From Linnemannia hyalina (taxonomy: Eukaryota; Mortierellomycota; Mortierellomycetes; Mortierellales; Mortierellaceae): a stretch of DNA of 64,000 nt. Where the stretch lies: positions 62,001 to 126,000 of the forward strand of contig JAHRHY010000025.1 of assembly GCA_019671135.1 (NCBI GenBank). Reading direction: 5' to 3'. The notes beneath the pieces were generated by a model. The model made no database searches. It was not told where the DNA came from and saw only the letters and a list, made by a program, of their open reading frames with translations. Each line of letters begins with the position of its first letter. Positions within the stretch are counted from its first letter, which is position 1. The translations under genes and the position numbers were made by a program. Shown piece after piece: positions 1-64,000 of this stretch.

Positions 1-71
1 CTCGCCATCCTTCCCTCATGTCCATTGATCCCACGTTATTATTATTATTATTACTATAATTATCACTTTTA

Positions 72-127
<56 letters not shown>

Positions 128-827
128 GATTTAGTAAGTGTTCTCATTGTTCCTGGGTTTATGTTTCTGAGAACCATCGGCTAACCAGTTTGTTCTTATA
201 TTTTGCTTGATAGGCAATAAGCGACTCGGACCGTGGAAGTAAGGGTCGTGATAAATAGAGAAGCGAAGGAGGAAAGAGAGTCTTCCCATTCCTTCGATCA
301 GGAGAACTCTTTTTTTTTTTTTTTTTGGCGTGATGAATGTTGAATGTTTTCGAAAGGTGCAGTGAGTCGACAGATGGAAATCTTCGCAAGCAAACACGAG
401 GGAGAACACTATGGGCGCATGGGTTCCTTTTCATTCCTCCTCGGAGAAATATCGTTTGCCTCCCGGGCTGGGCTGGGTCCATTGCCTGTTCAGTGACCCA
501 TCCCCCCCCCTTTTCTTCTTGTTCTTCTCTCCTCTGTCGATCGTCCCCTCCATTCGTAGACTATAATAAAACAGCCCAGTCTTCGCCACGCCACCACAAT
601 TCACTCCATTTTGGTCAACGTGGTTCTTCGCCACTCTTTTTTCAGCTCTTCATAAATTCAAACGCAAACGCTTTGCTTCCTTCTCTCTTTTTTCATCCTT
701 CCCTCCTTTCATTGTTCACCATCTTAACCGTCCTCCTTTCATTTATCATCCGCATCTTATTATCACTCAAATACCCTATTTCAAAATCCTCTGTTTTCGT
801 CCTCCTCGCTCTCCTCTCGCCTGAAAG
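1..827. other. Intergenic, low complexity, promoter side of lipase
   Basis: No gene recognised. It begins with an interrupted ATT trinucleotide microsatellite, carries a T run near 310-326, and becomes strongly pyrimidine-rich on the + strand from about 490 to 820, directly before the lipase start. CT-rich tracts of this kind lie before several genes here and are probably promoter or 5' UTR sequence. Open frames in it are short and low in complexity. Confidence 0.6.
39..127. repeat. ATT trinucleotide microsatellite
   Basis: A run of ATT units interrupted once near 55-75 (actataattatcac), then about 18 near-perfect units. Non-coding in all frames. Confidence 0.9.
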
Positions 828-3579
828 ATGACTTGGTCCGTTGATTGCTCATCTCTTGAGCATCGGTCAACGGAAGGACGTCCACATTTTCATGTGCCTG
901 AAAAATTTCCTATCCGCGAATGCCACCTTCGAGAGTTCTGTGGTCCTACTTCCCACCATGCCCACGATACCAAAAGCGCCATCAGCAGTACTACCTCAGA
1001 CAACTCTTCCTCTTCAACGAAAGGTGACAAACCGCTCAAGGAGCCAATCAGGATCAAACCAATCGACTTTGCAACCTACCTCCACAGCGGCTTGAAGGAA
1101 TACATTCATAATTTACGGCACCCCTCGGCTCTCCCTGGCAAAGGACCTGTCAGCAAGGTCTATGCGCTCGGATTGTTCCCGGCTCTTGTTGGAATTCTTG
1201 TCTTTTGTCAGTGGGTCATATCCCTGGTGATCCTTTGGAGCTCTTATACGGCTGCGGGTAGGAAGGCCTTCCAGGTCTTTTTGAAGGAGCAGATCCTCCT
1301 GTTCGACCCTACAGGTAAGAGTGAAATATGCGAAAAGTGATGACAAGTAGAGGAAGGGGGATAACGGAGGAGTGATGGCAGATGCATGCATGTGCAGATG
1401 TGTCTATGAAAATCCGCCAATAGGACCAATATTCTTTCAAGCTCAACATTTTTTTTCCTTTCCTTCCATAACACAGACAAGGTCGATCCAAACGGAACAC
1501 GGGAAGCATTGAAGCAGCTCTCAGATCTCAAGCCCAAAGCTAAACCCGTCTTCAACTACTACATCACCCACCTGCTGCTCATCCTTTCAACACTCACATA
1601 TGAGCGAAACGACGAGTTGGTCAAACAGGCCGCGGAGATCCTAGAGGATATTGATAACGAGGAGCAGAGACAACAGGCGGCGGACTTGCTTCTGAACAGC
1701 GAGGAGACGATTGACAGAAAGGCGCAGCTTATGGGTTTGCGATTCGAGGGTGTCAGCGAACTCAAATCTTTGGGGGGTCCCTATGCTGGGCTATTCTACA
1801 ATGAGGAGTCGATTGTCCTGGTCTTCAAAGGCACCTCTGTCCTTGCCTTCAGTAAGCTTCTATCTTTATTTCATATTTGACATCCGTATTAACGATTTAC
1901 GACAGCAGCTGAATCATTGCACTAACCTTTGGCTGGAATTTTATTTTCGGTGCAAAGACGAGTACCTGATTGATGGTACCATCCAGCGCGTCAATGCCGA
2001 AGAGTACCTTTACGGCGAGGTACACAAAGGTTTCTACGAGTCACTTTTCCCCGATCCCTTGCCCCTTGACGAGACCAAACATGCCGGAGTGAATAGGACC
2101 AACCCGTTTCAGACAATCATGGAGACCATCTTTGCGACGGCCAAGAAACTACGAGAGAAACATGGCAAGCCTGTCAACCTGTGGATGACAGGACATTCGC
2201 TTGGTGAGCAACAAGGAGTGTGTTTTGTTTTCGTGAGGGTTGATATTGTTGACTAAAGTTTCATATGACAAACTGATTAACTTAACCCCCCCCTCCTCCT
2301 CCTTCCTTTTCTTTATGTGATAGGAGGAGCGCTTGCCGCGTTGACTATGGCCCGTTTGCAGCTGCCGTTGCGCTCAGACGACCCACTCTTTGAAGGATAC
2401 TCTCCCGACTCGGTCAAGGCCCTCTTGCATGACGAACATGGTGTCCCAAGAACGGTTCTTCAGGAAATGATCTCTCGCTTCAACTCTAGTCACTCTAGCG
2501 CCTCGTCAGCACCAATGTCACCCTCGTCGTCGTCATCTTCATCAACCATTGGCTCACACCGGTCCACGCTCAGGGGTCACTTTGGGTTCTTGAGTCACTT
2601 GAGTTTCCATGGCCACCACGATAAGAAGGACTTAGACGACTTAATCAACTTGCGGGACTGCTACAGCTTTGCGAGCCCCAAGCTCGGAGACACGGCGTTT
2701 GCAAAGGAGTTTGACCAGCACCACATTCAGTTCATGAAGAAGAGCACCTATAAACCCGTTTACTACCGAGTTATTACCGACAAGGATATCGTCCCCATGA
2801 TGCCACCGAGCTGCAGTACCGATCCCGATGATGTGAGGAAGCGTCTTTTCCCATGCGTCAACTGCCCCCAGCCCTCGTCGTCTGAGCCTCACTCTCACCA
2901 TTCGCCCGTATCATCCTTGTTATCGAGCAAGACGCCGTCCTACGGAGCCACCGAATTCAGATACCAAGTCGATGATGAAGATACTTCATTTTTGCTCGAG
3001 AAACCCATGAACTCGCTCCTGGACTACAGAAATGTCGGACAGATGATTCGCCTTTTCAACTCGCCCATCCGACCGTTGACCAAGCCATCAGACAGTCAGA
3101 CAGATCTGTGCGGAGGACTTCAGCGTACAGACCAAGAGCTCTCAGAGTTGCTTCGCAGTATCCAAGAAACCCTCATGACCCAGAAGGCCGTGGAGGCCAA
3201 CGACCCGTCATCCCCAGACACTCTCAAAGCCACATCAAGCTGGTTTGCTCGCAAGGACAAGAACAGCAAGGAGACCGCATTCTGTGCACAGGAAGTCGAG
3301 AAGAAAATGCTGTTGGCCAAGGTCAAGTACGACCTGGACGAGGAAAGTCGTTTGCGAATGCCGTGCACCGGGGAGCGGATTATGTTGACGTTCCCCTTTG
3401 TGATCTCTCATTCCCCGGCGACGTATCAACGCAACCTGGTCATGGCCCGGTTCTACTTTGACAGCTTCCCTGGTGTAGAGTTGGAGCAGAAGCTGAGCAT
3501 GCTTGGTGGTAAGGGTGTTGGCGTCAGCGCTGGTTCGGCAAGGGACTCGGCTGTTGTTGACATGGTCGTAGTGGTGTAG
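828..3579 (+). CDS. Membrane-anchored class 3 (fungal-type) lipase
   Basis: Four exons, 828-1314, 1477-1851, 1958-2203 and 2324-3579, joined by GT..AG introns of 162, 106 and 120 nt; they close in frame as 787 residues. After a Ser-rich N terminus there is a long hydrophobic segment (residues about 111-140, VYALGLFPALVG onward), predicting a membrane anchor. The alpha/beta-hydrolase core follows: VFKGTS (oxyanion region), an EYLIDG segment, and the nucleophile elbow GHSLGGALA with Ser about 368. A later DKDIVPMMPP supplies the likely catalytic Asp, as in the Lipase_3 family. These enzymes hydrolyse acylglycerols; the membrane segment suggests action at the ER or a lipid-droplet surface (inference). 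The third intron splits the Gly codon inside GHSLGG. Ser-rich insertions break up the C-terminal half. The ATG follows a CT-rich leader. Confidence 0.85.
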
Positions 3580-3776
3580 CGATATAATGGCCATGGAAAA
3601 ATAATGAATTTCTATCCGGACACTTAATATTCGCTAGTACACAGCAACAATACGTTTCTCTATTTGAGTGTCATGCGAATGGGTTGTTCATGCTGTTTTT
3701 CAAGTGCCCAATACTATTTTCTACGCTCACCAAAACCAGACTCCCTCTCCATTCATAAAATGCGAGCTATTGTTTT

Positions 3777-5339
3777 TTAAACACGCTTGAGGCTATCCTC
3801 CTCACGGATCTTGCGCAGCCTCTCCTCCCTGTTGTTTTCCTCAGCAGTCTTCTCGGTCTTGGTCTTCTCCACCTCAACCTTCTCGACGACAGACTTCTTG
3901 ATCTCTGCGACCTTCTCCTTGACATCCTCGACGGTCTCCTTGGCGACCGAGACGGACTCTTCAAGCTTTTCCTGAACGCTGGTCTTCTCAAAAGCCTCCT
4001 TGACTTCCTGAGCACTGTGCTTGATCTCCTCAACAGCTTTGGTCAATTTGGACTCTTGGCTGACGGCAGAGCTGGTGGCGCTGCTGATGGTGCTGCTGGC
4101 AGTGTTGGTAAGGTCGCGGATTTGGTTTTGAACGTCCTTGGGGATGTACTTTGAAAAGTCAGAGTTGTTGGCCTGGGCAATTAGGCGATTGGAAGAGGCG
4201 GGGAAGAAGTATCCGAAAGCCATAGCAGAGAATGCAACAGGAGTCAAGAAGCGGAGCATAATGTTGCCTAACGGTGACGATACGACGTAGATTTGATGGT
4301 CAGCCCGATAACCAAAATTTCATGACGCTGTAAAAAAATGTGTGTGAAGAATGGACTCTAGACTTACGGCGACTAGCAAAGATGGATCCGGCGAAACCTG
4401 CAACAACAACGTAGAGAGCAGCGGGCATGACGTCCTCCTCCTTGACAAGAACCGACTTGATAGTGCCTACTCTCGCGTATTGAAATGTATACAATGGTTG
4501 GTGAGCGAGTCTTTTTCAGTATTTAGCTATTCCGTCCAGTCAAGCATCTTGACATGGCATCCCAGGTCGTGTGGATATAATATGTACCTTCAGCCTCTTT
4601 CTCGAGATCGACAACCTTGTTGGTGACCATCTTGAGGTGGTACTTCATGCCCAAAATTTGACGATCGGTCTCCTTGCGGGCAACACGAAGGGCCTCATCC
4701 AAGCGTGTGGGTTCCTCCTTGATCATCATCTCGGGCTCGGGCTCGTCATAGATAGGGAGCTACAATGGACATAAACAATGTAATATTCGAATAAGTATCA
4801 ATTCACAGGCACAGACCAAGATTTTTTCAAAGTTTAGATTGGCGATTCCTTGCGGATCGTGCATACCTTCTGCTTGCGCTCCTTTCCCTCGGCAAGAGCG
4901 ACTGCGCCGCTTGTGCTGACCAAAAGACCAACGCTAGCGCCGATGGCGACCAAAGACTTTGTCTAAAGACGGGTGTTGACCAAGTGTGAAGGTTGATGAA
5001 TACCGGCGTTGTTGCACTTCCTGGTACCTGCATTTTTACTGATGTAGCTGTCGGGATGGGAGATAAAGCAGTTGGTCCATTTTTATGCGCCCTTGCTATT
5101 TTTCCTCGGGCGTGCCAGTTTTCCTGTAGTTGCTGTGTATGCCTCTTGCCGAGATCTTGCAGCTGCAGGGTAGATTCAACCATTCTTCAGGAACTACGAC
5201 GAATCCTCCGACTTTCGTGTATGGTGTGTGGGAGTACGATGCACCCGAGGTAGGCCATTCCATTCCTGTTGTTATCTTCTGGTGGTCCTGTCTGGTGGAT
5301 CGGTGCGGGTACCTTCAAGGATTGCGAGACACGGAACAT
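3777..5339 (-). CDS. MICOS complex subunit MIC26/MIC27 (ApoO-like)
   Basis: Five exons on the minus strand, 5313-5339, 4867-4962, 4588-4759, 4368-4466 and 3777-4267, give 294 residues with all phases closing. The first exon is only 27 nt (nine codons, MFRVSQSLK) and with exon 2 forms a basic, hydrophobic mitochondrial leader. The ApoO domain follows: LPIYDEPEPE, a helical stretch, then two hydrophobic segments (AALYVVVAGFAGSIFASRR and FLTPVAFSAMAFGYFFP). The C terminus, from about residue 165, is a Lys/Glu-rich coiled coil. The family sits in the mitochondrial inner membrane and shapes crista junctions within MICOS. MIC26 and MIC27 cannot be told apart by eye. It is head-to-head with the OMA1-like gene, 449 nt apart. 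Confidence 0.87.
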
Positions 5340-5788
5340 GGTATATGGATGGATGGAGGGATGGAAGGATGGAAGGAGAGGTGTGTGGGTCAATACCGCG
5401 AGTTGTCGTTTCGGATCCAATCAACGGAATTCAGACGGGAACAGGGCCGTTGGAATGGCGTAGCTTATGCTCTACTCCATCCTCCGGTCAGGTGTCAACT
5501 CCTCATGGACATACATAATGTGGCTGCCACCTGAATGCTCAACAGCCAACAATGTTGTGCCCACCCTCCTTTTTTCCACGACGACCATTGCCATCTCTTT
5601 CTGTCTCTCTCTTTCTACACATCTCTCACGCCCACACCCACACCCACTTTCACACCCGCGGTACTCGCTTTCTTCACCAAAGGGATCAGATCCATTCCCT
5701 TTCCCTTTCTTTCTTCCTCCATCCCTGACGCTCTTGCTCAACAAGGACTTCTTGGGAGATTCTCGTGGACTGGAGAAAAATAACCAGG
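5340..5788. promoter_or_regulatory. Shared divergent promoter region, MIC26/27 and OMA1
   Basis: This 449-nt interval separates the start codons of two divergent genes for mitochondrial inner-membrane proteins. It contains GGATGGATGGAGGGATGGAAGG-type purine repeats near 5347-5375 and a CT/CA-rich tract at about 5570-5760 before the OMA1 start. I see no clear TATA box. Co-regulation is inference from the layout. Confidence 0.55.
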
Positions 5789-7839
5789 ATGCTCTCGGCC
5801 ACTTTCAGGAACAAGGTCGCCAGATCTTCTTTAGTTCACTCTCAGCCCGTTAAGACAGCCGCTACTTCCTCCCTCTTCGCCCACCTAGCAGAGCCAGCAC
5901 AACTCGCAACCTCAGGCTATGGGCGTACCATTGGTCAACAGAGGCAATTGATGATCAGCTCTCGCAGGATCTTGAACCGATACCTCGTCTCCAGCAGGTC
6001 TGCAGGATCCACCGCCACAACCGCCAACACCCTTCTCGCGCCCCAGATTATACCCAAACCAGGGTCCTCAGTAGTAACCCTACATTCTAGATGTTTCTCA
6101 ATTGACACTGCCCGTCCACGAGGAGGGGGACTTACCTTTCTGGGACGACCACAGCTCCCCCACCTGCAACAACACGTTTCCCGGTTTCACGCCTCCAGGA
6201 CGAACCAGGTGCCTCTCCCGATCCTGCCGGCGGCTATTTTTACGCTCAAAACACCAGTGACAGCACTGGTCCTGCGGATGATCTCTCGTGTGTCATTAAC
6301 GCTCTTGCCTCTCTCGGCCAAACAGTCGCCCAAGGTCATCCTAACCCTCGTCCTGATCCCTCCCGTCTGCTTTGGACTGGTGATCTTTGCTGGGCTGGAG
6401 GCGGCACCCAACACGGGGCGGTGGCGGTTCCTGTTCACGAACGAGGAGGAAGAGTTGGAGATGTTGCAGGATGAGATCCCACAGTTCCTCAGCTCGATTG
6501 CGACAATTCAGGACGAGAACGATCCCAGGGTCCATTTGGTCAAGCACATTTTACAAAACCTATTGAGCTCCTCAGTCGAGCAGGATGGATCCACGCTGAG
6601 GACAGGCATTGTGGAGAGATTGGAGAAGAGACATGCAGAGGCACAGGAGAGACTGAAGGTTGTACAACAACAGCAACAGCAACAGCAACAGGGGACATTG
6701 CCGGGAGATTCTCAGGATTCGACAACGACAACACCAGTCGCCAAGGCCATTGTTTCGACGCAGTCGCCCTTTATCCCCACCACAGGCACCATTCTCCCTC
6801 CTTCACCACAAGTGTTGCAGGCAGAAGAAGAGGATCCAGAACTTAAGGAAATGACCTTTGACGAGCGACCTTTCCAGATCTTTGTTGCCGAAGACGATGC
6901 CATCAACGCATTCTCATTAGGGCCTCCCCGACTGATTTTTATCAACTCTGGACTTATGGACTGGCTGGAGAACGATGAAGATCTTATTGCGGCCGTTGTG
7001 GCGCATGAGTTGGCGCATGTGATCCAGAGACATACTATGGAGACTCATGGTCGTGAGACGGTCATGTTGTTCCTAGCCGGTACGATTTTTTACCACTTAC
7101 TGATCCCCTTCGGACTTGTGCCATGTTGTACGACACCGTTATCTCATTGACAGAATTGCGCTAAACATTTCGTTATCATGTCTTGTATTTTACCCGTTTA
7201 GATTTGGTGCGGAGTGCGCTGTGGACTGTGTCGATCCCGCTGGGACCATGGTTCAACTCTTGGGTGGACGAGATGACCAACAATCTTTTGCACTTTACCG
7301 CGTCAGGACCACTTCATCAGACGATTGAGGTCGAGGCCGATACGGTGTCGTTGACACTTATGGCCCTGGCGGGATACGATCCCATGCACGCGGTCAGGCT
7401 GTGGGAGCAATGGGCAGACAAGGATCAGAGGGAGATGGCCGAGGAAGACTCCGTGGAGGTACACAAATGGACCGACTGGATGTACGACCACCCACCTTCG
7501 GCAGAGCGTGCAAGATACCTTAAAGAAGCTGTGATGCCTGCCAGAGATATGTGGGAAAAGGTGTTGAAGCGCAAGAAGGCGCCGATGAGGAGATTCATGT
7601 CGCTGGACAATCGGCTCAAGACCCATGTGGACGAAGATGGGGACTTGACGGAAGGAACAGTGCAGGATGTCATGGAGACCATGGATGAACTGTTGAAGAA
7701 GCAGGAGGAAGAAGAGGAGGAGGAGCGGAGACAGAAAGGGTTCAGGGGGACAGTTCGGCGGTGGGCTAGTTGGCGGCCGTGGGGTCACTCCGATGTGGAC
7801 GTGAATGTGGGATCGAATGAACCTGCAAAGGCGGCATAG
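5789..7839 (+). CDS. OMA1: OMA1-type mitochondrial M48 metalloprotease
   Basis: Two exons, 5789-7079 and 7202-7839 (122-nt intron), give 642 residues. The start is the ATG of MLSATFRNKVARSSLV, a basic amphipathic mitochondrial leader; the frame also runs upstream without an ATG. Hydrophobic segments near residues 150-200 are followed by the PNTGRWRF motif typical of OMA1. The zinc site HELAH lies at about 406-410 and the third ligand Glu at about 475 in EVEADTVSL, after the intron. OMA1 is the stress-activated inner-membrane protease that cleaves the dynamin-like OPA1/Mgm1 class and turns over damaged membrane proteins. The protein is longer than yeast Oma1, through a long leader, a polyGln linker near 6664-6690 and an acidic C-terminal helix with a KKQEEEEEEERRQK-like stretch. 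Confidence 0.9.
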
Positions 7840-8450
7840 AGTAGGAATTTTAATGACATTTTAAATTATTTCTCAAATCAGGAATGCACGATTTCATGCA
7901 TAGATGGGCCTTGGTGCGCAAGGTCAGCGGTGATGGGTGTTGGAGTGTGGGCAAGCAGAGAAATGACCATAGGCTAACTTTTTTCTCCTGCTGCCTTCTT
8001 ACTTGAACAACCGTGGCGATCGCAAATCTCAACACTGGCGGTTTAATTTTTGACTTTCTTTCATTCTCTTCTCTTTAGCCTCTCCATCCCTCCTTGTACA
8101 GTCGAGGCCGCCTGAGAAAACCAGGCTTATGCCAGCAGATTATGTGGAGGTAAAAGGCAGGAAGATCCTCTATCATGGCATATCGATAAAACGTGAACCA
8201 CTCAGGACATGTGCGCCCAAAAAGTACCACAAAGATTACCTCATGGAACATGGTTTGTTGATGAACATTAACAAAGTACATAAAAATGAAAGCACTAGTT
8301 GTGTTTGTTTGTTTGCCCAAAGAGTGGGGGCCGGAATTGCGGGCAGTTTTTAATGAATAGAAAATGAAAGTTGACGACCAGCCTCCATTATGTCAACTGG
8401 TTTATGAGCTATGGATATCTTGAAAGTTGAAAAGAAAGCAGGAAAGAAAA
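7840..8450. other. Intergenic between convergent OMA1 and nucleoside transporter
   Basis: 3' flanks of two convergent genes. I see no coding signal beyond short open frames, no repeat and no RNA gene. Confidence 0.5.
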
Positions 8451-10684
8451 TTACAGTACGATACCAGCAATGCAGGCCGACATGATGGTCGACATGGCAC
8501 CGGCAATGATGGCCGAGACGGCAACACGGGCAATGTCACCAGCACGGGAGGGGGCCATCTTGCCCAAGAGCGAGATCTGGGAACCCAAGGAGGAAGGGTT
8601 GGCAAAGGAGCAGCAGGCAAAGGTGGCCAACATCTTTCCGCGCTCGGTGGCATCGGTGAAGAATCCAGCGCTCTGGGCCTGAGCGAAACCGACAAACTCG
8701 TTGATGATGTACTTGACACCCATCATCTTGGAGGCGGCATAGACATCCTGCGAGGGCATGCCCAAGATCCAGGCAACGGGGTAGAAGCAGTATCCGATGA
8801 GGCGCTCGATGGTGATACCAGTGACACCCAGGAAGACAAAGAGCCAGTTGAGGACATAGTTGGCGCAGGCCAGGAGAGAGATGAAACCGACCAGGACAGC
8901 AGAGATGACAATGCAGAGCTGCATACCGAGAATAGAGCCGTTGGCGAGGGCGTGGACAAAGGAATCCTCGGCCTCGGGACGCTCAAGGGTGACGTTCTTG
9001 CCGCGGGTAAGAGGGACCTCCTCCTCGGGGTAGCGCATCTTGGAGGTGACAATGGCACAGGGGACGGACATGACGCAGCAGGTGATCAAGTGGGTGGGCG
9101 AGGCACCGAAACCAATGAGACCCAGATAGACCGATCCCGAGATGGTGGCGAATCCAGAGGCGAGGACCTGGTGAATCTCGGCGTTGGTGGCGTGCTCGAG
9201 GTAAGGACCAACCAACATGGCAGACTCGGTCATTCCAACGAAGGGAGCAGCGCAGGCAGCAATGACCTCGACACCAGAGATTTCGAAAAAGTAGACGATG
9301 ACTCTGCCCATGGCACCAATGGCGGCCTGGATGATGTTGTAGTAGTAGAGGACCTGGATGACGGCTCCGAAGAAGATGATGGCGGGCAAGACACCGAACA
9401 AGAAGGAGCCTCCATATGCCTTCATCATGTCGTCTCCGATGATGAATCCGATACCGGCAGAGGAAAAGCCCAAGAAGGTGGCCATAAAACCTCCGATGTA
9501 GGAGAAGATGGTGCGGCCAAAATCGGTGCGGATGACAAAGAGACCCAAAATGTACTGGAGACCAATGCCGACGGCTACCGTGGGCCAGTGGATGGCGCTG
9601 CGGTTGCGGGAGGTGACATAAAAACAGAGGACAAAGAGGGTCAATCCGCAGAGGGAGATGACACGCTGGACACGGGTGCCATTGGCATCATCCTCGGGGA
9701 TGACAGCGGTCAAGATCATGGCGACGGGGAAGATGCCGTATCCGATAACCTGGCGAATGCGGAGGGGGAGCTTGCCAACAGCGCCGGCGACGGCGTTCCA
9801 GGTAGCCTTGGCGGGGCGGGCGAAGGTGCCCTCGGGGGAGTAGGCCGAAATCAAGTAAAGAGTGGTGAATCCATAGGCGACGGCCAAAACCGAGATGGGG
9901 CCAGCCTTGTTCAACACAATTGAGACAACCAAGAATGCTATCAGAGCAGGGAGGAGAGGATGCATGGTCAGATGTGGACAGTATGTATGGGAGGATTACT
10001 GGGGAGGGGAGTTCCAAGCGACGTTAATTTCGGGTAGGTTTGTTTGCTCACACCACCGCACATGGACAACAACAGATACGTTGGCGGTAACTCAGCCAGG
10101 GACACACCTTCGTCCCGACAAGAATAAACGAACGTCAATACTGTTATCGCAGAGATGTTCAATAATATGAACAAGTACAGCAAACGAGTAAAGACTGATA
10201 GAATGAAATGCCATCATCGCCATGCAATCCACCTCTCCTATCCCCCTTCCTCCTTCTCTTCGTCTCTTTAGCGCCTGTCAATGTGCTTGGTTGCAGCTAT
10301 TGCATATTTCACAATGCACCCGCTTGAAAGTGTGGGCGCATATGTCGCATGAAAAACCCTCTATCCTTGTCCTCCCTCCTCCCCTTTCTCCAAAAAATAA
10401 AATAAAAAATAAAATAAAAATAAGAACATACCGGTGAAGCAGACCCAGAGGAAAGCATGTACCAACATCTTGAAGAGCTTCCTGCGGAGTCCAAGCACCT
10501 TCTCGTCCTTTGTCTCCTCGCGTGCATCATATCCACCATGATCAGCAGCCTTCTCGTCGACAAACTCCTCATTCGATCCCTTGCGGTGGAAGAGGGTCTG
10601 GTCTTTCTCGTCCTGGGTGGTGTAGGAGTCGATGTGTTCGACGTGAGCGGGAGCATCCTTGAGCTCTGGCTGTTCGGATGACAT
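8451..10684 (-). CDS. Concentrative nucleoside transporter (CNT/NupC family), paralogue 1
   Basis: Two exons, 10432-10684 and 8451-9937 (494-nt intron), give 579 residues. The N terminus (about 70 residues, MSSEQPELKD) is hydrophilic and probably cytosolic. The rest is membrane-embedded with CNT signatures: GVLPAIIFFGAVIQVLYYY, the AACAAPFVGMTESAMLVGPY nucleoside-binding segment, and GFATISGSVYLG. CNTs are proton- or sodium-coupled importers of nucleosides at the plasma membrane, so this is a purine/pyrimidine salvage uptake gene. A TATATAAA box lies about 130 nt before the ATG, and the leader holds a 20-nt homopolymer. A paralogue lies at 41.4-43.4 kb on the same strand, with its intron elsewhere, which argues against a recent duplication. 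Confidence 0.92.
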
Positions 10685-10704
10685 GTTGTGTGTGTGAAAA
10701 AGAA

Positions 10705-10724
10705 GGGGGGGGGGGGGGGGGGGG
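10705..10724 (-). repeat. C20 homopolymer (G20 on + strand) in transporter leader
   Basis: Twenty consecutive G on the + strand, read as C20 in the minus-strand leader, 21-40 nt upstream of the ATG at 10684 and between that ATG and the TATA box. The exact length may be affected by sequencing error. Confidence 0.8.
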
Positions 10725-10812
10725 AGAGTGAAGGTAAAGGGAAAAGGGTATGGAAGGATTTGAACGTTGAAATCAAGCCAAAGAGGAAAAAAGTTGCGGA
10801 CACTGTGTCCTT

Positions 10813-10820
10813 TTTATATA
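10813..10820 (-). promoter_or_regulatory. TATA box of CNT paralogue 1
   Basis: Minus-strand TATATAAA, about 130 nt before the start codon, a plausible distance for a short leader. Confidence 0.55.
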
Positions 10821-13800
10821 CACCTTGGAAGAACAGGCTAAAACGGAGTGGTGTGAACAAACGGTCGCTCAGGATGTTATTGAATTGAACTTGTACGCAC
10901 TCAATACACACAAACCCTACTTCTCGCCCTATTGTAAGTAGGGGCAACCACGAGGAAGGAAAGAATAACAAAGAGAGTACCCTCGCCACAACGAAAACAA
11001 CCAGACAAGTCCGATCTCTTTGCTGTTTTCTATGAGTCGTCTCGTTATTATATCCACAAGGATGAGAGAAAAGAAGTGCAATGGCCAGGTCTGCTTGATT
11101 GTCTAACGCCGTCTCTCTTTCTCTTTAGGCTATTTGTTTGCTCTCTTTCTCTTGTGTTTGTGTCTACTCACTTGTCCTTCTCGTTTGCATACAAGCAACA
11201 GATGGCATTCATTCGCACCATCGCCCTTCTTTTTTTGTTTGTTAGTGTGTGTGTCTACCCTTTCCCTTCAATCGACCACAACCCCTTTGTTTGTGTATCT
11301 TTTGTCGTCCGATTGGCTAATGGGCCACCTTTTGTTAGCCAAAACCCTTGCGAGGATGGACCCATGGTATTGCTTCCCTCCACTTGGTTGGTTGGTTGGT
11401 CAAGAGAAAAAAAAAATAGCGATCGCAGGCACCCCAATAAACAGAAGAGTGTTTGTTTATTGCTTCATGCATTACAACACTCTTCCTTGTGTCCATGCGG
11501 AATAGACCTCTTCCACGGAAGGAAGCCGATTTTTAACTTTGTCGAGTTGCTGTTAATATTGTGTAAACAAACGGTGTGCGCGTGTATGATAGAGAGCAGA
11601 ACGGCACCATCCTCCCTTTTACTTTCTTTACTTTCCAAGGCGTGGAAGCTCGTTTTTATAAAGGCTGAAGGGGGTCCAGTGAGTGATCGACGACGCTAAC
11701 TGATGGCATTGATGGCACTGATGGCACTGATGGTTCAGACGGTTCCGATGCGTTGAACGCCGACCTTGTTTGTCTTTCATCGGAATACTGTGCATCCTCA
11801 TCTTTCTCTTCTTAATTTGCAGCGGAGAAGGGGTGGCAACACCGTCAATAGCATCAACAGATTCACATCAACATGAACAAAGTAGAGTGCATTCGATCGT
11901 CTCTCCCCCTTCATTACAGGCACCCACTCCTTGCTCCAACTCGTGTGCCTAGATTGCCATTCCCATTTACCCTTGACTTCCTTGCCTGCACCCAAAGGGT
12001 GAACAACCAACAAAGTTTATATTTCCCTCCTTTTCGTATCGAATGTATCTCTTCGGACGTACGCCACGCCCTTGAGAAGTTGAAGGACCGCAGTGCGGGG
12101 AGGAGGTAGAGGAGGAGGAAAAGAATCAGTGGCGTGTGGCAGTTTCTAGTCTTCCTTCTGATTTTTTTCTGTGGCGTGCATTTGGAGGAGGTACGTTATG
12201 ACAGCCTGTCACAATGCACATCCCATGGCAAAAAAAAAAGTTGATAAGTAAAAACGGCAACAGCAGTTTGCGCTTTTTTTTTCCTGGGAGCGTTATCTTT
12301 GTGGAGAGGGATGGACCCAGGAACACAAACACACTCACACAAACACAACAACAACAAACGAACCTAAAAAATAGGAACCACAATGAAAAGAAAACACCCC
12401 TCCAAATAAAACAAACATGTACTGCCTTCAGGGGAGGACGGCCATTGGCTCACACACACGTTTGTTCTATGTCGTGTCGACTTTGTTTCTCGAGTACCTT
12501 TTCCCTCTCGCTTCCTGTGTGTGTGCATCCCTACTCTACCCACCCACGCCCTAAGCTCTGTCCAATCCCCGGCCGCCGTCCCTTCTCCAGCACTTCCGAT
12601 ATCAGCCCTTTGTGCAACCTACTCTTTTCATTCATGTATCCTATCTTTCCCGTTGGCCCACTTCCTTTACTGTTTCTTGAAATGGAGTTTTGTCTCTTCA
12701 AACAAGTTTTCTGCTTCGCATGCTTCCCTTCTTGTTCTGTTGGACAGTTTTAGTCTTGGTATTTTACTCTTCATACCTTTCGCCGAAAGGAAAATGAGGG
12801 TTCAAAACATGCTTGTTCGAAAACGAAGTTTATCCATTATAACCACATCCAAAAGGGTTGTTCTGTACCTCTTACATACGGCAGACTTTAGTCCAGCAAA
12901 GAAAATGCAAGGTCTGGGCTTTTGCAGGTTGCGGCTCTCTACTTCTCTTCCCCGCCTTTCCGGGATTCCCTTTTTCAAACAAGAGCATAACGCAGGTCCA
13001 CTTGAGTTGTTCAAGGTCCGTCCATGGAATTATTTTTTTCATTTTTTGCAGTTTTGTTGACGCTTGATGAGGAATAGAGAAGGGGTGACAAAGACACACG
13101 AGAGCAGTAAGGAAAACAAGGTGGGCAGCCAAACGGAACAAGACGTCAACAAGAGAAAAGGGGGTGAGAGAGAGAGCGTGGAAAAGTAGCCTCTTTTAGA
13201 ACAGTCGATTTCACGATCTCGCTTGTTGGTATCGGTGAGTTAGGAGTGTGAGAGAGGTGGAAAATTGTCCTCATTACTTGTTTTGTGGTTCGAGTATAGT
13301 TTACCAGCTCAGTACCTTTCATCTATCGCCAATCTACTCAATCTTCTTCCATCTTCTCTTCCTCGTCGCTTCTCATGCAGCAAAAAGAAACAGGTTCTCG
13401 ACTAAGGTTGACCGGAAAAGGGAATGGGAAGAGAACAAAATATTCAACATGTGTTTGAAGGCAACGACGGCTCACCAGTTCTCATCCATCCACAACTTGC
13501 ATGCTCTTCGACTATAGAGAGAAAAGAACAAGAGAATAGGAGGAAGGGAAAATACTCTCCCACGTGCATATCGCTTCACTTTGCCCCATGGACCTTGCCT
13601 TTCTTTACTCGTGAGAACATAAAACACCACCTCACTTCCTGGTCGACTTGATGGGAAAATGAATTGACAGTTATGAATTGCAGTTGCTTGTTGAGTGTCT
13701 TTCAATGGCATCTCTTTCTTCTCTTCTCTTCAACTCTTTATTCTCTTTCTGTTTTTTCTGGACATAACACCTAGCCAACTCTATCTCACCAACCTTCTCA

Positions 13801-14824
13801 CCTTCCTTCCTGAACCCTCTGCATTCTTCTTTGTACTACTAGTTTCCAAATGTCTTTGTTTACCTTTTCAACCCTATAAGCGACAGCGCTGTGTACGGCT
13901 CACTTGTTTTCTTTTTCGCTATCTGTATCGGAAGGAAGGACCCAACCACAAGGGTAGTTTGTTGTTGTTTGGCAAATAGTCTCGTGCTTCGTTTGTCACA
14001 CTGGGGCTACCTCGACTAGCTTTCGCCCACCTTCCCCACCTTTTTTTTCATCATAAAAAGTAATAGAGTTGAGGCGTCAGAAGACTAAACAAAACGTTAG
14101 TCCCCTGGCAGTTGGAAAGTAGTAAGGCGAGGTGTGATACCCCACGTTTTACTGTATTTGGACAACTGGAGAGAGAACATCATCCCATGGCCCACCCCTT
14201 CGCATTTGCGGCTCTCTACTCCACTATTGCCCACTTCAAGTATCACTTTGCTCGTACCATTGGAATTGGGAGCTCAAGTACCTTACAGCGTAGGCGATAC
14301 CAAAAAGACTTGACTTTTTGTTGTGCACTCTATTCGTGGGAAACTAATACAATAACAACGAAGCGCTGTCACCTGCCTATTGCTTTTCACCCCCGCGCAT
14401 TTCACCCCCCGATAAAGTGAAGAAGTGGGCAATGAAAACAGAACGTACAAGATAAGGACGGATCATAATCTGGACCAACGAACAAATTAAGAGGAGCTAC
14501 TGAACTGTACATAGAGTGCCTGGTTCTCAATGGGGTCCCGGTCTGGCTCTCCAGACTCAGAAGAGGAATATGTTTGGTCGTTTTTTTTCCTATTCAGCAC
14601 TTCCGACTCCGCTAATACACCACAGCGATCATGACCTTGACCTTTGAGCCTGGACATCCCGCTCTAGTCCTCTTTATCCTTCTCTCCGGAGATATTTCCG
14701 AAGTGCATGTCTGCAAAATGGCCAAAAAAAAAAAAAAAAAGATATCTATCTCAGCGCGTCTTTGATTTAATTATGTTCACAACAAGCCTTCATTTTATTC
14801 TCCCTAGAATTGCCGCATACACTT
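10821..14824. other. 4-kb gene-poor interval
   Basis: No gene recognised on either strand. Open frames are short, rich in Ser, Phe, Cys and Leu from CT-rich DNA, and show no domain or splice chain that extends them. It contains an imperfect TGATGGCA/CTGATGG repeat near 11700-11740, AT/CT-rich stretches, and an A run at about 14725-14741 close to the 3' end of the PH-domain gene. It could hold long leaders, regulatory DNA or untranslated RNA; I cannot show any of these. Confidence 0.5.
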
Positions 14825-17800
14825 TCAAGCGCCAGAGGGTGGAGGGGGAGGAGACACTAGGTTCTGATAGGACCGCATGGATCTTAGGGCAGTAGGCGAT
14901 CCAGGGACACTTCTGTGAGGCGACCGGGGAGGGATCATGGGAGGTACTCCTCCGCCCTGCGTGGCCACCGCCAACGCCAATGGGTTCTTGGATGGCGAGA
15001 CTGGCGTAATGCTGTCGCTGACGGGTGGGGTCGGAGGCAAAGGGACTGACGGTGAGGTAGGGAAGTAGTACGATCCAGGGATGACCGGTGGGGCCTTCAT
15101 TGCTGAGGGCGAGGGTCGAGGAGGTTGAGCGGTCGAGTGCGGGGGTGTCAAGGGCAACGGTATCAACGGTGGAGCCGCCAGGCCGTCCATAGGCAGGGAA
15201 TCTACAACAACTCTAACAGAGGCTTCACCAGTGATGGCGGCATTGGAGACGACGATAGAAGGATCCTGGTGGTATCCTCGGCGCATGCTCTTCATGTTCC
15301 CCGCCCAGTCTTCGTCATTATGCAAATCCAAGTCCTCTTCCTCTGTCGTGACCTCGTCTCCATCCTCCATGATCGACAAGGTCGGCGATGTAACTCCATG
15401 ATGATAATCCCTCGTGGACACACTCGAGCCCGCACTATCCTTCCGTCCACTCAACAGCGGGGGAGGCGGATGATCTCCAACAGCCGCAGTGAACAGCGAC
15501 AATTTGCGAAGACCAGGGTAGAGCCCCAAAGCAGCCGCGTGAAGCGAGGGGGACATGCCTCCACCAGGAGAGTGAGTTCCGTCATGATAGAGCCCATTAC
15601 TGCCACGTCTCTGCTGTTGGTGTTGTTGCTGTTGGTACTGTTGTTGGCGACTCCTGTAGCCTTCGTCCATGGAGGTGTGGTGGTCTTCTTCCTCGTGGGC
15701 TCCAAAGTTCTCAGATGCAGAGGAGTATAAAGAGGCAGAGGAGCAGCTCGATAGAGGGCGGCTATTGGAGTCCACCTCCGTTGCATCCTGCGATGGAGCT
15801 GGGAATCGAAAAGAGCTAACATTGTGCAGCACGCGCTTTGCGGGTTCCTGTCCAACGACGTTGTGCGATGATGAGGCGCGAGGACTGTTGATAACAACAG
15901 ATGGGATATCCTCGTTTACTACAGCTGGGCCCCGGTATGGTGCGGGTGAAGGAGTCATCGAGGTGAGGGCTGGATGAGTCGTGTTGATAGGCTCCCGGGG
16001 CATCTGGAGAACAGAGTTGGGGGAAGGCGAGGTCGAGGGTGTGCATCCATCCGCTGGAGTGACAGACGCTAGAGGCGAAGACGCTGTCCTATACACTCTT
16101 CCAGGAGCAGATGTTGGTGAAGGCAAAGATGATATCGAGGCGCCATCCTGGCTGGGCGACATGGGTGACGCATCCTGTCCAGTGTTCCTTGAGGTCACAA
16201 ACGAGCACATGGATGATGACACTGTCGAAGTCGACGTTGCTGGTGATCCTTCCACCGAAGACATAGGGGTGGTCAACTCGGAAGGCCTACGAATGACTTC
16301 TCTTGAGGGCGCATCTCCTGCAAAGGTCCTGGTTGCACCTCCTGTTAACAATGGCGAGATATTTTGTCCACCTTGATCACTGACTCGGATGAGCACTGGC
16401 GATGAAGACTGTCTCCTAGCCATGTACGCAGGTCGCAATGAAGTTCCTGGCGCTCCAGATGACGACGAAGGAGTTGGTCCGCCGTGCTGGTCGTTAGAGA
16501 GCGGACCAGACCTAGGCCCATTCTCAGTAGGCGACAATGTCACGGCAGCAGCGGCAGAGCTCCGGCGGGGCAACTCGTTTCTCTGGGTACTGTTCGAGTC
16601 ACCCTTGAACAAATGGTCGTTTGTATGTCGCTTAGGTGGTGGCAGGGACCTCATATGGAAATCGGAACGGTCCTCCTCCTCCATAAACGAGGCGTTCATG
16701 GGCGACATCGGGTGTCTTGATCCCAGTCCTGGCGACGAAGACATTTGTCGGCGAGACAAAGACGACAACGGTGCTGGAAGGCCTGATGAGGAAGGGAAGC
16801 CTGAAGAGGAGACACCGGATCCTGCAGACAGCGAGTTGGACCGGGGGCTTCCGTTGTTACTCGACTTTGTACTACCTCCTCCTGGCGAAGCATTTGAAAT
16901 CTCGGACAAGGGAATGCCCAACGATGCTGTAGGAGGCAGCTGCGATCCGGGGTTGGGGCTGAGGGGCGAAATCCCGGCCGTGAATCCAGAGATAGGGCTC
17001 CGATCAGACTCGATCGTCGTGGGTAGTTCTAGCGGCGCATAAGCCATCTGTTCCTGAACACTGATAATCTTGCCGCCATCCTGCCGAGGCGGGCTCTGGG
17101 ATTCTTGCAGCCCAGACTCGGCTTCGTCTGCTCCGTCTGACAAAGCAGACGACTCGGACACAGTCGCCAAGTGGAGTTGGATTGGCATCGAGTGGTATGC
17201 CCCGCCACCCTTGACCATAGAAGTGGGTCGTGACTTTTGGGTTTCCTGCAGCTCTGCCTGACGACGCCTCATCTCTTCGGCCTCCATCTCGATCGCCATT
17301 GCAAGCTCGTCTGGTGCAACAATATGCCTTGACACTCCCACTCCCTTGAACAATTCCGACTGCTGCTGCTGATACTGCTGTTGCTGTTGCTGTTGCTGTT
17401 GCTGGTCAATGAACTGTTGCTGCTGTTGTAGTGGCTGAGGTTTCCGAGAAAGTTGGAGCTTCTGCATGGTCCGGTGATGGTTTGCCACAAAGTAGTTGCC
17501 GTCCAGTGCAGTACCCGACAGAGCAGTCTTATCGACCGCTCCAAATTCTGATCCCATCTGTAGACCCATCTTGCGTGAGAGACTAAACGTCTCCTTATTG
17601 TTGCTGCCGGGTCTATGGTTGGACGCCGAGGAAGGTGCACGGGGCGGTGGCGGTGGCAGGGGTTGGGAAGGCGCTGCTGAGAGGGGTGTCTGTGGCCGTA
17701 TAGAGTACCCTCCGTTTGACTTTGAAGAGATCTCCGGTGTTCGGCTGTAGTCCTGTTGTTGACTCTGCTGCGAGAAAGACTCTTCTAGAACACTCACGGA

Positions 17801-18576
17801 CGGCGACCGTCTCCTGGTAGGCGAAGATGCCGAGCTCCGCAAGTGCAACGGTGGGAGTGGAACCGCACTGGGGTCGATTCCAAACTCGGCGTCTCGGGGC
17901 AGGGAGACCATCGATCTGGACGAAAGACCTCTTCCTGAACCACCATTGTAGTTTGTCAGCAGGGACCCATCGGCCTTCATCATGATGGGACTCGAGATCT
18001 CCGAAATGTTCCCTTGGCTACCACTCTTGTCTGAGGACGAAGACCAGAGCGATGATTTCCCAGCCTTCTTTTCTTCCTTGGCAGTCTCCTTGGCCGCCTT
18101 CTTCTCCTCCTTGGCCTTCCTGCTCGCAATAGCATTGGGACTTTCGGGACGGAATTTTTTGTTGTGGAAGGTGCAAGTCTTGGCCATCTGTGTGCAGCCG
18201 CTGTAGTGACAAACTCCAGATCCAAACAGCTTCAGTCCAGAGCTTCCACTACCACTGCCACTCCCGCTGTGGTTCGACCCGGCATTGCTGCCGTCCTTCT
18301 TGTCCTTTTTGTGTTTGCTGCCGCCCGTGACCAGACCCAGGATCGTGGCGCCGGCACTCTTGGGCTTTGAAGGTAGACTAGAATCGGTTGCTGTTGAGCT
18401 GAGGCCATTCTCAGAGTTGAGGTCGTTGATGGTCGATACGTCGCCTGAGGAGGCAATGGTCGAGATTGAGGTCGAGGAGGCAATGCTCTCGGCGCGCTTT
18501 GAAGGGGAGCCGTTTTCAAGGACTCGATAGAATGTCCTGGGAGAGGCTGATCCGGTGTGGCTGTGGGCGTGATGGT

Positions 18577-18646
<70 letters not shown>

Positions 18647-21346
18647 ACTGAGGACGGATGGGTGTTGAGACGACAGGGTTGGGGATGCAAAGGGTGATCC
18701 AGCGACACTTGTCGATGGAGACCCAGCGCCTATGTTTTAATTTGGATTAAAGATAACAAGGTTAATTTAGGACCATGCGGATTATTACCTCATGGCGCAT
18801 CCATGCAGCATACATGGGAATTGTTCCAAAAGCATACAACAAAGACATTGCATACAACCAAGTCAAACAGTACATACCATTTTCAGCGGAAAGACCGGAA
18901 TGGATACTGGATCGGATCGGGTGCATGTGCGGACTGGCCGATCCCACAAGGAAGCCATTCCCTGCGCCTGGCGAGGGTCGGGGCTGATGCAAACTCGACC
19001 GACCCTGGTAATCAGCCGAAAACCGGATTGCCTCCGAAGTCACAGACGACTGGTCCGTAAAAGTCGATCCCGCATACCCCGTACTGCTGGTCGCATAGGA
19101 GAGCGGCGTCGGGTGGATGGGTTGATGGCTTGCACCACCACTCACAATAGGGCTGCCTTGCAAGTGAGCTTGCTGTTCACTACGATCATTACCGCCACGG
19201 ATCGAGTCCATACTCGACTTGGAAGCCTGATTCTGTTGGGTCAATGCAAAGATGTACTCGAGGTTTGTGCTGGTATTGGTGCTGGTGTTGGGCATCGATG
19301 ATGTAGACGACCAGGTGTCGTTGTTGTCCTCATGCGACTGCGAGAAATTCGGTGGGATGTACGGCAACCTTGGCTGGCTCTTTGTTGTTGACGTTATTGT
19401 CGAGTCTGACATGCTTCCTGTGGGTGCTCCTGGTTCTCCTGCAGTAGAAGAATCGTCCAGATGGAGTCTATCAAGGACCTTGTCGATAATGGACTGGCCA
19501 GGGACCACACCACCCTGGTCCATCCTTCGCGAGAGGCCGCCACTAGCAGCATCGCCAGTCTGCTGCAATCCCAATCCTTTGGCAGACGAAGTAGCGGCCT
19601 TGGAGAACCATGTGGCAGTGGCATGGTTGATGTGGAGTTGGAGGGAATAGAGCCAGTTATGGAGCGACTGGGCAGATTCCGTAAAGAAGACGTGGTGTTG
19701 CTGTTGGTGTGGGATAGGTTCGGGCGAGGAGAGCCGGAAGGCGAGTTTTGACTTGCGGGATATCTCTGGGCCAGCTGCGAGGATGGAGTACTCGGAGAGG
19801 TGCAGCATTCCCAGGGGCTTTGTGTCGGTCTAGTGTATTTGAAGGAGTTAGTTTATGTTTTGCTTAGTTTTTTTGTGCACATGAAGACCGGAGTGTACTG
19901 TGAATAAGCAAGAGACAACCGCGCCTTGCACCCCTCCTCTCTCTATTTTTTTGGCCTAACATTCCTCGAATGTGTAATCAAAAAAAGAAGGTCAAGAGGT
20001 TTTCTTGACAGGAGAGAAGCGAGAGAAAGAGACGGAAGATGAAGAGAAGAGATAATCCAAAGGATCCAATTTGTCCGCGGACAAATAATAAAGCAGCTTG
20101 GCGGGTTACCAAAACACAGACAAACACTAAAAACAACAAACGACATCTTTGTCTCTCTGTCTCTCTGTCTCTCTCGCTCGCTCATTATCGGAAAGAAAAG
20201 AAAAAAGACCGCTCGCAAAGACAAGTAATCCGCCGCCGACGCTGTTGCAGTTGTTTTTGTGTCTCGTCGCTGTTGCTGTGTAGAGGCACACAGTTGCTGT
20301 GCGTCCATGTTTCCCATCAAAAACATGTGTATCGGTGCTTGTCTCTGAATGGATGAACAGATCGATGGTCGTGCAAAGGCTCACTTCCCACCTCCATCCG
20401 CCGTTTCTCCTCCGACATCTTAGTCACCCGTGAGAAAGAACTGTAGATAATGAAAAAAACAACTTACATTGGTCCGATAAAAGAACAGACGGTCCTCACG
20501 GAGAACACACCAACGCCGCTTCCAGACCAACTGTAGTGACGACGATCGCTTGTGGAGCCACTCCTGCATCATCACATTATCGCCACCTTCATGTATGTAT
20601 CCGTGGAGATGTTGTTGCTGCAGCTGCTGCTGAAGGTCATGGTCGAATGACCCATCCTCGATTTGCTGTTGTTGCAGCTGTTGGAGTTGGAGCATGGAGG
20701 GGATCGATGAGACAGCTTGTTGGACTGAGGGTAGTTCCCGAGAGCTGTTGTTGCTGTTACTGCTGCTGTTGCTGTTGTGACCGATGCTGTGGTTGTGGCT
20801 GTGGTGGTGATGATGATGGGACCCATTGTTATAATGGTCTCCCTTGCCAATACTGTTTTGCTTGTTGTGCTTGTTGCTATGACTACTACCACTATTGGTG
20901 GTTGATCCCTGTTGCTGAGGAGAATTAGTGTGGTGGTTCTTCAGGAAGGACATTGACCGCACAGTATTATTGTCACTGCCATTGTTATTAAAGTTGTTGG
21001 TAATATTGTTGTTGTTTGAGTAGTTTTGGTGGGCGTAGAGGAGGCTGGGATCATGATCTGCCGAGGGGTAGTGGTTGTGGCTGTGGTTGGTAAGATGTCG
21101 ATTCGAGGAAGAGACGGAAGAGGTTGAGCCTGACGAGGTTGGAGGGCGGGTGAGAGTATTGTCGTATCTGGACGGGGAAGAGGTGGAGGTTGTTCTCGAT
21201 GCTGGTGACTTAGACGTAGGAGGTGGGGGTAGTGGTGGGGCAGGGAGGGGGTCGAGTGGCTGTGAGGATGTCCAGTGGTTATTGTGTTGGTGACGAGTAG
21301 TTGTAGAGTTGTTGTTGTTGTTGCCGGGCTGGCTCTGATTTGTCAT
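14825..21346 (-). CDS. Long PH-domain protein with a Cys/His motif
   Basis: Three exons, 20468-21346, 18878-19829 and 14825-18729, joined in phase into 1,911 residues; the start is ATG at 21346 (MTNQSQPG). The N terminus is Asn/His/Ser/Gln-rich. Residues about 260-363 form a pleckstrin homology domain split by intron 1: EWLHKRSSSLQLVWKRRWCVL, DRLFFYRTN, LGMLHLSEYSI, and the final helix with Trp in LHNWLYSLQLH. PH domains bind phosphoinositides or proteins and recruit to membranes. The remaining 1,500 residues are Ser/Pro-rich and probably disordered, with SSSNNN repeats, polyGln tracts and one compact element at about 784-799, C-x4-C-x6-C-x2-H (VCHYSGC...CTFH), flanked by Lys-rich sequence. 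It looks like a cortical or signalling scaffold; no catalytic domain is visible. Confidence 0.82.
18567..18654 (-). repeat. Coding 18-bp minisatellite (SSSNNN)n
   Basis: About four to five tandem copies of an 18-bp unit, AGCAGCAGCAACAACAAC on the coding strand, encode alternating Ser3-Asn3 blocks in exon 3 of the PH-domain gene. Confidence 0.85.
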
Positions 21347-23546
21347 TATGTGTGTAACCAAGGCAGGTTGGACCAAGCGCTGCAGAGGTGGGAGAAATGG
21401 GTGAGGAGTAGGCCTTTGATGGTGGTATGTGGGAGAGGAGGGAAAAGAGACGAGGAGAGTGAAGAAGGTGAGGGGTGATGGATGGTGATACTGCCAGGGA
21501 ATAGAGGGGAGGTATTAGTGTTAGCTAAAAGGGTCAAGAGCGGCTGGCGGGTGGAGAAGAAGAAGAGGACTGAAGAGAGAGTTTGAAGAAGGAGAGAAAG
21601 AGTGTGTGGGGAGAGAGAGAGAGAGAGAGAGAGGGGTGTCAAAGAAATGAGGAAAAAAAAGTGGATATGAACAACAAATCGGTTTTGATTTGTTGGGATC
21701 AGAGTCAAATGGCTTTCTGAATAGGGTTTCGATAGGGTCGTCACACTCAAAAAATCACTTGCGATGGAGGGATACATGGATATATGGATGTGTGCCATCC
21801 TGACGATACTCCTCTGATCACTAACGGTTGATGTCTTCTCGTCAATGGTTCTCCAACGGCTCTTCAATGGCGACCCCCTTTGGCTTTTTCTATCGTGTCG
21901 TGCAGTAGACTCTCTTACCACTCTCTCTCTCTCGTTTCCTCCTTTTCTTTTTCTTGGATGCTGTGCTCAAATCCATACTGTATCCCCTTTGATGAGGTTG
22001 AGCCCTTTGGCCAATTATTATTTTCCTTTTCTCGACTCGGCCAGCAAACAGCACACACACCTCGAAGGTGAGACTATGAAAACCTTTTTTTTTTTTTTTT
22101 GTTGCTCCTGCGTGGATCATCCCGCCTTTTCTCTTGCCTCTCTACTTTTCTATCTCTCTAACTCTGGGCGGTCGTATCCTGATAGTTCACCGCACAACTA
22201 AAAAGCGGTTGCGGATACCAAACTGCTACACTGTTGATGTTCGTCTGGATAGCAGAACCGTTATTATATTTCTTTACCTGCTGAGCGGGTATTATTTTTC
22301 CTGCGGCTGACTTGATACAAATCGATTCATACCCAGCAATAATGGGCCATGAAAAAGTACGCAAAACGACAACAAACAACAACAAATAAGCAACAGATCC
22401 ACTCGTTCTTCTGTCATAAGTCGGTGGACCTTACCTGACTCGATAAACAAAACAAACTAATCGATCCAACTTGTCTCGACACTCGACAGGCAGTATAGAC
22501 AAGATACTCTCTCCTCCCTTTCCCTCTCTCTCCCTTTACGCCCGATCCTGCCCCTGTCACGCCATCCATTGAAATCTGAAATCACACGCACGTCTGACAA
22601 AACAAAAGCAATTGAAAGTTGGTGCCCAGGGTCTGTTTAAGGGCGGTCTGGAGCAAACAAGCAAAGTAGCAGGAAATACTTTGCCAATCCTCTCTTTTCT
22701 TCCTCTTGGCCTCTCTCACTCCCTCCCTCGCTCTCTTGTTGCTCGCTTGCTTTGCTCTCGTATAGTCTTCTGTTTTCTCATGTGCTTACCTTTTCATACC
22801 TTTTTCATCCTCCGTACGCCCCGCACCACACCTGCACCCGCACCAGCTCTAACGCCCTCAAGCTTGACATGACAGGCAGCAATAAGTGGTGCAGGATACA
22901 GTCTATATGAAGGTTTAAGCTCTTCTCAACTCTGTTTTTTTATCAAGGGGCCAAACGGATATCTAAGCTCTTTCTAACGGTTCATTCATCAAGTACTGTG
23001 TGGCTCTTTTTGCACCCTCTTTTCTCACAAGGCGGAAAAGAAGGGCAATGATAATAGGCCCTAAAGCATAGACAAATGAAAAATACAAACGACATACCCC
23101 TATTATTTCTCCTTACGATAATTGATTGGTTCACCCAAACTGACGGTACAGTTTTTATCAACGGGCAATGACATTAGTCCTGTTCACGAACAAGACTAGC
23201 TTTTGATCACTTTGTACTTGTTCGGGAAGGATCCTGATTGAGTGACGGTGAGACGTTCAACCATGTCTCTGGTTTGTCTGTTAGCGTGTTAATCCCCAAA
23301 AAAAAAAAAAAAAAAAAAAAAAAAGGTACAAACGAGACGAAGGGAGAAGAGACACAGGTAGGCAAAGAGAGAAAAAGTGAGTTTTTTTATTCTAGTTTTG
23401 GGCACATTTTTGTAGAGGCAAAGCGGGGGGTAAAAGTACAAGTAAAGAGGTAAACAATAAAAGGCGAGAGATGTACAGGAAAATAAATGAAAGGGAAACC
23501 AACAACAGTAGTGAGAAATAAAAATAAAAGGTACGTGTCAGATCAA
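21347..23546. other. Intergenic, between PH-domain gene and ammonium transporter
   Basis: No gene recognised. A GA-rich stretch lies at about 21610-21633 (CT on the sense strand of the PH gene, so probably leader or promoter). Homopolymers occur near 22085-22100 (T) and 23298-23325 (A). The remaining frames are CT-rich low complexity. Confidence 0.5.
23298..23325. repeat. A28 homopolymer
   Basis: About 28 consecutive A on the + strand, 220 nt beyond the stop codon of the ammonium transporter. No retroposed gene is recognisable next to it. Confidence 0.8.
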
Positions 23547-25363
23547 TTAACGTCCTTCACTGCTGTCATCGCTCTCGGCGCCGTCTTCGATGTACTCGTT
23601 CTTATCATGACGAGAGGGCACACGTGAGAGTCGGCTGTTGGCAGTACTCTCGATCAACTGGGGTAACCGTTTAGGATGGTCCTCGTCCTCGTCCGGCCGG
23701 GGCACATGCAGATCCAAGCTCAACGTCGTCGTCGATCCTCCAGCCCGGATCATATCAGCATTACCTCCCTTTCCCAACGTACTCGCTCCGCTGCTCGCAG
23801 GTGTCCCTGCTCCTCCGTTGATACCAAGCTGGTTAGCAGTTTGGAGATTGTTCAGTTTCAGGGTACTGTTGTTCTCGTTGGCGCCTTTACTGTTCACGGA
23901 TCCGAGGCCGGACTCCTCGTCGGGGTTGCGCATCATCAGGGGCATAAATCCATAGGCGGTCTCACCCATCTGGGCCATATCTGTTCCGAGCTCCTCCTCA
24001 TCGTCCTTGAGACGCAAACGCAAGCCGGGGATCTTGTCCATGATGACTAGGATGCCGTAGGTAACGACAAAGGACCAAGCGGTGACGGATCCGATGGCGG
24101 CCATCTGGATAAGGACCTGGCGGTAGTTTCCATCGAGCCATCCTCCCAGGGGGACATTTGTCGCTCCAACGGGATAGGAGAGGCCGATGATAGATTGCTG
24201 GGCAAAGATTCCTGTCAAGATCAGCCCACTAATATTAACAGCAAGCAAAAAGAGGAGGAAGGGTTGTTAGTCATCAAAGAAAATACAATAAAACAAGAGG
24301 TGGTGACGGCGACGCTTGTGTCGGTGGTCGAATTGCTGTATCGTTTTGCTAGTTCTGGAGGGAAGACTTACATCAAGCCACCGACATAGTGGACGGCAAA
24401 GACATCGAGGGCATCATCGAAATGGTACTTGGACTTCCAACTAACGCAGAGGTTGCAGACTCCAGCACCGACAAGGCCAAAGACAAGCGAGCTCGAGCTC
24501 GACACATATCCCGATCCAGGCGTAATCGTAGCCAGACCAGCAACAGCACCCGTGCAAAATCCAATCAGTGTCAACTTCTTGTTGTGACGGTAGTCCAACA
24601 TGACCCAGACGAGACCTCCAACACAGGCTGACAGGTGAGAGTTGATGATCGTTTGAATTCCACGCGCATTGGCAGCGAGTGCAGAGCCTCCGTTGAATCC
24701 GAACCATCCAAACCAAAGGAGGGCAGTTCCGATAAAGACAAACGCAACGTTGTGAGGGACGGTCGAAGGGTGGTTGTAGTCCTTGCGCTTGCCCAAGACC
24801 ATTGCATAGGCGACGGCAGCAGATCCAGAACTGATGTGGACAGGAGTACCGCCGGCATAGTCCATGACACCCAATACAGTCAACCACCCGTTGGGGCCCC
24901 AGACCCAGTAGGTGATGACATCATAGACAAGGGTGCTCCAGATAAACAAAAACAGGATACTGGGCATGATCCGCATGCGCTCGGCAGTGGCGCCATAGGC
25001 AAGGGCAGGAGTAATGGCGGCAAACATGAGCTGGAACAGGAAGAAGGCGCTCATCGGGATATTGGGGGCATTGGGATGAGGCTCCCAGCTGATACCACGA
25101 CCGACGAAATGATCCAGGTTTCCGATGAAGGGACCTCCGGTGGCGGAGAAGGTGAGGGAGAAGCCCCAAAAATACCATTGGATGGAGACGAGGGCGACGG
25201 AGAGGACGGTGAGCATCATGAGCGAGAGCGAGTGCTTCATGCGGGCCATGCCGGCGTAGAAGAGGCCCAGGCCGGGGCACATCAGGAAGACGAGGGCTGT
25301 TGAGGTGAGCACCCAGGCAATATCGCCGGGCAGGTAGTCTGGATGCGGTGTGGCGGGATCCAT
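23547..25363 (-). CDS. Ammonium transporter (Amt/Mep/Rh family)
   Basis: Two exons, 24372-25363 and 23547-24228 (143-nt intron), give 557 residues. Family marks run in order: GLGLFYAGMARMKH near the N terminus, the pore region with WYFWGFSLTF, the Amt signature DYAGGTPVHISSGSAA with the first pore His, and the second pore His in VHYVGGL at the exon junction, continuing into LILTGIFA. About eleven membrane helices are expected. The protein imports ammonium at the plasma membrane for nitrogen nutrition. The cytosolic tail is long (about 150 residues): it keeps the conserved EEELGTDMAQMGETAYG segment that gates Amt channels, then runs on as a Ser/Gly/Asn-rich extension. Mep-type transceptor function is possible but not shown. 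Confidence 0.93.
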
Positions 25364-28015
25364 TGTTATATGCGGTTGTTGTTGTGAAGAAGAGAGGTAG
25401 AGACGCGTTTACGTCGCGGGAGGACAGATGAGGTGATGTGTGTCACTAGTTCTAGTTGCGGGTGAGGATCAAAGTCTGATCAGGTCGACCCTTTGCTTAC
25501 GGCAAAAGGTGGCTGTGGGTGGTGCTCGGTGGCGGGTTGGTGGCGGTATGTGTGTGTCTGTGCAGGGTATTGTCACTCGTTGCGGACAAGCAAAACAAAG
25601 GGTAACAATCGTTGTTGTGCAAGGATGGTGTGGAGAGCGACAGGAAGAGGCAGAAACCAAAAAAAAAGAAATAAAAAGTGTACAAGAAGGTGGTGTTTAA
25701 TGTCCGGACAACGTGAAAAGATAAGTTTGTTGGTGAAGACGGAAAGAGGAGACGAAGAAGGACGAAAAGAAATGAGAAGAAAAAAAATGGAAACACAAGG
25801 AAAGATAACAGGCCTTTTATATCGTCTAGTAAGCCAAACATGTCATCGGAAAGAAAAAAGATTAGGATTAGGATTAGGCAGGGTGCTGGATACGACTGGC
25901 TTGGATTGGATACAAACAAAGGGAGAGGGAGGGAAAAAAAGGGTGAACAATTCAATGATAAGGTACTCATCTTCGCTTTGCATATGATAGCCAAAAAGTC
26001 AGCAAGCTATGGTTACTAATATTCATGTACATATTACAAGGACGATGCGATATGGTCCTGGCATCTCCTACACTTCAAGAAAAAGCCTTCAATTGCTAAT
26101 TAAAAGGACCAAGGATGTCCCAGGGTTACTGACGGGCCCCACTGAGATGCACTCTCATCTTCTTCCCTCCTTCTTTGTTTCGCACTGTACCGAAAAATTG
26201 ACTCTTTTGTATTTAACATATCTTTCGTTCTGACCAGGTGAAAAGAATGAGCTTCACGGGGCATTTCAAGACGCAGCTTCTTTCTGGCATCGATCTCCAT
26301 TGTCAGCCAGTTGCTTGTCCAACTACACAATAAATACCCATTTAAGGCAGAGCAAAAAACAAGAGGTTCAAACAAAACAAGTAGTTGCAGCAGTTAAACA
26401 TTGAAGGGAGGATGGAAGGAACACTAGGTAAGGAAGAATCAGGATGAACAAGTTGAAAAAAGTATCGGACGGTCGGCAAGTAACTCAACCTGTTCACTTT
26501 TTCCGTTTGCACCCCTTTCACACTAGACAGAGCACCACCCCTCTTTCTTCTTTGCCCTTTTTTGGCGTTCCATCTCCACCCCTTCTTCAGCCCCTCGTTG
26601 TTCGTTCCTCGGGAGGTTATTCTGGTTACTGCAGCATTGGAGAATCGCAATGATTCGGAAGCGAAATGCCAAAGAGGGTCCGTCAGTCTGGTTGTCAGGG
26701 TAAATGTGATGGGTATATGCGGATCTGAAAAAATCTCTTCATTTATGGCTTTGGTACTTCCTCCATCAAACAGGGTCTCGACGGCGATAGGTGCTCAACA
26801 CTGAAAGAGAGTTTATCTCCTGCCTGTCCACGGAGTGACGGAGTGACAGGAGGGCTGAGAATGTCATCGCTTACGATAAAGAACCGCTTTTAGATTCGGC
26901 ACATGGGGGGTGTGAAGTAAATGAACCACTAGAAAACGAGAGGGACGTTACTTTCATTCCACATGCTAATCGCTCCTGATGATTTTGTTCATACAACACG
27001 CGATCATTTCGGAAGTTCTAGATGCAATGCACTCTCTCACTCTTTCTCTCGCGATACCTTCTTTCGGAGCCGTTTTCCTTTTTTTTGCCAAGCAGTTCCT
27101 TCGGTGGAAGATGAAGGACGATGATTAAGAGCAACACTTCTACGGAAGGAGGATAGACAGCTGTCTGAATGTCCCTAAAGAAGCGGAAGTGTGGACTATC
27201 GCATCTCATCTTTAGAAAAAAAAGAGTCTTTAAACGTGTGTTTGAGCAAGCCGATGATGATGATGATGATGATGATGGACACAAGTTGCATTTTATTCTC
27301 CTTGCTATTAGTAGGAAAACACATCCTTGTGCCCATTGGCCGCTCTTGGGTGTGTCCGAAGAATTGTACAGTACAAACCACAGAAAAAAATGCAAGGTCG
27401 GTCGGACAATAGGGTGGGGTTGAGAACAGTACAGTAGGACAGTGTTCCCTTTTCCCCAGTTTTAGCTAAAAGAAGGATTTTTTTGAAGGGGCGACGATTC
27501 ACGCGGATAGGACGGCAGTCACTATATGACTATGAGTTTTGATAGATAAGTGTCTCTTTCTGTCTTGCAAACACATGAATCTTGCGAGACGGATCCCGAA
27601 CACTTCCCCTTCCGTTCCCTGCTCCAATTTTTTGTTTGTCCAGTGCAAGCAACATGTATACACCGTTATTACTGGCTAATGGATTGAAGTAGCGCATGAG
27701 ACGACGGTATCGTCCATAAATTATGTCCCTTGTCATCATCTCATCTGGCGCCATGTCTTGCCCTTCCTTCCTTCCTTCCTTCCTTCTTTCACACTCACTC
27801 AGCCCTCTCAAGACGTACTGGGTGTTCAAGGTGATGGATCCAAGAGGGCATTAACCCATTCGCTAGGCTGAGCTCAGGATATAAAGCATTTGCCTTGGTT
27901 TTCTGAGATGAGATTATTACTGTACACTATATGACAGCGGGGCAATAGAATCGTAGAAAGGTAACATATCGTCGTCGTCCTTCGGATAACCTAGCCATTG
28001 CACCTAACAATCGAC

Positions 28016-28085
28016 ATCATATCATATCATATCATATCATATCATATCATATCATATCATATCATATCATATCATATCATATCAT
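28016..28085. repeat. Pentanucleotide microsatellite (ATCAT)14
   Basis: Fourteen perfect ATCAT units, beginning about 95 nt past the 3' end of the XPG-Fanzor reading frame. Confidence 0.95.
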
Positions 28086-28155
28086 ATCGTCAAATTTTAC
28101 TTATGTCAAGGGTATCCCTTCGTCCGTCATTAGTCATTGACAGACTAGGATAAAA

Positions 28156-28167
28156 AAACTATAGTTT
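28156..28167. other. 12-bp perfect palindrome at 3' end of XPG-Fanzor gene
   Basis: AAACTATAGTTT, 14 nt beyond the stop codon of the minus-strand reading frame. A second CTATAG follows at 28172-28177. It is noted because TnpB/Fanzor guide RNAs usually lie at or beyond the 3' end of the nuclease gene. Function unknown. Confidence 0.35.
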
Positions 28168-28180
28168 CAATCTATAGAGG

Positions 28181-31100
28181 TTATGGGCTTTGCGGCGACG
28201 GTCTTGCAAGGGAAGGGGGGCGTCCGAGATGCTTAAGGTAATGTTTGCCGATGATAGCAATGTTGTGCGCACCCACCAAGTCTCGGTGAATCCACCGCCT
28301 GCATTTCACACACGCACAGGTTCTCATCGAGGGCTTAGCAAGTCTTGTCGTCTCACCCTTGGAAACGCAGGTTGGGCACATTGTAGATGTAAGATATGCA
28401 TCCACTAACGCTACCTTGTACCCAAGGGCCATGCTCTATCAATTTTAAAAAGGACAAATGAATTAATATACTTGTGTATCCAGATCGCCATGGTATTGAA
28501 GGGACATACGATACTAGTAGATACGACCACCCGTACATCGTCTTTCTACTCTCTCCTTTCTCATTATTACCTTCTGCTGTAGTCTGCGCAAGAACGTCGT
28601 GTGGACCGATGTAAGGTTGAACCCTGTCCGAAAAGTCGCGTTTCCCAACGCGAAGAGGACCCTACGCCCTCCCATTGGGTTACTCTTCAATGCTTCTTTC
28701 ACAAGTCGGAGCACGCCTGCCACCGCCATGTCCATCTCTGACAACTTTGCCATTCTATGTTGGTATACGGCCTTCTTCCAGTCCGACGATGAGTAGAATC
28801 CATGAATGATCGGCTCCAACTCGAAATACTGCCGTTGCGCGGATTTGAGGGCGTCCTCTGAGTCGTATTTTGTTGAATGGAGCGCATTCTCAAGATCATG
28901 CATCGAAGGTAGAAAAGTTGCCCTGTTCTTGTCATCCGTCTTCCTCGTCCAAAGGCTCGCGTCGACATTATCTGCGGGACCGGCTGCTGGGTGTTGTCGC
29001 CTCCATTCCTGTTCCCATGCTCTGAAGGCGAGTGTTGGCTGATACAGTGATGCGCGCTTTACCAACAAGTTGACCACAGTTTTGTCATCGAGACGCACAC
29101 AGAACGCACCGCTCACGACTTCGCCTGGATCGATGCCAATCACCGCCACCGACTCCAAGTCTTGACCGAATGCTTCAATTATCGACTGTCGGGTTGGGTA
29201 CTGGTTCTCGATACGTCGTAGAAACTCCTTACGACCCGGCGCCTGCCGACTCTTGGTGAGGTCATAGGCCAAAAGTTGCAGCTGATGGCCGTCCGTGCGG
29301 ATGAAATTGTTCAATGCATACCGAAAGGAAGACTGTGCGCCTTGGATGTGAGGAGGGGTCGGCAATAGTGGGGGGTTGGAAGGCGGCGGCACTGCAGATG
29401 CTGAAGACGATGACGACGATCCGGCCGAGATGGATGCATTGTGTCGGGTTCGGTAATAGTTAATTCGATCTGTCAGGTGTCGTGCAAGTGGTCCTTGGTC
29501 ATAGATGGTGGGGTGGGCAGCCTTGAGTTCACTCATTGTAGCACTTCGTTTCCCGTATGTTGTTTGTTGTTTGTTTGCGAGCCGAACCGTATTTCGATCT
29601 CCAATGAAAAGCATCTTGATGAGGTTCCCGAATGACGTATTGACTTGTAGGTTGGCCCAGTCGTGGCTATGAGGGCTGCCGCTCCAAATCAATCCGACTT
29701 GACCTGCATCTCTTCCCCAAAGGATACGCATCAGTCCCTCCTCCCTAATGTCGATAAAGCTGTCTGCCATCTTGGACTGGGTACAGAAACGTGGTCGGTT
29801 TGCCGCTGGAAGTGCCATGAGATAGTTCCAGCATGATCGGATGTGTCCAGGCTGATAGACAATTTTTTTCGACTTTTTCCTGGGGTTCTCATCATCGGCA
29901 TCATCGTCTAGAATAGTACCGTCATCGTCTAGAGTAGTGCCGTCATCACCAGGTTTGTCTTCATCCTCCTGTTCGACTTTTGGAAGTAGGGCGGGATCGA
30001 ACTCCAGCTTCTCCATCTATTTTATTGCAAAAAGAAAAAAAGGCACAGTATTAGAATATGCAATACACTCTCTCCAATTATCAATGGCGCTTCATCAACG
30101 AATTGGGCGATTAGTACCTTTGTGCGTATAGTCTGTGGGAGCTTCTTGTAATGCAACTTCATAGCCAAACAGATCTTGGGCGCCAGATCATCGATGACAA
30201 CACCGAGGGGTATGCTGGATGGGTTAACAGCCTTGAATCCCGGATGGAACCCCTTGAAGGCCGCAAAAATCGACACTGCCTCCGCCTGTGCTTCCTTCGA
30301 CTTTGGCTTGTTGGCTGTAGGTCCTAGTGCTTTTGTCGAATCTCGGAGAACAAACGACAACAGATTCCCAATAACAATCTCTGCCCAGTCTGAATCCAGA
30401 ATATCCTCCAGAAAGGACGTCGGCGGCGAACTAGAGAGTAGCTCTCCAAGGATCCGCATTTCAAGCATCTTGTAGACAAAATGCTTGGCAGTATTGACGA
30501 TAGACACAGCCATATCAAGTCTCTGAGCAACCATGTCGACGTTCGCCGGGGTGAGATCGGTAGCTCGTTTCAGGCACCCCTTGACTGATCCAGTGGTAAG
30601 TGTGACAGTGGCGAAAACAGACTTGAATGACTTCTTCAGAGCAGCATAACCAGGCCTGTCCTGGTGATAGTCAAGATGCTTCTTCTTCTTCTTTTTCTTG
30701 GCTACAGGGGCAGTGGCAGCTTGTTCGTTGGTGGTAGCGGGATCCTTTGGCTTGTATGGTCGAGGGGTTGATGGTTTCAGACCAGACAATTCTACGTCCT
30801 CGACGGGGCTGGCGTTCTCAAGGTTGACCGTTTGGGGTACGTATCGATCTGCTTGATCCGTCCGGGATCGGAATCTAGAAATAAACGCGCCAATGTTATG
30901 AAGAATAATATTAGTACAGAAGTAATAGAAGTCAATACAAGTGGCTGGATATAACTGAAGATGACGCTAAAAAGTACTTACTTTGTCCTCTGCCATTTCT
31001 GCCTTCTCCTTGACCGGGCGCGTGAGCCATGGCGCATTTCTTGTTTTCTACTCTTTTTGTAGAGTGGAGGTGCTTGGTCGATAATAGGTGTGGGCGCTGA

Positions 31101-32673
31101 TGGTCCTGTATGTGATGTTTGGCTCCTTGAGAAACGCTCCCAGTTGGTCTTCGCCTTTTTCATCTCAACTTCCTGAATGATAGTCGTGACAAGGCTGTGG
31201 ATATCGGGTGTGCTGGAAGTCGTTTCGGTCCCACCCATAGGTAAAGGATGCTCGGTGCACATCACGAACGCCTGAAGGGCATGATCGAACTGGCTGTCTT
31301 TTACGTTCTTCTGGTACTGAGTTATCCCGACCCTGTTCAAGGACCTTTTAGCGTGTTTCTTATACAGTTGCCTGTGTTTCCCATATTGGAGGTAGGACTC
31401 CTCTGCGATCTCCTGGAGCTTGTGGGCGCTGTCGTATACAATCTTCAAGTACTGAATGACGTGGTGTTTGAATTGTCCAAGTCGCTCCTGGTCGCTCAAT
31501 CCGTCGAGTCCGTCCAATGTAAACGTCCGAACAATGTCAGCGTTCGACACCAAGCCATAGTAAGGAACGCCGTCGGTATAGTCGTTTGTTGTTAATATAC
31601 CAAGAAGAAGAAGGTGGGCTGGAGTGGGGAGCTGGTGTCGATCCATAAGGTCCTGCTTCTGGAATGTTTTCCACTGACTGCCGACAGGAATAGTGATCGA
31701 TGTAGAGGCCTCATAGACCAACAAGTCAGAGTCTTTGGTGATGATTCGTACATCCTCCGGCTTGACGGCATTATTGAGACAACGGGCAATACAGCAGTCG
31801 GCTTGGTGGGGGCAGCGACATATTGTCCACCCCAGATTCTGAAGAGCATCCAGCACTTGTCTCGCGGCATCGGGTGGTGCCCGATAAACAGACTTTAGGC
31901 GCCGGTATAGCCGTTTCGTCCCTTTGATCTTGTCTTCGTCGTAGTCCTCCATGAGTTTTCTCATCCGCGTTGTTAGATCACGGTCCCGTTTCTGATGGGC
32001 GTGCTCTTTCTCGACCGAACGGGGACCGTCGGCATGGATTGTTGTGCGCCCCTGTGAGACTTTTTTCGTGAGGATGTCGTGAATAACCTGGCCTATGTGG
32101 CCATAGTCCTATTGAAAACACAAAGCAATGAGATAGTATTAGGTATATTTCTTACAGCAGCTTTGTCTTTGCCGGTTGTATTTGAAAATCGAATGTACTT
32201 ACAATGCCTTTGTTTTCGGTACGTGTTGTTGTGAGAGTACCATTGCTGTCGAGAAAGATCTGAGCTGGTCCTCCTTGCAGTAGGTGTTGGACCTGTGTCA
32301 TAAGGGTTGTCGGAACCGAGCCAGGAGGGATCGCAACAAACACAGGACCGGTCGATGTACTTGTGCCTGAGGGAGCTCCCAATGTGAGGCGAGCATGTTT
32401 GATGGATGGACTCCCCGACTCGGTCCCCTCAGACCCAGATGGCGAATGTGGATGTTTTTGTTCGCCTGGTACGTTGGTAGCGACAGTTGTTTTTAGTGAG
32501 TAGTGCAGTCGGGCCTGCCTGGCTTCGATGCTGACGGTTCCGTAAAATGCACGCGAGTTCAACAGGGCGAAAAACATCGCCGGAAAGTCCACATGGCATG
32601 TTTTTTGGGTGAGATCTTCCTCGATTCCGTCGGAGGCCTCCTTGATCCATGAAGGAAGGACACTGATTCCCAT
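28181..32673 (-). CDS. XPG/FEN1-like nuclease fused to Fanzor/TnpB-like RuvC nuclease
   Basis: Five exons, 32203-32673, 30982-32108, 30118-30874, 28571-30016 and 28181-28435, close in frame as 1,351 residues. N terminus: XPG_N (MGISVLPSWIKEASDG; HVDF Asp 29; HADGPRS Asp 184), interrupted by a roughly 110-residue Ser/Thr linker, then XPG_I with HQADCC (Gln 259, Asp 261), KDSDLL (Asp 283, Asp 285) and NDYTDGVPYYG (Asp 333). These match FEN1 metal carboxylates, except that the first Glu of the EAEA/EADA motif is Gln. A basic stretch ends this module (RARSRRRQKWQR). C terminus, from about residue 560: helical Fanzor N part, acidic linker, FIRTDGHQLQLL, RuvC-I VIGIDPG (Asp about 1080), ALGNATFRTG in the RuvC-II strand (no Glu there), zinc ribbon CPTC...CVKC (about 1287-1312), and RuvC-III HRDLVGAHNI (Asp about 1319). 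Fanzors are eukaryotic RNA-guided DNA nucleases related to TnpB; XPG proteins cut flap DNA. The combined function is unknown. Confidence 0.78.
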
Positions 32674-32960
32674 TCTTGAACTATGTTAAGAAAAGTGTGA
32701 GAGCTAGTGTGAGTCTTCTTGCTTGATAAGTTGTGAAAGGGTATAATGAGTACTGTTCGCAATCACATCCAGCATCGGCCTTACAGAATGGCTGTTGTGG
32801 GTTGCTTCGAAAGGGTGTGGCGAAGATATATGTAAAGTAGTATGTAGGTGGATGTGGAGGAATAGGTGGATGTGGAGGAGAGTGTGAGATGTGAGGTGTG
32901 CTGAGGAGAGTGTGGTTAGAGAGGAAGAAAGAAAGAGGGAAGAAGGAAAATGGAAGCGGG

Positions 32961-32968
32961 ATTTTATA
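32961..32968 (-). promoter_or_regulatory. Candidate TATA box of the XPG-Fanzor gene
   Basis: Minus-strand TATAAAAT about 290 nt upstream of the ATG at 32673. It suggests that the gene has its own promoter and is not a passive insertion. Confidence 0.4.
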
Positions 32969-33100
32969 GGAAAAGTGGGCAGTGGAAAGGACAAAGGCTT
33001 ACATGTCGAGACCACTATCACTCAATCATCACACACAAGCGATATAATCTATACCATTCAGGAACAAATCGCCAAAACAAAAGCCCAAAAATAACCTGAC

Positions 33101-33714
33101 ATTTCCACGATAACTTGCTTCATGCATACCGTGGATGATGGTCACCATCACAAACACCTTTTGTCTCTTTCATATCTCCTTCATGTCTCTTTCATGTCTC
33201 TTTTTGGTTCTCTCATTGTCCCTCTCTTTTTTCTTTTCGCCTCTCTCTCTCCCTTTCTCTTTGTTTCCATATCATGCAGCAAGAAACCATTTCCACAATA
33301 ACCTGCTTCATGCATACCGTGGATGATGGTCACCATCACAAACACCTTTTGTTCTCTCATTGTCCCTTTCTTTTTTCCTTTCGCCACTCTCTCTCCCTCT
33401 TTGTTTCCATATCATACAGCAAGAAACCATTTCCACAATAACCTGCTTCATGTATACCGTGGATGATGGTCACCATCACAAACACTTTTTGTTCTCTCAT
33501 TGTCCCTTTCTTTTTTCCTTTCGCCTCTCTCTCTCTCCCTCTTTGTTTCCATATCATACAGCAAGAAACCATTTCCACAATAACCTGCTTCATGCATACC
33601 GTGGATGATGGTCACCATCACAAACACCTTTTGTTCTCTCATTGTCCCTTTCTTTTTTCCTTTTGCCTCTCTCTCTCTCTCTTTGTTTCCACACCATGCA
33701 GCATGAAGTCACCA
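33101..33714. repeat. Minisatellite, about 140-bp unit, four copies
   Basis: Units start at 33101, 33289, 33429 and 33571. Each begins atttccac.ataac.tgcttcat, then taccgtggatgatggtcacc and atcacaaacac, then a CT-rich half ending near catgcagcaagaaacc. Copies 2-4 are 140-144 bp and nearly identical; copy 1 is 188 bp because of internal CTTTCATGT repeats. There is no coding potential common to the copies. Confidence 0.92.
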
Positions 33715-33993
33715 AAACAATAACCCAAGAGTTTATTGTGGAAATGGCAGGGCTATGGTTTTGCTTCAAAAAAAAACAAAAAAAAAGGCCTGTTTTATTC
33801 GTACCTTGGGTGATGGTCAACATCGCAAACCATATTCTCGTTTTGCCTCTCTCATTGTATCTCTGCTTCTCTTGTTGGCCCTTTGAGCCCCTATTATCTC
33901 TCGCCCATATACAAAAGCACACACAGTAAACTAATAACGAACCTTAAGTCAACCACACATTTGCACACTCATCACTCTACACTCTCCTGGAAC

Positions 33994-35461
33994 AATAGCG
34001 TCAACCATATCCGCCTTTATCAAGCTGACTGAACTCGTCACGACGCCAATCTAGGCCAAGTCTGCAACGTCCGCAAATTTCTTTGAGCTCGAAACACTCC
34101 CCAACATCAACATCCACCATCAAGATGTCACCATCACCTCCCGATGTCAGCCCCCAATCAACAGACGGATCATTAACCAGATTGTGCTGCTCAAACGTGA
34201 TGGGCGCACTGAGCGGGCGTATTCTGCCCGCCCTAGTCATTACTAACCATCCTTCGTCCCGCGACGCCAAGTATGCAACCTCTATCCGAACCCAAGGAGC
34301 GCGCCTAGAAACTATCGCAGACCTCGAGGACACTTATGGTCGTCGAGCTTGCGAGAGCAATCTTTGCTTCGTAAGTATATCTGCGATTGTGGCGATTTCT
34401 GTTGGATGGGCTACGAATTCGTACTCACCTACCGTTCACCTCTGCTTTCGGCAATTCTTTGCATCTTTTGCAGGACCAAGAAAAAGCCTGAGAGGATATT
34501 ACTCTACCTCAACAGAGTCTCGGAGGGTCAGTTTGTGCAAGCCCACCAAGTCGAAGTGGATGCCATTCGGTCGGCTTCCAAGAAGCTACAAGTTATGTAT
34601 GCTCCCAAGTGCCACTTTTGCCCCAAGGCTGCCAGGCCCCAGGTTGTCCAGGTTATGCGAAAATAGGCTTTGTCCTAGTTCCGTTGAACGCGCCATGGAT
34701 TTCTGATATCGTCACGTGACTTTCGCCAGCTGACCATTCAAGATCCCAAACCCCAAGCCCCGTCTAATGTCCTAAGCCTCGTCCAACATCCAAGCCCCGT
34801 CCAATGTCCAAGCGCCGCCTTGGTTCCTTCTGTTCATTCGGCCCTTAGCATAAATAAACCCCTTGTTCCCCTGTCTTGTTCCCCAGTCTGCAATAACTCA
34901 CTTGCATCTGTCCCCTGCCTTACTTCTGCACACTCTTCGTATTCCTTCCTTTTCCTTCATAATAAAATATAACAAAAGCAATACACATTCTTCCAAGTCC
35001 TGTCTGACCATTGCACCAAGATCACGTCTGTCGTAGTCCAGAAGCGCCATCACAATCTCTTCTTTCTAATGCAGAAGGGCCAGGCCGATCGATCGGGAAA
35101 CTGTCCGCCCGGAACTGTGGTCGACACTGGCATTGTTCATCCATTCCAATTTGATTTTACTTCCAGTAGCAAGCGGGTCTGATTGGAACTTCGAGACCTG
35201 CCCTCCACAACGTTCTCTGCGATGGGAGCTGATTTACGTCGGACAGTCTCCAGACTCTAACCTACAGACTATGCTACCTGTATGCTCGATGCACTCGATC
35301 CGTCTCTATGGTTTCTGCGGAGTACTATGCCCACCTGGTCGCGCAGCGAGCACGTTTCCACCAAGGGCGTCAATTGGAGCAAGGCCACGCCTTCGGAAGG
35401 ATTGGGTGAGTCGATTACCTACGCGCCCGTAAAGCAGCAGCTTCAGAAGGGTATGTTATAA
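33994..35461 (+). pseudogene. Argonaute pseudogene (N domain and PIWI remnants)
   Basis: Pieces of one Argonaute lie in order on the + strand but in shifting frames. (1) 33994-34246: N domain, with KLTELVT, GQVCNVR, then NFFELETLPNINIHH, TITSRCQPPINRRI, ending at TAA. (2) 34247-34370: start of the PIWI half, HPSSRDAKYATSIRTQ and ETIADLED, then a frameshift into MVVELARAIFA. (3) An intron with GTAAGT and TTTTGCAG borders. (4) 34471-34609: KKKPERILLYLNRVSEGQF, where the catalytic RDG is changed to LNR. (5) From 35021: VVVQKRHHNLFF, DRSGNCPPGTVVDTGIVHPF, a frameshift plus two in-frame stops, [31 protein letters not shown] (catalytic His kept), and a C-terminal YAPVKQQLQKGML. The region between N domain and PIWI (PAZ, MID) is missing. 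At the expected start the codon reads ATA. A solo LTR splits pieces 4 and 5. It is non-functional as read. Confidence 0.85.
34610..35015. mobile_element. Solo LTR inside the Argonaute pseudogene
   Basis: A 406-bp block begins TGCCAC and ends ATTGCA, flanked on both sides by the 5-bp direct repeat CCAAG (34605-34609 and 35016-35020). Removing the block and one repeat rejoins the Argonaute PIWI reading (APK before, ITS...VVVQKRHH after), so it is an insertion. Inside are a TATA-like ATAAATAAA (34850-34858) and AATAAA (34961-34966), matching the U3-R-U5 order of an LTR on the + strand. U3 holds imperfect 20-bp repeats (ccaagccccgtccaatgtcc) at about 34750-34812. No internal retrotransposon sequence or second LTR is present, so it is a solo LTR left by recombination. 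Superfamily cannot be assigned. Confidence 0.85.
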
Positions 35462-35997
35462 ACGAACCGTGCTAAGACGTTGAAGAGATATCTACATGGC
35501 AGAAAGCTGACCCTTTCGTCTTGCTTTGCTTTTTCTGGTGATGTGGTTTATGTGAGCCCGGCCCTTCAGCCATTTGCTACCCTTGCTTGTCTGCAACCGC
35601 ACTCGTGCGACCTCCCTTCCCCATCGCCCACAATACCGATTGGCTTGTTTTGAACTACATTTCGATAAAAAATAATGCAAGTTAACGATGGGTGTCCGTG
35701 AACGTTGGCTGGTTGTGACCACCGCGTCCGTGTATTGATTTTTATTTTTTTGCTTTATGAGGAAGTGAAAGAATTATAAGATGCTTGTGGAGACAAAGAG
35801 CTTTTCAAAAGGCTAAAACCAAAAAAAAAAAGAATGACTGTCCACAGTGTTTTAAGCGTTGGCGAGTTCAAGAAAAAAAGAAAAAAAAAAGACGCTCTCT
35901 ATTCCTCAAGGGGTTGTTGAGATCAATCAGTCCTTATCATAAGCGAGGCCTGGTTCCACTGTTTAGTGCGATGGTCCCTCGTGATTGTTCGACTCTA
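35462..35997. other. Intergenic between Argonaute relic and lipid-droplet-type gene
   Basis: No gene recognised. A-rich stretches lie at about 35818-35832 and 35873-35892. Open frames are short and lack family features. Confidence 0.45.
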
Positions 35998-36677
35998 TTA
36001 GCCGTTGGCTCGTCGACCGCCCTTATTAGCCCTCTGCTTGGCCTCCCGGATCTGTCGCTTAGCCTTGCGCAAGTCACCATGTCCCCAGATCATACTTAGG
36101 ACTGCACAGGAAAGGAGGTACCCGACATAGGCGACCATGCTGACCAACCCGACGCCGCAGGCAACCAGCAGCGAGACTCCCAAGGCTGGGAGCAGGAAAA
36201 CCAAGCTGAAAATTGCGAATCCTACCTAAACAGAGATAAGGTGATGATTGGCACATGTAGATGATGATGGGTTAGGGTAGGGAGTTTCGGATCAGTTTCG
36301 TCTATCAGGCTTTGGTATTCGAGTGCGTATTATCATTGTCATTGTGCCAAAGAAACATATCTCACTTCAACAATGGTAAATCCAATCCCTCCAACGACCA
36401 AGGACCCAAGGGTGACAAACCCCATGAAGCCCATGAAGCAGCCCAAAGGAAAAGCCGACATGGCTCCAAACCCAACGACCCCAATCTTGACACTGGTGGG
36501 AGCTTGGACATATAGATTCTTGAGGTATCCCGCGGGAGGGAAAACATAGTGCTGGACTATACCCATCTGGTTGACAGACTCCAGTGCCGATTGAGCTTTG
36601 CTGGCGACGATCTGGGGGGTTTCATGGGTGGCGTCTCGGGCTTGGTCGACTTGTCGCTCGATGTTCGTTGTGGCCAT
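35998..36677 (-). CDS. Small hydrophobic membrane protein, promethin/LDAF1-like candidate
   Basis: Two exons, 36366-36677 and 35998-36225 (140-nt intron), give 179 residues. The N-terminal half is soluble (MATTNIERQVDQARD). Residues about 80-155 are four hydrophobic stretches rich in Gly, Phe and Val (VGVVGFGAMSAFPLGCFMGF, LGSLVVGGIGFTIVE, FAIFSLVFLLPALGVSLLVACG, VSMVAYVGYLLSCAVLSM), followed by a short basic tail (RKAKRQIREAKQRANKGGRR). This size and double-hairpin pattern resembles promethin/LDAF1/Ldo proteins, which act with seipin at ER-lipid-droplet contacts. Assignment is by pattern only and is tentative. That it is a real gene is well supported by phase, length and composition. Confidence 0.7.
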
Positions 36678-37129
36678 GGTGGGTGTTGGTGGTAACTTGC
36701 GATGGTTTTGCTGGGGTGGCAGTGACTGGAGGAGAAGGATGTGTGGGGTGAGGCTAAAGCAGCGGGATTGCGTTGAAGAGACAGACTCGGGTGGTGATAC
36801 TGGTGCGTGAAGGGATGTGGATAGAAATAGTCAAAATGGAGGCGATCGTTGACCGTGTTGCAGTTGAAGGGGTGGAAAGAGCAGAAAGTGGGAAGAGGAA
36901 GTGAACATGAGAGCTGAGAAAATTATGGTTACCTACGATATCCAAGTATTACTTGCATTGAGGGAAAGTGATGAGAGATCGGAGCATTTCTAAAAATCAA
37001 GTGCGATAGAGGCAATAGATGCGTCGTGTTGAGACATTACGCGTTGATTTGTTATCTTTAGAGCACGATAAAGAGAAAGGCAAGATAGAATCTTGAGGGC
37101 GGAGAGGCAATAAGGAGATCACGAGGACT
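36678..37129. other. Upstream flank of lipid-droplet-type gene
   Basis: No gene recognised. It is the probable promoter of the minus-strand gene ending at 36677 and the decayed tail of the XPG-like relic beyond its donor-like site near 37130. Confidence 0.4.
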
Positions 37130-37589
37130 CACGTCGAACCTAATCTGGGATGGCTGTGTCGCCAGCAATCGCTGTATGTCTTCAACGAGAGTCGACGAGC
37201 CGGAGCTGGAGGGGTCGGAGGCGTTTGTTAGAGGAAGCAGTGTCGGCGATGTCCTCATCCTCGACGTCAACTGCTCGTTTTGGACTGCATGAAGCCTGCT
37301 GTGTAGATGTTGTTGTGTGAGTAGACATGCCCGCGTCATCGTCGTCGGTTGCTCGCTCTGGGCCGGATGAAGTCTGCTGTGTCGATGTTGTTGCGTGGTT
37401 AGACATATGACGTCAGGCCGACTTTGCAACGAACTGCACCGTTTCATGGAAACTCAGCGCGTTCACCAACGCAAAAAACATCGATGATAAGTTGACTTCG
37501 CATCTCTTGGTCTGATCTTTCTTCACTCCGTCTGTCGCCTTGATCCAGCGCTCTTCTTTTTTTCCTTTCTGTCTTGGAGTCAATTTCAT
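37130..37589 (-). pseudogene. Degenerate second copy of the XPG-like N-terminal region
   Basis: On the minus strand, 37413-37589 encodes a 58-residue frame containing RWIKATDGVKKDQTKRCEV and NLSSMFFALVNALSFHETV. It aligns with the start of the XPG-Fanzor protein (SWIKEASDGIEED, CHVDFPAMFFALLNSRAFYGTV) and ends at TGA. The same frame resumes as a Thr/Gln-rich linker holding two 78-bp tandem copies (about 37248-37403), then SNKRLRPLQLRL, matching the linker of the intact gene. A shift into another frame gives DIQRLLATQPSQIRFD, against HLLQGGPAQIFLD. A GTGAGT follows at about 37133, near where the intact gene has its first donor. The metal Asp (HVDF) is Asn here (EVNL), and the MGI start has been replaced by MKLTPRQKG. 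No XPG_I or RuvC part is present nearby. Confidence 0.78.
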
Positions 37590-37954
37590 TTATGGAGGTT
37601 GATTCAAACTCTCTTATTTTGAGTGAGAGGCGTCTGAATTGTCCAAGGGTTTTGACAACATTATCTTTTATGAAGGCTCGGCTCTGAGACTATTTTATCC
37701 ACACTTATTGTTTTGCCTGTCCATCTCGCTGACGTTTAAAAGTGAAGGAAAAGTGATAGGAAGATAAATTGATATGGAAGTTCCTCTCGTGGTGGTTCCT
37801 CTTTTTTTATGTGACGGAGTGGGTGCTCTCTGTGTTTTTTTTTGTAAATATGGAGAGGACCCTGCTCGCAGAATCAATCGAAGGGATAAATTTCGACCAC
37901 AAAAGCGGTCGAAAACAGACGAAGGGTATAAAGCGCTGAACAATGGAAAGTTAA
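37590..37954. other. Intergenic before DOMON-b561 3' end
   Basis: No gene recognised. It lies 5' to the XPG-like relic and 3' to the cytochrome b561 gene. Short frames only. Confidence 0.4.
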
Positions 37955-40172
37955 CTAGAGCCGATTGTAGTCATTGTCTTGAGAAGCATGCACACCATGA
38001 GTTTGCAATTCATACGGCCCTTGGTTCCCATGGTTACCATTACACCCTCCGCCTCCATGTCCGCCATGTCCAAGGTAATCATCGCTAACTCCGCTACCCC
38101 TCAATGGCCTCGCGCCTTCAGTAACACCATCCTTCCTCCGGTCACTCCAAAGCTTCAACAGCGACCCGATTCCAAACACAGCGACAACCAACACAACCAC
38201 CCACACATAATACAGATACCACACAGCCTCCTTCCCAGTTGGCCAAAGTCCGTACAACCTCATCCCCAAATTCACCTGCACGATCCCTAAGATCAGGACA
38301 GTGTACCCCCAACAGCGATGGACCCACGTTGGGATCCGGACGATCGCTGCTTGGCGTGTTCGTGAAGGGTCATACTTTGTGAAAATAAAGACCCCGACGA
38401 TCACCTGAAGGACTAAGGCGCCGACAAGAACAAGCCCGACGATTGCGTGGGTAGAGTAGACCATGGGTGCGCCATTGTTGAGGGAAGAGGACTTGGCGAG
38501 CGCGGCAAGGATACAGCCAAAGGCTGCAAGGACGGTGAGGAATCCTGTGACTTGGAGGGGTCTGTGCCATTTGAAGACATGTTGAAGATGGCTGAAGAAC
38601 CGGACCAGCGAAGCTCCCAAAGGGAAAATGATCAGGAACGCCAGGGCCATCATCACCGCTGCAAGGGAGAAGGTTTTGTGCCCGTTCGGAGAATTCAGAT
38701 GATAAACATTGTCAGTGACAAGGTTGGTAATAACATAGAAAAAAGAAGGGTGAATGCTCAATTGAGGCGGGATAGAACGCATAATCCAGGGACAACAAAA
38801 AAAGGTTCTTGTGGCCTTGGCACCTTATTTTGACCAATGCTCATCAAGGCCAACAAAAGCAAAGACAAACGTACCATGGACTTTGATGAGGGTATCAATC
38901 TGCTCCTGCGTCTCCAAAATTTCTTCAACGTTTGGTGACGTACTCCCTCCGCCATTGCTACCAGTCCCAGGAGTATGTGTCGCACCAGGAACCGCACTCG
39001 CCGTCGTCGCCGTTCCATTCCCTGCGCTGGCCCCCTCCTTCTTGGTAATCTCCAAGGATCCAAATCCGGTAAACGTGTGCTGCTGAATACTCGCCTTCTG
39101 TGGGTCTCCTCCTGCGCCCGCAACGACGGGTTTGAGTCCTACAGCATAGATTATGTGGACTGATGCTGCAGTTGCGGCGATGGGGGATGTGGCGAGATTA
39201 AGGGGTCGAGAGAAGGTGCAAGTGAACCGCTTTGGGGTGGCGGTGGTGATGAATCCGGATTTGGGGGTTTGGATCTTAAACGCGGGCGGGTTTGTCAGGG
39301 GAGAAGGGGGTCCGTTCATGGTTGCTGATCTCTGTGAGACTATTGCTCCTGTTCCTGCTGCGTTTGCTGGCCAGCAAATCTAGGATGTGCAAAAAGAAAG
39401 AATATGCTTGCGTTTAGGTCTTTCCTTCACCTCATGTCGCTCACGTTGCCCTTGACTTCATTACTCAACGAAGATAAATGACTGTAGTAGTTGTAACGAT
39501 AGAAAAAAAGACTTACGGCGAGATCGTTGCCAGCCATGCCACCAGCCTGTCCACCAATGCCCATTCCAACCCAGCCAACAGAATCAATCTGAGCAGACAG
39601 CGAGAACTCGATGGTGGTGCTCTCCTTTGAGAACACCGTTGCAGTGATGCAGAGTTGTGGCGAGCAGAGTTGCTGAGCCTGGACTGTTGAAAGTGCTGCT
39701 AGGGCTATACATTATTATTTGTTGGTGGTAGTGTGGGGGTTTTGGAAAGTGGGCAATTTAGTTATGTTTACAGGTTGAGATGATAATTAAATTGGCATGA
39801 GAAAGGGGCAAGGGTCCATCTCGCAATTTGTTTTTGTTTGTTAGAACCAACACAAGCACAAAAAATGGGCGGTGCCTACGAGGAAAGGACGAAGGAAAGG
39901 AAAGGTGTGCACTCTGACCAGAACAAATAATGCTTCAAAGATGGAAGCAAACAATCGAGAACCAACGTACTGTACAACAGCCAATTTCTGGGGATTTGTG
40001 TGCCAACGCTTTTTTTTCCCCTTCTTTGCTCCGACCTTTTTCGGTGTTTGTCAAGCTAGACAGTCTAGGAAGTACAAAAATCCGTTATAAATAAAAGAGG
40101 AGGACACGTACCCAAGAGGGCTGAAAAGCCGAAGGTGGCCTTGAGCCTCGCAGTGCTAGTAGGAATGTACAT
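37955..40172 (-). CDS. Secreted-pathway DOMON-cytochrome b561 protein (ferric reductase-like)
   Basis: Four exons, 40112-40172, 39517-39704, 38875-39379 and 37955-38658, give 485 residues in phase. A signal peptide (residues 1 to about 31, ending in STVQAQ) spans exons 1 and 2. A DOMON domain follows (residues about 32-200: CITATVFSKES, VGWVGMGIGGQAGGMAGNDLA, FTCTFSRPLN), then a Thr/Gly-rich linker. The b561 core has membrane helices carrying the four expected haem His: KVHAVMMALAF, FKWHRPLQVTGF, YSTHAIVGLVL and WVHRCWGYTVL. DOMON-b561 proteins pass electrons across a membrane, in fungi to iron or extracellular acceptors. The usual HG after the first haem ligand is HA here, exactly at the exon 3/4 junction. 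The C-terminal tail is Gly/His-rich (GHGGHGGGGCNGNHGN) and could bind metal. Confidence 0.88.
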
Positions 40173-41358
40173 TGGAGCACTTTGTTGTGTGTGTGCTTGC
40201 GTGATATGTGGATCTGTAAATGATTGCTGGCAAGAGGCAAAACGTAACAAGGCCGGTACAGTAAGCAGGTTGAACCTCGGAAAAAAAATCCGAACTCTGT
40301 ATGTGCTGTTGAACAAGGAGGTGGATGGAGGGCAGGTGGACTTGGAGAGTTGAGAGGTGTGAGGGAAGAAGAAGACGTTAAATAACAAAGAAAGGGACGA
40401 AGATGTTGAATAAAGAAAGAAAGAGAAGAGATGAAGAGTTGATGCGGGAAAGACGAAGATGAAGAATAAAAGACAAAGTGGAGGAGAAGGTGAGAATAAA
40501 AAAAAAGCCGACAAACAAAAAGAAAGAGTCGATAATAATGGATGATGACAAGGGTATCAAGCAAGCAGGGCGCCGCAAAACCTCCGAGAAAATTGGAAAG
40601 TCTAGGCCAATTGGTCGGTCGTCCTGTTGTCGCGCAAACGCAAAAAGCCCATCCTGGCCAGCCCTAACCCTCATTCGGTTCTCTTTGTCTTTTTTCGTCC
40701 ATCCTGCACAACCCTTAGACGTCCTCTTGGATGTCATTGCATTGGCCTCATTACTATCGTATAGGCTTTCCTGTTCGACAAACGGAGTCGATCGAGGTAC
40801 AATTTAAAAGGGGTAGAGGGATTGGAGACGAGGAGGGTTTATCCCTTTATCCCTTGTACAGTACGGGGTGTCAACGACGAATAAAAAAAGTCAGGGCACC
40901 ATCAACACCAGGAGAATTATGCCTATTTACTCGTCCTCTCTTTTCTTCTCCTTTATATACCTCTGTTAGTAAGAGTATGTGCCTGTGACCCTGTCCGTTT
41001 TCCCATGCCTTTTTCTTCCCCTCGATAATAAATGATGTGTGTTTCATGTCGCACGAGCCGCTTCTCATTAATTCAACTCATGAACGACACTATTATTTAT
41101 TGGCTTTCACGCCTTGTATTACAACTAGCACAAACAAACATGCGTCCATGAACAACCCCAAAGTCCATCCACCAAATTAATACTAGAAACAGCAACATAC
41201 ATGCATGTACAACATGACCTTGGACGTTGGTATATTGTTTAGTTATTATTAATGCGATAGGAGGATGTAGAAGGGGGAATATGTAGAGAAACGCATGAAT
41301 GTACATAGAGTGTAGATTACATAAAAAAGCAAAGAAGGGCTCTCCTGCGTACATCCTT
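40173..41358. other. Intergenic upstream of DOMON-b561
   Basis: No gene recognised. Purine-rich AAGA/GAAGA tracts occur at about 40360-40530 (CT on the sense strand of DOMON-b561, so leader or promoter). The remainder is AT-rich 3' flank of the second nucleoside transporter. Confidence 0.45.
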
Positions 41359-43364
41359 TTACGAGACAATACCAGCAATGCAGGCAGAGATTAAGGTCGA
41401 AACCGATCCGCACAAGCAAGCAGACAAAGAAAGACGGGCAATGGCATCAGCACGATCGGGAGCCAAAGTCAAAAACAACGAGATCTGGGTACCGATGGAA
41501 CCAATGTTAGCAAAGGAAGCCATGGCATAGGTGGTCAAGAGGGCAGTACGGGGCTGGAGGGTGGCAACCTTGCCGGTGAACATGGCGAAAGCAGCAAACT
41601 CGTTCAAGATGAACTTGATGCCCATGGCCTCCGCAGCGTCAGTCAAGTCGACAGTGGGGATACCGATCAACCAGGCCAAGGGGTACAGGATCCAGGAGGC
41701 AATCTTCTCGATCGAGATATCAACACCATAGAAATCGAAGATCCAGCCCAAGAAACCGTTGGCGAGACCGAGGAGGGAGATGACAGCCAACAAGACGGCA
41801 ATGATGACAATGCAGAGTTTGATACCAAAAATGGCTCCGTTGGAGATGGCGTGGATAGCGTTCGACTCGCGGTCCTTGTAGGCCGGGGCGACAGCGGTTC
41901 CCTTGGTCAGGGGGACCTCCTCCTCGGGGAAGCGGATCTTGGAGATAACAATGGCACAGGGAACTGACATCATGCAGCAGGTCAAGAGGGCGGTGGCATC
42001 GGCGTTGAAGGTCAAGAGGCCCAAGAAGACGGATCCAGAAATGGTGGCGAAACCAGAGGTCAAGACTTGGTGCAACTCGGCCTCAGTCATCTCAGAGACA
42101 AAGGGACCGACCAACATCGAGGCCTCAGACATTCCGACGAAGGGAGCAGCGCAGGCGGCAACACACTCGACACCAGAGATGTCGATGATGTGGATGACGA
42201 CTTTAGCCATTCCAGCGACGACGGACTGGACAATGTTGTAGTAGTAGAGGCACTGGATGACGGCGGCGAAGAGGATGATAGCTGGGAGGACGGAGATGGC
42301 AAAGGAGCTGGCAAAGGGGATGGTCTCGCCGTGGAAGGTGGCGGAGTTGACGCCGAAGATGAACTCGCGACCCTGGGCGGCGTAGCCGAGGAAGGACTCT
42401 GCCTGCTGGGCGATGAACTGGAAGATATCGTACCCGACGGACCAGCGGATGATCAAGAGTCCGAGGATGTACTGCATGAAGATGCCGGTCCAGACGATCT
42501 TCCACGAGATGGCCGAGCGTTTCTAATGGTTGTATGTGTGGATGGATGTGAAAGGAGAAGATATGGGTGAGTTGTGTGCAGTATGTCCAATTTCCATCTT
42601 TTCAAGTCTACAGTCCCTGTTTCTTCTCTTCTCTGCCCCTGAAAAGTTTTCTTCATTCGTCATCGGGGTTTGACCTCCTCTTCTTCACTCCCCTGGTGCC
42701 TGCTGGCCCTGGAAAAGTAACGAAGGTATTTCCCTTTTCGGATCAGGAAATTAAAACAAAACAACACAAAACAAAACAAAACAAAACAAAACAGGGAGGA
42801 ATTCGTTCGTGTTACCTTGGAACAGGCAATGGTAATGCACAAAAGAACAACAAGACCCAAGCATGAGATAAGACGCTGGGCACGGGTACCATGAACGTCA
42901 TCGGCTCTCAAGGCTGCAGTTAAGATCAATGCCAGGGGAGGGACACCATATCCAATAATCTTGACAAGCAAAGGGGGCAACATCTCAATGGCATGGGCAC
43001 CACCGTTCCAGACAAAAGAAATGGGGCCCGAAACTGATCCAACGGGGAGGTGCTGGAGAAGCAACCACCAAACAACAGCGGCATACAAAAGAGAGAGAAC
43101 AAGGATGTTGCCCTCCTTGCGGAGGATGACGGCGGGGATGAAAAGACCGGTGATGATGAGAAAGGTGATGATGTGGTTGATGAGTGATCTGTGGGTGTTG
43201 TAGAAGGGGAAGCGGCCGGTGTACTCTTCCTCCTCCTCCTCGTATTCCTCTTCTTGGTTCTCCTCGTGGATGTCGAGCTCCTGGTGGTCAGGGTGGTCGT
43301 CGTAGTGATGATGGCGCTTGTCGTCATTCATCTGAATGGTCGTCTGTTTCTCTGAAATAGACAT
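41359..43364 (-). CDS. Concentrative nucleoside transporter (CNT/NupC family), paralogue 2
   Basis: Two exons, 42816-43364 and 41359-42522 (293-nt intron), give 570 residues. The N terminus is His/Asp/Glu-rich (KRHHHYDDHPDHQ, EEEYEEEEEEYTG), unlike paralogue 1. The core has SVLPAIILFAAVIQCLYYY, AACAAPFVGMSEASMLVGPF and GFATISGSVFLG, nearly matching the gene at 8.5 kb. Role: proton- or sodium-coupled nucleoside uptake at the plasma membrane. The single intron falls after ACSK, before KRSAISW, where paralogue 1 is uninterrupted, so intron gain or loss separates them. The intron contains an ACAAA pentamer run. A TATATATA lies about 230 nt upstream of the ATG. Confidence 0.92.
42752..42793. repeat. 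Intronic (ACAAA)n microsatellite
   Basis: About seven to eight ACAAA/AAAAC units, slightly interrupted at the start, within the intron of CNT paralogue 2. Confidence 0.85.
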
Positions 43365-43591
43365 TTTTGTTGATGTGTTATTGTGGGGCCGAGGAGGAGT
43401 TCGTTATGATGATGAAATAGTGTTTGGGGAAGGTGGAAGAGTGGGGAAGGAAGGAAGGATAAAGGGGGATGTGCGGATGAAAATGGAGGATGTGAGAGAG
43501 AGGATGGAATTGGTCGATAAAGTGTGGGGAGGAATGCGGACAATGGACAAACAACAAAAGAAAGGGGAGAAAAAAAGAGAAGAGGCGGTCG

Positions 43592-43599
43592 ATATATAT
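43592..43599 (-). promoter_or_regulatory. Candidate TATA box of CNT paralogue 2
   Basis: An ATATATAT stretch (TATATATA on both strands), about 230 nt upstream of the start codon at 43364. Confidence 0.35.
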
Positions 43600-44300
43600 T
43601 TGTTTTGTTTTGGTCTACTCTCAGTGAATGAACCCAGGAGATGTCAATCCCCGCAAATCCCTCTCTCTTTCGCTCTCCTCTTGCCATCATTCAGACAAAC
43701 CGTAAAAATGGGACATCCAGGGGTGGACATCCGCTAGTCTCTTACTCTTCCTCGTCCTCTTACTTAATTGTAATAAAAATACATGGCAATGAATCGCCGT
43801 TCTGTTCTTCTCTTTTACATCGACTTGACTACGAGCTCTCATATAAATAAGTATAATCCCTTCATTCTCCATGTCGGCCAATCAAATGACGCGTTGATTC
43901 AACTCCAGCCCTGAACTCCCCGGTCCCTCAAAGCCAATTGTTGCTGGGCTCCCCTTTTTTCTGTCTGGCTGTTTGGCTGCCTCTCAAAATATCCACTGCC
44001 ACCTCCCCAATTGGCAAGGTCTTTGCCTTTGTTCAAGTTGTTTACTTTTTGGCCCCTGTGGTGGCTGGTGGTTGGCGCCCATTCACTCGTAATTCTGCAA
44101 CCTGGCGGCCTGTTGGAGGTAATCCTCACATGAAAATTTTTATTCTTTCCCAGCAGTAGCATTAGACTTTCTTGCAGACGCCTATCTATTAGATCAAAGC
44201 TTGCAAAAACAAGGTGAGCATGTCGCAGTTGCAATTGTGCTTCTTACTCTCTTTCTGTCGTTCATTATAGTAGCAACAACAATGCTAACATCAAAAGACA

Positions 44301-44315
44301 CCCCCGCTTCGGGGG
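44301..44315. other. Perfect GC hairpin
   Basis: CCCCCG, loop CTT, CGGGGG: a six-base-pair all-GC stem with a three-nucleotide loop in otherwise AT-rich intergenic DNA. No U-tract that would suggest a Pol III end is adjacent. Function unknown. Confidence 0.35.
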
Positions 44316-46317
44316 GAAGGACCATTTTAGGATGTGATGTACCAGTACTGTCCAAAGGATATCGCCCCTAGCCTTTCAGCCTCTTTTCTTGTGTTCGATC
44401 CACAAGCGTTTTCGATGCCCGCTTCCATTCATTGCATCAAAGGTTAAGTAAGGGGATGGGGACGCTAAAAGAGGTCGATGAGACAAGGTGTTCTTGTTCT
44501 TTGTACCGCTGCTATCGTACGCCACGTTTGGATCGAATGTTTCTTTTTCGTTTCTTCGTCTCTACACTACAGCACTGTACCGGTAATTACCAATCCAACC
44601 AACCCCTCATTGTAGAATAACCGGAGTGGCAACTAAGGTCTTTTTTCGTTGTTTAAACCGACTCACTTGTAGAACATAGGGTGAGAATGAGAGAATGAGC
44701 GGATGAAAGGTAGACAGAGAGAGACACACACCATATGCAGCAATATCCCACACCTCCTCCCTCCTGTGGTGCCACACAAAACAAAGATCGGCAACACCTC
44801 TTATGCAAGGAAAGAGCGAGGTGGACTGGATTGACCTCCCTATCTTGATGTTGTTGTTGCTATTAGGTTAGGTTGTTCTTTTTTTGATGTTTGGTGTGGG
44901 TTGTGCCTAGGTCTCATAAGGAGAGAACAGAAAGCGAGATACAACGATCGGCCCTTGTTGCTGCACCATCTGGACAGACAGGAAGTCGTCATTGGTGTTT
45001 TCCTTTGCCCATGTGTAATTCCACGGATTGCTTTTATGTGTAACAGCCCCAAACACAAACAAAACTAAGCAAAAACTAACAACCCTCGGTTTGGTTATCT
45101 ATCGGAAAGAAATGAAAAGTGGAGCCATCGAAAGAGGTGGAGACAGGAGGGTTGCGTTGGGGTTTTGTGTTTTGGTTTGTCATCTTGCTCATCCATGCTA
45201 GTCGTTTGGTGTCCTCCGCCCCTCTTCTCTCCTTCTCTCCAAACAAACAAACAGATCACACCAACGAACACATATCTCCTTTTTTTGTTCTGTTGTTCGC
45301 TGTTCTCGACATCACTCCTCACCTCTCTTCTCTCTTTCTCTAAATTTAATCGGGGTTGGTTGTCCTCTTTTCCATTTTCCTTATCGGAGATACAATATCG
45401 CCCATTGCGTACACAAACACAACCGGACATAAGCGGCTACTTTCCCAGGGTGGGGTATGCCAACGGCAGACGACAAACGAGCAAAGCAGAAACCAGTTAA
45501 ATGCATCAATAATTTTGAGGGGAAGAAAAAGAACGGGTGGTGGTGGTGGTTGATGAGAGCACCACTCTTAAAAAATGCGGAGAAGTGGGTCCTTGCTTCG
45601 CTTTTTTTTTCTTTCTTCCATGTCGCTCTTTTGCTGACCCAACGAATGCAACTGGATCATGTCTATGGCTAACACTCTTGCAGTAATGTTGACCCCACGG
45701 AATAACATTATTCTGGACGACAAAAAAAAAAGAATATGTAGAAGGAGTTAGAAGATTGAATCCCCTACTTCCTCGTTACTGTCAGCCGTTTTGTCTGTGG
45801 TCTGGTCTCGTGTCTTGCTTCCTCTCATACCACTTTCTATTATTCCTCCCCGCAGCAACGACAGAGAGAATTGTGTTCTCCGCTTTCTTTCTACTCGCTG
45901 CGACAATGGGGAAATGGACATAGACTGGTTACCCCAGTTGTGGTGGTTTGCCTTTTTTGTGTCAATGTTCTATCTTATCTCTCCATTGTTACACTCGCGG
46001 AGAAAATAATGAACGGCTCCACGGAGCACAACAAAGTCAAGGAGGATGCGACAAAGAGATAGGAAGAAGAATAGTGGAGAAATGTGGAGAAGTAAGAGAG
46101 AAAGGGAGGCTAGATTGTTCGTTATTGTTCGTTGTTGGGGTGGGTTGCAGTGTATAATGCAGGTACAAGAAAAGGTACCATCTTATTTATTCGTATTACT
46201 CGTGTTTTGTTTGTTCATGTACAGTACATTGCTCGTGGATTGAAAGGAGAAGCAAGAAAAATAGTAACAAAGGTCATAACTACGACTTATCGACTATAGC
46301 CCTCCTTTGTGGATAGC

Positions 46318-49300
46318 TCAAAGGACGCGCTCCCGGGTAGGGATAGTATACATACGGTTGCCCATCAGGAACCGATCCAGTTTGGGCAAGTAAACCAACT
46401 GGTGTTCAACCAGGAACTGAAGCGCCATCAATCGTTCAATCCCTTCGATTTGGCAAAACCCAGGTGCGTACGAAGCTCTTCCACCCATGGTCGACGAGAC
46501 CGGCGCCGGGGACGTGAAGGCGAGCGGTGGCGGAGGTGGGAGTAACGGTTTGTTCCACCCTAATGGTATCCCTGCTCCTACTCCTGCCACTGGCGATGGT
46601 GCTCTATTAACAGCTGGCTCAGACGAGACTGGTTGAGTGCCTTGGCTTGTCCATGCATTCGAAGACAACGGCGCACCATGACCAGGAGGCAAACCGAGGG
46701 CAGAAGATGGCGAGGGAGACGGAAAGGTCTCACCAACACCAATACCACCACTACCACCAGCCGATCCTAAACTGGACGATACTGTTCCTGATGACCTAAC
46801 TTCTACCAAATGTGATCCAAACCTGGCGGTGGCAGGGGCAGTAGCCTTGTCACCAACAGTAGCACACGGATTTGACTCGTTGGAAACAATATCTGCTGCT
46901 GCTGTAGCTCCAGTGAGACAAGGAGGTGAGGGCGGGATGGTCGTGGGTCTACCCTCCCCACACTCACTACTAGTTGTTTCCTGAAAGGGTGACGACGACG
47001 CAGTATTGCACCGGGATCCCTTGAACAGACTCCTCACAAACATCTGCATCACCTCCTCTTCTTCCGGATCCAGACCAAATATACCCGTCAGCTCTTCGAC
47101 CTCTAGCCAGAGAACCGCTATCTCGGACCCGCATGCCCAACGTGGGACAGACCCGATCAGTTGCTGGAGAAGAAGCGGGATCTTGGACTCAAAGACTTGA
47201 AGGTTGGGGCAGGACTCGAGTATCCGGAAACTACTTGCCTGGAGACGGAGCATGGTCTGCTGTTGGAGGTAATGCTGCGTCTGCAGGGCTTGATAGAGGA
47301 GCGATGACGGTTGGGCTGGTGGTGAGCTCGGCAAGTCTCCTCCATGTCCTCCAAGTCCTCCACCTGGGTAAACATACTGCTGCTGCTGTTGCATGGCTGA
47401 CGACTCTGATCCAAATGGAACAAAAGTCGAATGGGACTGGTGGCCTAATTGCTCATAAAGCTTTTGTTGTTGTTGCGGGCTCTGTTGGTCGTAAATGTTC
47501 TGTGTCGAGTAGAATGCATGATGTGGTGTCTGATGTGGCAAGACGAGGGTTGCATTCGGATTCTGAATGGAAGGGTAATGCGACATATCCTGGCTGTCAT
47601 CTAGAACCTGGAACGAGACAAGGTGCGGATGGTGGTGCTCCAACAGTGTATCCAAAAGCTGTGGGCACTTGGCAACGACCCGACTGTGGACCACAAACTG
47701 TTTGAGACGAGGGATCACCTGCAGTAGCAGAGCCAGCTGGTCCTGGACTCGGCTGGCACTAGAAGGCTGCTGTTGGTACCGGTTCACAGGATAGATATGA
47801 CTCTGGCTCGAACCCAGGGATGGACTTGGGCCCATCGAGGAAGACGACAATGAGTTATTCTGCAGCTGCAGTTGCTCATGGGACAGATCTTCGATCAAAA
47901 GGGGCTCGTTCAACACCAGTCGGGTCAGCAGTGGACAATGGTTCTTGAGCATCATGGCCAGTTCCGAGATCATGACAGACTGTCGCGAGGGTGGACTCGT
48001 TAGTTCTGCTTCTAAACTCAGACTTGCCGTCGCGTCCAGGTTATCGTCGCCACTGTCCGTGTACAAACTGCTGCTTTCACATTCGTCCCGACTCTGACCG
48101 CCATTCATCCGACTGTGAGCTTGACTGTAGGTCGATCCTTGGAAGATCGCATCACTTTGGACAGAGGGTGGTCCAATCGTGGCCGCAGGGGTCTTGTGCC
48201 GCATCTCTTCAAAGGCCAGTGTCTCGAGGTTGGGGAACAGGGCAAGGAGTTCGGGGATAATGACTGTTCCTCGAAATGTCAACGATCGTACTGTTGGGAA
48301 CTGGTCCTGTGGTCCTGCAGGTGCTGTCGAGGTGCCTTGACTGCGATGGAAAATTCTTTCCCTGTGGATGCAATTGCTACAGAGAGTCGCGGCAGAGGGT
48401 GGGTAGGTCTCCCCATAATCAACATCCATGTTGTCACTGTCATCGTTCTGGGACGAGTGCCTCGAGTAGGGTGCCTCTGTATATAAACCAGCGCGGAAAT
48501 GGTGTCCTGGGAACGATAGATCCTGGGACTGACGATATTGGCGAGACGCATGCTGCAGTTGTTGTCGATGGTGATGACGGGCATAGGGATGAGAAAAAGT
48601 CCTGCAAGAGCAGGATGGGACAGAGACGACGTCGAGATCGAGGGCCTGTAATGCCGGCAGGAGGCGTATCATCTCGACGAACTCATTCACCAGGAACTCG
48701 TATCGCAAGAACGTCAAATGGGTCAACTGGTTCGGCTGCAGTGCTTGTGCCTTAATCCCCTGCAGGAACGAGCTTCGGATTGCCTTGTCTCGGGTCCCAA
48801 GTCCGCCTTGCTGCTGCTGTCCTGGGTGCTGCTGTGAGTAGTGTTGACCTGGATACACATCTGTTGACTGGCGCATTTGTTGGTTAATCTCATACTGCTG
48901 GTGCTGCTGCTGAAGGTGCTGTTGTTGCTGTTGTTGCTGTTGTTGCTGGTAGTCCTGGTGATGATGGTGCTGCATCCTAGGACTGGATCCCGGCTCCTGT
49001 ATTCCTGCCGCTGCCGCCGCTGCCGAATACCCGATACCTCCACCGGGAGTAGCACCCATCCCTATCCCAGTCTCAGTCCCTGCCGGACCCCTTTGGTATT
49101 CCCTACCACCCTGGCCCCCGTCACTTCCTTGAACCCTTACACCCAATGGTGCCCAACCAGCCTGGCCACTGTTGGTATGGTTGTTGTTCTTCCGTCCAAT
49201 TCTTCCTCTCTCCTTTTCTTTCTTTCTCCCCCTCCGTCCACCATTCCCCCTAACATTGCTGTCAATAGCTGTTGTCGCCTCACCTGCTATTTCTCCACCT

Positions 49301-50232
49301 ACATGAACACCACTTATCCCTTTTCCTGTTGCTTTCCGACCACCACTACTGGGACCTTCTGCAGCGTTCCCTCCTCCTCCACTTCCCGTAGCCAGACCAT
49401 TCCCGTGCCCACTTACAACACTACCTTCATGACGTTGGGTTCTTCCGCTACCACCTCCTGCTCCTGCTCCAGTCATTCCTTGTCCATGATGGTTGGAGTG
49501 ATGGTTAGATTGATGGCGAGAGTGGCGAGTCAAGTGGTGCAAAGAAGAGGAAGAAGGCCGTGTCAGAGGAGCGAGCGTTGCGGGTGGTCCATGCTTCCAG
49601 TCCCGGTCTTTCTTGTGTCGCCTTGAGCTCTTCTTGCCGTTGTTACTGTTGCCGAGGTTGTCGTGGTGGTTGCTGTGAGTCGAAGACTTTGATGTGAGCT
49701 GTGTAATGGCCGCTGTTAAAACTGCGGCTGCGGCTACAGCAGCAGCGGTAGAAGTCGCTGTCGCCACACCGCCATCGTGCGGACCACTTCCAGTTCCAGT
49801 CCCAATACCAGCAGAAGCAACCAGAGGACCAGAAGAGGTCGAGGAAGGGGTTTGAGCGTTGAGATTGAGACAATTTAGGCGCTGCTTGAGGGTTCTTATG
49901 ACGACACCCTCAGGCGACGCGGGGACAGGTGGGAGAGGATGAGGACGAGAGGGAGCAGAGACGGCGGCAACGCCTCCTGCGGTCGCAGAGGATCCCATTG
50001 AGCTGGAAGGCATCTGGATGAATTGACTTGAGGAAGCAGCATAAGAAGAACGAGTAGCAGGACTCTGGACTGGCTGCATCATCCCGTCTGCTGTTACTGT
50101 TGTTGTTGTTTGTTCGGCTGGTTCAATTGTTGTTGTTGTTGAGGATGCAAGGTGTGTCGGGAAAGAGCTGGTTCCTATTGTTCCGGTGGTGTCGCAAGTA
50201 GTAGGGGCATGGTCAGCATATGTGAACAACAT
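46318..50232 (-). CDS. Long leucine-rich-repeat-like protein with disordered N terminus
   Basis: One uninterrupted frame of 1,304 residues from ATG at 50232 (MLFTYADHAPTT). The frame also runs upstream through a CT microsatellite, giving an RERERER stretch, but has no ATG there. Residues 1 to about 500 are Ser/Thr/Gly/His/Gln-rich, with basic patches (GRRGRKKEKERGRIGRK) and polyGln. From about 500 to 1030 degenerate leucine-rich units recur: QLTHLTFLRYEFLVNEF, VRSLTFRG..IIPELLALFPNLETLAF, LLTRLVLNEPLL, IPRLKQFVVHS, SFRILESCPNLQVFESKIPLL. This resembles the F-box/LRR-type proteins abundant in this fungal group, but I see no F-box. The C-terminal part is Pro/Ser-rich with a folded end (MALQFLVEHQLVYLPKLDRFLMG). 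The lack of introns over 3.9 kb stands out against its neighbours. Function unknown; probably protein-protein interaction. Confidence 0.78.
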   Translation of the reverse strand: MLFTYADHAPTTCDTTGTIGTSSFPTHLASSTTTTIEPAEQTTTTVTADGMMQPVQSPATRSSYAASSSQFIQMPSSSMGSSATAGGVAAVSAPSRPHPLPPVPASPEGVVIRTLKQRLNCLNLNAQTPSSTSSGPLVASAGIGTGTGSGPHDGGVATATSTAAAVAAAAVLTAAITQLTSKSSTHSNHHDNLGNSNNGKKSSRRHKKDRDWKHGPPATLAPLTRPSSSSLHHLTRHSRHQSNHHSNHHGQGMTGAGAGGGSGRTQRHEGSVVSGHGNGLATGSGGGGNAAEGPSSGGRKATGKGISGVHVGGEIAGEATTAIDSNVRGNGGRRGRKKEKERGRIGRKNNNHTNSGQAGWAPLGVRVQGSDGGQGGREYQRGPAGTETGIGMGATPGGGIGYSAAAAAAGIQEPGSSPRMQHHHHQDYQQQQQQQQQQHLQQQHQQYEINQQMRQSTDVYPGQHYSQQHPGQQQQGGLGTRDKAIRSSFLQGIKAQALQPNQLTHLTFLRYEFLVNEFVEMIRLLPALQALDLDVVSVPSCSCRTFSHPYARHHHRQQLQHASRQYRQSQDLSFPGHHFRAGLYTEAPYSRHSSQNDDSDNMDVDYGETYPPSAATLCSNCIHRERIFHRSQGTSTAPAGPQDQFPTVRSLTFRGTVIIPELLALFPNLETLAFEEMRHKTPAATIGPPSVQSDAIFQGSTYSQAHSRMNGGQSRDECESSSLYTDSGDDNLDATASLSLEAELTSPPSRQSVMISELAMMLKNHCPLLTRLVLNEPLLIEDLSHEQLQLQNNSLSSSSMGPSPSLGSSQSHIYPVNRYQQQPSSASRVQDQLALLLQVIPRLKQFVVHSRVVAKCPQLLDTLLEHHHPHLVSFQVLDDSQDMSHYPSIQNPNATLVLPHQTPHHAFYSTQNIYDQQSPQQQQKLYEQLGHQSHSTFVPFGSESSAMQQQQQYVYPGGGLGGHGGDLPSSPPAQPSSLLYQALQTQHYLQQQTMLRLQASSFRILESCPNLQVFESKIPLLLQQLIGSVPRWACGSEIAVLWLEVEELTGIFGLDPEEEEVMQMFVRSLFKGSRCNTASSSPFQETTSSECGEGRPTTIPPSPPCLTGATAAADIVSNESNPCATVGDKATAPATARFGSHLVEVRSSGTVSSSLGSAGGSGGIGVGETFPSPSPSSALGLPPGHGAPLSSNAWTSQGTQPVSSEPAVNRAPSPVAGVGAGIPLGWNKPLLPPPPPLAFTSPAPVSSTMGGRASYAPGFCQIEGIERLMALQFLVEHQLVYLPKLDRFLMGNRMYTIPTRERVL

Positions 50233-53200
50233 GAGGGACACGATTTGCTCTCTCTCTCTCTCTCTCTCTCTCCTACTCTCACTCTCATACGGTTCTCGCA
50301 CTCACTCACTCACTCACTCACTCATTCATTCACCCACTTGTACGCACTCGCACTCGAATTCGCACTCTGTCGGTCAGTATGCTTTCGCACTTGAACTCGC
50401 ACTCGCACACTCACTCACACACATATAATCCGGTCTCATTTCCTCGCTCGGGTCTCTATCATACTGAGCCAGTCTAACCGATATCTCTTTTCATTCTCGC
50501 ACGCACACACACAGGGGTGCGTGGTAGAAGAGGAAGGACGAGAGAGAAAGTGGAAGGAAAGGAAGGGTAGGGCTAAGAAGGTTGATGTAATCTTCCTTCT
50601 AAGCTTTTTGACTGATCCAAAACAGAGGATGGAAGTAGGACGAGAAAAAAGGGTGGTATGTAAGGCATGAGAGCGAGAAGAGCGTCAGAGAGATCGTCAA
50701 CAGGCGTGTTATTTTGTGATTTAGCGGGAGAGTTCTCAGTAGAACCAGCTCACAGAAGAAAGCCAAGAAGAGAGAGGTGTGAAAATGTGCATGTGTGATA
50801 CTTACCAGTTGCAAGCGTCTCTGGCTTTCTATCCCTTTTTTTTCTGATATGACGGTTTTGATTGCTCGCTTGGCCCGTTGTGAAGAGGAAGCGATTGAGC
50901 GGGAGAGAGAGGATGGAGCTGTTTTGAACAACAACGAAGAGAGAGATAGAGCGAGAGAGAGAGATAGAGAAAAGGAATGGTTCGATCTGGTGTGGAAAGG
51001 ACAAGGTGGACGTTGAAGTGGAAGGTACATGGGTCGAGTGGCAATAACGAAGACAGTATTGACAATTAGAAGAGGGACCGAAGGGTGAGAAGAGAAAAAG
51101 AAAGAGGCAAACGACGGTTGGTGTGGGTCTGATGGATATGAAGGTTGTTTATCATATATATGATAACGGAAGGAAGGAAGGAGAAGAGGTATAAAGTATC
51201 AAGACGGAGATGACATTAACAAAGGAGAAAGCGGTCAGGGGAGCGGGAAAAGCTGTCAGAGCGAGAAAGAAAAATAAACATGGCCCCATCATTGACCCAA
51301 TCAGAGCAATCCATTGGGGAGGCAATACAACTTTCTTCCTTGTTCTGCTAAGACAACAAACTAGTTTTATTTTGTCTCCTGGTGGGATTGTCCAATAGAT
51401 CAATTGCTTTCTATGGCACAGTCGCAAAAGAGGACAGAGCGAGAATTAATCTCTCTCGCTTGCTCACCATGGAAGGGAAAGGGAATATGATCAGTGGACA
51501 CGTCCTCCTTTGTTCCAGCTTCCTTCTTCGCCATCGTTCTTCCCATTCTCTGACAACACAAAGGCAGGCGCAAACACAAACACAAGAAACCTGTCATCAC
51601 ACATGCACGGCAAACAAGTTCTGTTCCCCACCCCTTTGTCTTTGATCTTGGCCGTTTGCATAGAAACAACACAAACGTATACATGCACGTACACGAAAAA
51701 ACAACATCAGAGCGACTCCGTGAGTTGAAAGTCTCCTTGAGTGATAATGTCTTCTTCACTCCCCTTTGTCCAAGTGAATCACTCTATCATTTTTGCCGAT
51801 CAAACTTTTTTCAGGCCTCTTTTTGTGCACGGTCAAGGAGAGCTATTTGCACGGGTTAGAACATAAAAGGCAAAGGGAGCTAACATAGAGAAAGACTGAA
51901 CGTCAGCATTTAAAAAGACTTGAGATCTTGAGCAAAGAATAACAAAAAAACAACAACCCACCTTCATTTCTACATCTTTACTCCATCTCATTATCCAACA
52001 CGGTGTATTAAACCAATTGTGGCGGAAGACACCGGCCTGAACAGCAAGTGTTACCATCATTGGTATCGCAACTTCACGTTCAAACTACACATACTTCTCC
52101 CACCAAGCAACGACAACAATAACATGGTTTCATATCATGTCCCTGCATTCAGCGCCAACTTCCCCCTGTCGTCATCAAAAGGGCGCCTTTAAACAGAACC
52201 AAGAAATTTTGTCCCTATTTGCCAAACAGCAATTCATTTCGTCACACCCGAAAAATTGAACGGGCAAACCAGTTTTTCGATCCTTGCCAATCCTTCCTTC
52301 CTTCCTACCTTCCATCTTCCTTCTTCCTTCTCTTTCATTTTACGCGCGAACCCCCTTTTTTTTGCAAGCTGAAAAGGGTCTAGATCGATCTCTTACTCTC
52401 CCACTCTTTCTTCCTCTCTCCATCCTACTTTTTCGCACTCACCTTTGCCTCTTAAGCAATGCCGTGGCGTTGTCTTCTTGGAAAACTTATCCAACAGTCA
52501 TGGACTTGATACGACAAGGTCTCATTTATTGCGATTGGAGCTTGAAGCGTTCGATGTTGAAGTAAATATTGTTGCTCGAAAGGGTTACTGCTATTCAAGT
52601 GATAGGAAAAAAACCAACAACGAGCGGAGTTTATTCAACAATAAAGCGTGTAGTGTACTTTCCTTCCAAATAACATGGCTCTCCAACAAGGCTGTTTGTA
52701 TCTCTGCTTGATGAATGTACAGAGGCCACGCCACCCATCCGGCGGGCAGTGTGTTAGCTTTGAATGTGGGGTGGACGCGTGGTATCATGGAAGTAACGTG
52801 CAGAAGGTGAAGATAGCGAGAATAAAGAACTGCACAGGTGTCTCCTGTGGTGCCGCAGCTCACCCGGCTTATTACTATGCATGTTCCGTCCCCCTTGTGG
52901 ACCCACAGCATATCCAACTGCACCGTGCTGGACTAGCAACTTCTGTTGCGTCGAGCTTAGACTAATCACGCCCTTGATTACCGGACCCTCAGCATAGAGC
53001 AGCTTATGATTGAAGCCGCATAGTACGAAATCAAATGAGCTTGTGAATATCGGAATGCCGTTGCGACAAAAATAAAATACACTAGACGATCCATGGGCGC
53101 TTGAAAATAAACACTCGCCTAGTAGTGATCATGTTCAGCTATGAATCCCTGCTCCTCGGTTCGTTGGCACCTCCTTAGGATAGTCTCGTTCCTCTTTCGA

Positions 53201-53549
53201 AGAGTCAACCTTTGACCACACTGTCTTCACGATAGATGCATGGAGGGGTATATGCCCGTGTATCTGCCCATGTGCAAACAACTGACAGTGCTCTCATTCT
53301 GTAGATAGGGTTATGAAAAAGAAGACTGAGATTCGCCTACAAGCGGACCTTGCTCCTGTTCTCCCTGTCTTGCGCCTCTTGTAGGGCTCATTCATTCTCT
53401 TCTCTCTTGCTCTCCTCTTGACATCTTTCACACTCTTTTCATCATCATTACTTCTCTCTTCCCCACTTACATCCGCACCCTTTCCCTCCTTTCTTCACAT
53501 CTCTCGTCAATCACTCACATCCCCCTCTCCCCATTCCATCTCGAAAACA
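50233..53549. other. Intergenic, about 3.3 kb
   Basis: No gene recognised. A CT run (about 50249-50272) and a CACT/CATT run (about 50299-50335) lie directly before the leucine-rich protein start, followed by CA/GA-rich tracts. CT-rich DNA at 53390-53549 is the leader of the FAD monooxygenase. Short frames have no family resemblance. Confidence 0.45.
50249..50272. repeat. CT microsatellite in leader of leucine-rich protein gene
   Basis: About twelve CT units, GA on the sense strand, ending some 17 nt before the ATG at 50232. Confidence 0.85.
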
Positions 53550-55820
53550 ATGCCAGGAAAAGTCTCGGTGACGATTGTAGGCGGAGGAATCGGCGGCCTG
53601 TCGCTTGCAAACATGTTTGAGCACGCCGGTATCAACTATGTGATCCTCGAAAAGTCCTCCAACGTCAAGCCCCTGGGTTCTTCCCTTGGACTCGATGCCA
53701 GTTCTCTGCCAGTTATGGAGCAACTGAATTTGCTTGACGACTTTTACAATGCCTCCAAGCCTGTCCGTCAGTTCAATTTTTATAACGAGGCTGTCGAGTC
53801 GACTGGCGTCGTTGACTTCGCCTGCATGACCGAGATGTAAGAGAGACTTCTAGTATCAATTGACTTGTACTTTTGAGGTCATTGTCTCCTGGAACTCCAA
53901 TGTGGACAAGCACCTTGCAGTCTCAAACTCACTCTATTATCTTTCACATTTCATTTTCATGTCTCACAAAGTGGAGGATACCCAGCGGTGATCCTAGACC
54001 GCCCTGCGTTCTATGACATCCTGTTGAAGAACCTGCCAAAGTCCAAGATCCTCTACGGCAAGCGTGTCACCGAGATCGAGCAAGACGACAAGGGCGCCAC
54101 CGTTCGTTGCGCAGACGGAAGGTATTGCATCTTCTTTCCGTCTTTTTTCTTTTACTTCCTTGACTTCCCAGTAATTGCTCATTCCCTGCTCTCCATTCCA
54201 TCCTCCCTGCGGATGCTCATCTGATTTGTCAGGATAAGAAACGGAAATCTATTGTTTACTGGGAGCACTCTCTCAAACATCGGGAAGCATCCAGATGCTT
54301 CTTGTTGTTCAGCATTAACTTTGGCCCTGTTTGTCCTTTTGAACACCTGTAGCATTTATACGAGCGACATTGTTGTGGGCGCGGATGGTGCATACAGTGC
54401 GGTCCGTCAAATAATGTATAAGGAGCTGGCTGAGAAGGGCAAACTGTCTGCCAATGATGCCCTGCCATTGAGCTATGACCAACACTGCCTCGGTAAGTCG
54501 AGTTCTCTTCTTTTTGCTCACCAATGTTATCAATAGCTGAACTGTTGCCATACGATTGACTCTTTTCTCCTTTGCTTCCTATGACAAATAGTTGGAGTCA
54601 GCGAGCCCTTTGATCCCAAGGACCATGAGCTGCTTCGCAGAAAGACTTCTGACTTTGAGATCGTCATCCCCAAGTCTGACCCCTTCTACGTAAGTAGCCC
54701 TCTCATCTCCACATACATGTCAAACAAGAATACTCCAGCCGCCGTGCAGACCAATTAATTACATGCCTCCTTTTTATTTACCCTTTCCTATCTAGGCGAT
54801 CTACATGCCACTGCCAGGCAACCGTGTGTCATGGGCAGTGATCCACAACGTACCCAAGGCGAGCGCCAAGGACGGCGAGGCCCGATTTTCGGAATGGGGT
54901 CCAGAAGCAACTGAGGAGATGATTAACTTTGTTCGCCACCAGCCCAGTCCACTCAAGTGCACCCTGGGCGAGGTCATCGACCGCACCCCTAAGCATTTGA
55001 TCTCCAAGATCATGCTTGAAGAGAAGTATTTCGAGTCCTGGTACAATGGACGAGTTGTCCTCCTTGGCGATGGTATGTTGTTGCTTTGTGGCTTTTTATA
55101 TGCCTGTTGTTGTTCTTGGTGTGTGTGGTGATGTGTGCGAGGGTGAGATGAGTTTCTAACAGGGTGTCTTGGTTCTTTTATGTTTGGTCCAATTTCTTAG
55201 CATGCCACAAGGTAAGACGTCAAATTATTTGTCTGCTACTCCATTCATTGTCCCCTGCTCTTCTAACTGTGCACCAAACCATACTCATCACTCTCTTACA
55301 TCTCACTCACTCCTTGTGAACTCAAAATAGGTAGTGCCAAGTGCAGGATTAGGCGCCAACTTGGCAATTCTGGACGGCGTCCACTTGTGCAATCTCCTCG
55401 TGGACATACCCTCACCCACCCAGGAAAACATCGCCATCGTCTTTGAGAACTACTTCGGCAACCGGTCCAAGATCGCCCAGGCCGCCCTCGACAATGCCCG
55501 CCAGTTCGGGAAAGTCATGTCCAACCGAGTACGCTTCTCCTTTGTTTTTTTTCCCCTTCGGTCGTATGTTTTTCTTGCGTGTTGTTTCCTAACGCTTATT
55601 CTTTTCGTTTTTGTTCTTCGCAACACAAAAGGGCTTTGTGTCGGAGGTGGTGCGCAAGATCTTTTTCAACTACATTCCAGACTGGATGACGCGCATGCAA
55701 AACACCCAGCGATTGCAGTTCCGTCCTCAGTTGCATTTCTTGCCTCAGGTGCCTGACCGTGGCACACCTAAGGCCCAACCCCAAGAGCCACGTCTCTTTG
55801 TCTCCGCCGCCACCGCTTAA
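53550..55820 (+). CDS. FAD-dependent monooxygenase (aromatic hydroxylase class)
   Basis: Eight exons, 53550-53836, 53972-54121, 54353-54492, 54592-54689, 54796-55072, 55201-55211, 55331-55528 and 55632-55820, close in phase as 449 residues. The start is MPGKVSVT, directly before the dinucleotide fold; an upstream in-frame ATG at 53418 would put a long Ser/Phe-rich stretch in front. Motifs: GGGIGGLSLANMFE (GxGxxG, residues about 11-24), the DG-type motif in DIVVGADGAYSAVR, and LLGDACHK...VPSAGLGAN (second FAD motif, GD). This is the salicylate hydroxylase/UbiH/zeaxanthin epoxidase-like class: NAD(P)H-dependent hydroxylation of a small aromatic or terpenoid substrate, identity unknown. Exon 6 is an 11-nt microexon inside the GDACHK motif. 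No biosynthetic cluster is seen alongside. Confidence 0.88.
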
Positions 55821-58241
55821 ATAAATCCATCATCCTTGTCACCCTTGGTACATATTTCAACCGTTAGCTCTCATCGCACATCATGACTTTCTATTTCTTT
55901 CAAGTGTCGCTCAGTGGCGTTGTCATATTCTCGTACATTTGCAGAATAGTATACTGGTATATGCTTCTCTTTTTATTTAATGTTATTGACATCGATGGAT
56001 AAACTAATTATATTTGACTTACCTGGCGTTTCGACAACGCGACGATGCGACGAACTAAATGGACAGACTGAGAACGTTCGCAAAAAATGGGACAATGAAG
56101 TCGTTAGAATCATTTTCAAGGACTACTTGTGAACTAACCCAAACACCCTTTCCCCAAGTCCCCCGTGGCCCACAATGGGAATGTTTTTTTTATCTTCAGA
56201 ATACATTTTCTCGTCATGCTTCACGTATCTTGGAAGCTATAAGACGGCTTTTCCTATCAAAGAATATTTAAATGTAATATCATCATTGAAACCCGCCATT
56301 TGCCCTCTTCTTGTCCTCCAGGACCCACGCTCACCCCAAGGGAAATGAAAAAAGAGAGAAAGTGAATGAATATGAGTATTACCTTGTAATGGAAGAAGGA
56401 CCGTCCTTGCCAATGACAGTAGAAGTGAAAGAGCTTAAAGGTCAATCTATGAGCGACAGCAAACCAGTGTAAAAAAAAGTTAGTTGTCATTGTTCGCTTC
56501 AATCAAATACCAAATTTCCCCACATCTCTTGACAGCAGTAGAAAAAGAGTGAGGATTAAGATCAGACATCCAAGGAAGTTAAGTCCATCATCAGGAAAGG
56601 TAAAGGATTCACAGCACTCGACGATGGCATACTGCTCTCTGATCGCTTCACTGACACGTCCAAAGACGATGGAAGAGGCACATGAACCACCTTATAACAT
56701 GGTCCTTTCGGTGGAAACTGCGAATTAAAGATCTTCATCATTCAAAATCCTCTTCTCTCTTTTTTTCCCTACTACTGCATACCCAATGAACACGAAATAA
56801 AGTGAAAGTGAATGAAACGCTTACCAATTGACAGTGGAGAGATGAGTAGCTTGTGAAAGGATCACGTTTGCATTTCTCTCCTCGAGATATCGACTGATCG
56901 AAGGACTTGAATCTGCTCAAAAGCGAACGAACAAAGAGACGCAACAATGGTTAGATATATGATACAAGATGGAACGTATTCCAAACTATGCCAAATGGTG
57001 TTTTCTCTCTTATTTTGTGATAGGTGTTGAATAGTGTTGTGTGGGTCAGTGGATTATACTGGCTAGTATGACACTCCTCAGCGAAGGAGTGTGAAGGTAT
57101 CACCATGGTCGATAAGATAAATTGAAGACAAAGTATGGTTTTCATCATTCACACAAGAGCACATTCAAGTAAAACAAAAAAAAAACGCGTAATTGGATCT
57201 CGATGGTGACAGGAATGAGTTGCAGTTCGTTCGCGTCACCGAGTGAGTCTCATTAGCGTGCAAGAGAAGGTGAGGTGGAAGTGGCGAAAGAGAATGAACT
57301 GTGGGTGTGAAGAGCTTACCAAGAAAGAAAGCGCGAACTTTCGGGAACGAGGGTGTGAAAGGGGATAGGGAAGAAGGGTAAGGAAGGAAGAGAAGCAACA
57401 GCAAGAAAAAAAAGAAAAACGTTTATTGTTGTTGTTCTCGGGTTGCCAAAGCCACATCGTCAAACATCACGTGTAGTCAGGCTTCATATCGTCTTGTCGG
57501 AGTTTTAGAAATGAGCAGAGTCGCCTTCTCCGAACTGGCTCTTTATCATTCATGGTACTAACGATCTGGGACTGGAAGCGATAGCAGACAACGGAGATAT
57601 AGCAAGAAGCATCACAACATACTACCTATTTCTGTGGATGTGCAACTACGCGTACGATATACGACTGAGAGAAACAAAAGACGTTGACTACAGGATGAAA
57701 AGTGGGGATTGATGCAGTCCCGTAAGTTGTTCCTTGCCGCCTACAACGTAAGAGAAGCTCAGCTTCAAGTTCAGCTTCAATTATTGGGACTTGTCGGGGC
57801 ATGAGCCGCTCTTCTCTTTTGTAGAAGATGGATATGATGATCTCTTTAAACTCCAACACTAGCCCCAATCAGCCAAAGTCATGTATATCATTTCACACCC
57901 ATAACACGCCATCCTCTTTTAAGATGCAACATTCCTCCGTGTCTTCAATTACTCCTTTAGTCAAGATCCTTGGAACGGCTCAAACACTTTGTTGAATCCC
58001 TGACAGTAGCTTGTGAGCCAAGGAGTCGTTGTTCGTGGTGTAGATGAAGAGATGCAGTTTATTATCATTCTATCGCAACGACAAAATAAAGAGAGAAATA
58101 GAGTTGCTCGCTTTTTCTTCCCAAAGGGCTCCTCTGTCCTTTGTTAGTGTTACAGAAACATGGGAAATAGTTGTTTGTTTTGGGCGACCGGAAAAATGAA
58201 CAAGGAAAAGAGAGAGTGCTTGAAAAAATCAGGCTAAAGGC
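55821..58241. other. Intergenic, about 2.4 kb
   Basis: No gene recognised. Several minus-strand GGTAAG donor-like sites (near 56822 and 57318) lie among short frames, so a spliced untranslated RNA or a fast-evolving small gene is possible, but no chain of exons could be assembled. Confidence 0.4.
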
Positions 58242-58811
58242 TTAAAAGACCAAAGCGACAACAGCGGCGGCAACGGCAGCCATGGCGACGGGGGCAGCGC
58301 TCAAGTAACCAGCAGCGCTCTTGTTGACGGTAGCAACAGGGGTAACAGTGGCGGTGGTAGCAGTGGTAGGCTTGACGGTCGAGTTGGAGTTGGTGACCGA
58401 GGGGACAGCGACCGAGGAAGTGCTAGCAGTGACGCCAGTGGGGGCAGGGGCGGTAGGGGTGGGGCCGGTTCCCTTGATCAGGAAGTAATGCGAGTACGAG
58501 TCGGCACCGATTCTGACAGAGTACCAGTCCGAGGTCAAGTCCTTGGGGAGGGTGGCCTTGAGCGAGGTGGCGCCAACAGCACCGGTACCCAAGTCGATGA
58601 CCTTGGTCTGGTGGGCAGGGTCACCCTTGAAGAGAGTGACGGTCAAGCCAGCGGTGGGGGCAGGGGATCCGAGCTTCCACTGGACAGTGACGGCAGCACC
58701 GGCGTTCCAGACGGTGCCGGCGACGGGGGCGGTGGGGTAGGCCTGGGTGGCAACCTGGGCCACGGCGGCGCTAATGAGGGAGGCGGCGACAGCAAGGATA
58801 GAGAAACGCAT
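58242..58811 (-). CDS. GPI-anchored cell-wall protein, Kre9/Knh1 N-terminal domain type
   Basis: A single exon of 189 residues. The signal peptide is MRFSILAVAASLISAAVAQ (about 19 residues). Residues about 22-115 form a compact beta domain of the Kre9/Knh1-like Ser-Thr-rich family (YPTAPVAGTVWNAGAAVTVQWK, WYSVRIGADSYSHYFLIKG). A Thr/Ser/Pro-rich O-glycosylation stem follows (about 116-165), then NKSAAGYL and a hydrophobic Ala/Val C terminus without charged ending, typical of GPI attachment. It acts at the plasma membrane or in the wall, with a probable role in wall assembly. Codons end mainly in C or G, as in strongly expressed fungal genes, and a TATA-like box lies upstream. Confidence 0.88.
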   Translation of the reverse strand: MRFSILAVAASLISAAVAQVATQAYPTAPVAGTVWNAGAAVTVQWKLGSPAPTAGLTVTLFKGDPAHQTKVIDLGTGAVGATSLKATLPKDLTSDWYSVRIGADSYSHYFLIKGTGPTPTAPAPTGVTASTSSVAVPSVTNSNSTVKPTTATTATVTPVATVNKSAAGYLSAAPVAMAAVAAAVVALVF

Positions 58812-60142
58812 GTTGAGATATGTAGGTGTAGGTGTTTGAGGTGGGGGAGAGGAAAGTAAGGATAAAGGGGAGAGGGTTTAGTCGTTAAATGGAGAGGTAT
58901 GGGATAAAGGAAAGTAGGTTGTGTAGTGGAAGTAATCCAAGTGGGGGGGAAGTGACAATGAAGCTTGAAGAAAGAGAAAAAAGAGAAAAAAGAGAATGAA
59001 GGGTGCCGGCTTAATATATGGCTTGAGGACCAGACTTGGTCGATTGTTTCCAGCGGGACGGCAATCGTATGTCTGTCAATATCATCACTCTCGTCCTAAA
59101 ATATACGGTGAGCCTTCATACAATGTTGCCTATCAAAATGGGAGAAAGTGAGCACCAAGGGCGAAACCTACTTTTGGCAATGGTATGCTCTCGTGCCTGA
59201 CTCTTTTTGGTGCTAATGGGGCAGCTGCATGACAACCAATCTCTTTCCATAGGTAGCACACACTCACGCAGTCGTCAAATAAGCGCAGATGAAATTCCTC
59301 ACCCGCCTATTTCTGGCTCAGATATGCCCATGATCTCGTCCTCCATTGTAATTGTTACTTGATGCTCACGGTAACCCTGTTCACCTCGGAAAATTATAAG
59401 GCACTCGATTGCAAGGTAGCTCGCTTGTAATTCTCATTCATCTTTATGATATCAAGTCAGAGGAATGGCGAATGGTGAATGGAAGTGATCAAGCGGATAT
59501 ATAATGCCCTACGCACTCTTCTTCTCTTTGACAGAAATACCAAAAGTCAAAAGGTTCCTAGAGCCAGGAGTCGGTGACAATAGGGGCTTGTCGAGAGCGC
59601 TAGTCGCGACTCTAATCGTTTCAAACGAAGTAGTGGACCATGGTTCTTGATGGTTGATAGACTGGCCCCATTGATTCAGAGCTTCCAACCTTGACAAAGA
59701 AGGACTGCAGCAGTTTTGATTAAAGAAAGCGAGACCAGCAGGGTTGTTGTGATCGGTGTGCGGTCAATGATCAACGGTCAGAAAGAAGACGAGACATGCC
59801 ACGTGAATGTAGATCTTAATCGTATGCACAAGAAAAAGAAAGCAGCAACAGAAAAATGAGCAGTCCCCCATTGTTGACTTAGAACAACAAAAAAAAAAAA
59901 AAACGCCTCTACCTACCTTCCCCTTGCAAACAAAGGATATTTACATACTCCTCTTTGTCTTCTTTCTCTTGCACAGGTCGCAGACGCACACCCCTCCTTC
60001 CCGTTCTCCACGCTCAACCTTGCCCATTCCTTTCCTCCCCTTCCTCCCTGCGTCTCCTCATCAAACTCCTTCTCTCCTTCTCTCCCCTCCGTTCTTCATT
60101 TATTCTCACACTCACACTCAAAACAACAAACAGTTCTTACAC
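58812..60142. other. Intergenic between divergent GPI protein and POL5
   Basis: No gene recognised. It holds the promoter of the GPI protein (TATA-like box near 59011), a 14-nt A run near 59889-59902, and a CT-rich leader from about 59950 before the Pol5 start. Confidence 0.5.
59011..59020 (-). promoter_or_regulatory. Candidate TATA box of GPI protein gene
   Basis: Minus-strand CATATATTAA, about 200 nt upstream of the ATG at 58811, in front of a purine-rich (sense CT-rich) leader. Confidence 0.45.
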
Positions 60143-63100
60143 ATGAGCCAGCCACATTTGCCCCTCTTCGGCATCCTTGCCTCGCTGGATGTCGCAGAGC
60201 GCAACGCCGCGGCATTGACACTCATAAAGTCCCTTGCTGTCCTCCAAAACGCTCACAAATGCGACATTGATCCCTCGGCCGAGGACATCACCGAGGAGAA
60301 ACTCGATCAGCTTTGCCACCCCGAGGTCGTCTATGCCCTCAAGCGTCTTATCAGAGGTCTTCCCTCTGATCGTGAGGCCGCCCGTCAGGGATTCTCTCTT
60401 GCCTTGACCGAGGTACATACCGCAACTGTTCTACGTTGTTCCATTGTAAACCATGGATCTTCAATTGTACAATCCTACTAACCATGCCATTCCTGTTAAC
60501 ACATTTATAGTTGTTGATCGGATTGAACTTTTTAACTGTCAAGATTGTGCTCGAGCTGTTGTTCCGTTTCACAGAGATCAAGAACTTTATGAAGGGCAAG
60601 GTAATAACAACAGCTACAACACTTACAATAACTCTAGTACCACGATTCCCATTGATGGCTCAATGGTAAGGATCCAATACCATCTGATAACAGTCAATCT
60701 CACACATTGTTACTCTTTGATCATGTCAATGCTTATTAGGAGGAGAGGAACCACATGTTTGGTCGCATTTTCGGATACATGAGCATTGTCCAGTCGGGCA
60801 TGCTCACCCGCCCAAGGACATCTGCAGAAGACATTCAACTCATCGTTGACGACCTCGTCGAATACTCCCAGGACAAATCCTACCTCTCAGAGTGCTGTCA
60901 CCAAGTCCTTGTCACCATGCTCCCCCAGGTACTTATTTTGAACCCTTTTTGATAGCATGGACAACGATCAAGAATCGCCAAGCATTTCATTCTAACTAAA
61001 CGTTTACCGATAATAGATCGTCAAGCATCCAAAGTCTATCAAATACGTCGTCGACACTCTCTTTGCGGACGGTGTCAACACTCCAGACCAGCTCAGCGTA
61101 GCCTTCGCCCTCCGGGAACATCTGGACGAAGTCAACAAGCAATTACCCAAGAACGAACAGATCAACTGGACAAAGGCTCTCGGCAAATCATGGAAGAACC
61201 CCGTCCTCCTTCACTCCTCCAACTTGAAGTGCCTCGGCATGTTGCTCAAGGAGACCTCAAGCGAGGACGGCACCCAGGCCTCATCCAGCTGGAGACAGAA
61301 CCTTCACCCAGTTTGGGATCGCGTCCTCGCTCAGTACTTTGGCTCATCCGCTCCCAACTCTCAGATCGCCCCCTTCCGCGACTTTTGGAACGTTGTCATT
61401 GATTGTAAGTGACAATGACATATACGGGAAGCCTTTCTCATAGGATCTAAGCATAGGATTCGAAAGTGCAGAGCCAATCTATGACATTTTGCTAATATTC
61501 ATTATCTATTTCTCCTATCATTGTTTAGCTACACTCTTCGATTCGAGCTCATCGCACGAGCGCAAGTACTGGGGATTCCAGATCTTTGAAAAGGTGTTGC
61601 CTGTTCTAGGAGAGGACCAGATTCCTCTTGTCTTCACCACCAACTTTATGCGCTGCTTCGTGAACAACCTCTCGAGCGAGGATCGTTTCCTCAACAAGGC
61701 TGCCAAGCACACCATGACTGCCATGCACGCCAAGGCCGACACCAACGAGGCCGTTCGCCTGACTTTGATCACGCAGCTCTTGGACAGCAACCCCAACTTT
61801 GATAGAATGTCCCGCTCCAAGACTGTCGAGACCTTGTTGGGTGGTTTGGACGTCTCTCACATCAAGCACTACCTCCAGTACCTCACTAAGGCCTTCTTGA
61901 ACCAGGACGGACCCGACTCGAGCAACATGGAGCGCGGTAAGCGTATCGACATCAGCAGACAGTGGACCATCGACCAAATGTTCTCCTTGTTCCGCAACCC
62001 CAAGGTTCCTAGGGAGGAGGGCTGGATCAAGTCGATCCTTGAGTTTTTCCTCATGCACGCCTTCTTTGACATCAAGAAGGTTGACGCCAAGAGCAAATAC
62101 ACCGAGGCCCACGCTCTGCCCACCCCTGCCCTCTCTGCCGCCACTCGTGAGCACTGCAGGAACCGCTTCTACGGCATGATGGGTGAGCTCTCGACCATGG
62201 CTCCCCTCGCCGCCAAGAAGGAGTCAGATGAGGCCGAGACGGTCAATTACAGCCGCAAGTTGAACGGCACTATGCTAGATGGAACTTTCTGGTGCTCCTT
62301 TGCCCTCCACATGATCGTCGATCTTGAGAAGAACAAGAACTTTGAGAGCCTCGTCACCCTCGACGACGAGGCAGCCAAGGCCAAGAAGACCGCCCTTGCC
62401 CTCGTCACCAAGATCCAGGACAAGGCCAAGAAGGCCTCCAAAGAGCTCAAGCCCCAGTACAAGGCTTTCGAGCTACTCTTTGTCCAGATGATTCTTCAGC
62501 TGTACGTCGAGCCCGAGGATTCGACCAACATTCTTGGAGAGTTGCACGACTGTTACGACAAGGTCTTTGCTGCCCCCAAGAAGGCTAACGGCAAGAAGGC
62601 TGCCTCGAACGATGATGATGATGATGAGGAAGAGATCCAGCCCGTTGAGGTCATTGTCGATATCTTGCTCAGTTTCTTGATCAAGCCCTCCGCCTTGCTT
62701 CGCCATGTCTCTGAGCAGGTCTTTGTTATCTTCTGCGACAAGATGACCAAGACTGGATTGGAGCTGATGTTGTCGACCCTTCAGACCAAGGACAACAAGG
62801 ACGACATGTTTGGTGAGGAGGAGGAGGATGATGATGCCGAGGCTGATGCCCACAACCACTCAGACGACGATGATGAGGACGGTGACTCAGATGAGTCTGA
62901 TGAGTCTGAGGATATGGATGTTGACGAGGATGAGGACGATAACGCCCCTGTCGATGAGGAGTTCAGGAAGAAGCTTGCCGCCGCATTGAACGTCAAGGAT
63001 GCCGACGACGAAGATGAGTCTGAGGAGGAGCTGTTGGACGACGACCAGATGATGGCTTTCGACGACAAACTGAACGAAATCTTTAGGCAGAAGAAGTTGG

Positions 63101-64000
63101 CCAAAGCCCAGCAGAAGGACGCCAAGCAAACTCTCATCCACTTCAAGAACAAAGTCCTCGATCTCTTGGAGCTTTATATCAAGAAGCAGTCTTCCAACGA
63201 GCTGGTTCTCGATCTGATTGTGCCCTTGCTGTCGCTTGTCCTCATACCCTCGGCTGCCAACAAGCCCGTCCACGACAAGATCTCGGCTCTTCTCCGCAAC
63301 AAGCTTGCCAAAATCAAGGACTACCCCCGCGATGTGAACGACGAGGCAGTGTTTGAGATCCTGAACCAGGTCCACGAGCTCGCCAAGAAGTCGCCCGACG
63401 CCAAGTTCTCTGGATTGTGCGGTGATCTGTCGGTTCTTTTGGTCAAGGTCCTCATTGGTGGCCAGGACGAGAAGACTGCCGTTGGTGAGACCATGGTCGA
63501 GGCCCCTGTCAAGAAGACACGTGGCACCAAGGGCAAGACTGCTGCCGCCATGGACCCCGAGGAGGCCGCTCTCAAGGCCAAGCAGGACCGCATTATTGCT
63601 CTTTACAGCGAGAGCTTGAGGGAGTTTATGACGCGCAAGAACTCGAACTTGTCGAGCAAGATGTTTATGGAGTTTATTGAGCGTTTCCCTCACCTTGCAT
63701 GGCACCTTTCGAGCACGCTTCTTGCCTACACCAACCCCAAGGCGACCGTCAAGTCGTTCCGTCAGGCCATGGCTTTCAACATGTTGTCTGCTCTTGTCAA
63801 GCGTCTATCGAACAAAAAGACGCCCAAGTTTGAGGAACTATTCTTGCAGACGCTTCCCTTGATCCGAGGCTCTTTAATCGAGACTTTTGAAGGAGCATTT
63901 GTGGAATCGACCGGCGAGGAGGCCAAGTCTGCGAAGGGATTGAACGTTGCTCGTCTGCGTGAGATTCTCAAATTTGCGATTTTGTCGGCAAGGATGGTCA
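60143..64000 (+). CDS. POL5: Pol5/MYBBP1A nucleolar protein, cut by window end
   Basis: Five exons seen so far, 60143-60412, 60511-60600, 60740-60928, 61017-61404 and 61529 to beyond 64000, all in phase from ATG MSQPHLPLFGILASLD. Family marks: the N-terminal helical repeats LDQLCHPEVVYALKRLIRGLPSDREAARQGFSLALTE, then EERNHMFGRIFGYMSIVQSGML, then FWNVVIDSTLF...SSSHERKYWGFQIFEKVLP. A long Asp/Glu-rich stretch at about 62810-63030 sits between helical blocks, as in the family. Pol5/MYBBP1A is a nucleolar ARM-like repeat protein for rRNA synthesis and ribosome assembly; despite the name it is not a replicative polymerase. Both the early part and the acidic centre are present; the C terminus lies outside the window. 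Confidence 0.9.

What the first reader, a model, noticed from the sequence alone, without database searches (positions are those of the whole stretch)
28181..32673. Predicted fusion of an XPG/FEN1-type flap nuclease with a Fanzor RuvC nuclease
Sequence: five minus-strand exons with good borders (for example ATT|GTAAGT, AATAG|GAC, AAG|GTACTA, AAAATAG|ATG) join without a phase error into 1,351 codons. The N part has XPG_N and XPG_I motifs; the C part has VIGIDPG, a CxxC...CxxC ribbon and HRDLVGAHNI. Known: XPG/FEN1 enzymes cut flaps and single-strand branches; Fanzors are RNA-guided DNA nucleases descended from TnpB. Inference: one polypeptide could open or trim DNA ends near an RNA-guided cut, or the flap module could process transposition or R-loop intermediates. 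I do not know of such a fusion being described.
Basis: partly seen in the sequence, partly recalled or inferred. Interest (0 to 1): 0.95.

Follow-up and report, generated by a model that had tools for sequence, protein, structure and literature searches.

The report
EXO1-like nuclease fused to Fanzor
A soil-fungus transposon carries one gene predicted to encode a single protein that joins an EXO1/FEN1-type DNA-trimming nuclease to a complete Fanzor RNA-guided nuclease, a pairing repeated across one fungal family that would likely let the element cut its empty insertion sites and trim the ends so that repair copies it back.

Summary
Five exons (32673-28181, minus) join without a stop into 1,351 codons, and 9 sibling copies in this Linnemannia hyalina-like genome keep the same exon lengths and splice sites. 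A profile of the N-terminal domain matches EXO1 (7.9e-16), Rad2, XPG and FEN1; the C-terminal part passes the Fanzor/TnpB TNB cut-off. A full-length relative modelled as one chain matches Fanzor and EXO1 structures over separate ranges. The gene lies in a multicopy transposon with short TIRs and TA duplications. At least 62 of 91 TNB loci here have the XPG-type domain upstream; the halves share one history (r 0.92). New here: a 68-nt 3' tail with omegaRNA-like fold potential ending in TIR and TA, and alanine in the window copy where 9 of 9 siblings keep the RuvC glutamate, so this copy's RuvC is probably inactive. Transcription, RNA guidance and both activities are untested. Paper searches pairing Fanzor or TnpB with XPG, FEN1, flap endonuclease or Mortierella showed no such fusion. 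Best mechanism: RNA-guided recutting of the empty site coupled to 5' end resection.

The parts
28113..37930 (-). whole transposon including the TA duplications (TIR to TIR 28115-37928, 9,814 bp)
   Evidence: boundaries shared by copies whose printed flanks differ: 5' end compared in 7 copies, 3' end in 11, window included
37918..37930 (-). 5' TA duplication and TIR; TATCCCTTCGTC in 6 other copies, TATACCCTTCGTC here
28113..28124 (-). 3' TIR and TA duplication, GACGAAGGGA|TA
   Evidence: same in 11 of 11 copies compared
32203..32673 (-). exon I, aa 1-157: start of the XPG/EXO1-type domain (MGI, D29) and a low-complexity insert
30982..32108 (-). exon II, aa 158-533 (last codon shared with exon III): XPG/EXO1-type core (D184, K191, R198, HQAD from 258, DSD from 283, NDY from 332) and linker
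   Evidence: AlphaFold2 model of aa 158-449, pLDDT 89.7, FEN1/EXO1 matches
30118..30874 (-). exon III, to aa 785: N-terminal part of the Fanzor half
   Evidence: most of the equivalent region of relative P0016 falls in the stretch aligned to SpuFz and PpFz
28571..30016 (-). exon IV, aa 786-1267: Fanzor half with RuvC-I D1081 (GIDPGE)
28181..28435 (-). exon V, aa 1268-1351 and stop: TNB zinc ribbon and RuvC-III HRD; position 1280 is Ala here, Glu in 9 of 9 full-length siblings
   Evidence: PF07282 2.9e-10, 40.6 bits against cut-off 26.3
28113..28180 (-). 68-nt tail after the stop, candidate 3' end of the omegaRNA scaffold: CTATAG hairpin, then a UAUCCU/GGGAUA stem enclosing an 8-bp hairpin, ending in TIR and TA
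   Evidence: -20.2 kcal/mol, z -3.61, 0 of 200 shuffles as stable; similar layout in 5 other group-1 tails folded, with weaker z in most
28085..28112 (-). predicted guide source of this copy: flanking DNA just past the 3' TA
   Evidence: by analogy with published Fanzors (PMC10432273, PMC10711439 passages); not tested

Best explanation
This is a multicopy, TA-flanked fungal transposon whose gene is predicted to make one 1,351-residue protein with an EXO1/FEN1-family 5' nuclease domain followed by a complete Fanzor RNA-guided nuclease, and the element would likely use the Fanzor half, guided by RNA from its own right end, to recut its empty insertion site while the EXO1-like half trims the 5' ends so that homologous repair copies the element back. 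Shown here: the open reading frame, its conservation in copies, both domain identities by profile and predicted fold, the transposon ends and the fold potential of the tail. Inferred: (a) transcription through the 3' end gives an omegaRNA whose scaffold ends in TIR plus TA and whose guide is the flanking DNA; (b) after excision by a Tc1/mariner-type transposase acting in trans the RNP binds the empty site, with a TAM expected to end in TA; (c) RuvC cuts it; (d) the XPG-type domain degrades or flap-trims 5' strands at that break, favouring recombination over end joining. In the window copy step (c) is probably lost (Glu to Ala), so this copy would depend on sibling proteins or act as a guided end-trimmer only.
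Against: No RNA, protein or activity data. The window copy lacks the RuvC Glu. In group 1, which includes the window, the FEN1 E158-equivalent is Gln in 6 of 6 N domains aligned, which may weaken the XPG active site. Copy pairs are not independent and pN/pS 0.43 is only moderate constraint. Each upstream tail hairpin alone is not significant (shuffle P 0.08-0.29) and two of six group-1 tails have weak z (-0.90, -1.19). No transposase was recognised: Pfam on 5 ORFs of the element, not on all of them, and none of the 58 DDE_3 hits lies in this copy. 29 of 91 TNB loci showed no XPG-type hit; I read one of them, a fragment, and not the other 28. No annotated group-1 protein found is a complete model. 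Confidence is low in much of the Fanzor half of the P0016 model and rmsd to Fanzors is about 18. Recutting and resection are by analogy.
Confidence: 0.5

Rival explanations
1. The XPG-type half is kept as a nucleic-acid-binding or RNA-processing module (for example maturing the omegaRNA or holding the R-loop) and not as a DNA end-resecting enzyme; in group 1 it may be a weak nuclease or none.
For: Glu to Gln at the FEN1 E158-equivalent in 6 of 6 group-1 N domains aligned; XRN1/XRN2 5' exoribonucleases also appear among structural matches, at lower Z (14.1-14.4 for P0016, 10.3-11.4 for the window exon).
Against: Six metal-site acidic positions and the +14 Arg invariant in 10 of 10, +7 Lys in 9 of 10; group 2 keeps the Glu in 4 of 4; EXO1 and FEN1 score above XRN in fold, and no XRN appears among the profile hits.
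Confidence: 0.22
2. One polypeptide, but the XPG half serves transposition itself: it trims flaps or gaps left by excision or integration, while the Fanzor half recuts sites independently.
For: FEN-type enzymes act on flaps (established knowledge); the fusion appears to sit in at least two kinds of transposon ends.
Against: Cut-and-paste TIR elements leave short gaps that host enzymes fill (established knowledge); this would not explain fusion to the RNA-guided protein in particular.
Confidence: 0.15
3. Two separate proteins from neighbouring genes, joined only by prediction.
For: No transcript data here; exon IV opens with ATG in the window copy and in L031, L033 and L034; the annotated L. 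hyalina protein P0001 starts at aa 125 and runs into intron 4.
Against: Open frame across all junctions in 10 copies; single annotated proteins covering both halves in other genera, 8 of the 12 found with a group-2 XPG query carrying PF07282; exon IV starts with Leu in my L035 model; a start at exon IV would drop about 250 residues of the Fanzor half; group 2 has an in-frame 1,348-aa fusion with its own splicing (my model).
Confidence: 0.06
4. Decaying transposon remnants whose old fusion has no present function.
For: The window copy has an active-site change; 2 of 12 copies are broken and many TNB loci have stops inside.
Against: 10 copies with intact frames, the 9 siblings 99.3-99.6% identical to the window over the gene region; pN/pS below 1.
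Confidence: 0.07

Closest known systems
Fanzor1 (SpuFz1, GtFz1, PpFz1)
   Same: RuvC with DPG, TNB zinc ribbon, HRD; transposon-borne; structural match over nearly the whole SpuFz chain (28-633); tail that could be an omegaRNA end containing TIR and TSD
   Different: the passages that I read mention no nuclease domain in front of a Fanzor; here about 500 extra residues carry an XPG/EXO1 fold; group 2 has DLG, DAG or DGG in place of DPG; the window copy lacks the RuvC-II Glu
XPG/Rad2 nucleases (EXO1, FEN1, XPG, GEN1)
   Same: fold, MG N-terminus, conserved acidic residues, Lys/Arg at FEN1 spacing
   Different: fused to an RNA-guided nuclease; long insert after the first part of the domain in the window protein and close kin; Gln at the E158-equivalent in group 1
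PpFz1 with its FRI domain (PMC11423790, passages)
   Same: a Fanzor with an extra domain in another fungus (Parasitella)
   Different: the FRI domain is a RuvC insertion that binds cyclophilin, not a nuclease at the N-terminus
Engineered Cas9-exonuclease fusions (PMC9450370, abstract)
   Same: an RNA-guided cutter joined to an exonuclease, Exo1 among them
   Different: man-made and Cas9-based; here natural and transposon-borne
Tc1/mariner-type elements
   Same: TA duplication, short TIRs
   Different: no transposase recognised in this element

Membership tests
Fanzor1 | C-terminal D-X(125-275)-[TS][TS]XX-C4-X(5-50)-RD (Bao and Jurka) | tested here: met
   D1081, T1283 S1284, C1287/C1290/C1309/C1312, R1318 D1319; motif from PMC3627910 passages
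Fanzor1 | TNB domain PF07282 over curated cut-off | tested here: met
   40.6 bits against 26.3
Fanzor1 | DPG at RuvC-I | tested here: met
   GIDPGE in the window copy and 9 siblings; group-2 relatives have DLG/DAG/DGG
Fanzor1 | alternative Glu six residues before the zinc finger | tested here: not met
   Ala in the window copy; Glu in 9 of 9 full-length siblings. The subfamily meets it, this copy does not
Fanzor1 | Fanzor fold | tested here: met
Fanzor1 | omegaRNA from the right end with flanking guide; RNA-guided cleavage | not testable with these tools
   only fold potential of the tail
XPG/Rad2 nucleases | profile similarity over the whole catalytic domain | tested here: met
   alignment A3 (insert left out in group-1 rows) against PDB sequences: EXO1 7.9e-16 over positions 1-274; 34 of 35 hits up to E 1 are XPG-family, the other is CarA at 0.25
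XPG/Rad2 nucleases | Pfam XPG model over curated cut-off | tested here: not met
   window protein XPG_I_2 13.7 bits against 24.2; 3 group-2 fusion loci pass XPG_I with 33.7, 31.4, 25.2 bits against 24.9; P0015 passes (26.0), P0010 is just under (23.5)
XPG/Rad2 nucleases | seven active-site acidic residues | tested here: inconclusive
   six invariant in 10 of 10 N domains; seventh (E158-equivalent) Glu in 4 of 4 group-2, Gln in 6 of 6 group-1 domains; FEN1 numbering recalled
XPG/Rad2 nucleases | FEN-superfamily fold | tested here: met
XPG/Rad2 nucleases | 5' nuclease activity | not testable with these tools
   no assay
Tc1/mariner-type transposon | TA duplication and TIRs | tested here: met
   7 five-prime and 11 three-prime ends
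Tc1/mariner-type transposon | DDE/D transposase in the element | tested here: not met
   none by Pfam on 5 ORFs of the element; none of 58 DDE_3 hits inside this copy; so at most a non-autonomous member by its ends

The most novel reading that the evidence does not exclude
Mortierellaceae fungi evolved, once and long ago, a single-chain cut-and-resect machine: a transposon-encoded RNA-guided nuclease with its own EXO1-type resection enzyme, so that every cut at an empty site is committed to homologous copying of the transposon. It is the natural counterpart of engineered Cas9-exonuclease editors, and dozens of diverged versions live in one genome.
Probability: 0.4. Interest if true: 0.95.

Novelty: new variant of a known kind. 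Interest (0 to 1): 0.88.

Why it matters
In the passages that I read, characterised Fanzors cut DNA through their RuvC site and no second nuclease domain is mentioned. A conserved family with a second nuclease domain of the EXO1/FEN1 class in the same chain would be a new architecture of RNA-guided nuclease. It gives a direct way to test what Fanzors do for transposons (does coupled resection drive copying?), and it could supply natural editors biased towards homologous repair.

Tried and rejected
Pfam on the window protein alone failed to pass the XPG cut-off; I therefore built a family profile. Widening to an alignment of whole fusions returned the same 5 proteins. phmmer of one Fanzor fragment (L031) found nothing in PDB sequences; the profile of the C part matched mainly the TNB region of TnpB, Fanzor and Cas12 chains. 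MAFFT of the tails mis-aligned two of seven, so no covariation table was computed on it; hairpins were tested one by one and are not significant singly. Rfam has no match at gathering score in the window. I looked for an autonomous partner through DDE_3 and the TIR pattern and did not match any transposase to these ends; the search was not exhaustive. The idea that TNB loci without a hit in the first pairing are XPG-less was dropped: of 3 read, 2 contain the domain by profile (both were also paired in the second pass) and the third is a fragment. The idea that the whole subfamily is RuvC-dead was rejected: only the window copy has Ala. Rows dropped: L030 was left out for lack of a joined C part; in that call L031 and P0014 were not trimmed at the RuvC anchor, and L032/P0012 are probably the same gene, as contig length and near-identity suggest. 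Listing only, not read: PMC12719977, PMC7286691 and most of the 82 Fanzor papers (40 listed); (116 papers, 15 listed) added nothing. The peel-paste-copy role of TnpB is recalled, not read.
Full report
WHAT IS THERE. The genome (51.5 Mb, 50 contigs; window = contig 18) is most likely Linnemannia hyalina: four annotated L. hyalina proteins lie on contigs with exactly the lengths of contigs 1, 4, 48 and 17 here (lineage). DNA search gave many near-identical copies. Of 12 copies compared, window included, 10 keep all exon lengths, GT/AG borders and the frame, 2 are broken.

THE ELEMENT. Copies share sequence from window 37930 to 28113; the flanks printed differ from copy to copy. The ends read TA|TCCCTTCGTC ... 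GACGAAGGGA|TA: seven 5' ends compared (the window copy has one inserted A) and eleven 3' ends. This is a TA target duplication with short TIRs, as in Tc1/mariner-type elements. Three copies (C23, C50b, C6) have a different 5' piece of about 410 bp that starts TATCCCTTCCTTCG; they look like a composite in which the 5' TIR of a small element is used together with the 3' TIR of the fusion element. No transposase was recognised inside (5 ORFs by Pfam; DDE_3), so it is probably moved in trans.

THE C-TERMINAL HALF. PF07282 is over its cut-off and the Fanzor motif of Bao and Jurka is met. DPG is present. The alternative RuvC-II glutamate, six residues before the zinc finger (PMC10711439 passages), is alanine in the window copy and glutamate in 9 of 9 full-length siblings. 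The window copy is thus a poor choice for cloning. Group-2 relatives read have DLG, DAG or DGG at RuvC-I but keep the alternative Glu.

HOW GENERAL. A six-frame TNB search found 91 loci. With two N-domain queries, 62 of 91 have an XPG-type hit upstream on the same strand within 8 kb, against about 1 expected by a rough estimate; 29 have none at tblastn level, and only one of those was read (a fragment). Distances of the N and C halves over 17 members correlate at 0.924 (0 of 5,000 permutations); the group-1 branching is the same in both trees, while placement of P0016, P0017 and L029 in group 2 differs. Protein searches returned 5, 5 (the same) and 12 proteins, all from genera of Mortierellaceae (lineages looked up). 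Not all are complete fusions: 2 of the 5 and 8 of the 12 carry precomputed PF07282, and several are short or truncated models. The first two searches scored only about 8,000 candidates, so wider occurrence is not excluded. Precomputed Pfam annotation of P0010 (Podila verticillata) lists PF00867 and PF07282 in one protein; rescanned here XPG_I is just under its cut-off (23.5 against 24.9).

SELECTION. Over 45 pairs of intact copies pN/pS is 0.43 for the XPG half and 0.31 for the Fanzor half; against the L035 family 0.51 and 0.33 with saturated synonymous sites. Pairs are not independent.

GUIDE RNA CANDIDATE. From the stop codon to the TIR end there are only 68 nt. They fold to -20.2 kcal/mol (z -3.61): a hairpin, then a stem in which the terminal GGGAUA, including the TA, pairs with UAUCCU around an inner hairpin. 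Other group-1 families show a similar layout with different stems (CTATAG/CTATAG, AAGACC/GGTCTT, CAACAT/ATGTTG, CTGCG/CGCAG, CTCCG/CGGAG). z values of the five others folded: -0.90, -2.49, -1.84, -3.60, -1.19. A decayed 3' remnant on contig 8 has TATCTC...GAGATA, a paired C-G to U-A change. Inclusion of TIR and TSD in the scaffold is what Yoon et al. predict for Fanzor1 (PMC10711439 passages). Group-2 tails are longer, three of them have a UUCG hairpin and GCGCCCATTGTCC near the likely end, and L036 has the inverse of that motif upstream of its gene, so they appear to sit in a different kind of transposon; its ends were not mapped. Three folded with z -4.07, -4.86, -2.90.

MECHANISM. I commit to recut-and-resect. 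SpuFz1 leaves 5' overhangs (PMC11423790 passages), a substrate on which a 5' nuclease can act, and among Cas9-exonuclease fusions in Pichia Mre11 and Exo1 gave the highest positive rates (PMC9450370 abstract). For a transposon, recutting the empty site and forcing homologous repair from a copy that still has the element restores it. All functional steps are inferred.

LITERATURE. In 5.39 million open papers: Fanzor 82 (40 listed), Fanzor with XPG 0, Fanzor with Mortierella 0, Fanzor with FEN1 1, TnpB with XPG 1, Fanzor with flap endonuclease 2. [quoted passage not shown] The papers PMC12719977 and PMC7286691 were seen as listings only. Subscription papers and supplements were not searched.

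Noticed in passing
window 34247-34666 (+): A Piwi-domain fragment (Pfam Piwi 30.8 bits, cut-off 28.9) lies inside the transposon, opposite in strand to the fusion gene; probably a captured piece of an Argonaute gene that might feed RNA silencing.
   Followed up: partly
window 33203-33707: A 140/142-bp minisatellite, 3.6 copies, upstream of the fusion ATG inside the element; its arrangement differs between copies.
   Followed up: no
L021-L026 (C23, C50b, C6 copies): Three composite elements: a roughly 410-bp MITE-like 5' piece with its own TATCCCTTCC TIR joined to a 5'-truncated fusion element, apparently moved as one unit.
   Followed up: partly
L060 (contig 8, 536429-536661): Ghost-like remnant: decayed Fanzor 3' end, tail stem kept with a compensatory change.
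   Followed up: partly
window 36339-36830 (-): Small ORF carried in the 5' part of the element; Pfam gives nothing over a cut-off.
   Followed up: no
window 37955-38824 (-): Cytochrome b561-like ORF (PF03188 4.6e-9) ending about 25 bp from the 5' end of the element.
   Followed up: partly
window 28016-28088: Perfect (ATCAT)n microsatellite, 14.6 copies, just outside the 3' end of the element.
   Followed up: no
L029, L036, L057, L059: Group-2 fusions have DLG, DAG or DGG in place of DPG at RuvC-I, which the literature treats as differing from Fanzor (DPG), yet keep the alternative Glu.
   Followed up: partly
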